Shown piece by piece: positions 1 to 64,000 of a stretch of DNA of 64,000 nt (its first letter is position 1; each line of letters starts with the position of its first letter). A program made the translations under genes and the position numbers. Source of the stretch: Krasilnikoviella flava (GTDB lineage: Bacteria > Actinomycetota > Actinomycetes > Actinomycetales > Cellulomonadaceae); assembly GCF_900167525.1 (NCBI RefSeq), contig NZ_FUZQ01000001.1:620001-684000 (forward strand), read 5' to 3'. The notes under the pieces were generated by a model. That model made no database searches, was not told the origin of the DNA, and saw nothing but the letters and a program-made list of their open reading frames with translations.

Positions 1-380
1 GGCACGACGCCGCGCACGCGCGCCCCCTGACCGGCACCTGGGCTACGCGCACCCCCGACTCCGGCCCGGACAGGCTCACCCTCGACGTCGACGCCGCCGG
101 GGGGACGATCGCGTCGTCCGACGGCTGGTCGATCGCGCTCGCCACGGCGGGCGCGCGCGCCACGAGCGTGCACGGCGAGCCGGCGATCGTCACCGCGGGC
201 TGGTCCGGCCCGGGCACCCTCGACGTCCGCGTGGGCGCGCACGGCGACGAGCTGGCCACGATCCGGCTGCGCCTCGCGCTGGCGGACGACGGCACTCTCG
301 CCGTCCAGTCGCAGGGCTTCGGCGAGACGCTCGAACCGCGCTGGACGTTCCACGCCGCCTTCGCGCCGGCCGCCGGCTGA
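1..380 (+). CDS. 3'-terminal part of an unidentified protein (start lies outside the window)
   Basis: An open frame enters from the left edge (first full codon at position 3) and stops at 380, giving about 125 C-terminal residues. The visible part looks like a beta-rich domain: alternating hydrophobic residues, many Gly, Thr and Asp, and a Trp-containing end (EPRWTFHAAFAPAAG). No catalytic motif is visible. The gene is convergent with the pectin-type transporter operon on the minus strand, so a carbohydrate-related enzyme would fit the setting, but nothing in the fragment proves that. A C-terminal accessory domain of a hydrolase is the most I would suggest. The reading frame is credible; the function is unknown. 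Confidence 0.55.
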   Translation, partial: HDAAHARPLTGTWATRTPDSGPDRLTLDVDAAGGTIASSDGWSIALATAGARATSVHGEPAIVTAGWSGPGTLDVRVGAHGDELATIRLRLALADDGTLAVQSQGFGETLEPRWTFHAAFAPAAG

Positions 381-385
381 GCCGG

Positions 386-455
386 GGTTTCGACAGGCTC
401 CACCCTCGGATCGGTGGTCGAGCCTGTCGAGACCCGGCTCGGGGTCTCGACAGGC
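386..455. repeat. REP-like palindrome, three copies of a TCGACAGGC core
   Basis: Positions 386-404 pair with 413-434 (GGTTTCGACAGGCTCCACC against the complementary arm with one bulge), and a third core follows at 443-455. The element lies between two convergent genes and may also terminate transcription. The same core recurs at 4818-4869, 34776-34809, 37386-37437, 61240-61330 and, as the TGAGCTTGTCGAAGG variant, in folA. Confidence 0.75.
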
Positions 456-472
456 CCGGCCGTCGGGTGCGG

Positions 473-2005
473 TCAGCCGTTCGCCGCGGCGTGAGACGCG
501 GTGAACTCCTCGAGGATCTGGTCGAGCCCCTGGCCGCCCAGCCCGTCGATGACGGCCTCGTACCCCGCCATGTCGATCTGTCCCACGAGGTACTGGTTGT
601 AGGCGTCCTTGGCCTCGCCGTAGAGCGTGGTCCACTGCCGGTCGTACGTCTCCGAGGTCAACGACTGCGTCGGGTTGACGACGGAATACTCCTCGTTCTC
701 CGCCATCTTCTCGTTCCCCTCGTCGACGTACGGCTCGGAGCTCTTGTACGTCACGACCTTCTCCGACGGCCGCGACGACGCGTACGGCTGCACCTCCTGC
801 TCCCAGAGGGTCTGGTCGGTGATGGAGACGGCGCCGTCGCCGTCGACCTCGTAGTGCGTGCCCTCGATGCCGTTGGTCATGAGGCCGTAGGCCTCCTCGT
901 CCAGCAGCTTGTCGACGAACCCGAGCACCTTCTTCAGCTCCGCCTCGGACTTCACGTACTCCTTGGGGAACGCGAGCCAGCCGCCCATGCCCCCGCCCGT
1001 GTCGGTGAGGATGCGGCGCGGCACGTCAGCGGACGTCATGTCGTTGACGAGCGCCCACTTCATCGGCGTCTCGGGGTCGCTGTCCTGCGCGGTCGCGAGA
1101 TAGCCCTTCGCCTCGAACAGGCCCGTGACGACGATGCCGCCCTTGCCCTGGGCGATCGCGTCCAGTTGGTTCGTCTTCTGCATGGTGACGAACTCCTGGT
1201 TCACGGCGCCGGACTCGTACACGCCGCGGTACCACTCCATCGCGCGCTTGAACTCGTCGCTGGCGAACACCGCGTGCACCTGGCCGGCGTCGTCGACCGT
1301 GAAGTCGTCGCCCGCCCCGAAGTAGCCGCTCAGCGAGCGGAAGCCCAGGTCGAAGCTCTCCTCACGGTCGAGGAACCCGGTCGTGTCGTCCTTGCCGTTC
1401 CCGTCCGGGTCCTGCGTGGCGAACGCCTCGGCCACCTCGGTCAGGTCCTCGATCGTGTGCGGCACCTCCAGGCCCAGGTTGTCCAGCCAGTCCTGCCGCA
1501 CCAGCACGCCGTAGCGCGCCTTGTTCTTCTGCACCGGCACGCCGTACAGGTGGCCGTCGATCCGGGCGGACGCCACGGTCTGCTCGTCGATCGTCGCCAG
1601 GTTCGGGTAGTCCGCCAGGTACTTCTCGACGTCCCAGAACATCCCCGACTTCAGCGACTGGCGCACGGTCGCGCTGTCTGCGGGGGCCATCGACACGATG
1701 TCGGCCAGGTTGCCCGTGGACAGGGCCGAGTTGAGCTTCTCCGCCGACGACGCCGCCGGCACCCAGCTCACCTCGAGCTCCTCGCCGGTGTGCTCCTCCA
1801 GCGCCGACTCGATCGGGCCGTCCGCCTCCGGCGTCGTCGGCGTGTGGAGCGTGGCCATCCAGGTGATCGGACCGTCGGCGCTCTCCTCGCCTCCCTCGCC
1901 CGACCCGCCGCCGCAGGCGGTGAGCGCGAGGGCCGCGACCACCACCGCCCCGACCGCGCCGGCCCGACCGGACCTCCTGGTGCCTCGTCCCTGGACTCGT
2001 CGCAT
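473..2005 (-). CDS. Extracellular solute-binding lipoprotein (family 1), LplA-type, oligosaccharide ABC transporter
   Basis: This is the substrate receptor of a carbohydrate ABC importer, 510 residues long. The signal peptide ends in a lipobox (LTAC) near residue 25, so it should be a membrane-anchored lipoprotein. A DPDGNGKDD loop resembles the calcium-binding loops common in LplA-type binding proteins. The ATG at 2005 was chosen over the adjacent ATG at 2008 because GAGGAG then sits 7 bases upstream. It is the last gene of the minus-strand operon, about 70 bp after the second permease. It is a close paralogue of the binding protein at 4885-6393: long identical stretches run through both, such as ARYGVLVRQDWLD and ILTDTGGGMGGWLAFPK. 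The substrate is inferred to be oligogalacturonides from the GH28 neighbour. Confidence 0.9.
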   Translation of the reverse strand: MRRVQGRGTRRSGRAGAVGAVVVAALALTACGGGSGEGGEESADGPITWMATLHTPTTPEADGPIESALEEHTGEELEVSWVPAASSAEKLNSALSTGNLADIVSMAPADSATVRQSLKSGMFWDVEKYLADYPNLATIDEQTVASARIDGHLYGVPVQKNKARYGVLVRQDWLDNLGLEVPHTIEDLTEVAEAFATQDPDGNGKDDTTGFLDREESFDLGFRSLSGYFGAGDDFTVDDAGQVHAVFASDEFKRAMEWYRGVYESGAVNQEFVTMQKTNQLDAIAQGKGGIVVTGLFEAKGYLATAQDSDPETPMKWALVNDMTSADVPRRILTDTGGGMGGWLAFPKEYVKSEAELKKVLGFVDKLLDEEAYGLMTNGIEGTHYEVDGDGAVSITDQTLWEQEVQPYASSRPSEKVVTYKSSEPYVDEGNEKMAENEEYSVVNPTQSLTSETYDRQWTTLYGEAKDAYNQYLVGQIDMAGYEAVIDGLGGQGLDQILEEFTASHAAANG

Positions 2006-2076
2006 CATGCGTCTCCTCTCGTCGCACCTGCCTCGTCGCAGGTCGTGGGGTGGGTGGGCGTGCGGTGCCCGGGGCG

Positions 2077-3003
2077 TCAGCCCTTGACCGATCCGATGAG
2101 CGCGCCCTTGACGAAGAACCGCTGGACGAACGGGTAGACGATCAGCATCGGCAGGGTCGCGATGAAGATGACCGCCATCTTGACCGACTGTGCCGGCGGC
2201 ACGACGTCCACCGCGCTCTCGTCGGCGTTCATACCGCTCGCGACGATGACGATCTGGCGCAGCAGCACCTGGATCGGCCACTTCGTGGAGTCGTTGATGT
2301 AGAGGATCGCGTTCTGGTACGTGTTCCAGTAGAAGACGGCGTAGAAGAGGCCGATGGTGGCGATCGACGCCAGCGCCAGCGGCAGCACGATCCGCACGAA
2401 CACGCCCAGGTCGGAGCAGCCGTCGATCCTCGCGGCCTCCTCCAGGCTGTCCGGGATGCCCTGGAAGAAGCTGCGCATGATCACGAAGTTGAACGCGTTG
2501 ATGGCCACCGGGAGGATCAGCGACCACAGCGAGTCGATGAGCCCGAGGCTGTTCACCACGATGAACGTGGGGATCATGCCGCCGCTGAAGAGCATCGTGA
2601 ACACCACGAGGAAGTTGATGACCCGGCGGCCCCGGAGGTACCGCTTCGACAGCGCGTACGCCATGAGCGACGTCAGCAGCAGGCTGACGAACGTGCCGAC
2701 GGCGGTGACGAACACCGAGACGCCCATGGCCCGGAAGATCGTCGACGTCGACAGGATGTACCGGTAGGCGTCCAGCGAGAACGTCTGCGGGATCAGCACG
2801 AACGGGCGGGTCGCGAGCTCGCCCGGCGTCGCGAGCGAGCTGCCCAGCACGTTGACGAACGGCAGCACGCAGATCAGCGCGAAGCCGGTCAGGACGATCA
2901 CGTTCACCACGCGGAAGACGCGCTGCCCCGTGGTGGGGCGGTGGATCCGGCTCGGCTCGCGGGTGGCGCGGTCCGCTCGCGGCGCTGCGAGGGTCTTGCT
3001 CAT
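2077..3003 (-). CDS. Carbohydrate ABC transporter permease, LplC/YtcP type
   Basis: Inner-membrane permease of 308 residues with six predicted membrane helices. The cytoplasmic loop that contacts the ATPase is clear: EEAARIDGCSDLGVFVRIVLP, the EAA motif of MalG-type permeases, near residues 200-220. The C-terminal sequence KGALIGSVKG is typical of the LplC/YtcP subgroup. The ATG at 3003 is preceded by GGAG and overlaps the stop of the upstream DUF4064-like gene by 4 bases (ATGA), so translation is coupled. Its partner permease is at 7082-8062. No ATPase gene is present in the operon, so the importer presumably uses a shared MsmK-type ATPase encoded elsewhere, as is usual for this subgroup. 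Confidence 0.93.
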   Translation of the reverse strand: MSKTLAAPRADRATREPSRIHRPTTGQRVFRVVNVIVLTGFALICVLPFVNVLGSSLATPGELATRPFVLIPQTFSLDAYRYILSTSTIFRAMGVSVFVTAVGTFVSLLLTSLMAYALSKRYLRGRRVINFLVVFTMLFSGGMIPTFIVVNSLGLIDSLWSLILPVAINAFNFVIMRSFFQGIPDSLEEAARIDGCSDLGVFVRIVLPLALASIATIGLFYAVFYWNTYQNAILYINDSTKWPIQVLLRQIVIVASGMNADESAVDVVPPAQSVKMAVIFIATLPMLIVYPFVQRFFVKGALIGSVKG

Positions 3004-3533
3004 GAGGTGCTCCCGGTCTCGGACGTGGGGTCGGGCGTCTGGCCGACGGTCGGGTCGGGCCGCCGCAGGGCGAACAGACCCGCGGCGACGAAGAAGAGGA
3101 AAGCGATCGGGTACAGCACGAGCTGGCTGCCGAACAGGCACACGAGCCCGGCCCCGAGGAACCACCAGCCGGTGGAGCGGCGGACGGGGCGGCGGCGCGC
3201 GACGTAGATCCCGGCCGCGGAGACGAGCAGCACGACGACGAGCGTGAGGCCGAACCAGGCGGCCAGCGTGCGGGCGGCGTCGTAGGCGTCGGCGGACGCG
3301 ACCGCGACGCCCGCGTCCGTCATCGCGGGGTACAGGGTGTCGAGGAACGCCTGCTCGTCGGTCCGGTTCATCACGAGCGCGAAGCCGCCGAGGAACACCG
3401 CCGAGGCGACCATGCCCACGACCGCGAGCCACGTCTCTGCGGTGCGGCGGATCGTGGGCACGGCGTCCGCACGGGCCCGCACCGCACCGGCGCGCACGCC
3501 CTGCCCGTGGTCACGCATCGAGACGGTCGCCAT
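3000..3533 (-). CDS. Small multi-pass membrane protein, DUF4064-like
   Basis: A 177-residue protein with about four hydrophobic segments: one near residues 34-54, one or two around 88-108, and a pair around 120-160. The N-terminus is basic and the C-terminus is a Pro/Thr/Ser-rich tail. The pattern resembles the DUF4064 family, whose members sit beside LplABC-type sugar transporters, but I assign that from shape and context rather than a diagnostic motif. Its start overlaps the end of the GH28 gene by 23 bases and its stop overlaps the permease start, so it is tightly built into the operon. The role is unknown; helping transporter assembly or sensing sugar flux are guesses. Confidence 0.65.
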   Translation of the reverse strand: MATVSMRDHGQGVRAGAVRARADAVPTIRRTAETWLAVVGMVASAVFLGGFALVMNRTDEQAFLDTLYPAMTDAGVAVASADAYDAARTLAAWFGLTLVVVLLVSAAGIYVARRRPVRRSTGWWFLGAGLVCLFGSQLVLYPIAFLFFVAAGLFALRRPDPTVGQTPDPTSETGSTS

Positions 3534-4791
3534 CGACCCTCACCTCCGTCAGCCGCAGCGTGGGGCTCTCCTCGACGACGACGCCGGGCCCCTCGCAGCC
3601 CTCGATGCGCACACGCGAGAGGTCGGAGTCGACGACGAAGCCGAGGTGGAGGCCCGCCCGCCGCATCTCGGGGACGCCGTCCGCCATCGCGGGGACGCCG
3701 GGGACGGCGTCGGCGGCGTAGGAGATCGTGATGTCGTCGAGCGTGACGTCCGTCAGCGGCTGCTCGGGCAGCCCGTAGAGGTGCCCGGCGGCGGCGTGCA
3801 CGTCGCGCGCCGTGATGTGCGCCAGGTGGATGCGGCGGAAGACCGGCGTCGTGTCGCCCACCGGGTGCGGGTTGCGGTCGGCGACGTGCGGCTCCTTGCC
3901 GTCCGGCCCGCAGAAGTAGTAGGGGTTGATCACGAACGGGGTCATCACACCCCGCATCACGACGTTCGTCACCCGGACGTCCTCGACCACCCCGCCGCGA
4001 CCGCGTCGCGCCTTGATGCGGATGCCGCGGTCGGTGCCCTCGAAGACGCAGTTGCTGATGACGACGTCGCGCACCCCGCCGCTCATCTCCGAGCCGATGA
4101 CGACACCGCCGTGGCCGTGCACCATCGTGCAGTTGGTAATGGCGATGTTCTCGCAAGGGATGCGCTCGGGGTCGTGCTCGGTGCCGGCCTTGATGACGAC
4201 ACAGTCGTCGCCGACGTCGATGTGGCAGTCGCTGATCCGCACGTTGCGGCACGACTCGGGGTCGATCCCGTCGGTGTTGGGCGAGTCCGGCGGGTTGACG
4301 ATGACGACGTTCGTGATGGTGACGCCGTCGCACCGCAGGGGGTGCACCGTCCAGCTCGGCGAGTTGGTCAGCCGCACGTCGCGGATCGTGACCCGCTCGC
4401 AGTCGTGCAGGCCCACCAGCGTGGGCCGGGGGTGGGCCAGCGACGCCCGGTCGTTCCGGAACGTGTCCCACCAAGGGGCGCCGCCGCCGTCGATCGTGCC
4501 GAACCCGGTGATCGCCACGTCCGTCTCCCCCGCCGCGTACAGGCACGGGGAGTGGATCGTGGCCGGGGCACCCTCCCAGCGGGCGTCGACCGGCGGGTAC
4601 AGCGCCGGGTCGGGCACGAACTGGAGCACGGCGCCCGCCTCGAGGTGCAGCTCCACGTGCGAGCGCAGGCGCAACGCCCCGGTGCGGTGGGTGCCGGCGG
4701 GCACGACCACGGTGCCGCCGCCCGTCGCCGCGGCGTCGTCGATCGCGGCCTGCAGGGTGGCCGTGGCCAGGGTGTCGTCGAGGGTGTGCAC
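3511..4791 (-). CDS. Glycoside hydrolase family 28 (polygalacturonase-like), probably cytoplasmic
   Basis: A right-handed beta-helix hydrolase of about 426 residues. All GH28 signatures are present in order: NTDGID, GDDCVVIK (the catalytic Asp pair), GHGG (catalytic His) and RIKARRG (substrate-binding Arg-Lys). There is no signal peptide, so it likely acts on imported oligogalacturonides inside the cell as an exo-enzyme. I place the start at GTG 4791, which has GAGAGG six bases upstream. A longer frame reaches 4857, but its extra 22 codons run through the palindrome at 4818-4869 and are probably not translated. The gene lies between the second binding lipoprotein and the DUF4064-like gene in one operon. 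Rhamnogalacturonan or xylogalacturonan activity is also possible within GH28. Confidence 0.92.
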   Translation of the reverse strand: MHTLDDTLATATLQAAIDDAAATGGGTVVVPAGTHRTGALRLRSHVELHLEAGAVLQFVPDPALYPPVDARWEGAPATIHSPCLYAAGETDVAITGFGTIDGGGAPWWDTFRNDRASLAHPRPTLVGLHDCERVTIRDVRLTNSPSWTVHPLRCDGVTITNVVIVNPPDSPNTDGIDPESCRNVRISDCHIDVGDDCVVIKAGTEHDPERIPCENIAITNCTMVHGHGGVVIGSEMSGGVRDVVISNCVFEGTDRGIRIKARRGRGGVVEDVRVTNVVMRGVMTPFVINPYYFCGPDGKEPHVADRNPHPVGDTTPVFRRIHLAHITARDVHAAAGHLYGLPEQPLTDVTLDDITISYAADAVPGVPAMADGVPEMRRAGLHLGFVVDSDLSRVRIEGCEGPGVVVEESPTLRLTEVRVDGDRLDA

Positions 4792-4817
4792 GTGTCGCCT
4801 CTCGGGTCGGTCGGGTC

Positions 4818-4869
4818 CGCCGGTCGAGCTTGTCGAGACCGCTACGGGTCCCGACAAGCTCGACCGGCG
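4818..4869. repeat. Long palindrome (TCGAGCTTGTCGA type) between the binding protein and GH28 genes
   Basis: The arms 4820-4835 and 4852-4867 are perfect complements (CCGGTCGAGCTTGTCG), extending to about 23 bp with one mismatch around a 6-base loop. It sits just downstream of the binding-protein stop at 4885 and upstream of the GH28 start. A hairpin here could protect the upstream mRNA or reduce read-through, which would keep binding protein more abundant than enzyme. It belongs to the same repeat family as 386-455. Confidence 0.8.
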
Positions 4870-4884
4870 GGTCGGCGGGGAAGG

Positions 4885-6393
4885 TCAGCCGTTCACCTTG
4901 GCGTACGCCGCGGTGTACTCCTCGATGATCTGGTCGAGGCCCTGGCTGCGGAGCCCTTCGATCACGGCGTCGTAGTCGGCCATCTCGATCTGCCCGGTGA
5001 TGTACTGGTTGTAGGCGTCGTTCACCTGCTCCTCGATGGTCGACCACTGCCGGTCGAACGTGTCCGAGGACAGCGACTGGGCCGGGTTGATGACGACGTC
5101 GGGCTCCTGCTCCGCCATCTTCTCGTTCGCCTCGTCGACGTACGGCGACGTGCTCTTGTACATCACGACCTTCTCCGACGGCCGCGAGGACGCGTACGGC
5201 TGCACCTCCTGCTCCCAGGCGGTCTGGTCGGTGATCGTCACGACGCCGTCGCCGTCGATCGTGTAGTGCGTGTCCTCGACGCCGTTGGTCATGAGGCCGA
5301 AGGCCTCCTCGTCCATCAGCTTGTCGATGAAGGTCAGCACCTTCTTCAGCTCGGCCTCGGACTTCACCTCGTTCTTGGGGAAGGCGAGCCAGCCGCCCAT
5401 GCCGCCGCCCGTGTCCGTGAGGATGCGGTGGTCGACGTCGGCGGTCTTCATGTCGTTGACCAGCGCCCACTTCATGGGGGTCTTCGGGTTCGCGCTCTCG
5501 GCGAGGGCCTGGTAGTTCTTCGCCTCGAACAGGCCGGTGACGACGATGCCGCCCTTGCCCTGCGCGATGGCGTCCTGCTGGTTCGTCTTCTGCACGGTGA
5601 CGAACTCCTGGTTCACGGCGCCCTTCTCGTACACGCCGCGGTACCACTCCATCGCCTCCTTGAAGGCGTCGGTGGTGAACGCGGGCACGACCTGGCCGTC
5701 GCCGGTGACCTCGAACTTGTCCCCGGCGCCGAAGTAGCCGGTGAGCGACCGGAAGCCGACCAGGAAGCTCTCCTCCCGGTCGATGAACCCGGTGGTGTCG
5801 TCCTTGCCGTTGCCGTCCGGGTCCTGCGTGGCGAACGCCTCGGCGACCTTGGTCAGGTCCTCGATCGTGTGCGGGGTCTCGAGGCCGAGCTTGTCCAGCC
5901 AGTCCTGGCGGACCAGCACGCCGTAGCGCGCCTTGATCTTCTGGAACGGCACGCCGTAGAGCTTGCCGTCCAGCTTCGCCGCCTCGAGCGTCTCGGGGTC
6001 GATCTTCGCGAGGTTCGGATAGTCGGCCAGATACTTCTCGACGTCCCAGAACTGGCCGGAACCGAGCGCCTGGCGCACCTGCGTGCTGTCGCCCATCGTG
6101 AGGGAGACGATGTCGGCGAGCTTGCCCGACGCCAGGGCGGAGTTGATCTTCTCCTCCTTCGAGGCGTCCGGCACCCACTGCATGTCGAACTCCTGGCCGG
6201 TGTACTCCTCGAGGGCCGACTCGATGACGCCGTCCTTCTCCGGCGTCGTCGGCGTGTGGAGCATCGCCATCCAGCTGATGGGGCCGTCGTCGACCTCGGC
6301 CTCCTCGCCGGATCCCCCGTTGCCGCAGGCGGTCAGGGCGAGGGCGGCGACCGCCGCCACCGCCGCGCCCTTGACGAACATGCCTGTCCTCAT
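4885..6393 (-). CDS. Extracellular solute-binding lipoprotein, paralogue of the one at 473-2005
   Basis: A 502-residue binding lipoprotein with a signal peptide ending in LTAC followed by GNGGSGEE. The ATG at 6393 has AAGGAG seven bases upstream, a strong site. It follows the DUF624 gene by 17 bases and precedes the GH28 gene. It shares the full length and many identical blocks with the second binding protein of this operon, including the DPDGNGKDDTTGF loop. The differences are concentrated in surface segments and in the first 60 mature residues. Two receptors for one permease pair suggest binding of substrates of different length or esterification. Both could also arise from a simple duplication with no divergence of specificity. 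Confidence 0.92.
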   Translation of the reverse strand: MRTGMFVKGAAVAAVAALALTACGNGGSGEEAEVDDGPISWMAMLHTPTTPEKDGVIESALEEYTGQEFDMQWVPDASKEEKINSALASGKLADIVSLTMGDSTQVRQALGSGQFWDVEKYLADYPNLAKIDPETLEAAKLDGKLYGVPFQKIKARYGVLVRQDWLDKLGLETPHTIEDLTKVAEAFATQDPDGNGKDDTTGFIDREESFLVGFRSLTGYFGAGDKFEVTGDGQVVPAFTTDAFKEAMEWYRGVYEKGAVNQEFVTVQKTNQQDAIAQGKGGIVVTGLFEAKNYQALAESANPKTPMKWALVNDMKTADVDHRILTDTGGGMGGWLAFPKNEVKSEAELKKVLTFIDKLMDEEAFGLMTNGVEDTHYTIDGDGVVTITDQTAWEQEVQPYASSRPSEKVVMYKSTSPYVDEANEKMAEQEPDVVINPAQSLSSDTFDRQWSTIEEQVNDAYNQYITGQIEMADYDAVIEGLRSQGLDQIIEEYTAAYAKVNG

Positions 6394-6410
6394 GGTGTGA
6401 CTCCTTCGTG

Positions 6411-7082
6411 TCATGCCACCTGCTCCGTCGCAGGTGCGTCGATGGAACTGCGGTGCGGCGCGAGGGTGCCCGGCTGCTCCGGGGCCTGCGCCAGGGGACG
6501 GAAGACGATGCGGGTGACGACGCCGACCGCGCAGGCCGGGATCCCCACCCCGAAGAGGACGAGGAGCGGCGACGCGAACTGCCACAGCAACCACCCGGTG
6601 AGGGCGACGGCGGTGGAGCCGAGGATCGTCCAGTGCAGCGAGCCGAAGCCGATCAGCAGTGCGCTCGCGAGCTGCCGGTGAACCGGTGCGACGTCTGTCG
6701 CGACCATCACCGGGAACACGTACGCGGCGGCGACGCCGAGGACCACGAGCGCGACGACGTTCAGCGCCTGCACGGTCCAGCTGGAGGCGCCGAAGACGTT
6801 GGTGACGATGACGGCGCCCGCGCCCGCGAGGATCCAGCTGACGACCATCGCGCGCCACGGCTGCTCCCGGACGCCGGCCACGAAGGTCCGCGCGACCGGC
6901 GGTGTCTCCCCGCGCCGGAACCAGCCGTCCACGTACCGCGCGAGGGAGTACGACGCCGGGCCGGCGCCGAACAGGCCGAGCCCGAGGACGGTCGTCGCGA
7001 TCCAGAGCACGTTGAGGTAGGCGAACCGGTACACGCCGGTCAGGAACGTGTTGATCCGGACGAAGCCCTCGAAGGAGAACAT
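6411..7082 (-). CDS. DUF624 (YesL-type) membrane protein
   Basis: A 223-residue integral membrane protein with about five hydrophobic segments. The N-terminus (FVRINTFLTGVYRFAYLNVLWI) and the following GLFGAGPASYSLARYVDGW are characteristic of the DUF624/YesL family, encoded with LplABC-type oligosaccharide importers, for example in the Bacillus yes pectin cluster. The ATG at 7082 overlaps the upstream permease stop by one base (TGATG), so it is translated by coupling. Its function is not established; regulation or assembly of the transporter is inferred from conserved linkage. The C-terminal 30 residues are polar and may be cytoplasmic. Confidence 0.85.
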   Translation of the reverse strand: MFSFEGFVRINTFLTGVYRFAYLNVLWIATTVLGLGLFGAGPASYSLARYVDGWFRRGETPPVARTFVAGVREQPWRAMVVSWILAGAGAVIVTNVFGASSWTVQALNVVALVVLGVAAAYVFPVMVATDVAPVHRQLASALLIGFGSLHWTILGSTAVALTGWLLWQFASPLLVLFGVGIPACAVGVVTRIVFRPLAQAPEQPGTLAPHRSSIDAPATEQVA

Positions 7083-8062
7083 CAGTAGACGCCCTCTTCG
7101 CCGAACCTCTTCGCGAGGCGGTTCGCCATGATCACCAGGACCAGGCCGACCAGGCCCTTGAAGAGCCCCACCGCGGCGGCGTAGCTGAGCTGCCCGTTCT
7201 CGATACCCGTCGTGTACACGTAGGTGTCGAAGATGTCGCCCACCGAGCGGTTGAGCGAGTTCATCACCAGGAACATGTGCTCGAAACCGAGCTCCAGGAA
7301 GTCGCCGATGGCGAGGATGAACATCACGATGATGGTGGGCCGGATGGCCGGGAGCGTGATGTGCCAGGTCTGGCGCATCCGCCCGGCGCCGTCGAGCTCC
7401 GCGGCCTCGTAGAGCTGCGTGTCCACCGCCGTCATCGCGGCGAGGTAGACGATGGTGCCCCAGCCGGCGCCCTTCCAGATCTCCTGCCCCACGTACAGCG
7501 GCCGGAGCCAGTCCGGGTCGGTGAGGAACGGGATCGGCTGGCCGCCCCACTCGACGATGAGGTTGTTGACCGCCCCGCCGTCGGTCGAGAGCAGCACGTA
7601 GAAGATCGACGCCACGATGACCCACGACATGAAGTGCGGCAGGTAGATGACCGTCTGCACGCTGCGCTGGAAGACCTTGGTGCGGACCTCGTTGAGCAGC
7701 AGCGCCAGGATGATCGGCACCGGGAACGCGAAGACCAGCAGCAGCAGCGAGATCACCACGGTGTTGCGCAGCAGCACCAGGAACGTGTCCTCGGTGAAGA
7801 ACCGCACGAAGTGGTCGAAGCCGACCCACGGGCTGCCGCCGATGCCGAGGAACGGCATGTAGTCCTGGAACGCGATGACCAGGCCACCCATGGGCGCGTA
7901 CTTGAAGGCCAGGAAGTACAGGATCCCCGGCACGGCCATGAGGTAGAGCGCCTTGTGCTTCCACAGCGCCGACGCCCGCTTCCGGCGCGGGCGCGACGGC
8001 GTGGCAGAGCCGGTCGTCGGCGTCGTCGGTGCCGCGGTCTCCGCGGCGGTGACCGCGCTCAT
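7082..8062 (-). CDS. Carbohydrate ABC transporter permease, LplB type (first gene of the operon)
   Basis: A 326-residue permease with a Thr/Ala/Arg-rich cytoplasmic N-terminus (residues 1-35) and six membrane helices. The EAA loop is visible as YEAAELDGAGRMRQTWHITLP around residues 210-230. The early motif KYAPMGGLVIAFQDY is typical of LplB-type permeases. It pairs with the LplC-type permease at 2077-3003. As the first gene of a seven-gene operon it is preceded by a 256 bp non-coding region with candidate operators (8142-8187). The ATG at 8062 was kept because it opens the conserved domain at the usual distance and a GAGGGG lies upstream, though the spacing is long. Confidence 0.93.
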   Translation of the reverse strand: MSAVTAAETAAPTTPTTGSATPSRPRRKRASALWKHKALYLMAVPGILYFLAFKYAPMGGLVIAFQDYMPFLGIGGSPWVGFDHFVRFFTEDTFLVLLRNTVVISLLLLVFAFPVPIILALLLNEVRTKVFQRSVQTVIYLPHFMSWVIVASIFYVLLSTDGGAVNNLIVEWGGQPIPFLTDPDWLRPLYVGQEIWKGAGWGTIVYLAAMTAVDTQLYEAAELDGAGRMRQTWHITLPAIRPTIIVMFILAIGDFLELGFEHMFLVMNSLNRSVGDIFDTYVYTTGIENGQLSYAAAVGLFKGLVGLVLVIMANRLAKRFGEEGVY

Positions 8063-8141
8063 CGCGCGAGCCCCTCGTCGTTCATCACAACCACCATTGG
8101 CGTGCCCCTCTGCTCTTCCTCGAGCTGTCCGCGCTCCTGGT

Positions 8142-8187
8142 GAAACGCGCCGGTAACCGGTTTCTCGGAAACGTACCGGACAGGTAC
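8142..8187 (-). promoter_or_regulatory. Two adjacent inverted repeats upstream of the pectin operon (candidate operators)
   Basis: The first dyad is GAAAC at 8142-8146 and GTTTC at 8160-8164, enclosing CCGGTAACCGG. The second is GTACC at 8173-8177 and GGTAC at 8183-8187. Both lie 80-125 bases before the first gene. The size and the central CGGTTACCG core resemble LacI-family operators, which commonly control such sugar operons, but no LacI-type gene is in the window. Bases 8188-8318 hold nothing else I can assign. Confidence 0.45.
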
Positions 8188-8318
8188 GCCCAACGGCAAG
8201 CGCCTTCCACAGATCGGTGTCGAGATCGTGACGTGACGGCCTGCTCCCCCGGCCGGAGGAGGCGGTTCACCCGTGCCGGGGAGGCGCCGGAGCGGGCCGC
8301 TCGCGGAGGCTCGAGGCC

Positions 8319-8750
8319 ATGGACACCACACGCTCCCCCGGCACCGGCCTCGCGCGCACCGGCGGCTTCCTCCTGGTCGCCGTCTCCCTGCTGCACCTCC
8401 TCGCCACCACCATGAGGCACTGGCCCAGGTGGCTCGCCGGCGAGCTCCGCGACAGGTCCGCGAGCGCCGAGTCCGTGGCCGTCTTCTGGTCCCAGCCGGC
8501 CGGGTTCGGCGTGGCCACGCTGCTCCTGGGGCTGCTCGCGGTCGGCGCCGCGCGGCGCGGCGCGCTGCTGCCCGGCTACGTCGCGTGGGCGCTGCTCGCC
8601 TGGGTGGCGCTGTGCATCGCGCTCGTCGGGCCGGGGAGCGGGTTCACCCTCGTCCTCGTGCCCGTCGCGCTGCTGGTCGTGGCCGACCTGCGCGGTCGGC
8701 GCGCGGCCCGTCGGACGGCAGCGCCCGACCGCGTCGCCGTCAGCGGGTGA
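8319..8750 (+). CDS. Small membrane protein, DUF6463-like
   Basis: A 143-residue protein with four hydrophobic segments (roughly residues 15-32, 58-76, 85-102 and 103-122) and a basic C-terminus. The layout and the motif SLLHLLATTMRHWPRW followed by FWSQPAGFGVATLLLG resemble DUF6463 proteins of actinobacteria. The ATG at 8319 has a GGAGG about ten bases upstream. Its last 11 bases overlap the end of the convergent folA gene. It stands alone on the plus strand between the pectin operon promoter and folA. Function unknown. Confidence 0.7.
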   Translation: MDTTRSPGTGLARTGGFLLVAVSLLHLLATTMRHWPRWLAGELRDRSASAESVAVFWSQPAGFGVATLLLGLLAVGAARRGALLPGYVAWALLAWVALCIALVGPGSGFTLVLVPVALLVVADLRGRRAARRTAAPDRVAVSG

Positions 8751-9315
8751 GGTCGCGCCCCGGCGTCGGGCGGTAGGTCAGCACGCGGTGACGCAGGCCG
8801 CCCGGGCCGGACGACGTCGCCCACGCGCCGGTCCCTCCGGAGCCCGCCGAAGGGTCGTCGTCGACCTCCCACAAGCCGCCGTCGATGTCGGGGGCGAACG
8901 CGTCGCCCTCGACGTCGAGGTCGATCTCGGTGACGACGAGGCGGTCGGCGAGCGGAAGTGTCGCGGCGTAGACCTCGCCGCCGCCCATCACCCACACCTC
9001 GTCCCCGCCGGGGGCGGCGGCGGCGAGCGCCAGCGCCTCGTCGACGGACGCGGCCACCACCGGTCCGGTCCCCCCTGAGCTTGTCGAAGGGTCCGACCAG
9101 CCGGGGCGCCGCGTCACGACCACGTTGGTCCGCCCGGGCAGGGGCCGGCGCGGCAGCGACTCCCAGGTGCGGCGGCCCATGACCACGGGGTGGCCGGCGG
9201 TGGTCGCCTTGAAGTGCGCGAAGTCCTCGGGGACGCGCCAGGGGATGGTGCCGGCGGCGCCGATGACGGGCCGGCCCGCGGCGTCGCGCGCCTGGGCCCA
9301 GATCAGTCCGATCAC
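8740..9315 (-). CDS. folA: Dihydrofolate reductase
   Basis: Reduces dihydrofolate to tetrahydrofolate with NADPH, restoring the folate used by thymidylate synthase. The family core is clear: GTIPWRVPEDFAHFK with the catalytic acid near residue 31, VVMGRRTWESLP for NADPH, and VWVMGGGEVYAATLPLADRL. At 191 residues it is longer than the usual 160 or so. The excess comes from two similar inserts, DPSTSSGGTG (near residue 76) and DPSAGSGGTG (near residue 155), which are translations of a palindromic repeat inserted into the gene. Both fall in loops, so activity is probably kept. It follows thyA by 18 bases in the same direction. Confidence 0.95.
   Translation of the reverse strand: MIGLIWAQARDAAGRPVIGAAGTIPWRVPEDFAHFKATTAGHPVVMGRRTWESLPRRPLPGRTNVVVTRRPGWSDPSTSSGGTGPVVAASVDEALALAAAAPGGDEVWVMGGGEVYAATLPLADRLVVTEIDLDVEGDAFAPDIDGGLWEVDDDPSAGSGGTGAWATSSGPGGLRHRVLTYRPTPGRDLTR
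8829..8856. repeat. Degenerate REP-like element inside folA
   Basis: The segment GGTCCCTCCGGAGCCCG, continuing to CGAAGGGTC, aligns with the fresher copy at 9067-9094. It is read as DPSAGSGGTG. Its decay relative to that copy suggests an older insertion, or selection on the peptide. Confidence 0.55.
9067..9094. repeat. REP-like element (CCTGAGCTTGTCGAAGGG) inside folA
   Basis: This matches the palindrome family of the window in its TGAGCTTGTCGAAGG form. It lies in frame in folA and is read as DPSTSSGGTG on the minus strand. It lies between the NADPH-binding region and the next conserved strand, in a surface loop. Confidence 0.75.
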
Positions 9316-9333
9316 GTCAGCTCGACCGCGCCG

Positions 9334-10137
9334 TCAGACGGCGACCGGGGCCTTGATGCCCGGGTGGTGCTGGTAGCCGAGCACCTCGATGTCCTCGTAC
9401 GTGTAGTCGAGGATCGAGTCGCGCGGCGCGAGGCGCAGGGTCGGGTAGGGGTACGGGTCGCGCTCCAGCTGGGTGCGCACCTGCGCGGTGTGGTTGTCGT
9501 AGACGTGGCAGTCGCCGCCGGTCCAGACGAAGTCGCCCACCTCGAGCCCGGTCTGCGCGGCGACCATGTGGGTGAGCAGCGCGTACGAGGCGATGTTGAA
9601 CGGCACGCCCAGGAACAGGTCGGCGGAGCGCTGGTACAGCTGGCAGCTGAGCTTCCCGTCGGCCACGTAGAACTGGAAGAGCAGGTGACAGGGCGGCAGC
9701 GCCATGTCGGCCAGCTCGGCCACGTTCCAGGCGCTGACGATGAGGCGGCGCGAGTCCGGGTTGACCTTGATCTGGTCGATCACGCCCGCGATCTGGTCCA
9801 CGTGCTGGCCGTCCGGGGTCGGCCACGATCGCCACTGGACGCCGTACACCGGCCCGAGCTCGCCCTCCGGGGAGGCCCACTCGTCCCAGATCGTCACGCC
9901 GTGCTCCTGCAGCCAGCGCACGTTGGAGTCCCCGCGCAGGAACCACAGCAGCTCGTATGCGATCGACTTGAGGTGCACCCGCTTCGTCGTGACCAGCGGG
10001 AAGCCCTGCTGCAGGTCGTACCGCAGCTGGCGGCCGAACACGCTGCGCGTGCCCGTCCCGGTGCGGTCCTCCTTGTGCGTGCCGTGCTCCAGCACGTCGC
10101 GCAGGAGGTCCTCGTAGGGGGTGGGGATCGCGGCCAT
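9334..10137 (-). CDS. thyA: Thymidylate synthase
   Basis: Converts dUMP and methylene-tetrahydrofolate to dTMP and dihydrofolate, which the neighbouring FolA recycles. At 267 residues it has the normal length. Signatures are complete: [14 protein letters not shown] for phosphate binding, the catalytic Cys in [13 protein letters not shown] (about residue 150), [20 protein letters not shown], and HVYDNH near the C-terminus. The ATG at 10137 starts seven bases after a TAGGGT element, so the message may be leaderless. thyA and folA form a short operon with an 18-base gap. Confidence 0.98.
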
Positions 10138-10143
10138 GCGGCC

Positions 10144-10149
10144 ACCCTA
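10144..10149 (-). promoter_or_regulatory. Candidate -10 element for a leaderless thyA mRNA
   Basis: TAGGGT on the minus strand is separated from the thyA ATG by six bases. That places the expected transcription start on or next to the start codon. No ribosome binding site is seen. Confidence 0.5.
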
Positions 10150-10224
10150 CGACCCTGCCGACGCCCGCGACGCGAGACGCGACGCGGTCGCCGCGCCGAC
10201 GTCTCCGACGTCACACCCGGCGGC

Positions 10225-10251
10225 TGTCACGGAGCGGCACGCCGCGTGGTC
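10225..10251 (+). promoter_or_regulatory. ECF41-type promoter upstream of the FAD oxidoreductase
   Basis: TGTCACG at 10225-10231, a 16-base spacer, then GGTC at 10248-10251, followed by GA. The ECF41 consensus described for other bacteria is TGTCACA, 16 bases, CGTC. An element with the same hexamers and spacing lies before the NAD(P)-binding gene at 13418-13444. The predicted start leaves about a 35-base leader. Confidence 0.65.
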
Positions 10252-10294
10252 GACGTGGTGAGAGCGCTCGACGGGCGCGGCACAGGAGGCAATG

Positions 10295-11659
10295 ATGCGA
10301 CGCATCGTGATCGTCGGTGGTGGCTACGCGGGCTTCACGGCGGCCCGTGAGCTGGAGAAGCGCCTGCGACGGGAGCTGCGGCGGGGCGAGGTCGAGCTGG
10401 TCATGGTCGACCCGCGCCCGTACATGACCTACCAGCCGTTCCTGCCGGAGGTGCTGGCGGGGTCGGTCGAGGCCCGGCACGCGGCGGTGTCGCACCGTCG
10501 TCACCTGCGCCGCACGCGCCTGGTGGACGGGTCCGTGACGCGGGTCGACCACGCGGACCGTGCGGTCGTCGTGCGGCCCCGGTCGGGCGCCCCGTATCGC
10601 CTGCGCTACGACGTCGTGGTGGTCACCGCGGGCGCGGTGACGCGCGTCTTCCCGGTACCCGGCGTCGCGGAGCACGCCATCGGGATGAAGCACGTCGAGG
10701 AGGCGGTGGCCATCCGCGACCGGCTGCTGACGTCGTTCGACCGGGCGGCGAGCCTGCCGCGCGGTCCGGAGCGGGAGCGGCTGCTCACGGTGACGTTCGT
10801 CGGCGGCGGGTTCTCCGGCGTCGAGGGTTTCGCCGAGCTGTTGTCGCTCGCGCACGACCTGCTCCCCCGCTACCCGGAGATCGACGCCGCCGAGCTGCGG
10901 TTCCACCTCGTCGAGGTCGGCGACCGCATCCTGCCGGAGGTGACGGAGCGCCCCGGCCGCTGGGTGGTGCGGCAGCTGGAGCGGCGCGGCGCGCACGTGC
11001 ACCTCGGCACCGCGCTCACGTCCGCCGCGGGCGGCGTCGTGACCCTCTCGAGCGGCGAGTCGTTCGCGTCGGGCCTGCTCGTGTGGACCGCGGGCAACGC
11101 CGCGAACCCCGTGGTCGCGACGCACACCGACCTGCCGGTCGACACCCGCGGGTACGTCGTCGTGCGCCCCGACCTGCGGGTGGGCACCGACGACACGCCG
11201 GTGGACGACGCGTGGGCCGCCGGCGACGGCGCCGCCGTGCCCGACCTCGCGGTGCCGCGGCCCGGCGCCCTCGCCGTGCCGAACGCGCAGCACGCCGTCC
11301 GGCAGGGGCGACGCCTGGCGCGCAACCTCGCCGCGAGCCTCCGCGGCCGCCGGACCCGCCCGTACGTGCACGGCAGCCTCGGCGTGGTCGCGACCCTCGG
11401 TCTCGGTTCCGGGATCTTCCAGTTCCACCGGCTCGTGGTCCGGGGCCGGCTCGCGTGGCTGATGCACCGCGGGTACCACGTGCTCGCCATCCCGACCTGG
11501 GAGCGCAAGGCGCGCGTCCTCGCGGTGTGGCTGACCGCTGCCGGGTTCGGGCGCGACGTCGTCTCCCTGGCCTCGGTGCAGACGCCGCGCGCCGCGTTCG
11601 CCGAGGCGACCGCGCCCGGCGACGCCAGGACGGAGGAGGCTCAGGACGCCGCGGCGTAG
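10295..11659 (+). CDS. NAD(P)/FAD-dependent oxidoreductase, type II NADH dehydrogenase-like
   Basis: A 454-residue flavoprotein. The FAD-binding GGGYAG motif is at the N-terminus (IVIVGGGYAGFTAA), the second dinucleotide site is VTFVGGGFSGVEGFAEL near residue 170, and the late FAD motif is DDAWAAGDGAAVPD near residue 305. The order fits NDH-2 or related pyridine nucleotide-disulfide reductases. There is no CxxC pair. The start is set at the second of two adjacent ATGs, which puts AGGAGG five bases upstream; the first is at 10292. An ECF41-like promoter precedes it, and the ECF41 sigma gene lies convergently downstream, overlapping by 19 bases. Membrane quinone reduction is possible but unproven. 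Confidence 0.85.
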   Translation: MRRIVIVGGGYAGFTAARELEKRLRRELRRGEVELVMVDPRPYMTYQPFLPEVLAGSVEARHAAVSHRRHLRRTRLVDGSVTRVDHADRAVVVRPRSGAPYRLRYDVVVVTAGAVTRVFPVPGVAEHAIGMKHVEEAVAIRDRLLTSFDRAASLPRGPERERLLTVTFVGGGFSGVEGFAELLSLAHDLLPRYPEIDAAELRFHLVEVGDRILPEVTERPGRWVVRQLERRGAHVHLGTALTSAAGGVVTLSSGESFASGLLVWTAGNAANPVVATHTDLPVDTRGYVVVRPDLRVGTDDTPVDDAWAAGDGAAVPDLAVPRPGALAVPNAQHAVRQGRRLARNLAASLRGRRTRPYVHGSLGVVATLGLGSGIFQFHRLVVRGRLAWLMHRGYHVLAIPTWERKARVLAVWLTAAGFGRDVVSLASVQTPRAAFAEATAPGDARTEEAQDAAA

Positions 11660-12558
11660 CGCGCCAGCTTGTCCGGGTTGACCTGGACGAACACGTGCTC
11701 GACCCGCCCGGCGGCGATGTCGAGCGCCACGAGCGCGAACGGGGCGCCGTCGACGTCCACGACGATCGCGGGCAGCCCGTTCGCCTCCACCACCCGCACG
11801 GCGCCGGCGTTCCAGTACTTGCGCCACACGTTGTCGAGGAAGAGCGCCACCCGCGCCAGGCCGACGAGCTCGACGCGCGACGCGTGCACCCGCCCGCCGC
11901 CGTCCGGCCGCGCGACGACGTCGTCGGCCAGGTAGCGCTCGAAGCGGGCGAGGTCGCCCTCGTGGGCGGCGGCCACGAGCTCGTCGAGCAGACGCCCGTG
12001 CTCGCCCGGGTCGACGGGCACGGCCTCACGCGTGCCGAGCCGGTCGCGGGCCCGCCGCGCGAGCTGCCGGGCGTGCGCCTCGGTGAGGTCGAGGATGTCC
12101 GCGATCCGGCGGTAGGGGTAGCCGAACGCCTCCCGCAACACGTAGACCGCGCGCTCCAGAGGGCTGAGCCGCTCCATGAGCAGCAGCGTCGCCAGCTCGA
12201 GGGCCTCCGCCCGCTCCGCGCCGAGCGCCGGGTCGCCGGAGGTGTCGACCGGCTCGGGGAGCCACGGCCCCACATAGGTCTCGCGCCGGGCGCGGGCCGA
12301 CGTCGCCGCGGTGATCGCCAGGCGCGTCGTCACGGTGGTGGGGAACGCCGCCGGGTTCCGCACAACGGCGCGGTCGGTGCCCTGCCACCGGATCCAGGCG
12401 TCCTGCACCACGTCCTCCGCCTCCGCCACGCCGCCGAGCATGCGGTAGGCGATGCCGAACAGCTGCGGCCGCACCGCGAGGAACGCGTCGAGCGCCCCGG
12501 CGTCCTCGGTCTCGTCGAGGACGTGGGGGCGCTCCGGCGCGGGCTGGGGCGTCGTCAT
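11641..12558 (-). CDS. ECF41-family RNA polymerase sigma factor (SigJ-like)
   Basis: A 305-residue extracytoplasmic sigma factor with sigma-2 (about 25-90, containing YRMLGGVAEAEDVVQDAW), sigma-4 (about 120-180, helix-turn-helix ending LTEAHARQLARRARDRL) and a C-terminal SnoaL-like domain. The ECF41 hallmarks are all present: WLPEP in the linker, DGGGR, and NPDKL near the C-terminus. In ECF41 proteins the C-terminal domain replaces a separate anti-sigma factor and tunes activity. These genes are typically linked to a carboxymuconolactone decarboxylase, oxidoreductase or epimerase gene that they control. Here an NAD(P)-binding protein is next upstream and an FAD oxidoreductase downstream, both with matching promoters. 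Confidence 0.95.
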   Translation of the reverse strand: MTTPQPAPERPHVLDETEDAGALDAFLAVRPQLFGIAYRMLGGVAEAEDVVQDAWIRWQGTDRAVVRNPAAFPTTVTTRLAITAATSARARRETYVGPWLPEPVDTSGDPALGAERAEALELATLLLMERLSPLERAVYVLREAFGYPYRRIADILDLTEAHARQLARRARDRLGTREAVPVDPGEHGRLLDELVAAAHEGDLARFERYLADDVVARPDGGGRVHASRVELVGLARVALFLDNVWRKYWNAGAVRVVEANGLPAIVVDVDGAPFALVALDIAAGRVEHVFVQVNPDKLARYAAAS

Positions 12559-12618
12559 GCGGTCAACGTACGCGCGCCCCGCACCGCGCGGCAGGGGTCG
12601 GCCGGGTGACGCGGCCGG

Positions 12619-13365
12619 TCATGTCGTGGCGCTCCCCGCGACGAAGTCCGCGAACGTCACCGCGCCGAGCCGGGCGTCCCCCTGCGGCACGATCGAGTCC
12701 TGGGCGAGCACCGCCCCGAAGTACGGGGCGGCAGGGTCCGCCGCCACCTCGCGGGGGTCGCCGGCGATGGCGCCGCGAATGAACTCGTCGAACCGGACCC
12801 GGTCCGGGCCGGCGACGTCGTACGCGCCGTCGCGCGGCTCCCCCATGGCCGCCTCGGCCACGAACCGCGCGACGTCCGCCGAGGCGATCGGCTGGAACGC
12901 GACCGGCGGGATGCGCACCGTCCCGTCGATGGCGGCACCGTCGGCGATCCGCGGTGCGAACTCGAAGAACTGCGTGGCCCGCACCACGGTCCACGGGACG
13001 CCCCCGTCGCGCACCAGCTCCTCCTGCGCCACCTTGGCCCGCAGATACCCCGAGTCGGGGTTGCGGTCGGCCCCGACGATCGACAGGACCACGTGGTGCC
13101 GCACGCCGGCCCGCTTCTCCGCGTCGAGCAGCGTGCGCGTCGACGCGGTGAAGAAGTGCAGCACGTCGTCCGGGGCGAACGACGGCGAGTTGGACACGTC
13201 GACGACGACGTCCGCCCCGTCGAGCGCGGCATCCACCCCCTCGCCGGTCAGGGTGTCCACACCGGTGCTGGGCGCGGCCGCGGCGGCCTCGTGCCCAGCC
13301 TGCGTGAGCAGCGCGATGACCTGCGTCCCGATCAGTCCCGTCCCACCGACGACCACGATCTTCAT
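12619..13365 (-). CDS. NAD(P)-binding SDR/NmrA-like protein, probable ECF41 partner
   Basis: A 248-residue protein with an N-terminal Rossmann motif (IVVVGGTGLIGTQVIALL) and the extended NmrA/atypical SDR pattern. DVVVDVSNSP and HHVVLSIVGADRN lead to YLRAKVAQEELVRDGG, the place of the Tyr-Lys pair in this group. VVRATQFFEF follows. It likely binds NADP(H); the substrate is unknown. It fits the oxidoreductase/epimerase partner gene that accompanies ECF41 sigma factors, and the sigma gene follows by 60 bases on the same strand. The ATG at 13365 opens the Rossmann fold directly; no strong ribosome site is seen. Its promoter is described at 13418-13444. Confidence 0.88.
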   Translation of the reverse strand: MKIVVVGGTGLIGTQVIALLTQAGHEAAAAAPSTGVDTLTGEGVDAALDGADVVVDVSNSPSFAPDDVLHFFTASTRTLLDAEKRAGVRHHVVLSIVGADRNPDSGYLRAKVAQEELVRDGGVPWTVVRATQFFEFAPRIADGAAIDGTVRIPPVAFQPIASADVARFVAEAAMGEPRDGAYDVAGPDRVRFDEFIRGAIAGDPREVAADPAAPYFGAVLAQDSIVPQGDARLGAVTFADFVAGSATT

Positions 13366-13417
13366 GAGCCTGTCCTCTCTGCGGCGCGCGGCCCCGGCGG
13401 CCGCCCGACACCCTCTC

Positions 13418-13444
13418 GACCATGGCCACGCGCGTTCCGTGACA
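13418..13444 (-). promoter_or_regulatory. ECF41-type promoter upstream of the NAD(P)-binding gene
   Basis: On the minus strand, TGTCACG (13444-13438), a 16-base spacer, then GGTC (13421-13418) followed by GA. Hexamers and spacing are identical to the element at 10225-10251, and the two spacers share only the two bases after TGTCACG (GA). The start codon is 53 bases downstream. The sigma gene may be co-transcribed from here. Confidence 0.65.
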
Positions 13445-13569
13445 GGGCACGGGTGTGACGCCCGCCACCGTGCGCCGCCCGGCGCAGGTCGTGGAATCGA
13501 GCAGCCCGCTCGCACGTTCTCCCCGGAACGTCCCGGACTCCCCGGGCCGAGCAGTGGGAGGATCGCCTC

Positions 13570-14091
13570 ATGACGGAGCAGAGCACCACGACCGAGACCG
13601 CCGCCGGCCGCGAGACCGACACCGCGGCCCCCGTGACGCCGTCGCCCACCGACCCGCTGTGGGTGGAGCGCACCGGGACCCGGACGTACCGCGGGCACTC
13701 CGCCCGCGGCGCGAGCGTGGAGGTCGGCCCTGTCGAGGCCGGCGCCGTGTTCACGCCGGGCGAGCTGCTCAAGATCGCGCTCGCGGCGTGCGCGGGCATG
13801 AGCAGCGACACGAAGTTCGCCCGCGTGCTCGGCGACGCCTACGAGGCCGTGATCCGCGTCGAGGACGCGAAGGACATGGACGAGGACCGCTACCCGGTGC
13901 TCACCGAGCGGTTCGAGATCGACCTGTCCGGTCTCGACGACGCGACGCGGAACAAGACCCTGCTCCTCGCGCAGCGCTCCATCGACCGCGCCTGCACGGT
14001 GGGCCGCACGCTCAAGGCCGGCGCCCTGGTGCCGCCGGCGGTGTTCGAGCAGCCGGCGGACGCCGACGGCGCGGAGGACGCCGCGTCGTGA
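13570..14091 (+). CDS. OsmC family protein
   Basis: A 173-residue protein of the OsmC/Ohr fold, thiol-dependent peroxidases that reduce organic hydroperoxides. The two expected cysteines are in LAACAGMSSDTK (about residue 77) and DRACTVGRTLKAG (about residue 145), and the long central helix begins FTPGELLKIALAAC. The N-terminal 35 residues are Thr/Ala-rich and not part of the fold. The ATG at 13570 has GGGAGG eight bases upstream. The next gene starts within its stop codon (GTGA), so the two are coupled. A DUF-type OsmC without peroxidase activity cannot be excluded. Confidence 0.85.
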   Translation: MTEQSTTTETAAGRETDTAAPVTPSPTDPLWVERTGTRTYRGHSARGASVEVGPVEAGAVFTPGELLKIALAACAGMSSDTKFARVLGDAYEAVIRVEDAKDMDEDRYPVLTERFEIDLSGLDDATRNKTLLLAQRSIDRACTVGRTLKAGALVPPAVFEQPADADGAEDAAS

Positions 14092-15026
14092 ACGCATCCG
14101 ACGGGGACCACGGCACGGGTGGCGACACGCGCCCGGGCGACGACGCGAGGCCGGACGAGGTCGTCCGGCGCGACGACGCCCACGACGTCGCCGAGCCCCA
14201 GGACCCGGCCACGCGCCGCGCGGAGTGGGCGCAGTACCGCTCGACACCGGTGCTGGACGCGCTGCTCGACAAGGCGGTGACGATCCCGTCGGCGGCGATC
14301 CACAAGCACGTGGACCGGCTGCGGGCGCGCAACCCCGAGGCCGACCCGGCAGGCATCGTGCGGATCCTGGAGAAGGAGTACCTCACGCTGCTCACCACGG
14401 CCGGCGGGGCCGTCGGCGCGGCGGCCGCGGCGCCCTCGGTCGGGACGGCCGCGGCGACTGCCCTCACCACGGGCGACGTGGCGACGTTCTTCGCCTCGTC
14501 GGCGGCGTTCGCGCTGGCCGTCGCCGACGTGCACGGCATCGAGATCGACGACGTCCCGCGCCGGCGCGCGCTGCTCCTGGCCACCGTGCTGGGCGACCGT
14601 GGCGCGAAGGACGTGGAGAACGCGATCGGCGGCTCCTCGGTGGCCTGGGGCAAGGTGCTGCTCACGTCCATGCCGCAGACCACGATCAAGCGGGTCAACA
14701 ACACTCTCGCCCGCCAGTTCCTCAAGCGGCAGGTCGCCAAGCAGGGGTCGCTCGCGCTGGGCCGCCTGCTGCCGTTCGGCGTGGGGTTCGTGGTGGGCAT
14801 CGCCGGTGGCCGGGCGCTGGGCCACGGGGTCGTCGCGCAGTCCCGGCGCGCGTTCGGCCCGCCGCCCGAGCACTTCCCGCGCGTCGTGGAGGCAGTGCTC
14901 GAGCCGGGCGCCGACGTCCCCGAGCTGCGGGTGCTCGAGTCCCCCCGGCGCACCTCGCCGAGCCGGTGGCTGCCCCGCCGCAAGGGCCGCGACGGCGGTG
15001 CCCGACCCGGGGACGACCCGCAGTGA
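14088..15026 (+). CDS. EcsC-like protein
   Basis: A 312-residue protein. The first 45 residues are Asp/Arg-rich and disordered. The rest has the EcsC pattern: an amphipathic helix, then Gly/Ala-rich segments (GGAVGAAAAAPSVGTAAATALTTGD continued by a further hydrophobic helix) and a second hydrophobic stretch LGRLLPFGVGFVVGIAGGRALG near residues 225-245. EcsC proteins are associated with ABC exporters in Firmicutes, but the actinobacterial role is unknown. The GTG start at 14088 shares bases with the OsmC stop and has GGAGGA nine bases upstream. Its stop overlaps the following SRPBCC gene in the same way. Assignment rests on pattern recognition. Confidence 0.65.
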   Translation: MNASDGDHGTGGDTRPGDDARPDEVVRRDDAHDVAEPQDPATRRAEWAQYRSTPVLDALLDKAVTIPSAAIHKHVDRLRARNPEADPAGIVRILEKEYLTLLTTAGGAVGAAAAAPSVGTAAATALTTGDVATFFASSAAFALAVADVHGIEIDDVPRRRALLLATVLGDRGAKDVENAIGGSSVAWGKVLLTSMPQTTIKRVNNTLARQFLKRQVAKQGSLALGRLLPFGVGFVVGIAGGRALGHGVVAQSRRAFGPPPEHFPRVVEAVLEPGADVPELRVLESPRRTSPSRWLPRRKGRDGGARPGDDPQ

Positions 15027-15535
15027 CGTCGTCGCGCCGCGCCCGTCGCGTGGAGGTGGCCCGGATCGTGCCGGTGGACGCGTCGGTCGCGTTCGCCTGG
15101 GTGGCGGACCTGCGCACGCACCCGCGGTGGATCGTGGCGACCCGTCTCGAGGGCACCGCCGGGCGCGGCCCCGAGCTGGGCGACCGCTACACGATGGCGA
15201 GCGGCCCGGGCGCGCGACGCGCCCCCGGCAGCGGGCTGGGCCGCCTGGTGGTCATGGACAGCATGGTGGTGGAGCAGCTCGAGCGGCCGTCCACGGCCGC
15301 CGCGCGGGTGGGCCGCACCCGGCTGCGCAAGCTGGGCCCGGTGCTGCTCGGCGACGCCGGGTTCGACGTCGTGCCCCTCGACGAGCGGCGCTGCCGCGTC
15401 GTGTGGTGGGAGGAGGCCTACCTCGCCGGCCCGCTCCCCCGCGCCGTCACCGACCCCCTGGTCGGGCTCGCCCTGCGCGGGTTCATGCAGCTCTCGCTGG
15501 GACGCCTCGCCCAGGCCCTCGCGCGGCGCTCCTGA
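15023..15535 (+). CDS. SRPBCC-family (START/Bet v1-like) protein
   Basis: A 170-residue single-domain protein. The N-terminal strand and first helix (VARIVPVDASVAFAWVADLRTHPRWI) are typical of polyketide cyclase/SRPBCC proteins. The long C-terminal helix ALRGFMQLSLGRLAQALARR closes the hydrophobic cavity. Such proteins bind lipophilic ligands; no catalytic set is evident here. The GTG start overlaps the EcsC-like stop by four bases, completing a three-gene coupled set OsmC / EcsC-like / SRPBCC. Confidence 0.82.
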   Translation: MTSSRRARRVEVARIVPVDASVAFAWVADLRTHPRWIVATRLEGTAGRGPELGDRYTMASGPGARRAPGSGLGRLVVMDSMVVEQLERPSTAAARVGRTRLRKLGPVLLGDAGFDVVPLDERRCRVVWWEEAYLAGPLPRAVTDPLVGLALRGFMQLSLGRLAQALARRS

Positions 15536-15609
15536 CCGGCGATACCGACCGGCACGCCGGCCGGTCGACTGGCCCGTGGGACATGCTGCCGCCCGTCCGG
15601 GACGGCCGG

Positions 15610-15615
15610 TAAGGT
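15610..15615 (+). promoter_or_regulatory. Candidate -10 element for a leaderless aminotransferase mRNA
   Basis: TAAGGT lies seven bases before the GTG at 15623, so transcription should begin at the start codon. No Shine-Dalgarno sequence precedes the GTG. Confidence 0.55.
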
Positions 15616-15622
15616 CCGTGGG

Positions 15623-16927
15623 GTGAGCACCGAGGGTTCCTCCACGCCGTCGTCCACCACCCCGTCCGCCGGGGCGGCCGATCTCGCCGCCAGGCTCGAC
15701 GACCTGCGCCGCGCGTACGCGGACCTGCAGGCCCGCGGCCTGAAGCTCGACCTCACGCGCGGCAAGCCGTCCGCCGAGCAGCTCGACCTCTCCGAGGCGC
15801 TGCTGGCCCTGCCCGGCGCGGGCACGCACACGGCCGAGGACGGCTCGGACACGCGCAACTACGGCGGGCTGGCGGGGCTGCCCGAGCTCCGCCGGATCTT
15901 CGCCGAGCTGCTCGGGGTGCCGGTCGACCAGCTCCTCGCCCAGGGCAACGCGTCGCTCACCCTCATGTACGACACGGTGGTGCAGGCGCTGCTGTTCGGC
16001 GTGCCGGGCTCGGAGCGGCCGTGGTCGCGCGAGGAGCAGATCACGTTCGTCTGCCCGGTGCCCGGGTACGACCGGCACTTCGCCATCTGCGAGGAGCTGG
16101 GCATCCGCATGGTCACCGTGCCCATGACCCCGGACGGCCCCGACGCCGAGGCCGTGGCGGCGCTCGTCGCCGACGACCCGACGGTCAAGGGCCTGTGGGT
16201 CGTGCCCACGTACGCCAACCCGGACGGCTCGGTGGTCTCCGAGGCCGTCGCGCGTCGCCTCGTCTCGATGCCCGCTGCGGCGCCCGACTTCCGCATCTTC
16301 TGGGACAACGCCTACGCCGTGCACCACCTCACGGAGCACGAGGCCAAGTCCGCGAACGCGCTCGACCTCGCCGCCGAGGCCGGCCACCCCGACCGCGTGC
16401 TGATGTACGCGTCCACCTCGAAGATCACGTTCGCCGGCTCCGGCGTCGCGTTCTTCGCGTCCTCGCCCGCGAACGTCTCCTGGTTCACGAAGCACCTCGG
16501 CATCCGGTCCATCGGCCCGGACAAGATCAACCACCTGCGGCACGCGACGTTCTTCGGCGACGCCGAGGGCGTACGCAACCACATGCGCAAGCACCGCGAG
16601 ATCCTCGCGCCGAAGTTCCGCGCCGTCGTCGACATCCTCGACGAGCGCCTGGGCGACTCGGGCGTCGCCACGTGGACGCGGCCCGACGGCGGGTACTTCG
16701 TCTCCGTCGACGTCGTGCCCGGTACGGCGGCGCGCGTGGTGCAGCTCGCCAAGGAGGCCGGGATCGCCCTGACCCCCGCGGGCGCCACGTTCCCCTACCA
16801 CCAGGACCCGGACGACCGGAACCTGCGGCTCGCCCCGACCATGCCGCCGCTGGACGAGGTGCGGGTCGCGATGGACGGCGTCGCCACCTGCATCCTGCTC
16901 GCCGCGGCGGAGGCCACCGCGTCCTGA
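15623..16927 (+). CDS. PLP-dependent aspartate aminotransferase, class Ic (AspT/MocR-like fold)
   Basis: A 434-residue aminotransferase of the subgroup Ic found in actinobacteria, exemplified by AspT of Corynebacterium glutamicum. It interconverts aspartate and glutamate with oxaloacetate and 2-oxoglutarate. Motifs in order are LDLTRGKPS, TRNYGGLAGLPELR, QGNASLTLMYDTVVQ, CPVPGYDRHF, FWDNAYAVHH, and the PLP lysine in YASTSKITFAGSG (about residue 262). A Pro/Ser-rich N-terminal tail of about 20 residues precedes the fold. The gene is monocistronic: a leaderless-type promoter is at its start and a hairpin terminator follows at 16950. Confidence 0.92.
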   Translation: MSTEGSSTPSSTTPSAGAADLAARLDDLRRAYADLQARGLKLDLTRGKPSAEQLDLSEALLALPGAGTHTAEDGSDTRNYGGLAGLPELRRIFAELLGVPVDQLLAQGNASLTLMYDTVVQALLFGVPGSERPWSREEQITFVCPVPGYDRHFAICEELGIRMVTVPMTPDGPDAEAVAALVADDPTVKGLWVVPTYANPDGSVVSEAVARRLVSMPAAAPDFRIFWDNAYAVHHLTEHEAKSANALDLAAEAGHPDRVLMYASTSKITFAGSGVAFFASSPANVSWFTKHLGIRSIGPDKINHLRHATFFGDAEGVRNHMRKHREILAPKFRAVVDILDERLGDSGVATWTRPDGGYFVSVDVVPGTAARVVQLAKEAGIALTPAGATFPYHQDPDDRNLRLAPTMPPLDEVRVAMDGVATCILLAAAEATAS

Positions 16928-16949
16928 CCCCCGGCCTCCACGTCGTCGA

Positions 16950-16994
16950 TGTGACCGTGGCCTCGTCGCGCGCCGGGACGGGGCCACGGTCACA
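16950..16994 (+). terminator. Hairpin terminator after the aminotransferase
   Basis: TGTGACCGTGGCC at 16950-16962 pairs perfectly with 16982-16994 around a 19-base loop, 22 bases after the stop. There is no T tract, as is common in very GC-rich actinobacteria. Confidence 0.6.
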
Positions 16995-17079
16995 CCCGCA
17001 ACGTGCGGAAACACAAGATCTTCGCGCTTCCTCACAGGGCGGGTCACGACCGCCCGCTGCGACCTGCACACGCCCGGCC

Positions 17080-17085
17080 TAGGCT
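17080..17085 (+). promoter_or_regulatory. Candidate -10 element before the low-complexity membrane protein
   Basis: TAGGCT at 17080-17085 is the best -10 match in the gap 16995-17190. That gap also holds a short palindrome around AAGATCTT near 17019 and otherwise nothing I can assign. Confidence 0.35.
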
Positions 17086-17190
17086 GCTGGGGACGCCCGC
17101 GGCAGACGCCGGAGCCCGCGGCGCGCGGCCCTCGTGCCGGCGGGTGCGGCGGGCGTCGGACCGACGACCCCGACCTGGACGCGACCCTCC

Positions 17191-18501
17191 GTGACCTCTT
17201 CCCCCCGCCCCTCCGCCCCGAGCGACCCGGACGACGACGCGCACGACGACGCGCAGGCCGCCCCCGCCAAGACCCGGCTCTCGCTCACCCAGATCGTGGC
17301 GAGCGCGCTCGCCGCGGTCAGCGCCACCGTGCTGATGTCGTTCTTCGGCGTCGCGGGGACGATCATCGGTGCGGGCCTCGCGAGCGTCATCACGGTCATC
17401 GGCAACTTCCTCTACACGCGCTCGATCGAGAAGACCCACGAGCAGCTCAAGCCCGTGGTCACCAAGGTCGTGGCCCGCACCGGCCCGGGGACAACCCGCT
17501 CGCGCACCGCCGCGATGCGGGTCGCCGGCACGGCCACGACGGCGCGCGGGACCGTCGTCAGCACGTCGGACACCGCCCTCCTCGACGGCACGGACGGCAC
17601 CGAGGGCGCAGTCGGCCTGGGCACGGTGCCGGCAGCCGCCGGCGACGCGCCGACCGTCGAGCGCAGGCCCGTGAGCGAGGCGCGCGCCGGCGCCGGGACC
17701 TCTGCGACACCGCCGAACGGTGTCACCACGCCGCTCGACGCGACGCAGCCCCTGGGCGCCGAGCCCCCCGCCGACGGCGCCGGCACGGCGTCCGACGAGG
17801 ACCCGGCCCCCGACAGCGACGACGAGCCCGAGCCCCGCAACGCTTGGCTGCGCTTCGTCGAGAAGCACGGCACCGGCAAGGTGCTCGCCATGACGGCGGC
17901 CGGCCTGTTCGTCGTCGTCATGGGTGTGGTGCTGGTCGTCGAGCTCGTCATCGGCAAGCCGCTCTCCGACGCCGTCCGCGGCCAGGAGGGCTCCGGCACC
18001 AGCATCAGCCGCAGCTCCACCGACTCCGACGACTCCACCACGGTGCCCACGCCCACCAGCCCCGCCGAGGACCCGACGAACGTGCCCGGGGACGGCACCG
18101 GCGGCTCGGACGACGACTCCACCACCGGGACCACCGACGGGAGCACCGACCGGCCGACCGACGGCTCCACGCCCGACAGCACCACCGGCACGGACTCCGG
18201 GACGGACACGCCGACGGACGGCTCCACCGACGGCACGACCGGCGACGGCACGGACGGGAGCGACAACACCGACGGCTCGACCGGCGGCAGCACCGGCGAC
18301 GGCACCGACACCGGGGACGGCACCGACACCGGCACCAGCGGCGACACCGGGACCGACACGGGGTCGGGCGGCGGCACGGACACCGGGGCAGAGACGGGCT
18401 CCGGCACCACCGACCCCGACGCAGAGCAGGGCTCCGGGTCGTCCGGCGGCGCCGCCCAGGAGGACCCGAGCAGCACCGCGACGCCGACCCCGGCGTCCTG
18501 A
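17191..18501 (+). CDS. Membrane protein with a long Thr/Asp/Gly/Ser low-complexity tail
   Basis: About 436 residues, family not recognised. The N-terminus is acidic and is followed by a hydrophobic hairpin near residues 35-70 (IVASALAAVSATVLMSF, then GTIIGAGLASVITVIGNFLY). A charged linker of about 160 residues leads to a third hydrophobic helix near residues 230-255 (VLAMTAAGLFVVVMGVVLVVELVIG). The last 150 residues are almost only T, D, G and S in short repeats such as GDGTDTGDGTDTGT. This looks like a membrane-anchored protein with an extended extracellular stalk. The start is uncertain: GTG 17191 or GTG 17134, neither with a clear ribosome site. Slipped-strand length variation in the tail is plausible. 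Confidence 0.7.
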   Translation: MTSSPRPSAPSDPDDDAHDDAQAAPAKTRLSLTQIVASALAAVSATVLMSFFGVAGTIIGAGLASVITVIGNFLYTRSIEKTHEQLKPVVTKVVARTGPGTTRSRTAAMRVAGTATTARGTVVSTSDTALLDGTDGTEGAVGLGTVPAAAGDAPTVERRPVSEARAGAGTSATPPNGVTTPLDATQPLGAEPPADGAGTASDEDPAPDSDDEPEPRNAWLRFVEKHGTGKVLAMTAAGLFVVVMGVVLVVELVIGKPLSDAVRGQEGSGTSISRSSTDSDDSTTVPTPTSPAEDPTNVPGDGTGGSDDDSTTGTTDGSTDRPTDGSTPDSTTGTDSGTDTPTDGSTDGTTGDGTDGSDNTDGSTGGSTGDGTDTGDGTDTGTSGDTGTDTGSGGGTDTGAETGSGTTDPDAEQGSGSSGGAAQEDPSSTATPTPAS

Positions 18502-18552
18502 GCCGCCCGGAAGGCCGAACCCGAACATCGGACCGAACCACCGGACGAACAC

Positions 18553-18590
18553 GAAGAGGCGGTCGCTCCCGAGGGAGCGACCGCCTCTTC
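18553..18590. terminator. Bidirectional hairpin terminator, 18 bp perfect stem
   Basis: Arms 18553-18570 and 18573-18590 are perfect complements (GAAGAGGCGGTCGCTCCC). The hairpin lies midway between two convergent genes ending at 18501 and 18607. Confidence 0.85.
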
Positions 18591-18606
18591 GGCGCGTGCG
18601 GGAGGG

Positions 18607-19395
18607 TCAGCGGCCGAGCACGGCCTTGAGGAACTCCTGCGTGCGCTCGTGCGTCGGGTTGGTGAACATCGTCTCCGGGTCGGCCTCCTCGACGATCTTC
18701 CCGTGGTCGAACATCAGCACGCGGTTCGACACCTCGCGGGCGAACTGCATCTCGTGCGTCACGAGCAGCATCGTGATGTCCGTGGTGTTGGCGATCTCGC
18801 GGAGCACGCCGAGCACGTCGGCCACGATCTCCGGGTCGAGCGCCGAGGTCACCTCGTCGAGCAGCAGGATCTCCGGGTCCATCGCCAGCGCGCGGGCGAT
18901 GGCCACACGCTGCTGCTGGCCGCCGGACAGCTGGTTCGTCTTGAAGTCCCGCTTCTCGGACATGCCGACCTGCTCGAGGAGCTGCTCGGCACGCTCGACG
19001 GCGTCCTTCTTCGACTTGCCGAGCACGTGGATGGGCGCCTCGGTGATGTTCTCCAGCACCGTCATGTTCGGGAACAGGTTGAACTGCTGGAACACCATCC
19101 CCACCCGCTTGCGCACCAGGCGTCGGCGCTTCTCCGGGATCTCGACCCACCTGTCGCCCTTGTACTCGTGCGTGTAGGGGTCGCCGTCGATGAGGATGAG
19201 GCCGCCGTTCGCCTCCTCGAGGGTCATCAGCAGGCGCAGGATCGTCGTCTTGCCGGAGCCCGACGGGCCGATCAGCGTCACGCGGTCGCCCTGCGCGACG
19301 CTGAAGTTCAGCTTGTCGAGCACGACGTTGTCGCCGAAGCGCTTGACGACGTCCTTGAACTCGATGGCGGGGGTGCCGTTCGAGGCGGTGGTCAT
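18607..19395 (-). CDS. ehuA: Polar amino acid/ectoine-type ABC transporter ATPase (EhuA-like)
   Basis: The ATP-hydrolysing subunit, 262 residues. Walker A is GPSGSGKTT (near 40-48), the Q-loop lies in GMVFQQFNLFP, the signature is LSGGQQQRVAIARAL, Walker B is ILLLDEVTSALDP and the switch His is in LLVTHEMQFA. An insertion between Walker A and the Q-loop (DPYTHEYKGDRWVEIPEKR) matches the EhuA/GlnQ group. ATG 19395 has GGAG eight bases upstream; a TTG 36 bases further upstream is less likely. It is the last gene of a four-gene operon in the order ehuB-C-D-A. The ectoine assignment is inferred from order and similarity; another polar amino acid or osmolyte is possible. Confidence 0.85.
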   Translation of the reverse strand: MTTASNGTPAIEFKDVVKRFGDNVVLDKLNFSVAQGDRVTLIGPSGSGKTTILRLLMTLEEANGGLILIDGDPYTHEYKGDRWVEIPEKRRRLVRKRVGMVFQQFNLFPNMTVLENITEAPIHVLGKSKKDAVERAEQLLEQVGMSEKRDFKTNQLSGGQQQRVAIARALAMDPEILLLDEVTSALDPEIVADVLGVLREIANTTDITMLLVTHEMQFAREVSNRVLMFDHGKIVEEADPETMFTNPTHERTQEFLKAVLGR

Positions 19396-19423
19396 GGTCT
19401 GGCTCCCTGCGGAGGTCGTCGGG

Positions 19424-20071
19424 TCAGGCAAAGCGGATCTCCATCCGTCGCACCAGCAGCGACGTCGGGTAGCTCACGATGAGGAAGAGCAGTCCCACCA
19501 TCGTCAGCGCCTCGATGTACGAGAACGTGTTGGCGCCGAAGTTCAGGGCGGCCGAGTACATCTCGACGACGGTGATCGCGAAGAGGAACGGCGTCTCCTT
19601 GAACATCGAGACGGCGTAGTTCCCCAGGCCGGGCAGGGTCTTGCGGATCGCCTGCGGCAGGATGATCGCGAACCAAGTCCGCCCCTTCGGCAGGTTGAGC
19701 GCCGTGGCGGCCTCCCACTGTCCCGGGGGCACGGCCTCGATCCCCGCCCGGTACACCTCGGACATGTACGTGGCGTAGTGCACGCCGAGCACGCCGAACC
19801 CGATGACGAGCGGCGGCACGTCGACCAGCAGCAGCCAGGCGAAGACGAGCTGCACCAGCAGCGGCGTCATCCGGATGAAGTCGACGACGAGCCGCAACGG
19901 CCCGCGCACCCACCGCGTCGGCGCACGCATGGCCAGGGCGATGAGCAGCCCCAGGATCGAGGCGATCACCATGCCCACGACCGTCGCCTCGATGGTGATC
20001 ACCAGGCCGCGCAGCAGGCTGGGCAGGACCTCCCAGGCCTTCTCCCAGCTCCAGATGCCTTCCTCGTTCAT
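19424..20071 (-). CDS. ehuD: Polar amino acid/ectoine-type ABC permease (EhuD-like)
   Basis: A 215-residue permease of the His/Glu/Gln family. The GGDA-region equivalent VDFIRMTPLLVQLVFAWLLL and the ATPase-contact loop WEAATALNLPKGRTWFAIILP (residues about 118-138) are clear. Its start overlaps the upstream permease stop by four bases. It forms the membrane channel with EhuC, served by the EhuA ATPase 28 bases downstream. Confidence 0.88.
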   Translation of the reverse strand: MNEEGIWSWEKAWEVLPSLLRGLVITIEATVVGMVIASILGLLIALAMRAPTRWVRGPLRLVVDFIRMTPLLVQLVFAWLLLVDVPPLVIGFGVLGVHYATYMSEVYRAGIEAVPPGQWEAATALNLPKGRTWFAIILPQAIRKTLPGLGNYAVSMFKETPFLFAITVVEMYSAALNFGANTFSYIEALTMVGLLFLIVSYPTSLLVRRMEIRFA

Positions 20072-20814
20072 GCCACACCCCCCTTCACGCGGGCGATCTC
20101 GGTCGGGACGCCCGGCTTGAGGCCGAACACGTCACGCAGGCGCGGGCGCGTGCCGCGGCCGAGCCGGCGCTTGGCCCGCTCCTCGGCCCAGTTCATCCCC
20201 CAGGTCAGGACGTAGGCGATCACGAAGTAGATGACGAGCCCGACGCCGTAGCTGAAGAACGTGTCGCGGGTGTCCCGCTGCAGGTTGTCGATCCACCAGA
20301 AGACGTCGTGCAGCGTGATGTAGAACGCCAGCGCCGAGCCCTTGAGGAGCTGGATCAGCAGGTTCGCCAACTGCGGGATCATCAGCGCCCACGCCTGCGG
20401 GAAGACCACGCGGCGCACCTTGTGGAACCAACCGAGGTTGAGGGCCGTCGCGGCCTCCCACTGAGCGGTCGGCACCGACTCGATGGAGCCGCGCACCACC
20501 TCGGCGGCGTACGCGCCGTAGTTGAGGCCGAGCGCCACGATGGCGACGGCGAGCGCCTCCATCTTGAAGCCGAACTGCGGCAGCACGTAGAAGATCCAGA
20601 AGATCTGGACCACCAGCGACGTGCCGCGGAAGAACTCGATGACGACCCGGGACGGCCCGCGCACCCACAGCGAACGGGTGCGCGCGCCGAAGCCCAGCAC
20701 GAGCGCGACGACCATCGCAAGGACGGCGCCGCCGAGCGTCATCTCGAGGGTGACGAGGACCGCGTCGCCAAGGCTGGGGAGGCGGTCGACCAGTGCCTGA
20801 AGATCATCTGACAT
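20068..20814 (-). CDS. ehuC: Polar amino acid/ectoine-type ABC permease (EhuC-like)
   Basis: A 248-residue permease with the family loop WEAATALNLGWFHKVRRVVFP and the substrate-side motif IEFFRGTSLVVQIFWIFYVLP. A C-terminal basic extension of about 35 residues (AKRRLGRGTRPRLRDVFGLK) is longer than in most relatives. The ATG at 20814 lies four bases after the binding-protein stop. A longer open frame exists upstream but would overlap that gene, so I keep the short form. Confidence 0.88.
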   Translation of the reverse strand: MSDDLQALVDRLPSLGDAVLVTLEMTLGGAVLAMVVALVLGFGARTRSLWVRGPSRVVIEFFRGTSLVVQIFWIFYVLPQFGFKMEALAVAIVALGLNYGAYAAEVVRGSIESVPTAQWEAATALNLGWFHKVRRVVFPQAWALMIPQLANLLIQLLKGSALAFYITLHDVFWWIDNLQRDTRDTFFSYGVGLVIYFVIAYVLTWGMNWAEERAKRRLGRGTRPRLRDVFGLKPGVPTEIARVKGGVA

Positions 20815-20818
20815 GCGG

Positions 20819-21748
20819 TCAGGAATCCAGCCCCAGCTCGTCCGTGATGGCCGCGAGGTCACCCTCGCAGAGCATCTCGGCCGTCAGCCCCTCGGGCGGG
20901 AACTCCGCCTCCGTGAAGCCGAACGGCTCCATGATCTCGAGCCACTTCTCCTTGTCGCCGTTGATCTTGGCGAGCTCTTCGTTGTAGGCCTCGAGCAGCT
21001 CCGTGTCCCCCTTGCGGAACACCTCGGCGCCGGCGCCGATCTGCGCCACGCCGTCGATCGTGGCGACGAACGCGTCCGTGGCCTCGACGGGCTCGTCGGT
21101 GCTCTCCGCGAGCGCACGGATCGAGATACCGGTCAGCGCGAAGGCGTCGGCTCGGCCCGTCACGACGGCGTTCAGGCCGTCGGTCGAGTCGCCCACCGTG
21201 ATCGTCTTGACCCCGGTCTTCTTGGCGTAGCCGTCCTCGATCGCGCCGCTCGTGACGGCGATGGTCAGGTCCGAGCCCTCCACCGACTGCCAGTCCGTCA
21301 GGCCCTCAGGGTTGCCCTCCGGGACGAGGAACGCCGTGGTGTACATGATGGTCGGCTCGGCGAACGCCGCCTGCGCACAACGGTCCGGCAGGATCGACAT
21401 ACCCGCGGACACGGTGTCATACCGGTTGGCGGTCAGCCCCGGGATCAGCGAGTCCCACTGCGTCTCGGTGCCCTCGACGTCGTCGACACCGAGCGCGCCG
21501 AAGATCTCCTTGTCGAGCGCGATCGTCGCGCCGGTGAGCTCGTCGCCGTCCATGTAGCTGTACGGCTTCTCGCCGTTGAAGGCGACGTTGACGGTGCCGG
21601 CGTCCTGGATCGCCTGGAGCGTCGAGCCCGCGCCGTCACCCGATCCGCCCTCGTCGACGCTCGAGCAGGCGGCCAGCGCGGTCATGGTGAGCACGGAACC
21701 GGCAGCGAGGTACGCCCGGCGGCGCTTCGTGGTCCTGGTGGACGACAC
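20819..21748 (-). CDS. ehuB: Polar amino acid/ectoine-type binding lipoprotein (EhuB-like)
   Basis: A 309-residue periplasmic-type binding lipoprotein of family 3. The signal peptide ends at a LAAC lipobox near residue 28. The mature domain begins TLQAIQDAGTVNVAFNGEKPYSYMD and contains the family-3 signature region YDTVSAGMSILPDRC. The two lobes and the hinge IAVTSGAIEDGYAKK are in the normal order. GTG 21748 is chosen because GGGAG is six bases upstream; the frame continues 21 codons further without a better start. It is first in the operon and divergent from a GntR regulator, with shared operators in between. Ectoine as ligand is inferred. Confidence 0.85.
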   Translation of the reverse strand: MSSTRTTKRRRAYLAAGSVLTMTALAACSSVDEGGSGDGAGSTLQAIQDAGTVNVAFNGEKPYSYMDGDELTGATIALDKEIFGALGVDDVEGTETQWDSLIPGLTANRYDTVSAGMSILPDRCAQAAFAEPTIMYTTAFLVPEGNPEGLTDWQSVEGSDLTIAVTSGAIEDGYAKKTGVKTITVGDSTDGLNAVVTGRADAFALTGISIRALAESTDEPVEATDAFVATIDGVAQIGAGAEVFRKGDTELLEAYNEELAKINGDKEKWLEIMEPFGFTEAEFPPEGLTAEMLCEGDLAAITDELGLDS

Positions 21749-21809
21749 GATGTCTCCCTTCGTCGCCCGGCGAGAGTCCGCGCCGAGCCGTTGGTCTGGA
21801 CGGTGCGAC

Positions 21810-21815
21810 ACCGTA
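21810..21815 (-). promoter_or_regulatory. Candidate -10 element for the ehu operon
   Basis: TACGGT on the minus strand, about 60 bases before the ehuB start, with the dyad cluster 21835-21872 directly upstream where the -35 and activator sites would be. Confidence 0.4.
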
Positions 21816-21834
21816 GCCGCGATGCCGACGCTAC

Positions 21835-21872
21835 GACAATCTATGTATCCACATGTCGGATTGTCTACAATC
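21835..21872. promoter_or_regulatory. Clustered dyads in the ehuB/GntR intergenic region (candidate GntR operators)
   Basis: GACAATC (21835-21841) is the inverse of GATTGTC (21859-21865), and GATTGTCTACAATC (21859-21872) is itself an inverted repeat with a TTGT-CT-ACAA core. The TTGT-ACAA core is typical of FCD-type GntR operators. This is the most AT-rich patch of the neighbourhood. The remainder of 21749-22083 shows only the ehuB promoter and the ribosome site of the regulator. Confidence 0.55.
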
Positions 21873-22083
21873 AGCGAGGGCGCGCCGCCACGACGCGCTC
21901 CGTTCGGCGTCGTCGCAGGTCAGAGCGGCTTCGCCTGGACGAACGACTGTTTCGGACGGGCTCTGCAGGTCCGAAAACGCGGTCATGCCATGGTCACAAG
22001 AGGGTCACGATCTGGCCGGAGAGCCGCGGTGCGGGATGATATGTCCCGGTCGGACGGCTCCCGACCCCCTGGAAGGAGAGCAG

Positions 22084-22854
22084 ATGACCCCGTCGTCACG
22101 GGCCCCCGTCGGCAGCGCACCGTTCCTGTCGCCGGTGACACGTCCGTCGACGGTCGACCTCATCGCCGTCGAGCTGCGCAACGCCGTCTACTCGGGCGCG
22201 CTGCCGGTGGGGTCGCCCATCCGCGAGGTCGAGATGTCGAGCCAGCTCGGCGTCAGCCGCGGGCCGTTCCGCGAGGCGGCGCAGCGCCTGGTCCAGGAGG
22301 GGCTGCTGCGCTCCGTCCCCGGCCGGGGCCTCAGCGTGGTGCGCATCGGCGCCGATCGCGTGCGGTCGCTGTACGAGTCGCGCACGACGGTCGAGACCTC
22401 CGCCGCCCGCCTCGCCGTCGAGCGCGCCACCGGGGCACAGGTCGCGACCGTCCGCGCCGCGCACGACGCCCTCGTCGCCGCGGAGCGCAGCGAGGACGCC
22501 CGGCGGGTGGGCGACGCCGACCTCAACGTGCACTGGTCGCTCGTCGCCGCCGGCGGCAACCCCTGGCTGCTGCGCTGGATGACGACGCTCATCGTGGAGG
22601 TCCGCATCGCGAGCTTCACGCTCAGCGAGGAGTACGCGGTCCGCAAGGACGCCGCCGAGTCGCACGTCGAGCTAGTGGAACGGCTCGAGGCGCGCGACGC
22701 GGACGGACTCGTCGCCGCGATCCGCACCAACCTCGAGGACGCCGTCGCCCGCCTGCTCGAGCCCGAGACCATCGAGGTCGAGACCTTCGACGAGCCCCGC
22801 CCGTCCCCCGCGCCCCGCCTCGACCCGATCACACCGACGTTCCCCGAGCCCTGA
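22084..22854 (+). CDS. GntR-family transcriptional regulator (FCD domain)
   Basis: A 256-residue repressor-type protein. The winged helix is at residues 22-90 (IREVEMSSQLGVSRGPFREAAQRL), followed by an FCD ligand-binding domain at about 100-225 with the metal or carboxylate residues in DLNVHWSLVAAGGN and ESHVELVERL. ATG 22084 has AAGGAGAG five to twelve bases upstream. It is divergent from the ehu operon and shares a 335 bp regulatory region with it, so control of that transporter is the natural inference. Its end overlaps the convergent serine hydrolase gene by 26 bases. Confidence 0.93.
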   Translation: MTPSSRAPVGSAPFLSPVTRPSTVDLIAVELRNAVYSGALPVGSPIREVEMSSQLGVSRGPFREAAQRLVQEGLLRSVPGRGLSVVRIGADRVRSLYESRTTVETSAARLAVERATGAQVATVRAAHDALVAAERSEDARRVGDADLNVHWSLVAAGGNPWLLRWMTTLIVEVRIASFTLSEEYAVRKDAAESHVELVERLEARDADGLVAAIRTNLEDAVARLLEPETIEVETFDEPRPSPAPRLDPITPTFPEP

Positions 22855-24247
22855 GGGCCGCGAGCTGCGCCCGCCGCTCGCGTTCGTAGTCCTCGGCCCG
22901 CCACGACGTCAGCCCGCCCACGACGATCGCCGCGGGCCGGCCGTCGTCGCCGGTCAGCACCTCGACCGGCTCTCCCGGCGCACCGAACCCGTCGTGGACC
23001 GGCAGGCGGAGCACGTCGCCGTCCACGTCCAGGCACGCGGCACCCGCCAGCGGGTCCTCGCGTCGCGGGTCGATCAGCCACAGCCGGCTGCCGAGGCGCA
23101 CGACGTCGGTGAGCCCCCAGAGGCTCGCGAACCGGCCGGTCCGGCGGTCGAGGGCGGCAGCCTCCTCCGGTGTCGGCGCGCCGGCGTCGAGGGCGGTCGC
23201 CACCAGCGCGAACAGCCCGGTCGCGATCGTGTCGGCGGGGCCGTCGATCGCGTTCGTCAGCACGGACACGACGACGCGTCCCGCCGGGTCCGCCCAGGTG
23301 CGGCTGAGCTGCCCCGGGAACGCGCCGCCGTGCCCGACGACGCGGCGCCCCTCGATCTCCCGCGTCTCGAACCCCAGCCCGTAGCGGCGCACGCGGGCGT
23401 GCGGGCGGTCGATCACCGACTCGTCGCGCTGCAGCAGGCGGCGCGTCTCCGGCCGCAGCAGGTCGGAGCCGTCGGCGTGCGCCGCGAACCAGCGCGTCAG
23501 GTCGGACGCCGTCGAGCAGAAGCCCGTCGCCGCGGCCAGCGCGCCCGTGCGCACCGGGGCGACCGGCAGCCGCCCGTCGTCGGCGACCCCGAGTGCGGAG
23601 TGCCCGACGACGGCCCGCGCGCCGCCGCCGCCGTCGTCGAGCTCGGGCGCGGTGCGCTCCAGACCGAGCGGGCCGAGGAGGTCGCTCAGCACGTGCTGCG
23701 CGAACGGCACTCCCGTGACGGCCTCCACCACGAGCCCGAGCAGCCCGTACGCGAGGTTCGAGTACTTGAAGACCTCGCCGCGCCCGAGGACCAGCCCGTC
23801 CGTCGTCACGGCCTTCACCAGGGCGTCGCGACCCGGGAAGGGGCCGCCCAGCTGCCAGAAGTCCGCGTCGGTGCCGTCGCGCCGCACCCCGCCGGTGTGG
23901 CCGAGGGCCTCGCGAAGCGTGACACGCCCGACGACGGTGCCCGCGAGCTCCGCGAGGTGGATCTCGAACGGGTCGTCGAGGCGCAGCTCGCCCCGGTCCG
24001 CGAGGCGCGCGACCGCCGTCGCGGTGAACGTCTTGGAGTGCGAGGCCACGCGGAACACGTGGTCGGTGCCCAGCGGCTCGCCGGTGGTGATGTCGGCGAC
24101 CCCCCACGCGCCCTCGAGGACCAGGTCGTCGGCCACGCGGACCGCGTACTGGACGCCCGGCACCCGGGCGAAGCCCGCCTGGGTGGCGACCCACGCGGCG
24201 AGGTGGTCGACGTCGAGCAGGTCGCGGACGGTGTGCGGGGAGGTCAT
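22829..24247 (-). CDS. Serine hydrolase, class C beta-lactamase family
   Basis: A 472-residue protein of the penicillin-binding/class C beta-lactamase fold. The catalytic SxxK is SHSK in FRVASHSKTFTATAVARL (about residue 67-70), the YxN motif is YSN in FKYSNLAYGLLG, and the third motif is HGG in VVGHGGAFPG. There is no signal peptide, so it is probably cytoplasmic, an esterase or peptidase rather than an antibiotic-resistance enzyme. The last 130 residues form a separate domain with beta character. ATG 24247 is used; a GTG nine bases upstream is possible. It stands alone, convergent with the GntR gene. Confidence 0.9.
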   Translation of the reverse strand: MTSPHTVRDLLDVDHLAAWVATQAGFARVPGVQYAVRVADDLVLEGAWGVADITTGEPLGTDHVFRVASHSKTFTATAVARLADRGELRLDDPFEIHLAELAGTVVGRVTLREALGHTGGVRRDGTDADFWQLGGPFPGRDALVKAVTTDGLVLGRGEVFKYSNLAYGLLGLVVEAVTGVPFAQHVLSDLLGPLGLERTAPELDDGGGGARAVVGHSALGVADDGRLPVAPVRTGALAAATGFCSTASDLTRWFAAHADGSDLLRPETRRLLQRDESVIDRPHARVRRYGLGFETREIEGRRVVGHGGAFPGQLSRTWADPAGRVVVSVLTNAIDGPADTIATGLFALVATALDAGAPTPEEAAALDRRTGRFASLWGLTDVVRLGSRLWLIDPRREDPLAGAACLDVDGDVLRLPVHDGFGAPGEPVEVLTGDDGRPAAIVVGGLTSWRAEDYERERRAQLAALRARGTSV

Positions 24248-24362
24248 GGCCGCCACCCTGTCACGGCGTTGGGATCATCCACGCCCGCGCGATGAGTTCG
24301 GCGTCTGCGGGCCGTCCTAGCCTGGGACGTGACGCACATCACCTCGACACCCGGGAGACCAC

Positions 24363-25394
24363 ATGTCCGCGTCCGACACCGGCCCGCCGCGCGACGACCT
24401 CGCCGTCGACGCCCGTGGGCTCGTCAAGCACTTCGCCACCCGCAAGCAGGTCACCAAGGCCGTCGACGGCGTCGACCTGCAGATCCCGACCGGCTCCGTC
24501 TTCGGTCTCCTGGGCCCGAACGGGGCCGGCAAGACCACGGTCGTGCGCATGCTCGCCACCCTGCTGCGGCCCGACGCGGGCACGGCCCGCGTCCTCGGGC
24601 ACGACGTCGTGGGCGAGGCCGACGCCGTCCGCAGCGCCGTCGGGCTCACCGGTCAGTACGCCTCCGTGGACGAGGACCTGACCGGCACCGAGAACCTGCT
24701 CATGCTGGCCCGCCTCTACGGCTTCACGGGGACGGCGGCACGCCGGCGCGTCGAGGGGCTGCTCGACGCGTTCAGCCTGTCGGACGCCGGGCCTCGGCAG
24801 GTCAAGACCTACTCCGGCGGCATGCGGCGGCGCATCGACCTGGCCGCGTCGCTCGTGCTGGCCCCCCGCGTGCTGTTCCTCGACGAGCCCACCACCGGGC
24901 TCGACCCACGCAGCCGCAACCAGGTGTGGGACATCGTCCGCGTGCTCGTCGCCGACGGCGCCACCGTGCTGCTCACCACCCAGTACCTCGAGGAGGCGGA
25001 CCAGCTCGCCGACCGGATCGCGGTCATCGACCACGGCAAGGTCATCGCGCAGGGCACGTCCACCGAGCTCAAGCGGTCCGTGGGCCAGGGCGCGGTGACG
25101 ATGCGGCTGGCCGACGCCGGCCAGCGGTCGGCCGCGGCGAGCGTCGTCGAGAAGGTGCTCGGCACCGAGCCGACGCTGGCCACCGACCCGTATGCCCTCT
25201 CCGCCCGGGTGCCCGACGACGGAGCCGACGCCGTCGCACAGCTGCTGCCCGCGCTCGGCGACGCGGGCATCGCCGTGCCCGAGTTCACCCTGGGCCAGCC
25301 GAGCCTCGACGAGGTGTTCCTGACCATCACGGGCAAGCCGCTGCCGGCCGACGACGAGGCCGAGCCCGCCGACGCCCAGGAGGTGTCCCGATGA
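24363..25394 (+). CDS. DrrA-type ABC exporter ATPase
   Basis: A 343-residue ATPase of the daunorubicin resistance family. Walker A is [11 protein letters not shown], the signature is [15 protein letters not shown], Walker B is [13 protein letters not shown], and the family C-terminal domain ends with [13 protein letters not shown]. The ATG at 24363 follows GGGAG by seven bases. The stop overlaps the permease start (ATGA). Such pairs export hydrophobic compounds or lipids; no biosynthetic genes are nearby, so the substrate is unknown. Confidence 0.92.
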
Positions 25395-26227
25395 CCGCGT
25401 CCGCCGAACCAGCCGAGATCACGACCACCACCCTGCGCCAGGCCGTGGCGCTCGCCGAGCGTCCCGCGCGCCCGTCGGCGATCGCGATGACGCTCACCTT
25501 CGGGTGGCGGGCGCTGCTGAAGATCAAGCACGTCCCCGAGCAGCTGTTCGACGTGCTGGTCTCCCCGGTGATCTTCACGCTGATGTTCACGTACCTGTTC
25601 GGGGGTGCGCTGGCGGGCTCGACGTCCGCCTACATCCAGTTCCTGCTGCCCGGCATCCTGGTGCAGACCATCGTGATCGTCACCGTGTACACCGGCTATA
25701 CGCTCAACACGGACATCACCAAGGGCGTCTTCGACCGGTTCCGGTCCCTGCCGATCTGGCGGCCGGCGCCGATCGTCGGAGCCCTGCTGGGCGACACCGT
25801 GCGGTACTCCATCGCGTCGGTGATGACGATCGGGCTGGGCCTGATCCTCGGGTTCCGCCCCGAGGGCGGGTTCGTGGGCGTCGTGCTCGGCGTGCTGCTG
25901 CTGCTCGTCTTCGCGTTCTCGCTGAGCTGGATCTTCACCATCCTGGGCCTGCTGCTGCGGACGCCGAACGCCGTGATGGGCGTGTCGATGATGGTGCTGA
26001 TGCCGCTGACCTTCGCGTCGAACATCTTCGTCGACCCGTCGACCATGCCCGCCGCCCTGCAGCGGTTCGTCGAAATCAACCCGGTCACGCACCTCGTCAC
26101 CGCCGTGCGTGGGCTGATGGCCGGGCAGCCCGACGGCAGCGAGATCGTCTGGGTGCTCGTCGCCTCCGTGGTCCTCACCGGCGTCTTCGGCCCCATCACC
26201 ATGCACCTCTACCGCACCCGCCACTGA
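25391..26227 (+). CDS. DrrB-type ABC-2 exporter permease
   Basis: A 278-residue ABC-2 permease with six hydrophobic segments. After a 40-residue polar N-terminus come [20 protein letters not shown] and the ABC-2 signature region [20 protein letters not shown] between the second and third helices. [21 protein letters not shown] before the last helix is typical of DrrB proteins. It is translationally coupled to the ATPase gene. Confidence 0.92.
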
Positions 26228-26240
26228 GCCGCGGTGCCGC

Positions 26241-26291
26241 GAGCATGACGGTGGCCCACCCCCACGCGGGGAGCGGGCCACCGTCGTGCTC
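26241..26291. terminator. Hairpin terminator between convergent drrB-like and universal stress genes
   Basis: GACGGTGGCCC at 26247-26257 pairs with 26275-26285, extended by GAGCA/TGCTC outside a single mismatch. It lies 14 bases after the exporter stop and just past the convergent stress gene's stop. Confidence 0.75.
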
Positions 26292-26298
26292 ACCCGCG

Positions 26299-27258
26299 TC
26301 AGGCGGCGGAGGCGGGGTCCTCGCTGAGCTCCTCGTCGCACTTGCGCGTCACGACGAGCACCGGGCAGGCGGAGTGGTGCAGCACCGCCTGGCTGGTCGA
26401 CCCGAGGAGCAGCCCCCGGAACCCACCGCGGCCGCGGGAGCCGACGACGACGAGGTCTGCGCCGGTGGAGAACTCGGTGAGCAGCTCGGCGCCGGTGCCG
26501 TCCAGCACGTGCCGCTTGATCGTGACCCCCGGGTTCGCGGCCTGTGCCCGGTCCACGGTGACGTCCAGGCCGGCCTTGACGTCGGCGAGCACGGTCTCGT
26601 GGTCGATCTGCGACGGCAGCCACGCCAGGATGCCGGCGCCCCCGCCGAGCGGGACCCCCGCGACGGCGACGAGCTCCGCGTCCCACGCCCTCGCCTGCGC
26701 GACGGCGTGCTTCAGCGCGACCTCCGCCGACGGCGACCCGTCGACGCCCACGACGATGCGACGTACCTCGTGCACCACGTCGCCGTCGCGCCGCTCCGTG
26801 ACGTCGGTGCTGCCGCCGTCCGTACCGCGGTACGGCACCACCACCGTGGGGCAGTGCGCGTGCGCCGGAAGCGCGGACGAGACGGTACCGAGCAGCCGCT
26901 CGGTGAACCCGCCCTTACCCCGCGTGCCCACGACCGCGAGGGCGTGCTCCCGGGACATCTCGACGAGCACTCCCGCCGCGTCCCCGGTCGCGACCGTCCC
27001 CGTCACGGGGACGCCGCTGGCGGCCACGCGCTCCTCCGCCTCGGCGAGCACCGCCTTGGCACCCTCCTGGATCGCGGTGTCGTCCAGGGCGGCATACCCC
27101 CCGTCGAGCGAGGCGGCCGTGAACGACGGCAACGAGTAGGAACACACCACGTGCAGTCCCCACCCCACGCGCCGCGCGTACGCGGCGGCCCAGTCGAGGG
27201 CGTGCAGGCTGGCTGCAGACCCGTCGACACCTACCAGGACGACCTCAGGCCGTGTCAT
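26299..27258 (-). CDS. Tandem-domain universal stress protein
   Basis: A 319-residue protein made of two UspA domains (about 5-145 and 165-305). Each has an ATP-binding loop of the G-2X-G-9X-G(S/T) type: GTRGKGGFTERLLGTVSS in the first and GSRGRGGFRGLLLGSTSQ in the second. Both begin with a VGVDGS strand. In actinobacteria such ATP-binding double Usp proteins accompany dormancy and redox or hypoxia responses. The ATG at 27258 has AGGAGG six bases upstream. It is monocistronic; the terminator at 27367-27401 lies upstream and belongs to the NlpC/P60 gene. Confidence 0.95.
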   Translation of the reverse strand: MTRPEVVLVGVDGSAASLHALDWAAAYARRVGWGLHVVCSYSLPSFTAASLDGGYAALDDTAIQEGAKAVLAEAEERVAASGVPVTGTVATGDAAGVLVEMSREHALAVVGTRGKGGFTERLLGTVSSALPAHAHCPTVVVPYRGTDGGSTDVTERRDGDVVHEVRRIVVGVDGSPSAEVALKHAVAQARAWDAELVAVAGVPLGGGAGILAWLPSQIDHETVLADVKAGLDVTVDRAQAANPGVTIKRHVLDGTGAELLTEFSTGADLVVVGSRGRGGFRGLLLGSTSQAVLHHSACPVLVVTRKCDEELSEDPASAA

Positions 27259-27366
27259 CTTGCGCCTCCTGTCCGCTGGCGAGGAGCCCGCCCTCGTCGT
27301 CGAGGGCGCCTCGTTCAAGCGTAGCGAAAGGATGGCGCAAGGCACAGCAAAGCGGGCCCGTGACGC

Positions 27367-27401
27367 GCCGACCCCCGGGCTCGTAGAGCACGGGGGTCGG
27401 C
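27367..27401 (-). terminator. Hairpin terminator of the first NlpC/P60 gene
   Basis: GCCGACCCCCG (27367-27377) pairs with 27391-27401 around a 13-base loop, 36 bases past the stop of the gene at 27437-28261. Confidence 0.7.
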
Positions 27402-27436
27402 GGCGAAACGGTGCGGCGCGGTCACCGCGGGGAGGA

Positions 27437-28261
27437 TCAGAACACGCGCAGGTACACGGAGTCCGACTCCGACTGCCACATCTTGTGGTAGCCGGTCTCC
27501 CAGCCGATCGGGCGGGAGGCCTCGACGACCATGCCGTCACCCGCGTAGATGCCGATGTGGCCGGGGCTCCAGATGAGGTCGCCAGGCTGCAGCTCGGAGG
27601 CCGAGATCTGGCGGCCGGCATAGCGCTGATCCGAGGAGGTCCGCGGCAGGTCGATGCCGAGCTGGCCGTAGACGTAGGAGGTCAGGCCCGAGCAGTCGAA
27701 GCCGGACGGGCTGGCCCCGCCGACCACGTACGGGGTGCCGACGTAGCGCATCGCGATCGAGACGGCCTGCTGGCCGAGCGACGAGTTGGAGGAGGTCTCG
27801 GCCTCTGCCGGGGCCTCGGTGCGCTCCGCGGAGCGCGAGGCGGTCTCCGTCGTGGAGCGCTCGGTGGTCGAGGCCTCCTCGACGACGGGCTCGGGCTCCG
27901 GCTCCGGCTCCGGCTCGGGAGCCGGGGTGATCTCGGCCTTGGCCGCGATCTTCTTGTTGATGGTCTCGACGTCGACCTTCGCCCCGGCCTCGACCGTGAC
28001 GACCGGAGCCGCCTCGAGGGCCTCGCGGGCCTGGTCGCTCAGGGCGCCCAGGTCGACGGTGCTGAGCTTCTTCGCCGAGTCGGTGTCGACCGGCGCCGCC
28101 TGCGCGGCACCCGCGCTGGCGAAGGTCGAGACGAGCAGGCCGCCGGCAGCAGCGGCGACGACGGCCCGACGACCGGTCACCGTCGAGCTGACGCTCTGGA
28201 CCAGCCCGCCGAGCGGACGGCGCGCGGCACGGTGCCGGGCGCGCGTGGTACGTGCGTTCAC
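27437..28261 (-). CDS. Secreted NlpC/P60 peptidoglycan endopeptidase (copy 1)
   Basis: A 274-residue cell-wall hydrolase that cleaves stem peptides. The signal sequence spans about residues 28-56 and ends with Ala-rich AGAAQAAP. A Pro/Glu repeat (EPEPEPEPEP) and a Ser/Thr/Glu linker precede the C-terminal NlpC/P60 domain at about 160-274. The catalytic Cys is in GFDCSGLTSYVYG and the His in SPGHIGIYAGDG. There is no coiled-coil or LysM domain. Expression should be under the c-di-AMP riboswitch at 28274-28396. The ATG at 28261 lies just after the conserved GGAGAGG that follows the riboswitch. Confidence 0.95.
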   Translation of the reverse strand: MNARTTRARHRAARRPLGGLVQSVSSTVTGRRAVVAAAAGGLLVSTFASAGAAQAAPVDTDSAKKLSTVDLGALSDQAREALEAAPVVTVEAGAKVDVETINKKIAAKAEITPAPEPEPEPEPEPVVEEASTTERSTTETASRSAERTEAPAEAETSSNSSLGQQAVSIAMRYVGTPYVVGGASPSGFDCSGLTSYVYGQLGIDLPRTSSDQRYAGRQISASELQPGDLIWSPGHIGIYAGDGMVVEASRPIGWETGYHKMWQSESDSVYLRVF

Positions 28262-28273
28262 GTGTTCCCTCTC

Positions 28274-28396
28274 CTGTCGCCTACGAGGTCAGCTGTCGGG
28301 TTCGGGTGGGAGAAACACCCGGCCTCACGGACCACGGTCCGTGCGGCTTCACCCCAAGGACGCTGTGTGCAACAGCGCCCGAAATTGGGTCCCCCG
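28274..28396 (-). promoter_or_regulatory. c-di-AMP (ydaO/yuaA-type) riboswitch, copy 1
   Basis: Read on the minus strand, the leader has the ydaO hallmarks in order: GGGGGACCC near 28395, TTGGGGTGAAGC near 28360, then ACCCGAACCCGACAGCT and GACCTCGTAGGCGAC ending near 28274. The ribosome site GGAGAGG follows at once. In actinobacteria this riboswitch controls wall hydrolases, and c-di-AMP binding usually turns expression off. The expression platform is not resolved by eye; sequestering the ribosome site is possible because the aptamer ends directly before it. Confidence 0.9.
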
Positions 28397-28481
28397 CCCC
28401 TGCGTGCGGTTAAGGTCCTCGACCGGCTGCAGGGCTCGGCGTTCCGGTCGAGACCCGGCGGATGACCGCCGAGTGGTTGAC

Positions 28482-28521
28482 ACCGTAGCGGACGTGAGCG
28501 GCGATGTCACGTTTCGATCAC
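28482..28521 (-). promoter_or_regulatory. Promoter with 11-bp-spaced GTGA direct repeats (NlpC/P60 copy 1)
   Basis: A TACGGT -10 element (28487-28482) is preceded by two half sites on the minus strand, GTGAT (28521-28517) and GTGAC (28510-28506), exactly 11 bases apart, followed by ATCGCCG. The same arrangement recurs at copy 2. One-turn direct repeats overlapping the -35 region fit an OmpR-class activator such as MtrA. That is inference. Confidence 0.55.
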
Positions 28522-28586
28522 GGCGGCTGTGGACGACGCTCCCGCGACCGCATCCGCCCAGGTCGAACCGGTTACCCGGACACGAC

Positions 28587-28621
28587 GAAGCCCCGCCGCG
28601 CGGAGGGCGCGGCGGGGCTTC
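28587..28621 (-). terminator. Hairpin terminator of the second NlpC/P60 gene
   Basis: GAAGCCCCGCCGCGC (28587-28601) pairs perfectly with 28607-28621, a 15 bp stem with a 5-base loop, 20 bases past the stop at 28641. It separates copy 2 from the promoter of copy 1. Confidence 0.85.
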
Positions 28622-28640
28622 TGTGACGCGTCGGACAGTG

Positions 28641-29435
28641 TCAGCCGACGCGGATGAAGGTGGGGTTCGACTGCCAGATCGCGCGGTACTTCACGACGTC
28701 GCCCGGCTTCGGGGCGTCGATCTGCATGCCGTCGCCGGCGTAGATCGCGACGTGGCCCGGGGTCCAGACCAGGTCGCCCGGCTGGGCCTCGGAGGCGGAG
28801 ACGACGGTGCCGGCGTAACGCTGCGCCGACGACGTGCGGGGCAGGCTGATGCCGGCCTGCGCGTAGACGTACTGCGTCAGGCCCGAGCAGTCGAAACCGG
28901 ACGGGCTGGTGCCGCCGGAGACGTAGGGGACGCCGACGTAACGCATCGCGATGGAGACGATCGACGAACCGGCGGCCGACGCGGGCGCCTCGACAGCGGT
29001 GCGCTCCTCGGAGCGGGACGCGGTGTCGGTGGTGCGCGACGACTCGTCGTCGGCGGAGGTGTCGGCGACGACCTCCTCGACGACGGGCTCCGGCTCCGGC
29101 TCGGGCGCCGGCGTGATCTCGGCGCCCGCCGCGATCTTCGCGGTGACCTTCTCGACGTCGACCTTCGCCTTGGCGTCGACGGTCACGACCGGGGCGGCCT
29201 CGAGGGCCTCCCGGGCCTGGTCGGTCAGGGCACCGAGGTCGACGGTGCTGAGCTTCTGGGCGGCGTCGCTGTCGACCGGGGCCGCCTGCGCGGCGCTCGC
29301 GCCGGCGAAGGTCGAGACCAGGAGGCCACCGGCGGTGGCGACGACGGCCGCACGGCGACCGGCGACGCCGGACGGGGCGAGGGCGATCGGACGACGGGCG
29401 GCGCGATGCCGGCCGTGGTTCGTGCGTGCGCTCAC
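28641..29435 (-). CDS. Secreted NlpC/P60 peptidoglycan endopeptidase (copy 2)
   Basis: A 264-residue paralogue of the gene at 27437-28261 with the same plan: a basic N-terminus, signal segment, a shared block KLSTVDLGAL(S/T)DQAREALEAAPVVTV, a Pro/Glu repeat and a C-terminal NlpC/P60 domain. The catalytic Cys is in FDCSGLTQYVYA and the His in TPGHVAIYAGDG. The last 30 residues differ from copy 1, suggesting a different substrate or partner. The start is GTG 29435 directly after the conserved GGAGAGG of the riboswitch leader. The two genes, with their whole leaders, look like a tandem duplication. Confidence 0.95.
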   Translation of the reverse strand: MSARTNHGRHRAARRPIALAPSGVAGRRAAVVATAGGLLVSTFAGASAAQAAPVDSDAAQKLSTVDLGALTDQAREALEAAPVVTVDAKAKVDVEKVTAKIAAGAEITPAPEPEPEPVVEEVVADTSADDESSRTTDTASRSEERTAVEAPASAAGSSIVSIAMRYVGVPYVSGGTSPSGFDCSGLTQYVYAQAGISLPRTSSAQRYAGTVVSASEAQPGDLVWTPGHVAIYAGDGMQIDAPKPGDVVKYRAIWQSNPTFIRVG

Positions 29436-29449
29436 GTGTCTACCTCTCC

Positions 29450-29574
29450 TGTCGCCTGCGAGGTCAGCTGTCGGGTTCGGGTGGGAGAAACACCCGGCCG
29501 TCCGTGCCCGAGAACGGGCCGTCCGGCTTCACCCCAAGGACGTCGTCACCGACGCCCGAAGTGGGTCCCCCGCT
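29450..29574 (-). promoter_or_regulatory. c-di-AMP (ydaO/yuaA-type) riboswitch, copy 2
   Basis: The minus-strand leader repeats all the elements of copy 1: GGGGGACCC, TTGGGGTGAAGCC, a variable stem, then GGGTGTTTCTCCCACCC and CGAACCCGACAGCTGACC. It ends CTCGCAGGCGACAGGAGAGG. The first stem-loop differs completely in sequence but keeps pairing, which supports a conserved RNA structure rather than a recent copy. Confidence 0.9.
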
Positions 29575-29665
29575 CCTGCCGTGCGGATGTCCGTGGAGCT
29601 CGGCCGGTGGCAGGGTTCGGCGTCCGGTCGAGCGCCCGCAGGATGAGCTCCGGCGAGCGACCCCG

Positions 29666-29706
29666 ACCGTACCGGAAGACCCCCGGCGATGTCACGCTGC
29701 GGTCAC
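29666..29706 (-). promoter_or_regulatory. Promoter with 11-bp-spaced GTGAC direct repeats (NlpC/P60 copy 2)
   Basis: TACGGT -10 (29671-29666) and two GTGAC half sites (29706-29702 and 29695-29691), again 11 bases apart and followed by ATCGCCG, as in copy 1. Positions 29575-29665 between this promoter and the riboswitch show nothing else I can assign. Confidence 0.55.
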
Positions 29707-29746
29707 GATCTGGCGTGCCGCCCCCGCACCAGGGTCGCGCCGCAGG

Positions 29747-31766
<2,020 letters not shown>

Positions 31767-31896
31767 CACCTCCCCGGCGCCCGCCGGCTGGGACCTCGCG
31801 TCGTCGCAGGTCAGCGGTCATTTTTCACCCGTTAGGTCACGGGCTGATAACGTGCCGCCTCGTCATTGGACGGGCGAAGTCGCCGGGAGGCCCCGA

Positions 31897-32730
31897 ATGC
31901 CTGAGATGCACCACTTCACGTATGGGCTCATCACCCCGCTGCTCGCGTACGTCGCGTCGTGCCTGGGCGCCGCCACCGGCTTGTCGGCCACGTCGCGTGC
32001 CCGCGCCGCGACGGACACGAAGACCCGAGCGGCCTGGCTCCTCGTGGGCTCCGTCGCCATCGGCGGTACCGGCGTGTGGGTGATGCACTTCGTCGCCATG
32101 CTCGGCTTCACCGTCTCCGACATGCCGATCAACTACGACATCCCCCAGACGGTCCTCAGCGCGCTCGTCGCCGTGGTGGTCGTCGCGATCGGGCTGTTCC
32201 TCGTCGGCTTCGGCGGCGACCGCCCCCTGTGGCTGATCTCGGGCGGCGTCGTCGCCGGCCTGGGCGTCGCCGCCATGCATTACATGGGTATCGCCGCCAT
32301 GCGCATGTCGGGCCACATGGAGTTCTCCCTGCCCGTCGTCGGCCTCTCGGTGCTCATCGCGATCGTCGCGGCGACCGCCGCTCTCTGGCTCAGTGTGAAC
32401 GTGCGCGGCCGTGCCGCGACCCTGGGCGCGGCGCTCATCATGGGCATCGCGGTCAGCGGCATGCACTACACGGGCATGGCCGCGCTGACGATCACCGGCA
32501 ACGCGGGCGTGCCGACGAGCGGCACGACCGCCATCGACCTGCTCGGACCCCTCATCCTCGGGATCGCCGCGCTCACCGTCGCGCTGATCTTCGTCGTCCT
32601 GATGTGGCCGAACGAGGACGAGATGCGCGACCAGCAGGAGTTCGAGGCCCGGATGCAGCGGCAGCGGACCGGCATCACGCCGCCCGCGCGGCGCGGCGCC
32701 CGGCGCGAGCCGACCGCACCTCGGCACTGA
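31897..32730 (+). CDS. MHYT-domain seven-helix sensor without a visible output domain
   Basis: A 277-residue membrane protein with the three repeats of the MHYT sensor domain: WVMHFVAMLGF, AAMHYMGIAAMRM and SGMHYTGMAALTI. The conserved His, Met and Tyr or Phe are thought to bind copper and sense oxygen, NO or CO in this family. In many bacteria MHYT is fused to GGDEF/EAL or kinase domains, but here only a 45-residue charged cytoplasmic tail (EDEMRDQQEFEARMQRQR) follows. ATG 31897 has GGGAGG six bases upstream. A TTTCACCC box at 31823-31830 lies upstream. The signalling partner is unknown. Confidence 0.9.
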   Translation: MPEMHHFTYGLITPLLAYVASCLGAATGLSATSRARAATDTKTRAAWLLVGSVAIGGTGVWVMHFVAMLGFTVSDMPINYDIPQTVLSALVAVVVVAIGLFLVGFGGDRPLWLISGGVVAGLGVAAMHYMGIAAMRMSGHMEFSLPVVGLSVLIAIVAATAALWLSVNVRGRAATLGAALIMGIAVSGMHYTGMAALTITGNAGVPTSGTTAIDLLGPLILGIAALTVALIFVVLMWPNEDEMRDQQEFEARMQRQRTGITPPARRGARREPTAPRH

Positions 32731-32773
32731 CCCCCCGGTAGCGAACCCCAGCGCTGGACCTCGGCACCGGACG

Positions 32774-32808
32774 GGGTGCCCGCGACGGTCAGGCCGTCGT
32801 CGGCACCC
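32774..32808 (-). terminator. Hairpin overlapping the end of the MFS gene
   Basis: Arms 32774-32788 and 32794-32808 pair over 15 bases with two mismatches (GGGTGCC outer stem). It spans the MFS stop codon and lies 43 bases past the convergent MHYT gene. Confidence 0.4.
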
Positions 32809-34135
32809 GCTCCGCGTCCGCCCGGCTCAGCTCGCGCCGGACGCCGTCGCGCGTGGTGACGCCCTGCAGCACCTCGCGGTCGAGGTAGACGACCTCCAGG
32901 TGCGGGCGGGACAGCACCCTGTAGCGCACCCGCAGGTGCCAGCGCCGCACGGCCCACACGGTGGCGGCCGACGCGACGAGGAACGTCGCGATCGAGCCGA
33001 CCAGGATCGACCAGCGCGGCCCCCAGGCCTCCCCGATCCAGCCGACGATCGGCGACCCGATCGGCGTCGCGCCCTGGAAGATCATGATGTAGAGCGCCAT
33101 CACGCGGCCGCGCATGACGGGGTCGGTGGATACCTGCAGCGCGCTGTTCGCCGCCGTCATCATCGTGAGCGACGCCAGCCCCACCGGGATGCACGCGACG
33201 ACGAACGACGAGTACGTGGGCATCAGGCCGAGCACCGCCGTCGTGACCGCGAAGGCGAACGCCGAGCCGATGACGAGCCGCACCCGGGGGCGGTCGCGAC
33301 GGGCGGCCAGCAGGGCCCCCGCGAGGGAGCCGATGGCCAGCACCGAGCCGAGGATCCCGTACTCGCTCGCCCCGCGCCCGAACTCGACGCGCGCCATGAG
33401 CGCGGAGGTGAGCTGGAAGTTCAGCCCGAACGTCGAGACGACGAACATCACCACCATGATCACGACGATGTCGGAGCGCTCGCGCACGTAGCGCACCCCC
33501 TCGCGGATCTGCCCCTTCGCGCGCGGCGCGGCCGGCTGGGGGCGCAGCTCGCGCACGCGCATCAGGGCCAGCGCGGCGATCGTCGCGCCGAACGTGACGC
33601 CGTTGATCATGAACACCCAGCCGGCACCGACGGCCGCGATCAGGAGGCCGGCGACGCCGGGGCCGATGAGTCGGGCGGCGTTGAACGACGCACTGTTCAG
33701 CCCGACGGCGTTGGCCAGCTTGTCGTGGGGCACCATGTCGGCGACGAACGTCTGGCGGGCGGGGTTGTCCAGCGCGGAGACCACGCCGAGCAGCAGCGCG
33801 AACACGTAGACGTGCCACAGCTCCGCCCGCCCGGACAGCACGAGAGCGCCGAGCCCGAGCGCCAGGACTCCCATGCCGCCCTGGGTGGCCATGAGGAGGC
33901 GACGGCGCGGCAGCCGGTCGGCGAGCACGCCCGCCCACGGGGACAGCAGCAGGAACGGCACGAACTGGAGCGCGGTGGTGAGGCCGACGGCGATGCCGGA
34001 GTCGTCGCTGAGGTCGGTGAGGACGATCCAGTCCTGCGCGATGCGCTGCATCCACGTGCCGACGTTGGCGACGAGGGCCGCGGCGAACCAGATGCGGTAG
34101 TTCGTGTACTTCAGGGAAGAGAAGGTGGCGCTCAT
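32789..34135 (-). CDS. MFS exporter (MFS_3 / EntS-like)
   Basis: A 448-residue major facilitator with twelve hydrophobic segments. The N-terminus (FSSLKYTNYRIWFAAALVANVGTWMQRIAQDWIVL) is typical of the MFS_3 group. The loop between helices 2 and 3 is WAGVLADRLPRRRLL, and ALDNPARQTFVADMV follows helix 4, as in enterobactin-type exporters. The cytoplasmic C-terminus of about 45 residues is rich in Arg and Asp. ATG 34135 lacks a good ribosome site; the open frame extends upstream but with no better candidate. A 200-residue-distant TAGCCT may be the -10. Substrate unknown. Confidence 0.9.
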   Translation of the reverse strand: MSATFSSLKYTNYRIWFAAALVANVGTWMQRIAQDWIVLTDLSDDSGIAVGLTTALQFVPFLLLSPWAGVLADRLPRRRLLMATQGGMGVLALGLGALVLSGRAELWHVYVFALLLGVVSALDNPARQTFVADMVPHDKLANAVGLNSASFNAARLIGPGVAGLLIAAVGAGWVFMINGVTFGATIAALALMRVRELRPQPAAPRAKGQIREGVRYVRERSDIVVIMVVMFVVSTFGLNFQLTSALMARVEFGRGASEYGILGSVLAIGSLAGALLAARRDRPRVRLVIGSAFAFAVTTAVLGLMPTYSSFVVACIPVGLASLTMMTAANSALQVSTDPVMRGRVMALYIMIFQGATPIGSPIVGWIGEAWGPRWSILVGSIATFLVASAATVWAVRRWHLRVRYRVLSRPHLEVVYLDREVLQGVTTRDGVRRELSRADAERVPTTA

Positions 34136-34280
34136 CGGTCGAGACCCCCGGTCGGTGCATCGCTCGCGGGGGGCACGTGTCTCCTGTTCCTCGGGTGTCG
34201 TCGACCTGGGCAACAGGCTATCGAATCGTTCTATTCCCCGCCCGGGGAGTGACCCGTCCCACGCCGTCGACGGAGTCCAG

Positions 34281-34286
34281 TACGGT
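34281..34286 (+). promoter_or_regulatory. Candidate -10 for a leaderless mRNA of the orphan gene
   Basis: TACGGT lies seven bases before GTG 34294, the spacing seen at other probable leaderless genes of this window. Confidence 0.45.
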
Positions 34287-34293
34287 GAGCGCC

Positions 34294-34761
34294 GTGCGCA
34301 CCGAGATGTCCCTCGCGGAGACCCTGAACGAGCTCGGCCTCCTGGGAGGCCGGACCCTGCCCCGCTTCGTCACGTCCGTCGGCGGCGCCGGCGACGAGCT
34401 CGAGGTCGTGGCCGACGCCCGCGCGGTGAAGAACCTGCCCGGCCCCCTCAAGCTCGCCACCCGTCTCGTGCCCGCCGTCCGGTCGCGGCTGCGGGTCGAG
34501 AGCTTCGACGGCGGAGTCGCGGTGCTGGCCGTCGACGCGAGCGCGGGCGGCCTGCCCGCGCACAAGCTGCTCGGGCTCGCGAAGCACCGCATCGAGTCCG
34601 TCCTGGCCGCCAAGGGCCTGCCCGCCGGCTCCGTCCAGATCCGCCCCGACGCGCGCATCGCGCTCGACGTGCAGCGGCTGCTCGCCGCCCGCCACCCCGG
34701 CACCGTCGTGCAGGGTATGTCGTTCACCGACGGCCGCGTCGCCGTGGACACCGCCGCCTGA
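34294..34761 (+). CDS. Unidentified 155-residue protein
   Basis: I do not recognise a family. The protein is cytoplasmic in character, with mixed alpha and beta pattern, Leu-rich (ETLNELGLLGGRTLPRF) and basic stretches (KLATRLVPAVRSRLRV). No cysteine, no membrane segment and no catalytic motif are visible. The start could be GTG 34294 (leaderless spacing from TACGGT), GTG 34285 or ATG 34306. It is followed by a palindromic repeat and then by the convergent LCP gene. Codon usage matches its neighbours, so I regard it as a real gene of lineage-specific type. Confidence 0.6.
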   Translation: MRTEMSLAETLNELGLLGGRTLPRFVTSVGGAGDELEVVADARAVKNLPGPLKLATRLVPAVRSRLRVESFDGGVAVLAVDASAGGLPAHKLLGLAKHRIESVLAAKGLPAGSVQIRPDARIALDVQRLLAARHPGTVVQGMSFTDGRVAVDTAA

Positions 34762-34775
34762 CGATCGCCGGTCGG

Positions 34776-34809
34776 GCCTGTCGAGATCGCGGACCGGGTC
34801 TCGACAGGC
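34776..34809. repeat. REP-like palindrome between two convergent genes
   Basis: GCCTGTCGAGA (34776-34786) pairs perfectly with TCTCGACAGGC (34799-34809). It shares the core of the other palindromes and may serve as the terminator of the orphan gene. The stretch 34810-34910 holds nothing else I can assign. Confidence 0.8.
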
Positions 34810-34910
34810 GCGGGAGGTGAAGCCGCCGAGCATCGGGGTGCCGGAGTCGTCCCCGACGGTCGCGGCAGGTGCGAGCCGTCGCCCCCGGGACACCCTGCGC
34901 TGCGCGACTC

Positions 34911-35963
34911 CTACTTGACCGTGGCGGGGAGCACCTCGAGGTCGTCGGTGTGCTCCTCCACGTAGCTGCCCGCCTCGTCCTTCGCGATCGCCTTCATCAG
35001 CGGGTCGAACCGCTCCCGGTCGAGCACGACGATCGACTGCCCGTCGTCGCTGCGACCGGTGCCGGAGTAGGGCGCCGTCATGAAGTCGACGTCGTTCGTG
35101 CTGAGGCCGCGGGCGCTCATGTACAGGTTGCGCATCCGGTCGATGGTGAACCCGTCGTCGGCGGCGACCGACTTGCTCACCGTGGTGAAGAAGTCCGACA
35201 TCATGCCGACGTCGTTCCGGTTGTTGTTGACCTTGGCCAGGATGGCGCGCATCCAGTTCTGCTGGCGCTGCACGCGGCCGAAGTCGCCGTTCACGAGGCC
35301 GTGGCGCTGGCGGGTGTACTTCAGCGCCTCCTCGCCCGACATCATGTGCACGCCCTTGTGGAACGAGACCGTCTTGCCGTCGCCGATGTCCTCCGGCACG
35401 CGGATGCGCACGCCGTCGAGCGCGTCCGTCATCGCCGTGAACGACTCGAAGTCGGTGACGACGAAGTGGTCGATCCTCACGCCCGTGAGGTCCTGGACGG
35501 TCTGGATCATCAGCGACGGGCCGCCGTACGAGAACGCCGCGTTGATCTTGGCCTGGCCGTGCCCGGGGATGTCCACCCAGGAGTCGCGCGGGATCGAGAC
35601 CACCTGGGCGCTCTTCCGGTTCGCCGGGAGGTGCACCAGCATGATCGCGTCGGTGCGCTGCGCGCCCGCTTCCCACTGCGAAGGGTCGCCGGCGGAGATG
35701 CGGCTGTCCGAGCCCAGCACGAGAAGGTTGACCGCCTCGGTCTCCTCCTCCGGCGCGGGGCTGTTCTCGACCTCGGCGAACGGGTCGCCCAGCCGCTCGA
35801 TGTTGGAGTCCAGCTGGTGCTGGAACCACCAGGCGGCGCCGAAGCCCCCGGCGGCGAGCAGGAGCACGAGCACGCCGACGACTGCCAGCGCGCGATGGCT
35901 GCGGCGGGCCTCGGTGCGGGCATGGCGGCGCGGCGACGACATCGGGGCGTTGGCTCGGCTCAC
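34911..35963 (-). CDS. LytR-CpsA-Psr (LCP) family glycopolymer-peptidoglycan ligase
   Basis: A 350-residue type II membrane protein. One helix at about residues 25-45 is followed by the extracellular LCP domain (about 75-270). Motifs are VNLLVLGSDSR, the phosphate-binding Arg and Asp in QRTDAIMLVHLP, VVSIPRDSWVDIPGHG, KINAAFSYGGP and KYTRQRHGLVNGDFGR. LCP enzymes move lipid-linked teichoic acid or capsule to peptidoglycan. Its place at the edge of the glycopolymer locus fits that role. The start is GTG 35963, eight bases after TAGGAT (leaderless type); ATG 35942 is an alternative seven codons later. Confidence 0.94.
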   Translation of the reverse strand: MSRANAPMSSPRRHARTEARRSHRALAVVGVLVLLLAAGGFGAAWWFQHQLDSNIERLGDPFAEVENSPAPEEETEAVNLLVLGSDSRISAGDPSQWEAGAQRTDAIMLVHLPANRKSAQVVSIPRDSWVDIPGHGQAKINAAFSYGGPSLMIQTVQDLTGVRIDHFVVTDFESFTAMTDALDGVRIRVPEDIGDGKTVSFHKGVHMMSGEEALKYTRQRHGLVNGDFGRVQRQQNWMRAILAKVNNNRNDVGMMSDFFTTVSKSVAADDGFTIDRMRNLYMSARGLSTNDVDFMTAPYSGTGRSDDGQSIVVLDRERFDPLMKAIAKDEAGSYVEEHTDDLEVLPATVK

Positions 35964-35971
35964 AGGGCGGG

Positions 35972-35977
35972 ATCCTA
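35972..35977 (-). promoter_or_regulatory. Candidate -10 for a leaderless LCP mRNA
   Basis: TAGGAT on the minus strand, separated from GTG 35963 by eight bases, with no ribosome site between. Confidence 0.45.
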
Positions 35978-36092
35978 CGGCCCTGGCCGCGAAGATCGTG
36001 TGTTCCGATCGCGACGCTTCCCGCCGTAGCATTCGCCCGGTGCGCCGCCGGACAGGACGCGGGGCGCCGCGAGCGAGACGAGAGGCTTGACG

Positions 36093-37457
36093 ATGCACGG
36101 CACCCCGGGGACGTCGTCGTCGCCGCGCCCCCGCCTCCTGCTCGTCACGCACCACTACCCGCCCGAGCACGGCGCCCCGCAGCGGCGCTGGGACACGCTG
36201 ACGCCGCGCCTCATGGAGGCGGGCGTCGACGTGGCCGTCCTCGCCCCTCCCCCGCACTACCCGAGCGGGCAGCTGCAGGACGCTCGCGCCGCCTACCGGC
36301 CGGGCGCGGTGTCCCGGGGCCGGCACGGCGAGCGCGTGGTCCGCACGAGGTTCCGCCCGCACGCGGCCGACCTGCTGTCGCGCACCGTCGACCAGGCGGT
36401 CGCGGCGGCGAGCGCCGTCGTGCTCGGCCTGCGGTACTTCCGGCAGGGGGCCGAGCGGCCCGACGTCGTGGTCGGCACCGTGCCCGGCATCCCGTCCATG
36501 TTCGCCGCGTGGCTGCTGGCGCGGCTGCTGCGTGCCCGGCTGGTGATCGAGATGCGCGACGCCTGGCCGGACCTCATCGAGCCGAGCGGCGTGCTCGACG
36601 CGCGGCGCTCCGTCGCCTCCCGGCTCCTGGCCGGCGCGCGCGCCCTCGTGCACCGCACGGTGACCCGCCTCCAGTCGCGGGCCGACGCCGTCGTCACCAC
36701 CACCGAGACGTTCGCCCAGGTGCTGCTCGAGCGCGGCGTGCGCCGCGTCGCCGTCGTGCGCAACGGCACGTCGTTCCAGCCGCTCACCTCCGACGACACG
36801 GTCATCACCTCCCCGCTGCCCGACGACGCCGACCCGGGGCGGGCGCGCCCGCTGCGCGCCGTGTACGCCGGCACCGTGGGACGCGCCCAGGACCTGCAGT
36901 CCGTGGTGCGGGCGGCGGCGTTCGTGGCCCGGCGCGGCCTGCCCCTCGACGTCCGCATCGTCGGTGCGGGCGCGCGCGTGCCGTTCCTGGAGCAGCTCGT
37001 GGCCGAGCTCGACGCGCCCGTGACGTTCGTCGGCCCCGTGCCCCCGGGCGAGATCCGCCGGTACTACGCCTGGGCGGACACCGTGATCGTGTCGCTGCGC
37101 GACTGGAAGCCGCTGGAGTGGACCGTGCCGTCCAAGCTGTACGAGGTGATGGCCTCCGGCGCGTACGCGACCGCGTGCGTCGCGGGCGAGGCCGCCGCGC
37201 TGGTGCAGCGCTCCGGCGCCGGGTCGGTCGTGCCGCCCGGCGACGTGGCCGCGCTCACCGAGCTGTGGTCGGGCTGGGCCGCGTCCGGCGTCGTGCCCGC
37301 CGCCGACCCGCAGGCCGCGCAGTGGGTGGCCCGGAACGCCGACGACGACACCCTCGCCGCCCGGTACCTCGACCTGCTGCGCGAGCTGGTCGAGCCTGTC
37401 GAGGCCTCGTCCCGGATCTCGACAGGCTCCACCACCAGCGGCGAGGGGACCCGATGA
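36093..37457 (+). CDS. GT4 family glycosyltransferase
   Basis: A 454-residue GT-B fold glycosyltransferase. The N-terminal domain begins LLLVTHHYPPEHGAPQRRW, the form seen in WbuB/WcaI-like enzymes, and contains VIEMRDAWPDL. The nucleotide-sugar domain has VYAGTVGRAQDLQSVV, VRIVGAGARVPFLEQL and PSKLYEVMASGAY with the E of the EX7E-type motif. The last 25 codons run through a palindromic repeat (37386-37437), read as VEPVEASSRISTGSTTSG, so the C-terminus is probably dispensable. ATG 36093 is preceded by GAGAGG. The next gene overlaps its stop by four bases. Confidence 0.92.
   Translation: MHGTPGTSSSPRPRLLLVTHHYPPEHGAPQRRWDTLTPRLMEAGVDVAVLAPPPHYPSGQLQDARAAYRPGAVSRGRHGERVVRTRFRPHAADLLSRTVDQAVAAASAVVLGLRYFRQGAERPDVVVGTVPGIPSMFAAWLLARLLRARLVIEMRDAWPDLIEPSGVLDARRSVASRLLAGARALVHRTVTRLQSRADAVVTTTETFAQVLLERGVRRVAVVRNGTSFQPLTSDDTVITSPLPDDADPGRARPLRAVYAGTVGRAQDLQSVVRAAAFVARRGLPLDVRIVGAGARVPFLEQLVAELDAPVTFVGPVPPGEIRRYYAWADTVIVSLRDWKPLEWTVPSKLYEVMASGAYATACVAGEAAALVQRSGAGSVVPPGDVAALTELWSGWAASGVVPAADPQAAQWVARNADDDTLAARYLDLLRELVEPVEASSRISTGSTTSGEGTR
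37386..37437. repeat. REP-like palindrome inside the 3' end of the GT4 gene
   Basis: GGTCGAGCCTGTCGAG (from 37388) and CTCGACAGGCTCCACC (to 37434) are complementary arms, in frame, placed a few codons before the stop. It may have changed the stop position of the original gene. Confidence 0.8.
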
Positions 37458-39106
37458 CGCGGCTGCGCGAGCTGGCCCGCAACGCCCGCTTCGCCGCGTC
37501 GTTCGTCGGCGGCGCGCTGCGCACGGACCCCGCGTGGCTGGTGCTGCAGACGGCGCGCCGCACGCCGGCGCGGGTGAGCGCCGTCGTCGTGCCGTGGGTG
37601 GAGCGTGCGCTGGGCGACGGGACCTCCGGGGAGGCGGGGCGGCTGCGCGCGGCATGGCAGGCCGGCGACGTGGCGGCCCTGCGCGCCGCGGGCCCGACGA
37701 CGCGTGCCGGGCGTCGGGTCAAGGCGTCGTTGCTGGGTCAGGTGGCGGTGCTGGAGGCCGCCGAGGCGCCCCGGTCGTCTCAGGATGCGGATGGTTTCCC
37801 GAGGCGAGCGGGTGACAAGATGCCGCGCACCGGACGGGGGCAGATCTCGCCCGGATCCTCGGACCCCGTCGCGGTGCACCACCACCTGACCAACTCGTTG
37901 CCCCACACGCAGAGCGGCTACACCCTGCGCACGCACGCCGTCCTCACCGCGCAGCGCGCCGCCGGGCACCCGGTCACCGCGACCACCCGCGCCGGCTACC
38001 CGCTGATGATCGGCGCGCTCGGCGCCCGCGGCACGGACGTCGTCGATGGCGTGCCCTATCGACGCCTGGTGCCGCGGGCGCTGCCCGCCGACCACGGGCG
38101 CCGGGCCGCGGACGGCGTCGAGCTGCTCGTGCGCGCGCTCGACGACGCCCGCCCCGCCGTCGTGCACGCCACCACGCCGTGGACCACCGGCGACGCCGCG
38201 CGCGCCGCCGCCGCGCGGCTCGGCCTGCCGTGGGTGTACGAGGTGCGGGGGCTGCCCGAGGAGACGTGGGCCGCGTCGCACCCGACGCCCGAGGGCCGCG
38301 AGCGCGCCGCCGCGTCGGAGCGGTTCGCGCTGCTGCGCGCCCGCGAGACCGACCTGGCGCTCACCGCCGACCACGTCGTCACCCTCAGCGGGACCATGCG
38401 CGACGAGCTCGTCGGCCGCGGCGTGCCCGGCGAGCGCATCACCGTGGTGCCGAATGCCGTGGACGCCGCCCTGCTCGGCCCCGCGCCCTCCCCCGCCGAG
38501 GCGCGCGCGACGCTCGGGCTGCGCACCGCGCCGCTCGTCGTCGGGACGGTGAGCAGCATCGTCGGGTACGAGGGCCTGGACACCGTGCTGCGCGCGGTCG
38601 CCCTGCTGCGCTCGCGCGGCGTCGACGTGTCGGCCCTGATCGTGGGCGACGGCGTCGACCGCCCCCGCCTCCTGCGGCTCGCCGCCGAGCTCGGGCTGGG
38701 CGAGCACGCCCTCCTGCCCGGCCGCGTGCCGCGCGACGTCGCGCGCACCTACCTCGCCGCGCTCGACGCCGTCCTCGTGCCCCGCCGGCCCGACCGCGTC
38801 ACGCGGCTCGTCACGCCCCTCAAGCCCGTCGAGGCGATGGCCCTGGGCCGCCCCGTCCTCGCCAGCGACCTGCCCGCGCTCGCCGAGGTGCTCTCGCCGC
38901 TGGACGGCGGCGCTCCCGCCGGCGTGCTCGTGGACCCCGACGACGTCGAGGCCTGGGCCGCCGCCGTCGCGCGCGTGCTCGACGACGACGACCACCGCGC
39001 CCCGCTCGTCGCCGCCGGGCGGCGCGTGGCCGCCGAGCGGACGTGGGAACGGCTCGTGGCCCGGTACGCCGACGTCTACCGGCGCGTCGGGGGGCGGGAG
39101 CGCTGA
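37454..39106 (+). CDS. Glycosyltransferase (GT4-like) with a 130-residue N-terminal extension
   Basis: A 550-residue protein coupled to the previous gene by an ATGA overlap. Residues 1-130 have no recognised fold: an Arg/Ala-rich helix region and a polar linker. The GT-B domain starts around residue 138 (VHHHLTNSLPHTQSGYTLRTH). It has YEVRGLPEETW, VTLSGTMRDELV and VVPNAVDAALLGP in the middle. The C-terminal half has VGTVSSIVGYEGLDTVLRAV, LLPGRVPRDVARTYL and VTPLKPVEAMALGRPVLASD with the catalytic EX7E-like region. It is a retaining glycosyltransferase of unknown donor within the polymer locus. Confidence 0.9.
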   Translation: MTRLRELARNARFAASFVGGALRTDPAWLVLQTARRTPARVSAVVVPWVERALGDGTSGEAGRLRAAWQAGDVAALRAAGPTTRAGRRVKASLLGQVAVLEAAEAPRSSQDADGFPRRAGDKMPRTGRGQISPGSSDPVAVHHHLTNSLPHTQSGYTLRTHAVLTAQRAAGHPVTATTRAGYPLMIGALGARGTDVVDGVPYRRLVPRALPADHGRRAADGVELLVRALDDARPAVVHATTPWTTGDAARAAAARLGLPWVYEVRGLPEETWAASHPTPEGRERAAASERFALLRARETDLALTADHVVTLSGTMRDELVGRGVPGERITVVPNAVDAALLGPAPSPAEARATLGLRTAPLVVGTVSSIVGYEGLDTVLRAVALLRSRGVDVSALIVGDGVDRPRLLRLAAELGLGEHALLPGRVPRDVARTYLAALDAVLVPRRPDRVTRLVTPLKPVEAMALGRPVLASDLPALAEVLSPLDGGAPAGVLVDPDDVEAWAAAVARVLDDDDHRAPLVAAGRRVAAERTWERLVARYADVYRRVGGRER

Positions 39107-39114
39107 GCGCCGCC

Positions 39115-40227
39115 ATGAGGCCCGCAACCCGGGCGGTGCGTGCGGCCGCGCTCGGGTTGGTGCTCGTCGCCGTCGCCGTGCTGCTGGCGGCGTGCACGCC
39201 GACCGGCGGACCGCCCCCGCAGCCCACGCCGCCGGGAACCGCGCGCCCGGCGCCGAGCCCTTCGCCGAGCCGGCCGACCGCGACATTCACCGTCTGGCAC
39301 TGGAACGTCGCGGGCGGGTCGGGCTACGGGATCAGCCCGCAGGCGGGCGACGCGATGGGCGCCGGACGCGTCCGCACCGTCGTCAACTCGATCTCGTCGC
39401 CCGCGCAGGGGAACGATCTCGCCTCCGTGAACGAGATGTGCCTCTCGCAGTACCAGGCGGTCCGGCGCGGCCTGGCGGAGCGGGGTTGGCCGCACGACCC
39501 GGGCGGGAGCTTCTCCCGGTGGACCGAGCTCGACGGGTCGGGGTCGCGCTGCGGCGGCGAACCGGTGGGGAACGCGATCTTCTCCCGGTACCCGCTGGCC
39601 CCCGGCGCGGAGGTCTTCCGGCTCCCCGCGGCGCCGGCGGGCAGCCCCGACGCCGCGACCGATCCCTACGCGCGCAGCCTGACGTGCGTCACCCCACGGC
39701 CCTACCCGTCGGTGCGATTCTGCGTCACGCACATCACGTTCCTGGCCTCGTCCGCCGCATACGGCAAGCAGGCACAGCTCGACGACGTCCGGGAGACGCT
39801 CGACCGCTACGTCCGGGCCGGCGTGACCCCGATCGTCGCCGGCGACTTCAACACCGGGGCCAACTTCCGTGAGCTCGACGGCTGGTACACGCCGGAAGCC
39901 GGGCGGCGGACCGCGACCCGCGCCGACGGCTCGCGCGTCGCGACGAACCCGGGGAACACCGGGCACTACGTGGAGCTGGGCGACGACGACGCCACCGGCT
40001 GCCGCGGGTACGGGCAGGGCACGTCAGACACCTACCGGGACAACGGGCCGTGCGGCACCGGGGTGCGGATCGACCTCGTGTTCGTCCCCGCAGACCGGGT
40101 GCGCGGCGAGTACTGGAGCAGCACCTACGGACCCGAGTCGGTCAACTGCACGCTCGCCGAGGTGCCCCGCGCCCCCGCGTGCTCCGACCACCGGGTGGTG
40201 CGTGGCCGCGTGACACTGGCGCTCTGA
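39115..40227 (+). CDS. Lipoprotein of the endonuclease/exonuclease/phosphatase (EEP) fold
   Basis: A 370-residue protein with a signal peptide ending at a lipobox (LLAAC, residue about 26) and a Pro/Ser/Thr linker. The EEP domain starts with FTVWHWNVAGG and contains NEMCLSQYQAV, GNAIFSRYPL, TPIVAGDFNTGANF (metal and catalytic Asp-Asn) and CSDHRVVRGRV at the end, so the active-site set is complete. Six or more cysteines suggest disulfides outside the cell. It starts eight bases after the glycosyltransferase. It may be a surface nuclease or a phosphodiesterase acting on phosphate-containing polymer; the sequence alone cannot choose. Confidence 0.85.
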   Translation: MRPATRAVRAAALGLVLVAVAVLLAACTPTGGPPPQPTPPGTARPAPSPSPSRPTATFTVWHWNVAGGSGYGISPQAGDAMGAGRVRTVVNSISSPAQGNDLASVNEMCLSQYQAVRRGLAERGWPHDPGGSFSRWTELDGSGSRCGGEPVGNAIFSRYPLAPGAEVFRLPAAPAGSPDAATDPYARSLTCVTPRPYPSVRFCVTHITFLASSAAYGKQAQLDDVRETLDRYVRAGVTPIVAGDFNTGANFRELDGWYTPEAGRRTATRADGSRVATNPGNTGHYVELGDDDATGCRGYGQGTSDTYRDNGPCGTGVRIDLVFVPADRVRGEYWSSTYGPESVNCTLAEVPRAPACSDHRVVRGRVTLAL

Positions 40228-40260
40228 CGCCAGCGCCGGCGGGTCGCGAGGAGGACGTGC

Positions 40261-41574
40261 TCAGCGACGCCCGAGGGCGCGGTACTGCCAGCCCGCGTCG
40301 GTCCACGCCGATCGGCTCAGGGCGTTGCGGCCGTCCAGGAGCGTGCGCTGCGCGACGAGGGTGCCGACCCGCTCGGGGTCGAGGTCGCGGTACTGCTTCC
40401 ACTCCGTGAGCAGCAGGACGGCGTCCGCGCCGGCGAGCGCTGCCTCCAGGTCGCGCTCGTAGCGCAGCTCCGGACGCTTGGCGCGCGCGTTGTCGATGGC
40501 CTGCGGGTCGTGCACGGTGACGACGGCGCCCAGCTCCGCGAGGCGGGCGGCGACGTCGAGGGCGGGCGAGTCGCGCACGTCGTCGCTGTCGGGCTTGAAC
40601 GCGGCGCCAAGCACCGTCACCTCGGCTCCCTCCACCATCCCGCCCAGCACCTCGGACGCGAGGTCCACCATGCGGGTGCGGCGGCGCGTGTTGATGGCGT
40701 CCACCTCGCCGAGGAAGGCGACGGCGTCGCCGGCCCCGAGCTCGTCGGCCCGTGCGCGGAAGGCGCGGATGTCCTTGGGCAGGCAGCCGCCGCCGAAGCC
40801 GAGGCCGGCGTCGAGGAAGCGGCGGCCGATGCGCGCGTCGTGGCCGATCGCGTCGGCGAGGTGGGCGACGTCGCCCCCGGCCACCTCGCACAGCTCCGCC
40901 ATCGCGTTGATGAACGAGATCTTGGTGGCGAGGAACGAGTTGGCCGCCACCTTGACCAGCTCGGCCGTCGGGTAGTCCGTGACGATGCGCGGCACGCCCT
41001 CCGCCAGCGGCGAGGCGAACACCTCGTCGAGGACGGTCGTCGCCCGCTGCCCCGCGGCGTCGCCGGGCACGCCGTAGACGAGCCGGTCGGGGTGGAGGGT
41101 GTCCTGCACCGCGAACCCCTCGCGCAGGAACTCCGGGTTCCAGGCGAGCGTCGCGTCCGGCCGGGCGGCCGCGACGACGTCGGCCAGCCGCTGCGCGGTG
41201 CCGACCGGCACGGTGGACTTTCCGACCACGATCTCGCCCGCCCCGAGGTGCTCGACGAGCTCGTCGACGGCGGCATCGACGTAGGAGAGGTCGGCCGCCT
41301 GGCCGTCCGGCCGCTGCGGCGTCCCGACGCACACGAAGTGCACCCGCGACCCGGCCACCGCCGCCATGTCCGTCGACACCGTCAGCCGCCCCGAGCTCGT
41401 GACCTGCGACAACAGTTCGTCCAGGCACGGTTCGAAGAACGGCGCCTTGCCCGCGGCGAGCGCAACCACCCGGGCGGGGTCGACGTCGACCCCCACCACG
41501 TCGTGCCCGAGCTTCGCCAGGCTCGCGGCGTGCACCGCACCGAGGTACCCGAGACCGATGACCGAGATCTGCAC
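40261..41574 (-). CDS. ugd: UDP-glucose 6-dehydrogenase
   Basis: Oxidises UDP-glucose to UDP-glucuronate with two NAD molecules. The 437-residue protein has the Rossmann start ISVIGLGYLGAVHAASLAKLGHDVVGVDVD, NPEFLREGFAVQD, the lysine in ELVKVAANSFLATKISFINA, the catalytic Cys in LGFGGGCLPKDIRAF (about residue 262), and GAAFKPDSDDVRDSPAL. GDP-mannose dehydrogenase is closely related, but the FLREG and GFGGGCLPKDI forms favour UDP-glucose. The start is GTG 41574 with a weak ribosome site. It is divergent from the exporter genes, with an 80 bp shared promoter region. Confidence 0.93.
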   Translation of the reverse strand: MQISVIGLGYLGAVHAASLAKLGHDVVGVDVDPARVVALAAGKAPFFEPCLDELLSQVTSSGRLTVSTDMAAVAGSRVHFVCVGTPQRPDGQAADLSYVDAAVDELVEHLGAGEIVVGKSTVPVGTAQRLADVVAAARPDATLAWNPEFLREGFAVQDTLHPDRLVYGVPGDAAGQRATTVLDEVFASPLAEGVPRIVTDYPTAELVKVAANSFLATKISFINAMAELCEVAGGDVAHLADAIGHDARIGRRFLDAGLGFGGGCLPKDIRAFRARADELGAGDAVAFLGEVDAINTRRRTRMVDLASEVLGGMVEGAEVTVLGAAFKPDSDDVRDSPALDVAARLAELGAVVTVHDPQAIDNARAKRPELRYERDLEAALAGADAVLLLTEWKQYRDLDPERVGTLVAQRTLLDGRNALSRSAWTDAGWQYRALGRR

Positions 41575-41640
41575 GTTCCATGCCCTTCGTCGAGGCGTCC
41601 GCAGGGACGACGGCGCCTAGGAGCACGCCGCGGCTCACTC

Positions 41641-41646
41641 TAGGAT
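41641..41646 (+). promoter_or_regulatory. Candidate -10 for a leaderless exporter mRNA
   Basis: TAGGAT at 41641-41646 is eight bases before the ATG of the permease gene. The gap 41575-41654 should also hold the ugd promoter, which I cannot place. Confidence 0.45.
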
Positions 41647-41654
41647 GCGGGGCG

Positions 41655-42584
41655 ATGACGTACGAGGCCGGTGTTCGACAGGGCGTGGAGACGCGCCCGG
41701 CCGACCTGTACGCCGAGCTCTTCGGCAAGCAGGCCTCCACCCTCGAGGTCGTCTCCACCGGCCGGCTCTCCCAGGTGGGCGCCCGGCCCCCGATCCGCAC
41801 CTACCTCGCACAGCTGTGGAGGCGGCGGCACTTCCTGTGGGCCGAGGCGCGGGCCAAGGTCACCAGCGGCACGCGCGAGACGCTGCTCGGGCAGGCGTGG
41901 CTGGTCATCAACCCCATGCTCAACGGCTTGGCGTACTACCTGATCTTCGGGCAGGTGCTGGGGGCGAAAGGCGGGATCGAGAACTTCCTCGGCTACCTCA
42001 TCGTCGGCGTCTTCCTCTTCCAGTTCACGACGCAGTGCGTGACCGGTGGGGCCAAGTCCATCGCCGGCGGACGCAACCTCATCCGGGCCTTCAGCTTCCC
42101 GCGGGCCTCGCTCCCGATCTCGGTCGTGCTGCGCGGCATGCTCAACCTCGCACCGACGCTCGGGGCGATGTTCGTGCTGCTGCTGGTGCTGCCCGACCAG
42201 GAGCACTGGACCACGGCGGCCGCCCTGTTCCCGGCCGTGCTGGCGCTCCAGGTCGTGTTCGTCACCGGCCTGTCGCTGCTGCTGGCCCGCGCCGCCGCCG
42301 CCCTGCCCGACCTCAACCAGCTCATCAGCGTGCTCATGCGGTTCTGGCTGTACGGGTCGGCGGTGTTCTTCTCGATCGAACGGTTCGAGAACTACCCGTG
42401 GATCGTCGGGATCATGGAGATCAACCCCATGTACCTGGTGCTCGACGCGGCCCGCGACACCCTGCTCTACGGCGTCGTGCCCGCCGTGTCGACGTGGGTC
42501 GGGCTGGGCGCCTGGGCCGTGGGTACCGTCGTGGTCGGCTTCCTCGTGTTCTGGCGGGCGGAGGAGTCCTATGGCCGTGCCTGA
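41655..42584 (+). CDS. Polysaccharide/teichoic acid ABC exporter permease (Wzm/TagG-like)
   Basis: A 309-residue ABC-2 permease with six hydrophobic segments after a 60-residue cytoplasmic N-terminus. RRRHFLWAEARAKVTSG followed by TLLGQAWLVINPMLNGLAYYLIFG is the typical entry of Wzm/TagG exporters. AFSFPRASLPISVVLRG and NPMYLVLDAARDTLLYG complete the pattern. The next gene, its ATPase, overlaps by 14 bases. Together they should move a finished lipid-linked polymer across the membrane. No ribosome site is seen; the mRNA is probably leaderless. Confidence 0.93.
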   Translation: MTYEAGVRQGVETRPADLYAELFGKQASTLEVVSTGRLSQVGARPPIRTYLAQLWRRRHFLWAEARAKVTSGTRETLLGQAWLVINPMLNGLAYYLIFGQVLGAKGGIENFLGYLIVGVFLFQFTTQCVTGGAKSIAGGRNLIRAFSFPRASLPISVVLRGMLNLAPTLGAMFVLLLVLPDQEHWTTAAALFPAVLALQVVFVTGLSLLLARAAAALPDLNQLISVLMRFWLYGSAVFFSIERFENYPWIVGIMEINPMYLVLDAARDTLLYGVVPAVSTWVGLGAWAVGTVVVGFLVFWRAEESYGRA

Positions 42585-43590
42585 GCTCGCCGTCGCCGAG
42601 CAGTTCACCCGCCCGACGACCGCCGACCAGCCCGCCACCGGCGCAGCCACCGGGTCCTTCGCCGACCCGTTCGCCCAGGCGACGGTGGCCGTGCAGGACG
42701 TGAGCGTCCGGTACCGCGTGCCCTCGACCGACGCCGCCGAGCGCCGTCGTCGGACGAACCCGCTCGTCAAGGCCGCGCGCACCGTGCTGGGCAACGACCC
42801 CAAGGTGCTGGTGCGTGCCCTGTCGGGCATCTCCTTCGTGGCGAAGTCCGGCGAGCAGATCGGACTCGTGGGGCAGAACGGCTCCGGCAAGAGCACCCTG
42901 CTGCGGATCATCGCCGGGCTGGAGAACCCCGCCAAGGGCCGGGTGCTCGCCGAGAGCACGCCGGTGCTCATCGGCGTCAACGCCGCCCTGGTTCCCGACC
43001 TGTCCGGCGAGGAGAACATCCGCCTCGGCTGCCTCGCCATGGGGCTCACCCCGGCGCAGGCGGAGGCCGCCGTCCCCGAGGTCAAGGAGCTCGCCGGCCT
43101 CGGCAAGTCGATCTACCTGCCGATGAAGACGTACTCGTCCGGAATGGGCGCCCGCCTCCGCTTCGCCATCGCGACGGCGTCCAACCCGCACATCCTGCTC
43201 ATCGACGAGGCCCTCGCGACCGGCGACGCGGCGTTCAAGGAGCGCAGCGAGGCCCGCATGCAGGGTCTGCGCAAGAGCGCCGGCACGGTGTTCCTCGTCT
43301 CGCACGCGGCGCAGACCATCGAGGAGTCCTGCACGCGGGCCATCTGGCTCAACCACGGCCGCCTCGTCCTCGACGGTCCCGCCGAGGACGTCGCCCTGCG
43401 ATACCGCAAGTGGGCCTGGGCGGTCGCCAAGGACCGGCAGGACGAGGCCAAGCAGATCATCGAGACCGCCTTCACCGAGCGCGAGCAGACGCAGGTCCGG
43501 GTGGAAGAGCCCCGGTCGGCGCGCCGATACACTTCCCGTCACGTGAGGCCCCGGAGCGCCTCGTCGCGGCGCAGCAAAGGAGGGCGGTAG
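42571..43590 (+). CDS. Polysaccharide/teichoic acid ABC exporter ATPase (Wzt/TagH-like)
   Basis: A 339-residue ATPase. After a 40-residue disordered start, VAVQDVSVRYRVPS begins the domain. Walker A is GQNGSGKSTLLR, the signature is YSSGMGARLRFAIATA (the SSGM form typical of Wzt/TagH), Walker B is ILLIDEALATGD, and SHAAQTIEESCTRAIWLNHGRLV carries the switch His. The C-terminus is a short basic tail, not the large carbohydrate-binding domain of O-antigen Wzt, so the exporter should be of the TagH-like, end-independent kind. ATG 42571 has GGAGGAG four bases upstream. Confidence 0.94.
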   Translation: MAVPELAVAEQFTRPTTADQPATGAATGSFADPFAQATVAVQDVSVRYRVPSTDAAERRRRTNPLVKAARTVLGNDPKVLVRALSGISFVAKSGEQIGLVGQNGSGKSTLLRIIAGLENPAKGRVLAESTPVLIGVNAALVPDLSGEENIRLGCLAMGLTPAQAEAAVPEVKELAGLGKSIYLPMKTYSSGMGARLRFAIATASNPHILLIDEALATGDAAFKERSEARMQGLRKSAGTVFLVSHAAQTIEESCTRAIWLNHGRLVLDGPAEDVALRYRKWAWAVAKDRQDEAKQIIETAFTEREQTQVRVEEPRSARRYTSRHVRPRSASSRRSKGGR

Positions 43591-43593
43591 CCG

Positions 43594-44751
43594 ATGCGGC
43601 CACGCATCATGACCGTGTACGGCACCCGCCCGGAGGCCATCAAGGTCGCGCCGGTCATCAAGGCGCTCGAGGCGAGCGACGCCCTCGAGTCGATCACCGT
43701 CGTCACCGGCCAGCACCGCGAGATGCTGGACCAGGTCAACGCGATCTTCGGGATCGCCCCGGACCACGACCTCGACATCTTCGAGCACGGGGCGTCGCTC
43801 TCGATGATCGTCGCCCGTGTGCTCGAACGTCTCGACCCGGTCCTGGAGGCCGAGCAGCCCGACGCCGTCGTCGTCCAGGGCGACACGTCGACCTCGACCG
43901 CCGCCGCGCTCGCCGCGTTCCACCGGGGCATCCCCGTCGTGCACGTCGAGGCGGGGCTGCGCTCCGGCGACATCGCGTCCCCCTTCCCGGAAGAGGCGAA
44001 CCGCCGGCTCACGTCGCAGCTCACCGCCCTGCACCTCGCGCCCACCGCGTCGAACCGCGACAACCTCCTGCGGGAGGGCACGGACGCGAACGACGTCGTC
44101 GTCACCGGCAACACGGTGATCGACGCGCTCCTGGCCTCCGCCGAGCGCAAGACCACGTTCGGCGACCCCGAGCTCGAGCACCTCGCCGACTCCGGCTGCC
44201 GCATCCTCCTGGTCACCACCCACCGGCGCGAGAGCTGGGGCGACGCCATGGAGGGGTTCGGGCGCGCCCTGGCCCGCCTCGCCCGCGCGTTCCCCGACGT
44301 CCAGGTGGTGCTGCCCGCGCACCGCAACCCCGTCGTCCGCGAGGCGGTGCTGCCGCACCTCGAGGGTCTCGACAACGTCACGGTGACGGAGCCGCTGGCC
44401 TACGGCGAGTTCACGCGCATGCTGTCCCTCGCGAGCGTCGTGCTCACCGACTCCGGCGGCGTGCAGGAGGAGGCGCCGTCGCTCGGCAAACCCGTGCTCG
44501 TCATGCGGGAGAACACCGAGCGGCCCGAGGCCGTGACCGCCGGTACGGTACGGCTGATCGGCACCGACGAGCATCGCATCGTCGCCGAGGTCACCGCGCT
44601 CCTCACCGACGAGGCCTCCTACCGTTCGATGGCCTCTGCGACCAACCCGTACGGGGACGGCCGCAGCGCAGGGCGCGCCGTCGCCGCCATCAGCCACCTG
44701 CTCGATCTCGGCCCGCGACCCGCGGACTGGGGAACCGAAGGACACCCATGA
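43594..44751 (+). CDS. wecB: UDP-N-acetylglucosamine 2-epimerase (non-hydrolysing)
   Basis: Interconverts UDP-GlcNAc and UDP-ManNAc. The 385-residue enzyme has YGTRPEAIKVAPV, VVQGDTSTSTAAALAAF, VHVEAGLRSGDIASPFPEE, NRRLTSQLTALHLAPT, TTHRRESWG, and TDSGGVQEEAPSLGKPVLV, all at expected distances. The active-site His and Glu of the family are present. It supplies UDP-ManNAc for the WecC dehydrogenase at 51284-52552. It starts three bases after the exporter ATPase and overlaps the next gene by four. Confidence 0.96.
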   Translation: MRPRIMTVYGTRPEAIKVAPVIKALEASDALESITVVTGQHREMLDQVNAIFGIAPDHDLDIFEHGASLSMIVARVLERLDPVLEAEQPDAVVVQGDTSTSTAAALAAFHRGIPVVHVEAGLRSGDIASPFPEEANRRLTSQLTALHLAPTASNRDNLLREGTDANDVVVTGNTVIDALLASAERKTTFGDPELEHLADSGCRILLVTTHRRESWGDAMEGFGRALARLARAFPDVQVVLPAHRNPVVREAVLPHLEGLDNVTVTEPLAYGEFTRMLSLASVVLTDSGGVQEEAPSLGKPVLVMRENTERPEAVTAGTVRLIGTDEHRIVAEVTALLTDEASYRSMASATNPYGDGRSAGRAVAAISHLLDLGPRPADWGTEGHP

Positions 44752-46424
44752 GCAAGAACCGCGTCTTCATCTACGGCTCGTGCGTCTCGCGCGACACGTT
44801 CGAGCACCTCGACCCCGACCAGTTCGAGCTGGTGCAGTACGTCGCCCGCCAGTCGGCCCTCAGCGCCTACACCCGCCCGGTCACGCTGGTCGAGCCGCCG
44901 CGGCTCGAGTCCCACTTCCAGCAGCGGATGGTGTCGGGCGACTACGCGTCCAGCCTGCAGACGGCGATCCCCGAGGCAGCGGCGAGCACCGACCTCGTCC
45001 TGATCGACCTCGTCGACGAGCGCCTCGGCGCCTACGTGCTCCCCGACGGCTCGGTCGTCACGCGCTCGACCGAGCTCGTCCAGTCGGGTGCTGAGCAGCA
45101 GCTGCCCGCCGGCTCCCAGCACCTGCCGTTCGGCAGCGAGCAGCACTTCCAGTACTGGTCCCAGGGCATCGCGGCCGTCGGCGAGCTGATCCGCCACCAC
45201 ATGCCGCGGGCCGCGGTCGTGCTGCTCGACCTCCCGTGGGCGGAGAGGTCCGAGACCGGGAGCCCGACCCCGGACAGCTTCGGCGTCACCGCCGCGGAGG
45301 CGAACCCCACCTTCCGCGCGTACGCGCAGGTCGCCGGCCAGGCCCTCGGGGCCGAGGTGATCTCGCTGCGCCCCGAGGAGGTCGCGTCCAGCCCCGACCA
45401 CCCGTGGGGCGACGCGCCGTTCCACTACGCCGAGGACGTGTACCTCCGGGTGGTCAAGGAGCTCACCGGCACACCTGGACGCCCCGTGTGGCGGACGACG
45501 ACCGACGCGGCCGTGTCGGCCCCGACAGGCAGCGTGCAGCGTCGGAGCATCCAGACCGCCACCACCACGACCGGCGCCCCCGCGCGACGCTCCGCCGGCA
45601 CCTCACGTCCGCAGAAGCTCGACGGCGGGCCCAACTTCCTGGTGCTGGGAGCCCAGCGCGCCGGCACCACGTGGCTGGAGCAGCATCTCGGCGCCCATGC
45701 GGACATCTTCATGGCACCGATGTCCCAGGGCCTGATCCTCACCGGCCGCAAGCGCGTCGAGAACCCGAAGACCCGTGAGGCGTACCTCAAGCAGTTCGCC
45801 GACGCCGGCCCCCACCGGTGGCGCGGGCAGCGGTCCTTCCTCTACTTCTGGACCAGCGAGGGCGACCGGTTCGACCCTCGTCGTGACGACGTCGCCGCGA
45901 TCGTGCGCGACTACCTCCCCGAGGACGCACCGTTGCTCGTGTCGCTGCGCGACCCGGTCTCCCGTGCGGTCTCCGCCTACTGGCACGCCGTCGTCCTCGG
46001 CAAGGTGCCCGCCGGCACGTCGATCTTCGAGGCCGCGACGTCGCGCGGGATCCTCGGCGTCGGGAACTACGCCCAGCACTACCGCCGGTGGGCGAGCACC
46101 GTGGGAGCCGATCGGCTCAAGGTCCTGCTCTTCGACGACCTCCTGTCCGACCCCCGCAGCTTCCTGACCCAGGCCCTGGGCGCCATCGGTGCGCCGCCGC
46201 CGGACCGCGGCACCGGCGACAAGGCGCTCGCGACGCCCGTCAACCGGAACGCCACCGCCGCGGCGATGCGCACCGCGAGCCCGCTCTCCGCCGCGGAGGT
46301 CCGGGTCCTGGTCGAGCTCTACCGCGCCGACATCGACTTCGTCCAGGAGCTCACCGGTCGCGACCTGTCGCACTGGACCGACGTCGAGGGCCTGACCCAG
46401 GCCGCAGGGGGTCGGCGCGCCTGA
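44748..46424 (+). CDS. Fusion of a DUF6270-type domain and a PAPS-dependent sulfotransferase
   Basis: A 558-residue two-domain protein. Residues 1-245 begin VFIYGSCVSRDTFEHL and match the DUF6270 pattern, an SGNH-like fold often found in capsule loci. LIDLVDERLG and a late WGDAPFHYAEDVY support this. A Thr/Arg/Ala linker follows (about 245-290). Residues 293-550 form a sulfotransferase: the 5'-phosphosulfate loop is LGAQRAGTTWLEQHL and the 3'-phosphate site is LVSLRDPVSRAVSAYWH. It could sulfate the polymer while the first domain transfers or removes a second substituent. It is coupled to wecB by ATGA. A terminator follows at 46425. Confidence 0.88.
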   Translation: MSKNRVFIYGSCVSRDTFEHLDPDQFELVQYVARQSALSAYTRPVTLVEPPRLESHFQQRMVSGDYASSLQTAIPEAAASTDLVLIDLVDERLGAYVLPDGSVVTRSTELVQSGAEQQLPAGSQHLPFGSEQHFQYWSQGIAAVGELIRHHMPRAAVVLLDLPWAERSETGSPTPDSFGVTAAEANPTFRAYAQVAGQALGAEVISLRPEEVASSPDHPWGDAPFHYAEDVYLRVVKELTGTPGRPVWRTTTDAAVSAPTGSVQRRSIQTATTTTGAPARRSAGTSRPQKLDGGPNFLVLGAQRAGTTWLEQHLGAHADIFMAPMSQGLILTGRKRVENPKTREAYLKQFADAGPHRWRGQRSFLYFWTSEGDRFDPRRDDVAAIVRDYLPEDAPLLVSLRDPVSRAVSAYWHAVVLGKVPAGTSIFEAATSRGILGVGNYAQHYRRWASTVGADRLKVLLFDDLLSDPRSFLTQALGAIGAPPPDRGTGDKALATPVNRNATAAAMRTASPLSAAEVRVLVELYRADIDFVQELTGRDLSHWTDVEGLTQAAGGRRA

Positions 46425-46456
46425 CCTGCACGGCGCCCGGCCGCGCGCCGTGCAGG
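46425..46456. terminator. Hairpin terminator between convergent surface-polymer genes
   Basis: CCTGCACGGCGC (46425-46436) pairs perfectly with 46445-46456 around an 8-base loop. It begins at the sulfotransferase stop and lies 14 bases before the end of the convergent acyltransferase. Confidence 0.8.
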
Positions 46457-46469
46457 GCCGGTCGGCGCG

Positions 46470-47303
46470 TCACGGACCGACGTAGAACCGGTTCTTGCCC
46501 GTCAGCGCGTCCAGGCGCTCGCACCAGGCCCGTCGCTCCGCGGCCGAGGTCGCCTGGTCGAGCTCCTTCTCGAGCGCCTCCGCGTCCACGACGTCGTCGT
46601 CCCGGGCGTACACGAAGTCGTCGCCGTCGAACGACGCGCCACGGTCGGTCTGCTCCTGGGTCCAGCCGTGCACCGACGGCCGCGTCCAGAACACGTCCGT
46701 GCCGATCACCTTGGCCGGGACGCCCCCCGCCGAGGCGTTCGACGGCACCTGCTTCGTGACGACGGCGCGGGCCCCCAGGATGCTGCCCGAGCCCACCCGA
46801 GCGCCCTTGAGGAAGAGCGAGTCCTCCCCCAGCCAGACGTGGTCGCCGATCCACACCGACCTGCTCGCGTTGACGCGGCGGTGGTCGTGCACGGAGTACA
46901 CGAGGTGCGGGTCCGCGGTGCGGAACGTCACGCGCGACGAGAACATGGCGTCCGCGCCGACGATCACGTGCTTGCGCTCGGTGGGAAGGAACCGGGCCGG
47001 CGACGTGAACGAGCACCCGGGCCCGAGATAGAGGACCGACTCGTGGAACACGGTGGCGATCACCTCGGTGAAGCGCGCCGACCGCCGGAGGTAGACCACG
47101 GACCCGTTCCCCATGAACCGCAGGCGCGTGTTGCGCAACCGCGCACCGTCCTCGACCACCAGCACGTTCCCTGTGCCGTCGAAGGTCACCGACGAGGCGT
47201 CGAACGCGGAGCCCGCGGACTCCCGCAGGTGCACGACGTTGTCCCTGATCCCAGCGACGTCCGCGTACGAGCGGATCGTCTGCCTGGTGCTCACCGTGCT
47301 CAC
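46470..47303 (-). CDS. Left-handed beta-helix (hexapeptide) acyltransferase
   Basis: A 277-residue protein with a hexapeptide-repeat core. The repeats are irregular from about 35 to 130 and regular from 150 to 205 (VWIGDHVWLGEDSLFLKGARVG), ending VPSNASAGGVPAKVIG, the standard close of the helix. The catalytic His is probably in YSVHDHRRV. The C-terminal 70 residues are acidic and helical. It likely acetylates a sugar of the polymer. The start is GTG 47303, overlapping the stop of the upstream gene by four bases. It is the last gene of the minus-strand operon that begins at 54464. Confidence 0.87.
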   Translation of the reverse strand: MSTVSTRQTIRSYADVAGIRDNVVHLRESAGSAFDASSVTFDGTGNVLVVEDGARLRNTRLRFMGNGSVVYLRRSARFTEVIATVFHESVLYLGPGCSFTSPARFLPTERKHVIVGADAMFSSRVTFRTADPHLVYSVHDHRRVNASRSVWIGDHVWLGEDSLFLKGARVGSGSILGARAVVTKQVPSNASAGGVPAKVIGTDVFWTRPSVHGWTQEQTDRGASFDGDDFVYARDDDVVDAEALEKELDQATSAAERRAWCERLDALTGKNRFYVGP

Positions 47304-49222
47304 CCCGCCACCTCGACACGGCCCGCGGAGATCAGCCCGGCGAGCTCCTCGCTCGCGTCGTTCCCGACGACGCCGTCGTCGTTCGCGAGCACCACTCGGA
47401 CGTCGTCCCAGCCCAGCTCTGCGACACGTCGCACCGCCTCGGGGGGCACCGCGCCCTCGTCGACCACGACACGCAGCGTGTCGACCCCCGCCGCGACCAC
47501 GAGGCGGAGGGCCAGCAGCTCGACGAGCTCGCCGTCGTCCGAGGACTCGACCACCGCGACGTAGCGCGCACCGGGCAGCTCCGCCTCGAGCGGCACGCCG
47601 TCGACGGGCCCGGCGACCAGACGGACCTCGAGCGCGTCGCCCTCGGCCGCCACCTCTCGGCTGCGGTAGCGGAACCGGCCGAGACGGTCATCGTCCAGCA
47701 CCACATAGGCGCTCGCCGCGTCGCTGTCGAGGCGCAACGGCGCCGGGTCCAGCTCGAGGTCCGCCGCGGCGGAGCCGCCCACCGCGATCGCCTCCGGCAA
47801 CGGGCCGCTGTACCGGTCTCCGGAGGGCAGGACGACGGTGAGGCGGTCGATGTCTGCCAGGCGGTCGTAGGCCGGAGAGAGCCGCTGGGTCGCGTCCATG
47901 TACTTCACGAACGGATAGCGGTGGTCGGACATGATCTGCAGGAACCGGGTGCGACCGAGAGAGCCCTCCACGAACCAGCTCGCGCGCGCCGTGAGCTTCT
48001 CGTCGAGCCCGTCGAGCCGGACCTGCAGCCGGACGGACCCTCCCTCGACGAACGTCCGGACCCCACCGCACGTCAGGGAGCGGTCCGCGCGCGGCGCGAG
48101 GAACCCCCGGATCAGGCCGAGGATGGCGGGCAGCGCATTCTTGGCCACCGCGCCGTGCACGCCCCCGACGCGGTACTTCGTGAGGTTCTCGACGTCCCGG
48201 ACGAGCTCGACGAGCGAGTGATTGCTCAGCTCGTCGTCGTTCGTGTAGAAGTAGTCGATCGTCCGCCCCTCGGCGAAGTAACGCCGCAGCAGGTCCTGCG
48301 GCTGCTCCGCCTCGCGGAAGGCGGGGTGCCGGAAGAGGCTGTCCTTGAAGAACGGCTTGTTGAAGTAGTACGGCAGGTTCATCTGCGGCACCGCGAGCAG
48401 CAGCCGCGCCGCGGGGAACTCCCGGGCGTAGCTGATCGCGATGCTGCCGCCCTTCGACGCCCCGAAGAACATCACGTCGCCCGCCGCGATCCCGTGCCGC
48501 TGCACCGCCTCGTCGATCACCGCGTGGACCCGGTCGTACAGGGGGCGCCCGCCGTTGTCGACCAGCATGTACGAGCCCGACACGAGATAGCGGTCCTGGA
48601 AGCAGATCATCATCGTGCTCGCCAGGTCCTCGTCCGTGAGCTCCTTGAGATAGCTCACCGCATACGAGACGCGTGACGTCGAGGGCCCGAAGCCGGGGAA
48701 CGTGACCAGCAGCCGGGTCGGGTTCGTCGTGTTGCCCCGCACCGAGTAGAAGACGTCACCGTGCTGCTCGACGCCGTACTGCGCGTCGTAGGTGACCTGC
48801 TGCGGGGTGGTGAACGCGCCGTGCCCGATCTTCAGGGAGAACGGCGCGTCGATGTCGAGGCGGAAGTCCTTCGGGTCCGGCGACGTCACGACGATGTTCC
48901 GGTACTCGAGCGCGGAGCCGCGCGCCGGCGGCTCGATCTCGTTGCCGTAGACGACCTCCGCGCCCTGGTACAGCCGGAAGGAGCGGCCCCGGTACCGCTG
49001 CCAGTCGCCCACGGTCAGCTTGGCGTAGTACGAGCCGGCGGGCAGCCGCTCGGACATCGCGCGGCGCACCTGCCCCTCGAGACCCCTGGCCTCGACGGCC
49101 CGGCGTACGGGGGCCCCTGCGGGCGCCTCCATCACCCGGCGCAGCGCCCCGCGGACGGGGGCGGTGTACACGAGGGAGGCGGCACGCGCACGCAGCGACG
49201 CCCGGGGGGCACGCATCCTCAT
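47300..49222 (-). CDS. Alpha/beta-hydrolase-like surface-polymer protein of unknown activity
   Basis: A 640-residue protein. Residues about 170-420 resemble an alpha/beta hydrolase: a strand LLVTFPGFG, then the nucleophile elbow VMFFGASKGGSIAISYAREF (Ser near residue 254), and VGGVHGAVAKNALPAI, whose His could complete the triad. The N-terminal 150 residues are beta-rich and the last 200 form another beta-type region. Similar proteins occur beside capsule and teichoic acid glycerophosphotransferases (XcbB/CpsF-like or Asp2-like), but I cannot prove membership. The ATG at 49222 overlaps the TagF-like stop by one base (TGATG). A deacetylase or transferase is possible. Confidence 0.7.
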   Translation of the reverse strand: MRMRAPRASLRARAASLVYTAPVRGALRRVMEAPAGAPVRRAVEARGLEGQVRRAMSERLPAGSYYAKLTVGDWQRYRGRSFRLYQGAEVVYGNEIEPPARGSALEYRNIVVTSPDPKDFRLDIDAPFSLKIGHGAFTTPQQVTYDAQYGVEQHGDVFYSVRGNTTNPTRLLVTFPGFGPSTSRVSYAVSYLKELTDEDLASTMMICFQDRYLVSGSYMLVDNGGRPLYDRVHAVIDEAVQRHGIAAGDVMFFGASKGGSIAISYAREFPAARLLLAVPQMNLPYYFNKPFFKDSLFRHPAFREAEQPQDLLRRYFAEGRTIDYFYTNDDELSNHSLVELVRDVENLTKYRVGGVHGAVAKNALPAILGLIRGFLAPRADRSLTCGGVRTFVEGGSVRLQVRLDGLDEKLTARASWFVEGSLGRTRFLQIMSDHRYPFVKYMDATQRLSPAYDRLADIDRLTVVLPSGDRYSGPLPEAIAVGGSAAADLELDPAPLRLDSDAASAYVVLDDDRLGRFRYRSREVAAEGDALEVRLVAGPVDGVPLEAELPGARYVAVVESSDDGELVELLALRLVVAAGVDTLRVVVDEGAVPPEAVRRVAELGWDDVRVVLANDDGVVGNDASEELAGLISAGRVEVAG

Positions 49223-51246
49223 CACAGGCTCAGCATCCTCTCCACGACGGTCCGGTTGATCCTGGCAGGGTCCACGCCCTCGAAGAACCGCGCCTTGCGA
49301 CGCGCGAACTCGTCGTCGGGCAGGGCGAACCGCTCCGTCACCACGTGATCGACGACCTCGCGGTGCTCGGAGAACACCGGGCCCAGCCCCTCGGTCCGGT
49401 AGTCCAGGCGGCTCTCGTACGGCTGGTCGGCGAAGAACCCCTCGGCGTCCCACTGGTAGTAGGCGATCGGGGTCCCGATGAACGCCGCGTCGATGACGGC
49501 CGAGCTGTAGTCGGTGAAGACCATCTCGGCGGTGGAGATCGCCTCCCGGTAGCTCAGGTCCGTGCGCACCACACGATCCGAGAAGTGGAAGGTGGACGCC
49601 CTCTTCTCCACGTTCGGGTGCAGCTTGACGTGCAGGCTGCGGTCGGTGCGCTCGAGGAAGTCGAGCAACCGGCGGTCGGTGAAGAGCGCGTCGATCGCCC
49701 GGTAGTAGCTCGACTGCTTGAAGCTCTCGGTCGACACCTGATGGAGGTTGAACCGCCAGGTCGGCATGAACAGCAGGTGCCGCGACCCGGAGGGCACGCG
49801 GGCGAGGGACTCGAGGCGCGGCAGGCCCGAGTTCAGGGTCTCGACGGGGGCGACCGACCGGAGGTAGTCGGCCTCGAGCTCCCCCGTGGCGACGAACACG
49901 TCGAAGTGCTTCGCGATCACCCAGTCCGTCATGTCGTTGAGCTGCACGCCGTGCTGGAGATAGACGAAGCGCGAGTTCGCCAGCGTCTTGCCGCGGTACT
50001 GCAGGTGGTAGATCTGCGACGAGACGACGAGGTCGGAGACGAGGAAGAGCTCGTAGAACTCCGGGGTGAAGATCGGGACCAGGTTGAACCCGCGCCGCTC
50101 GAGCCGCTCCCAGTCCTTCGACTTCCGCCCGAGCGCGAAGTACACGTTGCGGTACTCGGGGTGGTTCGCGGTGAAGTAGGCGTAGAGGTGCTCGGCGTTG
50201 TCGTCGGCCTGCCCCGGCCTGTCGAAGAAGAGGATCGTCGACCCGGGCCCGATCGGACGGCTGTAGAAGTCGTAGGTGCCGGGGTCGTCGTGGCCGACCC
50301 GCTCCGCGGCCGGCCGGTACGACTTCCCGATCGAGACGACGTCCTCGCCGAGGCGCAGCCGGTACAGCGGGACGTGCTCCTCGACGGGCTCCCCGGCCCG
50401 GAACTCGAGGTAGGCGTCCCGGCCGGTGAGCTGCTTGTACAGGTGCCGCTCGGTCGACGGGTCGTCCAGCCAGCGGATCGCGGCCGCCTCGAGCGGCTCC
50501 CGGGCCGCGGCGACGTGGACGAGGCGCATCAGGTCGTACTCGCGGATCAGGTCGCGCAGGTGGTCGAGGCCGACGTCGGCCTCCTTGTGCACGCGCATGC
50601 CGCGCAGGAAGAGGACCAGGTACCGCAGGAGGTAGAGGCGCAGCTCCCGCGACGCCGAGGGGATCAGCGGCACCAGCCGGGTGGTCCCCGGGGCGGGGCG
50701 CACACCGCTGACCGCCTTCGTGTCGGAGGCGACCGAGTAGCCGACCGGGAGCGGGGCGAGCTTCGCGATCGACCAGTAGAGCCGGTACGCGAGATAGAGG
50801 GCGGAACGGTCGACGTCGCCCACGGCGTCCAGGAGGTCCGCGAGCCGGCGGGTGTGGAAGACGACGCCGTACACGTCCGTGTCCCGGCCGTAGACGGCGG
50901 CGTCGTCGGTCTTGGCCGTCGTCACGTCCCGGGGGATCGGGCCGGTGAACACCCGGGGCTCCGCCAGGTACACGGTGCGCTTGCGCAGGTGGTCGACCAG
51001 CGTGGGCACGTAGGAGCTCGGGACATGGTGCGTGTCCCGCACGAACACCACGTACGTGGTGGTCAGTCGCGCGCACAGGTCCGCGACCTCGCCCGTCGTC
51101 AGCGGTCGTTCGAGGACCTCGACCGCGAAGTACTTCTCGTGTCGCAGGCGAGCCGCGACGATCCGGCGGTAGGTCTCCGACTCGCGGTCGACGGGTCCGT
51201 CGGACTCGACGACGACGGTCAGGAGGGTGGGGCGTGCGTCTGTCAT
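49222..51246 (-). CDS. CDP-glycerol:poly(glycerophosphate) glycerophosphotransferase-like protein (TagF-like)
   Basis: A 674-residue protein whose C-terminal 350 residues match the glycerophosphotransferase fold. RFVYLQHGVQLNDMTDW (catalytic His, about residue 430), LLFMPTWRFNLH, VKLHPNVEKR, and VFTDYSSAVIDAAFIGTPIAYYQWD (about 575-600) are all in order. The N-terminal 300 residues look like a degenerate glycosyltransferase-type domain with no signature. It may polymerise glycerol or ribitol phosphate on the polymer, as in wall teichoic acid and some capsules. ATG 51246 was chosen because AAGGA lies just upstream; the frame continues five codons. Confidence 0.88.
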   Translation of the reverse strand: MTDARPTLLTVVVESDGPVDRESETYRRIVAARLRHEKYFAVEVLERPLTTGEVADLCARLTTTYVVFVRDTHHVPSSYVPTLVDHLRKRTVYLAEPRVFTGPIPRDVTTAKTDDAAVYGRDTDVYGVVFHTRRLADLLDAVGDVDRSALYLAYRLYWSIAKLAPLPVGYSVASDTKAVSGVRPAPGTTRLVPLIPSASRELRLYLLRYLVLFLRGMRVHKEADVGLDHLRDLIREYDLMRLVHVAAAREPLEAAAIRWLDDPSTERHLYKQLTGRDAYLEFRAGEPVEEHVPLYRLRLGEDVVSIGKSYRPAAERVGHDDPGTYDFYSRPIGPGSTILFFDRPGQADDNAEHLYAYFTANHPEYRNVYFALGRKSKDWERLERRGFNLVPIFTPEFYELFLVSDLVVSSQIYHLQYRGKTLANSRFVYLQHGVQLNDMTDWVIAKHFDVFVATGELEADYLRSVAPVETLNSGLPRLESLARVPSGSRHLLFMPTWRFNLHQVSTESFKQSSYYRAIDALFTDRRLLDFLERTDRSLHVKLHPNVEKRASTFHFSDRVVRTDLSYREAISTAEMVFTDYSSAVIDAAFIGTPIAYYQWDAEGFFADQPYESRLDYRTEGLGPVFSEHREVVDHVVTERFALPDDEFARRKARFFEGVDPARINRTVVERMLSL

Positions 51247-51283
51247 TCCAGTCCTTGCCATGTCACGCGTGAGGGTGGGGCGG

Positions 51284-52552
51284 TCACGCCGCGGTCACCG
51301 CGGCGGCGCCGGTGAAGTCGAGCACGGGCTTGCCGGCGGCCACCCGGGCACCGTTCTGCTCGCGGTACTCGCGGAACGCGCCGTGCGCGACGAGGCCCAC
51401 GAGGACCTCGCCGTGCCGTGCGGCGACGTCGGTGCTCACCAGCTCGACGTTGCGCCGGTTGGCCAGCTCGGGCGGCAGCTCGTCCACGTGCGGTTCCGCG
51501 ACCATGACCCTGACCCAGGGCAGCCGGTCCGCGACGGCAGCGGCGATCTGCCGGGCCGGCGACTCGCGCAGGTCGTCGATGTTGGGCTTGAAGGCCAGCC
51601 CGAAGAGGGCCACGGAGTCCGCCTCGGACTCCTCGGCGGCGGCGACGATCCGGTCGACCACCCACCCCGGCTTCGCGTCGTTCACCTCGCGTGCCGTGCG
51701 GATGAGCCGCGCGTGCTCCGGGACCGCTGACACGATGAACCACGGGTCGACCGCGATGCAGTGCCCGCCGACGCCGGGCCCGGGCTGCAGGATGTTCACC
51801 CGGGGGTGGTGGTTCGCGAGCCGGATGAGCTCCCACACGTCGACGCCGACCTCGTCGGCGACGAGCGAGAGCTCGTTGGCGAAGGCGATGTTGACGTCGC
51901 GGAACGAGTTCTCGACCAGCTTCGCCAGCTCGGCGGTCACGGCGTCGGTCAGCAGGATCTCGCCCTGGCAGAAGACGGCGTAGAGATCCTTCGCCATCTC
52001 GGCGGCCTCGGGCGTGAGGCCGCCGACGATGCGGTCGTTGGTGACCAGCTCGATCATCACCCGCCCCGGCAGCACCCGCTCCGGGCAGTGCGCGACGCGG
52101 ATCTGCGGTCGCCCGTCGGCGCCGTCCAGGCTGAGGTCGGGGCGGGCCTCGAGGATCGTGTCCGCCATCCGGCGCGTGGCACCGGGGGGCGACGTCGACT
52201 CGAGGATCACGAGCTCGCCGCCGTTCAGCACCGGCGCGACGGCGCGCGCCGCGGCCTCGATGTACGACTCGTCGGGCTCGTGATCACCTCGGAAGGGGGT
52301 CGGGACCGCGACGATGAACGCGTCGGCGGGTTCGGGCGTCGTGGACGCGCGCAGCATCCCCCGCTGGACCGCCCCGGAGACGTAGGCCGCCAGGTCCGGT
52401 TCGACGAACGGCACGTCGCCCCGGTTGATCGCGTCGACGGTCGTGGGGTTCACGTCCACGCCGACGACCTTGATGCCCTGGGACGCCAGGATGGCCGCGG
52501 TGGGGAGGCCGATGTAGCCGAGCCCCACGACGCCCACGGTGCCGATCGTCAT
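51284..52552 (-). CDS. wecC: UDP-N-acetyl-D-mannosamine dehydrogenase
   Basis: Oxidises UDP-ManNAc to UDP-ManNAc-uronate. The 422-residue enzyme has TVGVVGLGYIGLPTAAILAS, the CPERVLPG motif specific to the nucleotide N-acetyl-amino-sugar group, the lysine in ELAKLVENSFRDVNIAFANE, the catalytic Cys in GVGGHCIAVDPWF (about residue 262), and GLAFKPNIDDLRESPA. With WecB at 43594-44751 it gives UDP-ManNAcA, a precursor of acidic wall and capsule polymers. ATG 52552 follows GGTGGAGGT. It lies 16 bases after the two-domain glycosyltransferase. Confidence 0.96.
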   Translation of the reverse strand: MTIGTVGVVGLGYIGLPTAAILASQGIKVVGVDVNPTTVDAINRGDVPFVEPDLAAYVSGAVQRGMLRASTTPEPADAFIVAVPTPFRGDHEPDESYIEAAARAVAPVLNGGELVILESTSPPGATRRMADTILEARPDLSLDGADGRPQIRVAHCPERVLPGRVMIELVTNDRIVGGLTPEAAEMAKDLYAVFCQGEILLTDAVTAELAKLVENSFRDVNIAFANELSLVADEVGVDVWELIRLANHHPRVNILQPGPGVGGHCIAVDPWFIVSAVPEHARLIRTAREVNDAKPGWVVDRIVAAAEESEADSVALFGLAFKPNIDDLRESPARQIAAAVADRLPWVRVMVAEPHVDELPPELANRRNVELVSTDVAARHGEVLVGLVAHGAFREYREQNGARVAAGKPVLDFTGAAAVTAA

Positions 52553-52568
52553 ACCTCCACCCTTCTTC

Positions 52569-54464
52569 TCAGACGAGCACGTGCTGGTCGGCACGCCCGT
52601 AGAACTGCACCCGGCCGGTCGCCAGGGCCTCGACGTCGGAGAGCTGCCACGTGTGCGGCCCCCCGGTGCCCCCGCGCACCTGCACGAACCCGAAGCGGTC
52701 GGCCGAGTAGACCCCGGCCCCGGCGTCGACGACGCCGCGCAGGAACGCGGAGTCCTCCCCGGTCGTCGTCTCGCCGAACCGCACTCGCGCCGCGGTCTCC
52801 CGTCGCGCCACGATCGTCGGTCCCATGACGAAGTCGGTGAACCGATGCTCCCGCTCCGCGAAGCGCAGCACGGTGGCGTCGTGGGCCTCGAGGTACATGT
52901 AGTGCGCCTGCTTGCCCACGACCTCGGCGCCGCTGTACGCCAACGCGTCCAGCTGGTCGGAGAGGTAGTGCGGGCCGTACAGGTCGTCGTCGTCGAGCTT
53001 GGCGACGACGTCCCCGTCGGCGGCGTCGAGGAGCCGGTTGAGGCAGCCGCCGAGCGGCACGTCGGTGCCCGCGTGGAGCAGCAGCAGTTCGTCGACGCCG
53101 GCCTCCTCGGCCCGCACGCGCAGGTCGGCCTCGTCGACCTCGAACCCGTGCGTGAGCAGCGCGAGCTGCACCCGCACCCCGTCCTGCGCGCCGACCGTGC
53201 GCAGGACGTCGTCGAGCCGGTGCGGGCGGTTGGTCGACACGAGGGCCGTGACGCTCGGCCGCGGCACGGTCGCCGACGGCGCGAGGCCGACGTCGTGCAG
53301 CACGCGCTGCACGCGGGCGCCGTACGTGTGCTCGCGCCAGATGCGCCGCTGCCCGCGGTGGACGGCGCGGTCGCGCAGCTCGGGCGAGCGCACGAGCGCA
53401 CGCACCGTGTCGGCGGCCTCGGCGCGCGTCGTCACGGCGAAGACCTCGTCCGCGGGAAAGAACTCCCCCGTCGCGGCGCTGGGCGCCGTCACGACGGGCG
53501 TGCCGCAGGCGGTGATCTCGAAGATCCGTCGCGCGCACATGCTCGGCGAGTCCACCACCGAGTTCACGTTGAGGAACGCCTTGTAGTCGCGGTACGCGGT
53601 CAGCATCCGGGGGTAGTCGAGCGACCCGACGACGCGCGACGCGAACGGCTCCGGGAACTCGTACCGGTCCCCCTGCCCGCGGAACCGCGAGAAGATCTCC
53701 AGCCCGGTCGTCATGCGCGGCGACACGTCCAGCGCGCCGCCCAGCAGCATCTCGGCCTGCTCCCGGCGCTCCGGGTACTTGTGCGCGAACCACGTGCCGG
53801 CGAACGCGACGTCGCGCCCCGGGCCGTCGCCGTGCGTCCGCACCGGGTTGTGGATCGCCGGCTGCGCGCCGAACTCGAGCACGCCCACGCGGTCGTGGCC
53901 CAGCCGCGCGCGGTAGGCGTCGAGGCGGCCGACGTCGGTCGTGTAGACCCGGTCGAACAGGGCCGCCGTGTCGACGAAGTCCTCGAAGTGGACCGGGTCC
54001 TCCTTGTTCCAGAAGACCGTGGGGATGCCCCGCTCACGGCACGCGGCGACGAGGGCGCGCACGTCGTCCCCGGGTGCCGACGGGCCCGTGAGCTGGTACT
54101 GCCAGGCTCCGCCGTTGGCGCGCCAGGCGGACTCGACGAACAACAGGTCGAGGTCGGCGACCTCCGACCGCCACGACTCGGGGGTCAGGCGGACCTGCTC
54201 CCACTCGTACCCCAGAGCGAGGAACGAGAAGTCGTCGAGGACGACGCCCGCGCGCACGGTCCGGGACGCGGCCCGCACCGGGAGCGGCCAGGGATCGTAG
54301 GTCAGCCGGTCCGGCTCGACGTGCGCGCGGAGGCCTGCGTACGGGCCGTCCGTGCGGCGTCGGCGCGCGAAGGTCCGTAGCTGGGGGACGCCGCCTCGAC
54401 GCAGGTGCCACACGGCCTTCCGGACGGTCGCGACGTGCGACCGCCAAGTGGAGAGGGCCGGCAT
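52569..54464 (-). CDS. Two-domain glycosyltransferase (CgeB/GT-B-like N-terminus, GT2-like C-terminus)
   Basis: A 631-residue protein. Residues 60-390 resemble CgeB-type GT-B proteins: LDLLFVESAW, TVFWNKEDPVHFEDF, VYTTDVGRL, FAGTWFAHKYPER and SMCARRIFEITACGTPVVT. Residues about 400-620 look like a GT-A domain: VTALVSTNRPHRLDDVLRTV, then AKLDDDDLYGPHYLSDQL, with the DDD nucleotide/metal site. GTGEDSAFLRG-like TTGEDSAFLRGVVDAG follows. The combination could build a disaccharide repeat. ATG 54464 is preceded by GAAGAGA at a rather long distance. It is the first gene of the minus-strand operon ending at 46470. Confidence 0.85.
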   Translation of the reverse strand: MPALSTWRSHVATVRKAVWHLRRGGVPQLRTFARRRRTDGPYAGLRAHVEPDRLTYDPWPLPVRAASRTVRAGVVLDDFSFLALGYEWEQVRLTPESWRSEVADLDLLFVESAWRANGGAWQYQLTGPSAPGDDVRALVAACRERGIPTVFWNKEDPVHFEDFVDTAALFDRVYTTDVGRLDAYRARLGHDRVGVLEFGAQPAIHNPVRTHGDGPGRDVAFAGTWFAHKYPERREQAEMLLGGALDVSPRMTTGLEIFSRFRGQGDRYEFPEPFASRVVGSLDYPRMLTAYRDYKAFLNVNSVVDSPSMCARRIFEITACGTPVVTAPSAATGEFFPADEVFAVTTRAEAADTVRALVRSPELRDRAVHRGQRRIWREHTYGARVQRVLHDVGLAPSATVPRPSVTALVSTNRPHRLDDVLRTVGAQDGVRVQLALLTHGFEVDEADLRVRAEEAGVDELLLLHAGTDVPLGGCLNRLLDAADGDVVAKLDDDDLYGPHYLSDQLDALAYSGAEVVGKQAHYMYLEAHDATVLRFAEREHRFTDFVMGPTIVARRETAARVRFGETTTGEDSAFLRGVVDAGAGVYSADRFGFVQVRGGTGGPHTWQLSDVEALATGRVQFYGRADQHVLV

Positions 54465-54560
54465 GGACAAGTCTCTTCTCGTTCTGGCGGCAGGGATCGG
54501 GCCGCCTCGACCGTCCGGGCCCGGCGTCGGGCCCGGCGTCGGGCGAGGGAGGCGCGCGCC

Positions 54561-54566
54561 ATGGTA
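54561..54566 (-). promoter_or_regulatory. Candidate -10 of the 54464-46470 operon
   Basis: TACCAT on the minus strand, about 100 bases before the first gene. The leader region near 54517-54543 contains a 12-base tandem repeat (GGGCCCGGCGTC). The rest of 54567-54680 shows nothing I can assign. Confidence 0.35.
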
Positions 54567-54680
54567 GCCGCGGGACACCCTGAAAAGACACCGGACGTCC
54601 ACCCTCCGGCCATCTCTGCTCCGGAACGGTGCGCCGTCAGGACCGGCATCTCAGATCTCGTCGCGGCCGGGCGGACGCAA

Positions 54681-54719
54681 CGCGGCCCCGGCCGGTCGCG
54701 AGGACCTGCCGGGGCCGCG
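54681..54719 (-). terminator. Hairpin terminator of the purine permease gene
   Basis: CGCGGCCCCGGC (54681-54692) pairs perfectly with 54708-54719, 19 bases past the permease stop at 54738. Confidence 0.8.
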
Positions 54720-54737
54720 AGACGGCGTGCGAGGGGC

Positions 54738-56207
54738 TCAGGCGCCGAGGCCGAGAGCGCTCTGGATCGGCTCGAGCGTGAAGTACACGACGAACATCAG
54801 GGCGGCGACCCACATGAGCGCGTGGATCTGACGCACCTTGCCGAGCGCGAGCTTGATGATGACGAACGCGATGAAGCCGGCGCCGATGCCGTCGGCGATG
54901 GAGTACGTGAACGGCATGATGATGATCGTGAGGAACGCGGGGATCGCGATCTCCACGTTGCGCCACGAGATCCCGGCGACCTGCGCCATCATCAGGTAGC
55001 CCACGAAGACGAGGGCCGGCGCGGCGGCCTCGTAGGGCACCAGGGCGACGACGGGCGACAGGAACGTCGCCGCCAGGAACGCGATACCGGTGACGACGGC
55101 GGCGAGGCCGGTGCGGGCGCCCGCGCCGACGCCCGTCGTCGACTCCACGTACGCGGTGTTGGACGACGTGCTGCCGACGCCACCGGCGATCGCGGCGACC
55201 GAGTCGGCCACGAGGATGGCGCGGGTGCGCGGCGGGTTGCCCTCCTTGTCGAGCAGCTTTCCCTCGGCGCCGACGGCGACCATCGTGCCCATCGTGTCGA
55301 AGAAGTCCGCGATGAGCAGCGAGAAGACGATGAGGACCACGGACACGGCCGCGATGTTCTGGAACGAACCGAGCAGGGAGAACTGACCGATCAGGCCGAG
55401 GTCCGGCGTCGTGACCACGCCGCTGAACGTGGGGGCGTTGAGGTTGAAGCCGTCGGGGTTCTCCGCCGACTTCGCACCGATGTGCAGGGAGTTCTCCAGC
55501 ACGACGGCGAGCGCCGTCGCCGTGATGATCGCGATGAGCATCGCGCCACGCACCTTGCGGACGAACAGGACGATGGTGAGCACCAGGCCGACGACGAACA
55601 CGAGGATCGGCCAGGTGCCCAGGTTGCCGAGCGCCACGATGGTGCCTTCACCCGGCACGACGAAGCCGGCGTTGACGAGGCCGACGAGCGCGATGAACAT
55701 GCCGATGCCGACGCTGATCGCCGTCTTGAGCTCGACGGGGACGGCCTTGAACACGGCCTCCCGGAACCCGGTGAGCACGAGGATCAGGATGATGACACCC
55801 TCGATCACCACGAGGCCCATGGCGTCGGCCCAGGTGACGTTCTCGATGCTGGCGATCGAGTAGGCGACGACGGCGTTCAGCCCGAGGCCGGCGGCCAGGC
55901 CCAGCGGGTAGTTCGCGAAGAGGCCCATGATGAGCGTCGCGACGCCGGCGACCAGCGCGGTCGCGGCCGCGACCATGCCGAGCGACTCGGGCGTGGCCTC
56001 GGCCCCGCCGCCGAGCACCTGACCGGTGCCGTCGGGCACCGTGCCGATGATCAGCGGGTTGAGCACGATGATGTAGCTCATCGCGAAGAAGGTCACCAGA
56101 CCGCCGCGGATCTCCGCGCCGATGGTGGAGCCTCGTTCGGTGATCTTGAAGAAGCGGTCGATCGCGCTCAGGTCGCCCTGCGGCGGCGCGGTGGTCTGGT
56201 TCGCCAT
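54738..56207 (-). CDS. NCS2/AzgA-type purine permease
   Basis: A 489-residue transporter with the AzgA/PbuG pattern: FFAMSYIIVLNPLIIG, NYPLGLAAGLGLNAVVAYSI, ELKTAISVGIGMFIALVGLVNAGFVV, LIADFFDTMGTMVAVG and TSSNTAYVESTTGVGAGARTGL, the last holding substrate-binding residues. It should import adenine, guanine or hypoxanthine with protons. ATG 56207 starts at the conserved N-terminus; the frame extends 13 codons more. No strong ribosome site is visible. It interrupts the surface polymer locus and has its own terminator, so it is probably not part of it. Confidence 0.94.
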   Translation of the reverse strand: MANQTTAPPQGDLSAIDRFFKITERGSTIGAEIRGGLVTFFAMSYIIVLNPLIIGTVPDGTGQVLGGGAEATPESLGMVAAATALVAGVATLIMGLFANYPLGLAAGLGLNAVVAYSIASIENVTWADAMGLVVIEGVIILILVLTGFREAVFKAVPVELKTAISVGIGMFIALVGLVNAGFVVPGEGTIVALGNLGTWPILVFVVGLVLTIVLFVRKVRGAMLIAIITATALAVVLENSLHIGAKSAENPDGFNLNAPTFSGVVTTPDLGLIGQFSLLGSFQNIAAVSVVLIVFSLLIADFFDTMGTMVAVGAEGKLLDKEGNPPRTRAILVADSVAAIAGGVGSTSSNTAYVESTTGVGAGARTGLAAVVTGIAFLAATFLSPVVALVPYEAAAPALVFVGYLMMAQVAGISWRNVEIAIPAFLTIIIMPFTYSIADGIGAGFIAFVIIKLALGKVRQIHALMWVAALMFVVYFTLEPIQSALGLGA

Positions 56208-56304
56208 GGGCAGAATCGTGCCAGATCCTGTGAAGGACTCTTGCACGGAAACCGTGTGGTGACGCGGAATTCACACCGTGGACGCGCGCCGAGGCGACGT
56301 CCTG

Positions 56305-57813
56305 TCAGTACGCCCCGCGCCCGGTGACCACGGCTTTCGCCGTGCGGGCGAGGATGAGCAGGTCGCCGAAGACGGTCCAGTTCTCGGCGTAGAACACGTC
56401 GAGCCGGACGCCCTCCTCCCAGGACAGGTCGGACCGGCCGCCCACCTGCCACAGCCCGGTGAGGCCGGGCTTGACGCGTAGGCGCCGCCGTACACGCGCC
56501 TCGTACCTGGACACCTCGGCGGGCAGCGGCGGACGCGGCCCGACCAGCGACATCTGGCCGGCGAGCACGTTGAACAGCTGCGGCAGCTCGTCGAGGGACA
56601 GACGGCGCAGCACGCGCCCGACGGCGGTGACGCGCGGGTCGTCGTGCAGCTTGAACAGGACGCCGTCGCCGTCGCTGGGCCCGGCGAGGACGATCCGCTC
56701 GCGGTCCGCGCCCCGGCGCATGCTGCGGAACTTGAGCATCTCGAAGGTGCGGCCGTCGCGCCCCACCCGGTCCTGTCGGAACAGCACCGGCCCGCGGCTC
56801 GTGATCTTCACGGCGACGGCGACGACGGCCATCACGGGCAGCAGGAGCAGGGTGATGAGCGCGGCCCCCGTCCAGTCGACGACCGACTTCAGCACGTATC
56901 GCGGGCCGGTGAAGCGCGGGGCGTCGACGTGCAGCAGCGACACCGACTGCTCGGGGGTGAAAGTGATGCGCGGCCCGGCGACGTCGGCGAGCTCGGCGGT
57001 GAGCATGAGGTCCACGCCCACGGGCTCGAGCTCCCACCCGAGCCGCCGGACGACGTCGGCGGTGATGGCGTCCGAGCCGCTGACCGCCACGCAGTCGGCG
57101 CCCACCTGGGCCGCCATCGTGCCCGCGGTGCGCAGGTCGCCGAGCACGGGCACTCCGAGGATGTCCTCGCCGGGCCGCACGGCGTCCGACGTCGGCACGC
57201 ACACCCCGACGACGCGGTAACCGGAGGTGCGGTCGTTGAGCTCGTGGACGAGTCGCTCGACCTGGTCGCGCAGCCCGATCGCGAGGACGAAGGTGACGCA
57301 CGCGCCCTCCTTCCGGCGCCGGTGCAGCCATCCGCGGCACAGCCACCGGCCGAGCAGGAGCGCGACGACGCCGGTGGGCACCGCGACGAGCAGGAACGTG
57401 GAGATGCCGGGCCGCGCGAGGAGGAGGGCGAGCAGCGCGACAGGCGCCACGAGCCGCCAGGACGCGTCGAACACCCGCTGGTACTCGGCCGGCCCGGACG
57501 CGAAGACGCGCACGTCGTAGGCGCGACCGGCCCACAGGCTGCCGAGCCACGCGGTCACCAGCACCGCGGCGGACAGGAGCTGGTCGCCCAGGACCCACGG
57601 CGTGACGTGGTCCTGCACGACGACGCCACGCACCACGGCCGCGACGACGGCCGCGACGACCAGGACGACGACGTCGGTGCGCACCAGGCGACGCTTGTAG
57701 TCGGCCTGCCAGGAGCCCGCCCGGAACGAGTCCCGCACCTCCTTGAGGCGCGCGGCGCGGACGGCGGCGTTGCGCGAGCGAAGGGGCTGACGTGTGTCCG
57801 GGACGGTGATCAC
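56305..57813 (-). CDS. Initiating sugar transferase (polyprenyl-phosphate glycosyl-1-phosphate transferase, WbaP-type)
   Basis: A 502-residue membrane enzyme that moves a sugar-1-phosphate to undecaprenyl phosphate, the first step of polymer synthesis. Four N-terminal helices (about 45-165) are followed by a CoA-binding-like Rossmann domain (about 175-290), another helix (about 315-340) and the catalytic domain. That domain has VLFRQDRVGRDGRTFEMLKFRSM, DELPQLFNVLAGQMSLVGPRPPLP and KPGLTGLWQVGGRS. The start is GTG 57813 with AAGGAGG six bases upstream. An array of four TTTCACCC boxes lies upstream (57910-57965). Confidence 0.95.
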   Translation of the reverse strand: MITVPDTRQPLRSRNAAVRAARLKEVRDSFRAGSWQADYKRRLVRTDVVVLVVAAVVAAVVRGVVVQDHVTPWVLGDQLLSAAVLVTAWLGSLWAGRAYDVRVFASGPAEYQRVFDASWRLVAPVALLALLLARPGISTFLLVAVPTGVVALLLGRWLCRGWLHRRRKEGACVTFVLAIGLRDQVERLVHELNDRTSGYRVVGVCVPTSDAVRPGEDILGVPVLGDLRTAGTMAAQVGADCVAVSGSDAITADVVRRLGWELEPVGVDLMLTAELADVAGPRITFTPEQSVSLLHVDAPRFTGPRYVLKSVVDWTGAALITLLLLPVMAVVAVAVKITSRGPVLFRQDRVGRDGRTFEMLKFRSMRRGADRERIVLAGPSDGDGVLFKLHDDPRVTAVGRVLRRLSLDELPQLFNVLAGQMSLVGPRPPLPAEVSRYEARVRRRLRVKPGLTGLWQVGGRSDLSWEEGVRLDVFYAENWTVFGDLLILARTAKAVVTGRGAY

Positions 57814-57866
57814 GGCTGCCTCCTTCCGCAGTGCGGGCGCCGCGCCCGTGCGCGGCAGCCGTCACC

Positions 57867-57872
57867 AAGGTA
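57867..57872 (-). promoter_or_regulatory. Candidate -10 for the sugar transferase gene
   Basis: TACCTT on the minus strand about 55 bases before the GTG, just downstream of the repeat array at 57910-57965. Confidence 0.4.
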
Positions 57873-57909
57873 GGAGCGTCCGGGGCCCTTCGGAGGGCTT
57901 TCGGGGGCC

Positions 57910-57965
57910 TTTCACCCCGGCTTTCACCCGAGCCGACTTTCACCCTCTGACCTGGGGTTTCACCC
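57910..57965. repeat. Array of four TTTCACCC boxes upstream of the sugar transferase
   Basis: Exact TTTCACCC copies start at 57910, 57922, 57938 and 57958; on the sense strand of the gene they read GGGTGAAA. A degenerate TTTCAGCC follows at 57969. The spacing grows 12, 16, 20. They lie about 45-100 bases upstream of the predicted transcription start, where activator or repressor sites would be. The rest of 57814-58059 holds only the promoters of the two divergent genes. Confidence 0.7.
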
Positions 57966-58047
57966 GATTTTCAGCCGCACCCGGGCGTCATGGACGGAGT
58001 GCCCCGGGTGACTGCCGCCGGGGGCCAGCGATCCCGGTGCCGGGCCC

Positions 58048-58053
58048 TAGACT
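58048..58053 (+). promoter_or_regulatory. Candidate -10 for a leaderless DUF2530 mRNA
   Basis: TAGACT lies six bases before GTG 58060, so transcription probably starts at the codon itself. Confidence 0.55.
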
Positions 58054-58059
58054 GGGGCG

Positions 58060-58317
58060 GTGCCCTCGATCGTCCGCATGCTCACCCACCCCGAGGAACG
58101 CCGGCCCGGTCCGCCGCCGCTGCGCGTGGACCTGCGGCGCGTGGTGCTCGGCGGCATCGGCCTGTGGGTCGTCGCCCTCGTCGCGACGCTGGTCGTGTAC
58201 CTGACGGGCCGCGGGACGGAGGAGGCCGTCGTCACCTGCGTGGCCGGCATCCTCCTCGGCGGTGCCGGCCTGCTGTGGGAGCGCAAGCACCGCAGCGAGT
58301 ACCGCGGCGAGGACTGA
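58060..58317 (+). CDS. DUF2530 two-helix membrane protein
   Basis: An 85-residue protein: a Pro/Arg-rich N-terminus, two hydrophobic helices (about 29-48 and 56-70), and a charged end (WERKHRSEYRGED). The pattern RRVVLGGIGLWVVALVATLV then CVAGILLGGAGLLWERKH is that of DUF2530, a small family of actinobacteria. Function unknown. The start is GTG 58060, probably leaderless. The next gene on the opposite strand ends 54 bases downstream. Confidence 0.82.
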   Translation: MPSIVRMLTHPEERRPGPPPLRVDLRRVVLGGIGLWVVALVATLVVYLTGRGTEEAVVTCVAGILLGGAGLLWERKHRSEYRGED

Positions 58318-58371
58318 GCCCTCGGACAGCTGTCCGGTTCCGCCGACCACGGAACCGGCAGCTCCTGAGCA

Positions 58372-61300
58372 TCATCCCCAGGCGGTCGTGACCCACAGCT
58401 CGGCGGCCCGCTCCGGCGCCGCGAGCACCGTGGCCAGCAGCGCCGCACGGTCGGGCCTGCCGAGCACGTCTGCGAGGGCGGCGGCGAGCCCCGCACGGTC
58501 CGTGGCGTGCGCGCGACCGTCGGCGTCCACCCACCACGGCACCGGGCTGCCCGCCACGGACAGCCGGCCGTGCTCGAACCACACCGCCGGCAGCCGCGCG
58601 TCGAGGGCCGCGACGCGCTCGTCGAGCGGCCGCTCCCGGCCCGGCCCGTCCGGGGCGGGCAGCCCGTCCTCCCCCACGACCGGCAGGTCGAGCAGGTCTG
58701 CCACGGCACCGACCTCCGCCTCCGGCACGGGCAGCACCGCGCCGAGCACGGCCCAGCGCGCCGTGCCGGCCACCTCGACGTCGTCGGCCCGGCGCACGAC
58801 GACGTCGCTCGCGTCGAGCGCCGGCAGCCGGTCGGGCAGGGGGTCGAGCGCGGCCGCGCGCGCGGCGGGCGCGAGCCGTACCGCCAGGCCGGCGATGCCT
58901 CGCCACACGCCGAGCGCGACGGGCAGCGGCACGGAGGTGCCGACGCCGGGCAGCCGGTCGAGCGCGGCCGGCCAGTCCTGCGGGTCCAGGCGGTCGAGCC
59001 CGTCGACCACGCCCAGCGCGCGGCGCGCCTCGGGGTCGAGGGCGGCGACGGCGGGCGGCGCCGGCGGCAGCAGCGGGACGCCGTCGTGCGCGGCGAACGG
59101 AGCGCCGAGCCGGTCGCGCAGCCACCAGGCCGTGTACGACGGCGCGCCGGCCACGGGGGTGACGAGCGCGCGCCGCGCGTCCGGGTCCGCGACGAGGGCG
59201 GCGAGCACCCCGGCCCACGGGTCCTCGCGCACCGCGTCGTCGTGAACCGTGTCGTCGCGCTCACCGTCGGGGCCGACGTCGGGGCCCGCGTCGGGCGCGT
59301 CGTCGTCCACCGCGTCCAGGTCCGCGACCGCCTCCACGTCCGCGACGTCGACGCCGGGGCCGACCCGGTCGGCGAGGAACCGCAGGTAGTCGTCCCAGCC
59401 GGGCAGCCAGCCGGCGGGGTCGTCGGTCCCGTGCTCCCCCTCGGGGTCCGCGGGGTCGGGGGTGAGCACGTCGGTCACGCGGTACGTGTCCACGTCGGCC
59501 CGCACACCCAGGGCGACCAGCAGCGGCGCCGGGTAGTAGGCGACGGCGGCACGCGTCACCGGCGCGAGCCCGGGCATCGCCCCGGCCGCCCACGACCCGG
59601 GCAGCACGGCCTCCCGCGCGGGACGCCACCCGTCCTCGGTCGGCACGGGCAGCTCGCCGAGCCAGAACGGGAAGTCCTGCCCGCCGCCCGCGTGGGCGAG
59701 CCGCGCCAGCGCGAGCACGTTCTGCACCACCTCGCGCGGCCCCTCGTCCACCGGGCCCACCAGGGTGGGCGACCCGAGCACGCCGGTCTCCGGCACGTCG
59801 GGCGCGCCGTCGAGCAGCGCCTCCGACGCCGCCAGCGCGAGCGCGCGCACCCCCGCGTCGTCGAGCAGCGCGCGCGGGCTGGTGGACGACGCGCCCGCCC
59901 GCACCAGCAACGGGTGCGCGGCGTCCGGGTGCACGACGCGCACGCCGAGCGTCCGGGCGACGGCCGCCAGCGCGGGGTCGTCGTCGTCCTCGGGCAGCAC
60001 GACGGTCCCCCTCACCCCGGACGCCGTGCGCCCGTCCGCGAGCGGCACGCGCGCGCCGGCGAGGGCCTCCAGCACGCCCGGGTCGGCGGCGTGGGGCTCG
60101 AGCGCGTCGCAGAGCGCGTACCAGCGCGTGGCGGGGAGGCCGCCGGGCAGGTCGGCGACGACGTCGGACAGGGTCGTCGGCGTCGCGCCCAGCCGCCGCG
60201 CGACGCCCTGCTGAGCGGTGGTGAGGGCCACCAGCCCGGGCACGACGCCCGCCAGCACCCCCACGAGGCGCGGATCGTCGCCGGCGGCCCCGACGAGCAC
60301 CGTCGCGTCGGCCGGCGCGACGGCGGCCGTCACGGGCTCGTCGTCGGGCTCCCCCGCCGCGCGCGGGGCGGGGAGCAGCGGCGCCGACCGCAGGGCGTCC
60401 AGGGCGGCGTCACGGACGGCCGCGTCGAGGTCGCCGGTGGGCATCCCGCCGGGCACGAGGGCGAGGACGTCGGCGCCGCGCGCGGGCGCCACCGCGGTGA
60501 GGAGGTCGGCGTAGGCACGGCCGGCCTCGACCGCGAGGCGGTCGGTGAGCGGCCCGGGCAGCACGCGACGGCGCCCCGGGTCCACCGGGAACGACGCCAC
60601 CAGCAGGGCCGGGAACGACAGCGGCACGTCTGTCGGCGTGGGCGCACGGAGCACTCCGGCCTCGCCCACCTCGGCGGCCTCGTCGCGCCGGACCGCCCAG
60701 GCGACGGACCAGCGTGCACGACGCTGCTCGAGCGGGAGGTCCGCCGTCTCGTCCTCGGTCACCGCTCCGGAACGCCGCAGCACCGCCCACCGGTCGCCGA
60801 CGTCGGCGAGCGCCCGCGTCCCGAGGTCCTCGACGGTGACCGAGGCCAGGGCCGGCAGCGCGAGCAGCAGCGCGTCGTCGACGGCGGCGAGCTGCGCCCG
60901 CACGGACGCCACCGCGTCGGCGTCGCGCAGCACCAGCTCCACGACCGTCTCGAAGCCGTCCGCGTCCAGGCCGGCAGCGTCGGTCCCGGCGTCCGACCCG
61001 TCCGGCCCCTCGCCCAGCGCGGGTGCCGCGAACGGCAGGCGCAGCACCGGCAGGTCGTCGCCCCGGCCGGCGACGGCGTCGCGCAGCGCGGAGCCGTCCG
61101 GGGCGACGTCGTCGAGCAGGTCGCGCGTCGCCGCGAGCGAGAACCGCACCCCGCCGGTGCTCGAGCGCACCGTGACCTCGTCCGCCACCGACCGCACCGC
61201 GGCGAAGCCGACGCCGAAGCGGCCGACCTCCCCGGGCGCCGGGGTCTCGACAGGCCCGACCGGCGAGATCGGCTCGACCGGCGAGATGGGCTCGACCGGC

Positions 61301-61647
61301 GCAGCGAGCTCGACCGGCGCAGCCTTCGCAGACGCGCGCAGGGAGGAGAGCGACGCGACGCCGTCCGCCGTCAGCGGGGCGCCGGAGTTGGCGGCGACAA
61401 GCGTCGCGACGCCGCGCGGGTCGTCGTCGAGCTCGGTGAGGCGCAGCAGCAGGCGGCCCGGCTCCCCCGCGCGCGCGGCCGCGTCCGCGGCGTTCTGGGC
61501 GAGCTCGACGACCACGCGGTCGCGGTAGTAACCGCGGGCGTGGTCCTCCTCCGCGTTCGCGTCCTCCCGGAAGCGCGTGCCCGACCCGAGCCACGCCTCC
61601 GTGACCGCGTGCCGCAGGGCCGCGGTCCCGAAGACGTCGCCCGTCAC
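58372..61647 (-). CDS. Sacsin N-terminal/Hsp90-like ATPase-domain protein, 1091 residues
   Basis: The first 230 residues form a GHKL ATPase of the sacsin/Hsp90 type. RVVVELAQNAADAA (about 44-57) carries the Glu and Asn that bind ATP and magnesium, and EVGRFGVGFAAVRSVADEVTV (about 140-160) is the glycine-rich lid. The remaining 860 residues are Ala/Val/Asp-rich and resemble no domain I know; some segments look like repeated beta-alpha units. Residues 106-136 are a Pro-Val-Glu repeat made by a palindrome-derived DNA insertion. The GTG at 61647 overlaps the DUF3027 stop by four bases. It is the last gene of the cspA operon. A chaperone-like role is inferred only from the ATPase type. Confidence 0.85.
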   Translation of the reverse strand: MTGDVFGTAALRHAVTEAWLGSGTRFREDANAEEDHARGYYRDRVVVELAQNAADAAARAGEPGRLLLRLTELDDDPRGVATLVAANSGAPLTADGVASLSSLRASAKAAPVELAAPVEPISPVEPISPVGPVETPAPGEVGRFGVGFAAVRSVADEVTVRSSTGGVRFSLAATRDLLDDVAPDGSALRDAVAGRGDDLPVLRLPFAAPALGEGPDGSDAGTDAAGLDADGFETVVELVLRDADAVASVRAQLAAVDDALLLALPALASVTVEDLGTRALADVGDRWAVLRRSGAVTEDETADLPLEQRRARWSVAWAVRRDEAAEVGEAGVLRAPTPTDVPLSFPALLVASFPVDPGRRRVLPGPLTDRLAVEAGRAYADLLTAVAPARGADVLALVPGGMPTGDLDAAVRDAALDALRSAPLLPAPRAAGEPDDEPVTAAVAPADATVLVGAAGDDPRLVGVLAGVVPGLVALTTAQQGVARRLGATPTTLSDVVADLPGGLPATRWYALCDALEPHAADPGVLEALAGARVPLADGRTASGVRGTVVLPEDDDDPALAAVARTLGVRVVHPDAAHPLLVRAGASSTSPRALLDDAGVRALALAASEALLDGAPDVPETGVLGSPTLVGPVDEGPREVVQNVLALARLAHAGGGQDFPFWLGELPVPTEDGWRPAREAVLPGSWAAGAMPGLAPVTRAAVAYYPAPLLVALGVRADVDTYRVTDVLTPDPADPEGEHGTDDPAGWLPGWDDYLRFLADRVGPGVDVADVEAVADLDAVDDDAPDAGPDVGPDGERDDTVHDDAVREDPWAGVLAALVADPDARRALVTPVAGAPSYTAWWLRDRLGAPFAAHDGVPLLPPAPPAVAALDPEARRALGVVDGLDRLDPQDWPAALDRLPGVGTSVPLPVALGVWRGIAGLAVRLAPAARAAALDPLPDRLPALDASDVVVRRADDVEVAGTARWAVLGAVLPVPEAEVGAVADLLDLPVVGEDGLPAPDGPGRERPLDERVAALDARLPAVWFEHGRLSVAGSPVPWWVDADGRAHATDRAGLAAALADVLGRPDRAALLATVLAAPERAAELWVTTAWG
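61240..61330. repeat. Palindrome core plus tandem GGCTCGACCGGCGAGAT repeats inside the ATPase gene
   Basis: GGTCTCGACAGGCCCG is followed by tandem 18-base units built on GCTCGACCGGCGAGAT and a degenerate pair on GCTCGACCGGCGCAGC. All are in frame and read on the minus strand as VELAAPVEPISPVEPISPVG. The insertion lies between the ATP-binding helix and the glycine-rich lid. Confidence 0.8.
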
Positions 61648-62555
61648 TCGGCGTCGGGGCGCTCGGGAGCGGCGTCCGCCTCCGCGGCGTCGGTCGTGCC
61701 GGCGCGGGCCGCGTCGGTGTCGGTCGCGTCGGCACCCGTGCGGGCCCGCGCGCCGCGCGGCTCGACCGTGACGGCCTCCACCCGGAGCTCGTCGATGAGC
61801 GGCGCGTCGGCCGGCCAGTCGCTCGGCGGGTGCGGGGCGTCCGTCTCGGAGTGCGCGCCGCAGCCGTGGTCCAGCGACACGACCTTGCCGTCGTCGGGCG
61901 ACCACGCGTTGGCGCAGACGCCGAAGAGCTGGCCGAGCGGACCCTGCAGCGGCACCAGGAAGCCGCAGGTGGTGCACTCGGCCGGCGACGCGACCGCCCC
62001 CGGCGCCGTCGGGCCGCGCGACCCGCGGTACCAGCGCTCGGCGGCCTCGTCACGGCCCTGGGGCGACAGCACGCGCTCGCGCGCGAGGGCGAGCTCGTCG
62101 ATCGCGACGGAGTCGAGCTCCTCGTCGCCCGTGGCCTTCCAGCCGGGCTCGAGGCGCGGGTCGTCGGCGCGGAAGGGCAGCGTGTCCCCCGGGCCGACGT
62201 CGCCGGGGCGCAGGCGCTCCGACCACGGCAGCCAGGCCGGGGCGAGCAGCGCGTCGTCGCCGGGCAGCAGCTCGACCTCGCACACCGTGGCGACCCGCCC
62301 GCGCGGCACGCGCGCCAGCGTCACGGTCCAGTGCCAGCCGCGGTAGCCGGGCATGGTCGCGGCGAACCGGTGGGACATGAGGCGCTCGCCCTCGGCGACC
62401 GTCCCCAGGTGCTCGCCCACGTCCGACGGCGAGGACGCGCCTTCCTGGGCGGCCTCGCGCGCCTGGTCGACCGCGCCGAGCAGCACGGCGTCCTTGCGCG
62501 CGCGGGAGCTGACCCGCGTCGTGCGTGCGGGGGCGTCAGCGGCAGCGGTCACCAT
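61644..62555 (-). CDS. DUF3027 protein
   Basis: A 303-residue protein of the actinobacterial DUF3027 family. The core is at about 20-250: VDQAREAAQEGASSPSDVGEHLG, HRFAATMPGYRGWHWTVTLARV and VCEVELLPGDDALLAPAWLPWSERLRPGD. Then comes ECTTCGFLVPLQGPLGQLFGVCANAWSPDDG, whose four cysteines (CTTC, C, and C in DHGCGAHSE) could bind zinc. The last 50 residues are disordered. It lies 73 bases after the cold-shock gene and overlaps the Hsp90-like gene, an arrangement I recall as common in actinobacteria. Function unknown; a nucleic-acid or ribosome link is suggested by the cold-shock partner. Confidence 0.9.
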   Translation of the reverse strand: MVTAAADAPARTTRVSSRARKDAVLLGAVDQAREAAQEGASSPSDVGEHLGTVAEGERLMSHRFAATMPGYRGWHWTVTLARVPRGRVATVCEVELLPGDDALLAPAWLPWSERLRPGDVGPGDTLPFRADDPRLEPGWKATGDEELDSVAIDELALARERVLSPQGRDEAAERWYRGSRGPTAPGAVASPAECTTCGFLVPLQGPLGQLFGVCANAWSPDDGKVVSLDHGCGAHSETDAPHPPSDWPADAPLIDELRVEAVTVEPRGARARTGADATDTDAARAGTTDAAEADAAPERPDAE

Positions 62556-62628
62556 GTCGTCGTCCTCTTCGTACTCGTCATGTCCTCGTCTCGGGCCCTC
62601 GGTCCGGGCGTGGTCGGCGGCCGGAGCG

Positions 62629-63012
62629 TCAGGAGTCGAGGTCGTCCGCGACCGCGCGCAGCAGCGTCGCGACGCGCTTGCCCGCCGTGGCGTCCGGGTA
62701 CTTGCCACGCTTCAGCTGGTCGCCCACGCGGTCGAGCACCGTGATGAGGTCCTCGACGATGCCGGCCATCTCGGACGGCGCCTTGCGCTTCGCCTTCGCC
62801 ACCGACGGCGCAGGGTCGAGCAGCGTGACGGACAGCGCGGACGGGCCGCGGCGGCCGTCGGCCACGCCGAACTCGACTCGCGCGCCGGGCTTGATGCCCG
62901 CCACGTCCGTCGGCAGCGCGGAGGCGTGCAGGAAGATCTCCCCACCGTCCTCGCTGGCGATGAAGCCGAAACCGCGCTCCGCGTCGTACCACTTGACCTT
63001 GCCGGTGGGCAC
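62629..63012 (-). CDS. Cold-shock domain protein with a helical C-terminal extension
   Basis: A 127-residue protein. The cold-shock domain (residues 1-65) has both RNP motifs, KWYDAERGFGFI and GEIFLHASAL in place of the usual VFVH. The extra 60 residues (about 66-127) form a predicted amphipathic helical tail (AGIVEDLITVLDRVGDQLKRGKY). Ordinary Csp proteins end at about 67 residues. GTG 63012 has AGAGG five bases upstream; the frame continues 29 codons without a better start. A near-palindrome at 63077-63099 and a TAGCCT -10 near 63116 suggest a structured leader of about 95 bases, as in other cold-shock genes. Confidence 0.9.
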   Translation of the reverse strand: MPTGKVKWYDAERGFGFIASEDGGEIFLHASALPTDVAGIKPGARVEFGVADGRRGPSALSVTLLDPAPSVAKAKRKAPSEMAGIVEDLITVLDRVGDQLKRGKYPDATAGKRVATLLRAVADDLDS

Positions 63013-63115
63013 CTGGACCTCTTCGTGCTCGTCGTCGACTGCGGCCCGCGCCGGTGCGCGGAGCCGGGTCCGGCCGGTGCCCGGGCGCGCGCCCGGCACG
63101 CGGCCAGAGGCTCAG

Positions 63116-63121
63116 GCTACC
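63116..63121 (-). promoter_or_regulatory. Candidate -10 of the cspA - DUF3027 - ATPase operon
   Basis: TAGCCT on the minus strand, about 100 bases before the cold-shock start; the leader contains the near-palindrome at 63077-63099 (GTGCC...GGCAC). Positions 63122-63244 show nothing else I can assign. Confidence 0.4.
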
Positions 63122-63244
63122 GGCCGGTGCGGCCCGGTGCCGCATCGGTCCGGGTCCGGGGTCCGCCGCTCGCGCCGAACTGGCGGCCGACGGCGTTCTC
63201 GCCTGTGGTGACCCCCCGCAGCGCCACCCGCCTGTTCCGCCGGG

Positions 63245-63958
63245 TCAGTCGATGCCGAGGTCGGCGGCGAGGCGGTGCACGACGGCGTCGTACCACTGCC
63301 CCGGGTCGGTGACGGAGCCGACGAGGTGGCCGAAGAGCTCGAACGACACGGTGCCGAACAGCGTGGTCCAGGCCATGAGCGCGCGGGCCACGACCTCCGT
63401 CGGAGCGTCCGCCACGATCCCCCGCGCGGCGACGAACTCCCGCGCCGGGCCCACGAGCGCGGTCGCGTCAGGGGCCCCGGCCGGGGCGGCTCGCGGGACG
63501 GCGCCGGCCCGGTACGCGTGCGCCACGACCGCCACCAGCACGCGCACCACCCGGGTGGCCGGGTCGACGGTGTCGCGCGGCGCCGCGTACCCGGGCACGG
63601 GCGTGCCGTAGAGCAGGCCGAGCTCGGCGGGGTGCGCCACCGCCCACGACCGCAGCGCCCGGCAGGCGGCGAGCCAGCGGGCGGCGACGTCGTCACGGTC
63701 GGCGACCGCGGCGTCGGCCTCCTCGACGGCGGCGCCCAGCTCGTCGTAGCACTCGACGATCAGGGCGGTGAGGAGCGCGTCGCGGCTCGGGACGTACCGG
63801 TACACGGCAGACGAGACCATCCCGACGTCGCGGGCGACGGCGCGCAGGGACAGGGCGGCGGGCCCGTCCGTCGCGAGGCGGGCGCGGGCGGCGGCGCGGA
63901 TCTCGCGGGTGAGCGTCTCGCGGGCGAGGGCGCGGGCGGTGCGGGGGGCGTCGGCCAT
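63245..63958 (-). CDS. TetR/AcrR-family regulator (WHG-type C-terminal domain)
   Basis: A 237-residue repressor. The N-terminal helix-turn-helix is at about 18-65 (LSLRAVARDVGMVSSAVYRYVPSRDALLTALI). The C-terminal domain has the WLAACRALRSWAVAHPAELGLLYGTPVPGY pattern of the TetR_C_13/WHG type, with WTTLFGTVSFELFGHL near the end. Such regulators bind small ligands; the target is unknown because the gene it would face lies beyond the window. ATG 63958 has no strong ribosome site. The last 42 bases of the window hold no gene. Confidence 0.93.
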   Translation of the reverse strand: MADAPRTARALARETLTREIRAAARARLATDGPAALSLRAVARDVGMVSSAVYRYVPSRDALLTALIVECYDELGAAVEEADAAVADRDDVAARWLAACRALRSWAVAHPAELGLLYGTPVPGYAAPRDTVDPATRVVRVLVAVVAHAYRAGAVPRAAPAGAPDATALVGPAREFVAARGIVADAPTEVVARALMAWTTLFGTVSFELFGHLVGSVTDPGQWYDAVVHRLAADLGID

Positions 63959-64000
63959 GCGGCTCAGCCTGGCACGCGAGAGCAGCGATCACCAAAAAGA

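Follow-up and report, generated by a model that had tools for sequence, protein, structure and literature searches.

ECF41 proteins form a widespread group of sigma factors. According to Wecke et al. (2012, PMC3426412), their promoters, mapped by 5'RACE in two species, combine TGTCACA with CGTC or TGTT (TGTT being the -10 element of Bacillus licheniformis), and the commonest two-gene order is enzyme-then-sigma, with 107 cases, 97 of which have a promoter before the COE gene. That work found neither an inducing condition nor a phenotype and concluded that the sigma factor acts on no gene other than its neighbour; the sigma factors of B. licheniformis and Rhodobacter sphaeroides have one target gene or operon each, with CGTC or TGTT as the -10 element.

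The locus described here lies in a 64,000-nucleotide stretch of Krasilnikoviella flava DNA (hereafter the window). It resembles the B. licheniformis and R. sphaeroides systems, as presented in PMC3426412, in the fused C-terminal extension of the sigma factor, the WLPEP linker, the COE neighbour, the TGTCAC -35 element and the 16-nt spacer. However, it differs from them in having two transcription units, NDH-2-type and NmrA-type enzymes, and GGTC at -10. With RpoE9 of Sinorhizobium meliloti (ECF41; PMC6180224) it shares a sigma gene likely cotranscribed with a target, but the one target of RpoE9 is a CxxC-containing carboxymuconolactone decarboxylase. Based on our observations, we suggest, with a probability of about 0.82, that an autoregulated ECF41 module of two transcription units, i.e. 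an NmrA-sigma operon and a FAD gene, is present at this locus. No two-target ECF41 module was found in the titles and abstract openings of the ECF41/SigJ literature; a precedent is possible in the 2021 ECF reclassification, the Azospirillum ECF41 paper, the SigJ structure paper, or the figures and Table S1 of PMC3426412.

The sigma factor and its enzyme neighbours

The sigma gene (11641-12558, minus strand) encodes a protein of 305 aa, in which sigma-70 regions 2 and 4 were recognised above cut-off (PF04542 and PF08281). As originally predicted, its translation contains WLPEP (as YVGPWLPEP), NPDKL and DGGGR, the last of which is an ECF41 sigma motif. The WLPEP linker motif is named for ECF41 in PMC3426412, and YVGPWLPEP and NPDKL are given as ECF41 motifs in PMC7730460. 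The closest solved structure by sequence is SigJ of Mycobacterium tuberculosis (5xe7), a distant relative (143 bits) whose alignment runs through sigma2 and sigma4 and takes in the C-terminal extension (residues 24-298, E 1.3e-40). This extension is predicted to be of the SnoaL/NTF2-like type of about 100 aa that ECF41 sigma factors carry; SnoaL_2 was not reported at E 0.001 in a Pfam search of the sigma factor. Among curated models, NF007214 (SigJ) scored 272.1 against a cut-off of 271, and TIGR02957 (SigX4) scored 310.1, below its cut-off of 323.25.

Pfam analysis of the neighbours identified thymidylate synthase, NDH-2-type, NmrA-type and OsmC-like proteins; a COE gene is adjacent to the sigma gene, and no obvious anti-sigma gene adjoining it was seen among these neighbours. 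The NmrA-type gene (12619-13365, minus strand) encodes a NAD(P)-binding, 'epimerase'-type protein of 248 aa that exceeded the cut-offs of PF13460 (50.2 vs 27.2 bits) and PF05368 (29.3 vs 27). It is separated by 60 nt from the sigma gene, which takes second place in this putative operon. The FAD gene (10292-11659, plus strand) encodes 455 aa if translated from 10292 (ATG), with a start at 10295 also possible, and converges on the sigma gene, whose 3' end it overlaps by 19 nt. Its product matched PF07992 (Pyr_redox_2, E 1.1e-37), and its best PDB match is labelled NADH:ubiquinone reductase (non-electrogenic) (E 1.1e-34). Judged by a Pyr_redox_2 domain together with similarity to a solved NDH-2, it is a predicted NDH-2-type oxidoreductase. 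The view that such an enzyme is an atypical partner does not hold, as Pyr_redox_2/FAD oxidoreductases are already recognised ECF41 partner types in PMC3426412. The unusual feature is that an oxidoreductase gene and an epimerase-type gene are each under their own promoter.

Two putative promoter elements and their conservation

The original prediction placed TGTCACG-N16-GGTCGA before both enzyme genes, with equal spacing and differing spacers, and the sequence agrees with it to the base. The element of the FAD gene is TGTCACG-gagcggcacgccgcgt-GGTCGA (10225-10253, plus strand), with the -35 box at 10225-10231 and the -10 box GGTC, followed by GA, at 10248-10251, 40 nt from the first ATG. That of the NmrA-sigma operon is TGTCACG-gaacgcgcgtggccat-GGTCGA (13444-13416, minus strand), with the -35 box at 13444-13438 and GGTC, again followed by GA, at 13421-13418, 52 nt from the ATG of the NmrA-type gene. 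As the spacers are identical at only 6 of 16 positions (counted by hand), the common part of the two sites consists of the boxes and their spacing. TGTCACG-N16 at both genes corresponds to the ECF41 -35 element TGTCACA with its 16-nt spacer, position 7 of the -35 being A or G among relatives. GGTC, present at both genes, departs from CGTC, which is the ECF41 consensus and not part of its definition; similarly, the motif stands on two transcription units, and a single target is a reported, not a defining, property of the group. If the minus-strand site works, its position ahead of the putative NmrA-sigma operon implies an autoregulatory loop.

Some of the counts would be compatible with chance matches in GC-rich DNA. 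Within the window alone a loose pattern gave 2 matches, and 29 of 100 shuffles gave at least as many, which is weak evidence. Moreover, the strict form TGTCACR-N16-GGTCR has a background of 1-3 matches in each of seven same-genus genomes that have no close orthologue of the sigma factor. Across the 4.85-Mb genome, TGTCACR-N15-17-SGTC gave 21 matches (4 for the reversed pattern) and the strict form 4 (0 reversed). Only the two locus sites among these four are in promoter position; the others point against their neighbour genes, one being intergenic between opposite-strand genes (C5:300815) and the other antisense inside a gene (C7:216824). When the motif was lengthened by N4-GGTG, common to both sites, exactly 2 matches were left, with 0 reversed. 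The genome scan, proposed in the original prediction, supports its core reading. With the first motif base relaxed there were 42 matches; apart from the two of the locus, these 40 sites comprise 30 within genes, 7 in other intergenic positions and 3 upstream of a gene.

Conservation argues against chance. Both promoters are kept in all eight syntenic loci (the window and seven relatives), the FAD promoter as NGTCACR-N16-GGTC and the NmrA promoter as TGTCACR-N16-GGTC, and the spacers have diverged; this is the outcome that the original prediction had looked for in orthologous loci. In addition, we surveyed named actinobacterial genomes for this FAD subfamily (group A), with the next subfamily (group B) as a control. 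NGTCACR-N16-NGTC was found within 150 nt upstream of 36 of the 44 group-A FAD genes (one further gene, L106, was omitted for too little upstream sequence) and of 0 of the 35 group-B genes, and other spacings upstream of group-A FAD genes occurred 0-3 times. Two of the eight group-A genes that have no N16 site (L082 and L099) have N17. These rows are not independent, as group A includes near relatives (e.g. L102, L103, L104 and L106), and they overlap with the syntenic set by L072 and L073. In 45 group-A loci, TGTCACR-N16-[GCT]GTC occurred 120 times, never within a called gene (i.e. more than 20 nt inside it), whereas the remaining spacings between 10 and 22 gave 1-17 sites apiece and the reversed motif 1. 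On the strength of the conservation in 8/8 loci, the N16 spacing and the control genes we reject chance as the origin of the motif and assign it a negligible probability.

It is also conceivable that the element is no sigma promoter and that an ordinary DNA-binding regulator attaches there through GTCAC half-sites. Direct reading of the window revealed an extra GTCAC 16 bp upstream of each -35 GTCAC, at 10210-10214 (plus strand) for the FAD gene and at 13455-13459 (minus strand) for the NmrA-type gene; the former is also present near several close FAD promoters of relatives. A GTGAC element lies upstream of FAD promoters in some relatives. On the other hand, the extra GTCAC of the NmrA promoter is missing in several orthologues and the upstream element is not kept across group A, for which reason it was dropped as a general promoter part, whereas the -35/N16/NGTC arrangement is general. 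Furthermore, the N16 sites of group A end 8-104 nt ahead of the FAD start on the sense strand (genes were called with a simple caller of our own, trained on seven window genes, and starts may be off), they match a 5'RACE-mapped ECF41 promoter, and their -10 base shifts with sigma phylogeny (see below). We therefore consider the regulator-site explanation very improbable.

An NmrA-type relative is present in 22 of the 45 group-A loci, in 18 of them with a promoter before it. The FAD promoter is present in each of these 18 as well, and a sigma gene in 15 of them, so that a sigma gene with promoters on both enzyme genes occurs in 15 of the 45 loci, at odds with the single target described in the literature. 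The two-unit layout appears, by these sequence comparisons, to be found in many actinobacteria. Three close relatives of the sigma factor (L045, L047 and L048; 68-69%) also have a promoter-bearing NmrA-type gene; no FAD gene was found in the 12 kb covered.

The claim that one ECF41 sigma factor drives both enzyme genes is thus supported by the synteny, the genome scan and the 15 loci, and the sigma factor itself probably reads both sites. We propose that it is restrained by its fused C-terminal SnoaL/NTF2-like domain, as presumed from the ECF41 literature, until a signal relieves it. RNA polymerase carrying the sigma factor would thereupon initiate at the TGTCACG-N16-GGTC element ahead of both units. 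Transcription of the NmrA-sigma unit would provide positive feedback and the NAD(P)-binding enzyme, and that of the second, convergent unit the FAD oxidoreductase of NDH-2 type. This proposal includes the feedback, the signal and a function in the redox handling of NAD(P)H and quinones.

The first -10 base and the sigma paralogues

In a tree of 46 sigma factors, the side with the window sigma goes with G as the first -10 base (27/30) and the other side with C (11/16). The base changes 7 times on the tree, against a shuffled mean of 16.3, and none of 200 shuffles was as low. The tree was built by a quick method, has long end branches and was labelled by proximity. It covers sigma factors of 231-419 aa with a site within 4 kb, from loci with one sigma gene, and omits small copies of loci for which a larger stretch was available (L009-L018 and six others) as well as the duplicates L072 and L073; some rows do not have the full set of three motif strings. 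On this tree the first -10 base tracks sigma phylogeny, and GGTC, originally regarded as a deviation, is the usual -10 on the side of this sigma factor. A candidate determinant is residue 86, which is T in the window sigma, R in the aligned SigJ and R in 15 of the 16 sigma factors of the CGTC-rich side. The group-A FAD promoters are mixed in this respect (23 G, 7 T and 6 C).

The elements may be true ECF41-type promoters read mainly by a paralogue or shared among several sigma factors. At least two more ECF41-like sigma genes are present in the same genome (C5:247604 and C2:86521), 43% and 35% identical to the one described here, and 13 group-A loci have the FAD promoter with neither a sigma gene nor an NmrA-type gene in the stretch covered. 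If the sites work there, reading in trans is necessary; 11 of the 13 genomes encode, at another position, a sigma factor with 50% identity or more, and the remaining two reach only 46% and 41-42%. More generally, 45 N16 sites lie in the 23 group-A loci without a sigma gene and 75 in the 22 with one, so a nearby sigma gene is not needed for many of them. However, CGTCACG-N16-CGTC precedes the gene of the C5 paralogue, and the C2 paralogue, which has none of the three motif strings, has GGTCACA-N16-TGTC beside its gene. Since the first -10 base follows sigma phylogeny, and all eight syntenic loci have GGTC at both promoters with the same sigma orthologue between the enzyme genes, we regard reading by a paralogue as unlikely. 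GGTC may set the promoters of the locus apart from those sites of the two paralogues, with their CGTC and TGTC.

We give roughly even odds to a broader proposal extending the two-unit module, namely that actinobacterial ECF41 sigma factors of one tree side control multi-unit redox regulons (NDH-2-type, NmrA-type and FAD_binding_2 flavoprotein genes, sigma genes and others) and not a single target, with paralogues insulated by the first -10 base (GGTC, CGTC or TGTC), which a residue in sigma2 would recognise, for example residue 86 with T/Q versus R. The link between sigma phylogeny and this base would constitute a simple, testable rule for the insulation of paralogous sigma factors. Promoters conserved on several genes point to co-regulated enzymes from which the signal might be guessed (NADH/quinone redox), and might serve as clean reporters in the search for the ECF41 signal. 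One target set of proteins of about 566 aa had been considered a symporter; this identity was dropped, as Pfam, run on one member per target cluster, shows FAD_binding_2 in the member analysed.

Two predicted promoters around one sigma gene

The original prediction that one ECF41 sigma factor drives both enzyme genes of this locus stands up to analysis and also applies outside this genome, both sites being predicted promoters. The two TGTCACG-N16-GGTCGA sites lie exactly where they had been placed, i.e. at 10225-10253 (plus strand) before the NDH-2-type FAD oxidoreductase gene (FAD; 10292-11659, plus strand) and at 13444-13416 (minus strand) before the NmrA-type NAD(P)-binding gene (NmrA; 12619-13365, minus strand). 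As the sigma gene (11641-12558, minus strand) lies downstream of NmrA after a gap of 60 nt, the two would form an NmrA-sigma operon transcribed from the minus-strand site. FAD and the sigma gene converge tail to tail and share 19 nt (11641-11659); six of the 8 syntenic loci show such an overlap, of 16-19 nt, so sigma expression might be limited by converging transcription. A simple scan of 9900-13700 detected neither a sigma-70-type promoter nor an intrinsic terminator.

The FAD protein is NDH-2-like, and the alignment of the sigma factor to SigJ of M. tuberculosis (5xe7) runs through the C-terminal extension. The NmrA-type protein gave weak PDB matches, the best of them labelled a monooxygenase. 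We infer a common role of the two enzymes in NAD(P)H/quinone redox.

Within the window, matches to the loose pattern carry little weight, as at least two occurred in 29 of 100 shuffles. In the whole genome TGTCACR-N16-GGTCR has four matches (reversed form, none), among which the window pair alone is in promoter position; of the other two, one lies between opposite-strand genes and one is intragenic and antisense. Seven same-genus genomes without a close sigma orthologue hold 1-3 strict matches each, therefore about half of the four correspond to the background level. The extended GTCACR-N16-GGTCR-N4-GGTG occurs exactly twice (reversed, 0). The relaxed GTCACR-N16-GGTCR has 42 matches. Of the 40 besides the window pair, 30 are intragenic, 3 precede a gene (two of which overlap each other) and 7 lie elsewhere between genes. 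A pair of overlapping GTCACA-N16-GGTCA matches that precedes a gene at G000:C8:455455-455504, offset by 23 bp, looks like a direct repeat of another regulator.

An extra GTCAC is present at 10210-10214 and 13455-13459, each 16 bp upstream of the -35 GTCAC of a window promoter. It also occurs near several close FAD promoters, and is not general in group A (defined below; best 80 of 590 loci).

Conservation in syntenic relatives

The sigma search gave matches in 46 of 58 genomes (own included). Seven relatives share the gene order thymidylate synthase - FAD - sigma - NmrA - OsmC, two of them (loci L044 and L046) with additional genes inserted. Comparison of these orthologous loci with the window showed that both elements are kept in 8/8, as TGTCACR-N16-GGTC before NmrA and NGTCACR-N16-GGTC before FAD (beginning with T in 4 loci, C in 3 and A in 1); the spacers of both vary. 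In G047, a genome from another family, an FAD relative adjoins the sigma gene and bears CGTCACG-N16-GGTC. Three loci of close sigma relatives (L045, L047, L048) carry an NmrA-type gene with a promoter and no FAD gene within the 12 kb fetched.

Predicted promoters across FAD loci

One search of named genomes with 12 aligned FAD proteins yielded 590 loci, of which the best 80 were taken and split by FAD identity. Group A (45 loci, 65-91%) includes Isoptericola, Cellulosimicrobium, Streptomyces, Amycolatopsis, Actinoplanes, Kribbella, Leifsonia and others; group B, the control (35 loci, 55-58%), is mostly Microbacteriaceae. Among these best 80, 36 of the 44 FAD genes scored in group A carry NGTCACR-N16-NGTC no more than 150 nt upstream (strict form, 29; L106 was omitted, its upstream being too short), against none of the 35 in group B; changing the spacing gave 0-3 and 0-1, respectively. 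TGTCACR-Nk-[GCT]GTC at k=16 had 120 sites in group A (722,733 bases), 94 in sense at no more than 200 nt before a gene start, 26 other intergenic and none inside called genes, versus one in group B (545,219 bases) and one for the reversed motif in group A. Every other k from 10 to 22 gave 1-17 group-A sites, the 17 at k=11 fitting the recurrent 'ctgtcc' of the spacer.

In the same best 80, an NmrA-type relative is present in 22 of the 45 group-A loci and has a promoter in 18, all with an FAD promoter and 15 with a sigma gene. When the motif may begin with T or C, at least two promoter-positioned genes occur in 28/45; 75 sites fall in the 22 loci with a sigma gene, 45 in the 23 without. The promoter-positioned genes (n=122) cluster into FAD (35), NmrA (17), sigma-containing (15, two members being short; two members were searched against Pfam) and FAD_binding_2 flavoprotein (8); sets of 2-4, each labelled from one member, are WhiB, methyltransferase, alpha/beta hydrolase, OsmC, cupin and cytochrome b.

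Thirteen group-A loci of the best 80 have an FAD promoter and neither a sigma nor an NmrA-type gene in the stretch examined. Among the matches listed, 11 of these 13 genomes encode a sigma at 50% identity or more, the best in the remaining two reaching 46% (L076) and 41-42% (L094). Five of the 8 genomes without the FAD N16 site were searched, giving at least 50% in four and 47% in one; of 7 searched among the 35 group-B genomes, two had no match and five had best E-values of 2e-49 or weaker (again among matches listed).

PMC3426412 reports that each ECF41 sigma has a single target gene or operon, that enzyme-then-sigma is the two-gene layout seen most often, and that Pyr_redox_2 is among the classes of the usual neighbouring partner (COE). 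According to PMC12826043, an ECF41-type sigma regulates Azospirillum lateral flagella, so control of a single target is not universal.

Two relatives contain a second cluster (L059-L062; G010:C13, G004:C22) in which several ECF41-type sites surround a sigma of 253-255 aa. This sigma is without much of the C-terminal extension and is flanked by two large LuxR-type AAA regulators. Genes preceded by sites include NmrA-type, alpha/beta hydrolases, an FAD_binding_2 flavoprotein, a second NDH-2-type enzyme and a symporter (sodium:solute, in L062).

The first -10 base and sigma phylogeny

Sigma region 2 reads the -10 bases. A quick tree was built of 46 ECF41-type sigmas from single-sigma loci, each assigned the majority base at the first -10 position of sites within 4 kb. 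On the window side (n=30; branch SH-aLRT 100) this base is G in 27, T in 3 and C in 0, versus C in 11, T in 4 and G in 1 on the opposite side (n=16); it changes 7 times on the tree, against a shuffled mean of 16.3, and 0 of 200 shuffles were as low. Residue 86 is mostly T (15) or Q (11) on the window side and R in 15/16 on the other. As many other positions also distinguish the sides, T86 is a candidate determinant of the base. Of the ECF41-like paralogues in the genome that holds the window, C5 has a CGTC site before its own gene (L054:5467-5493) and C2 a TGTC site beside its gene (L055:6396 onward).
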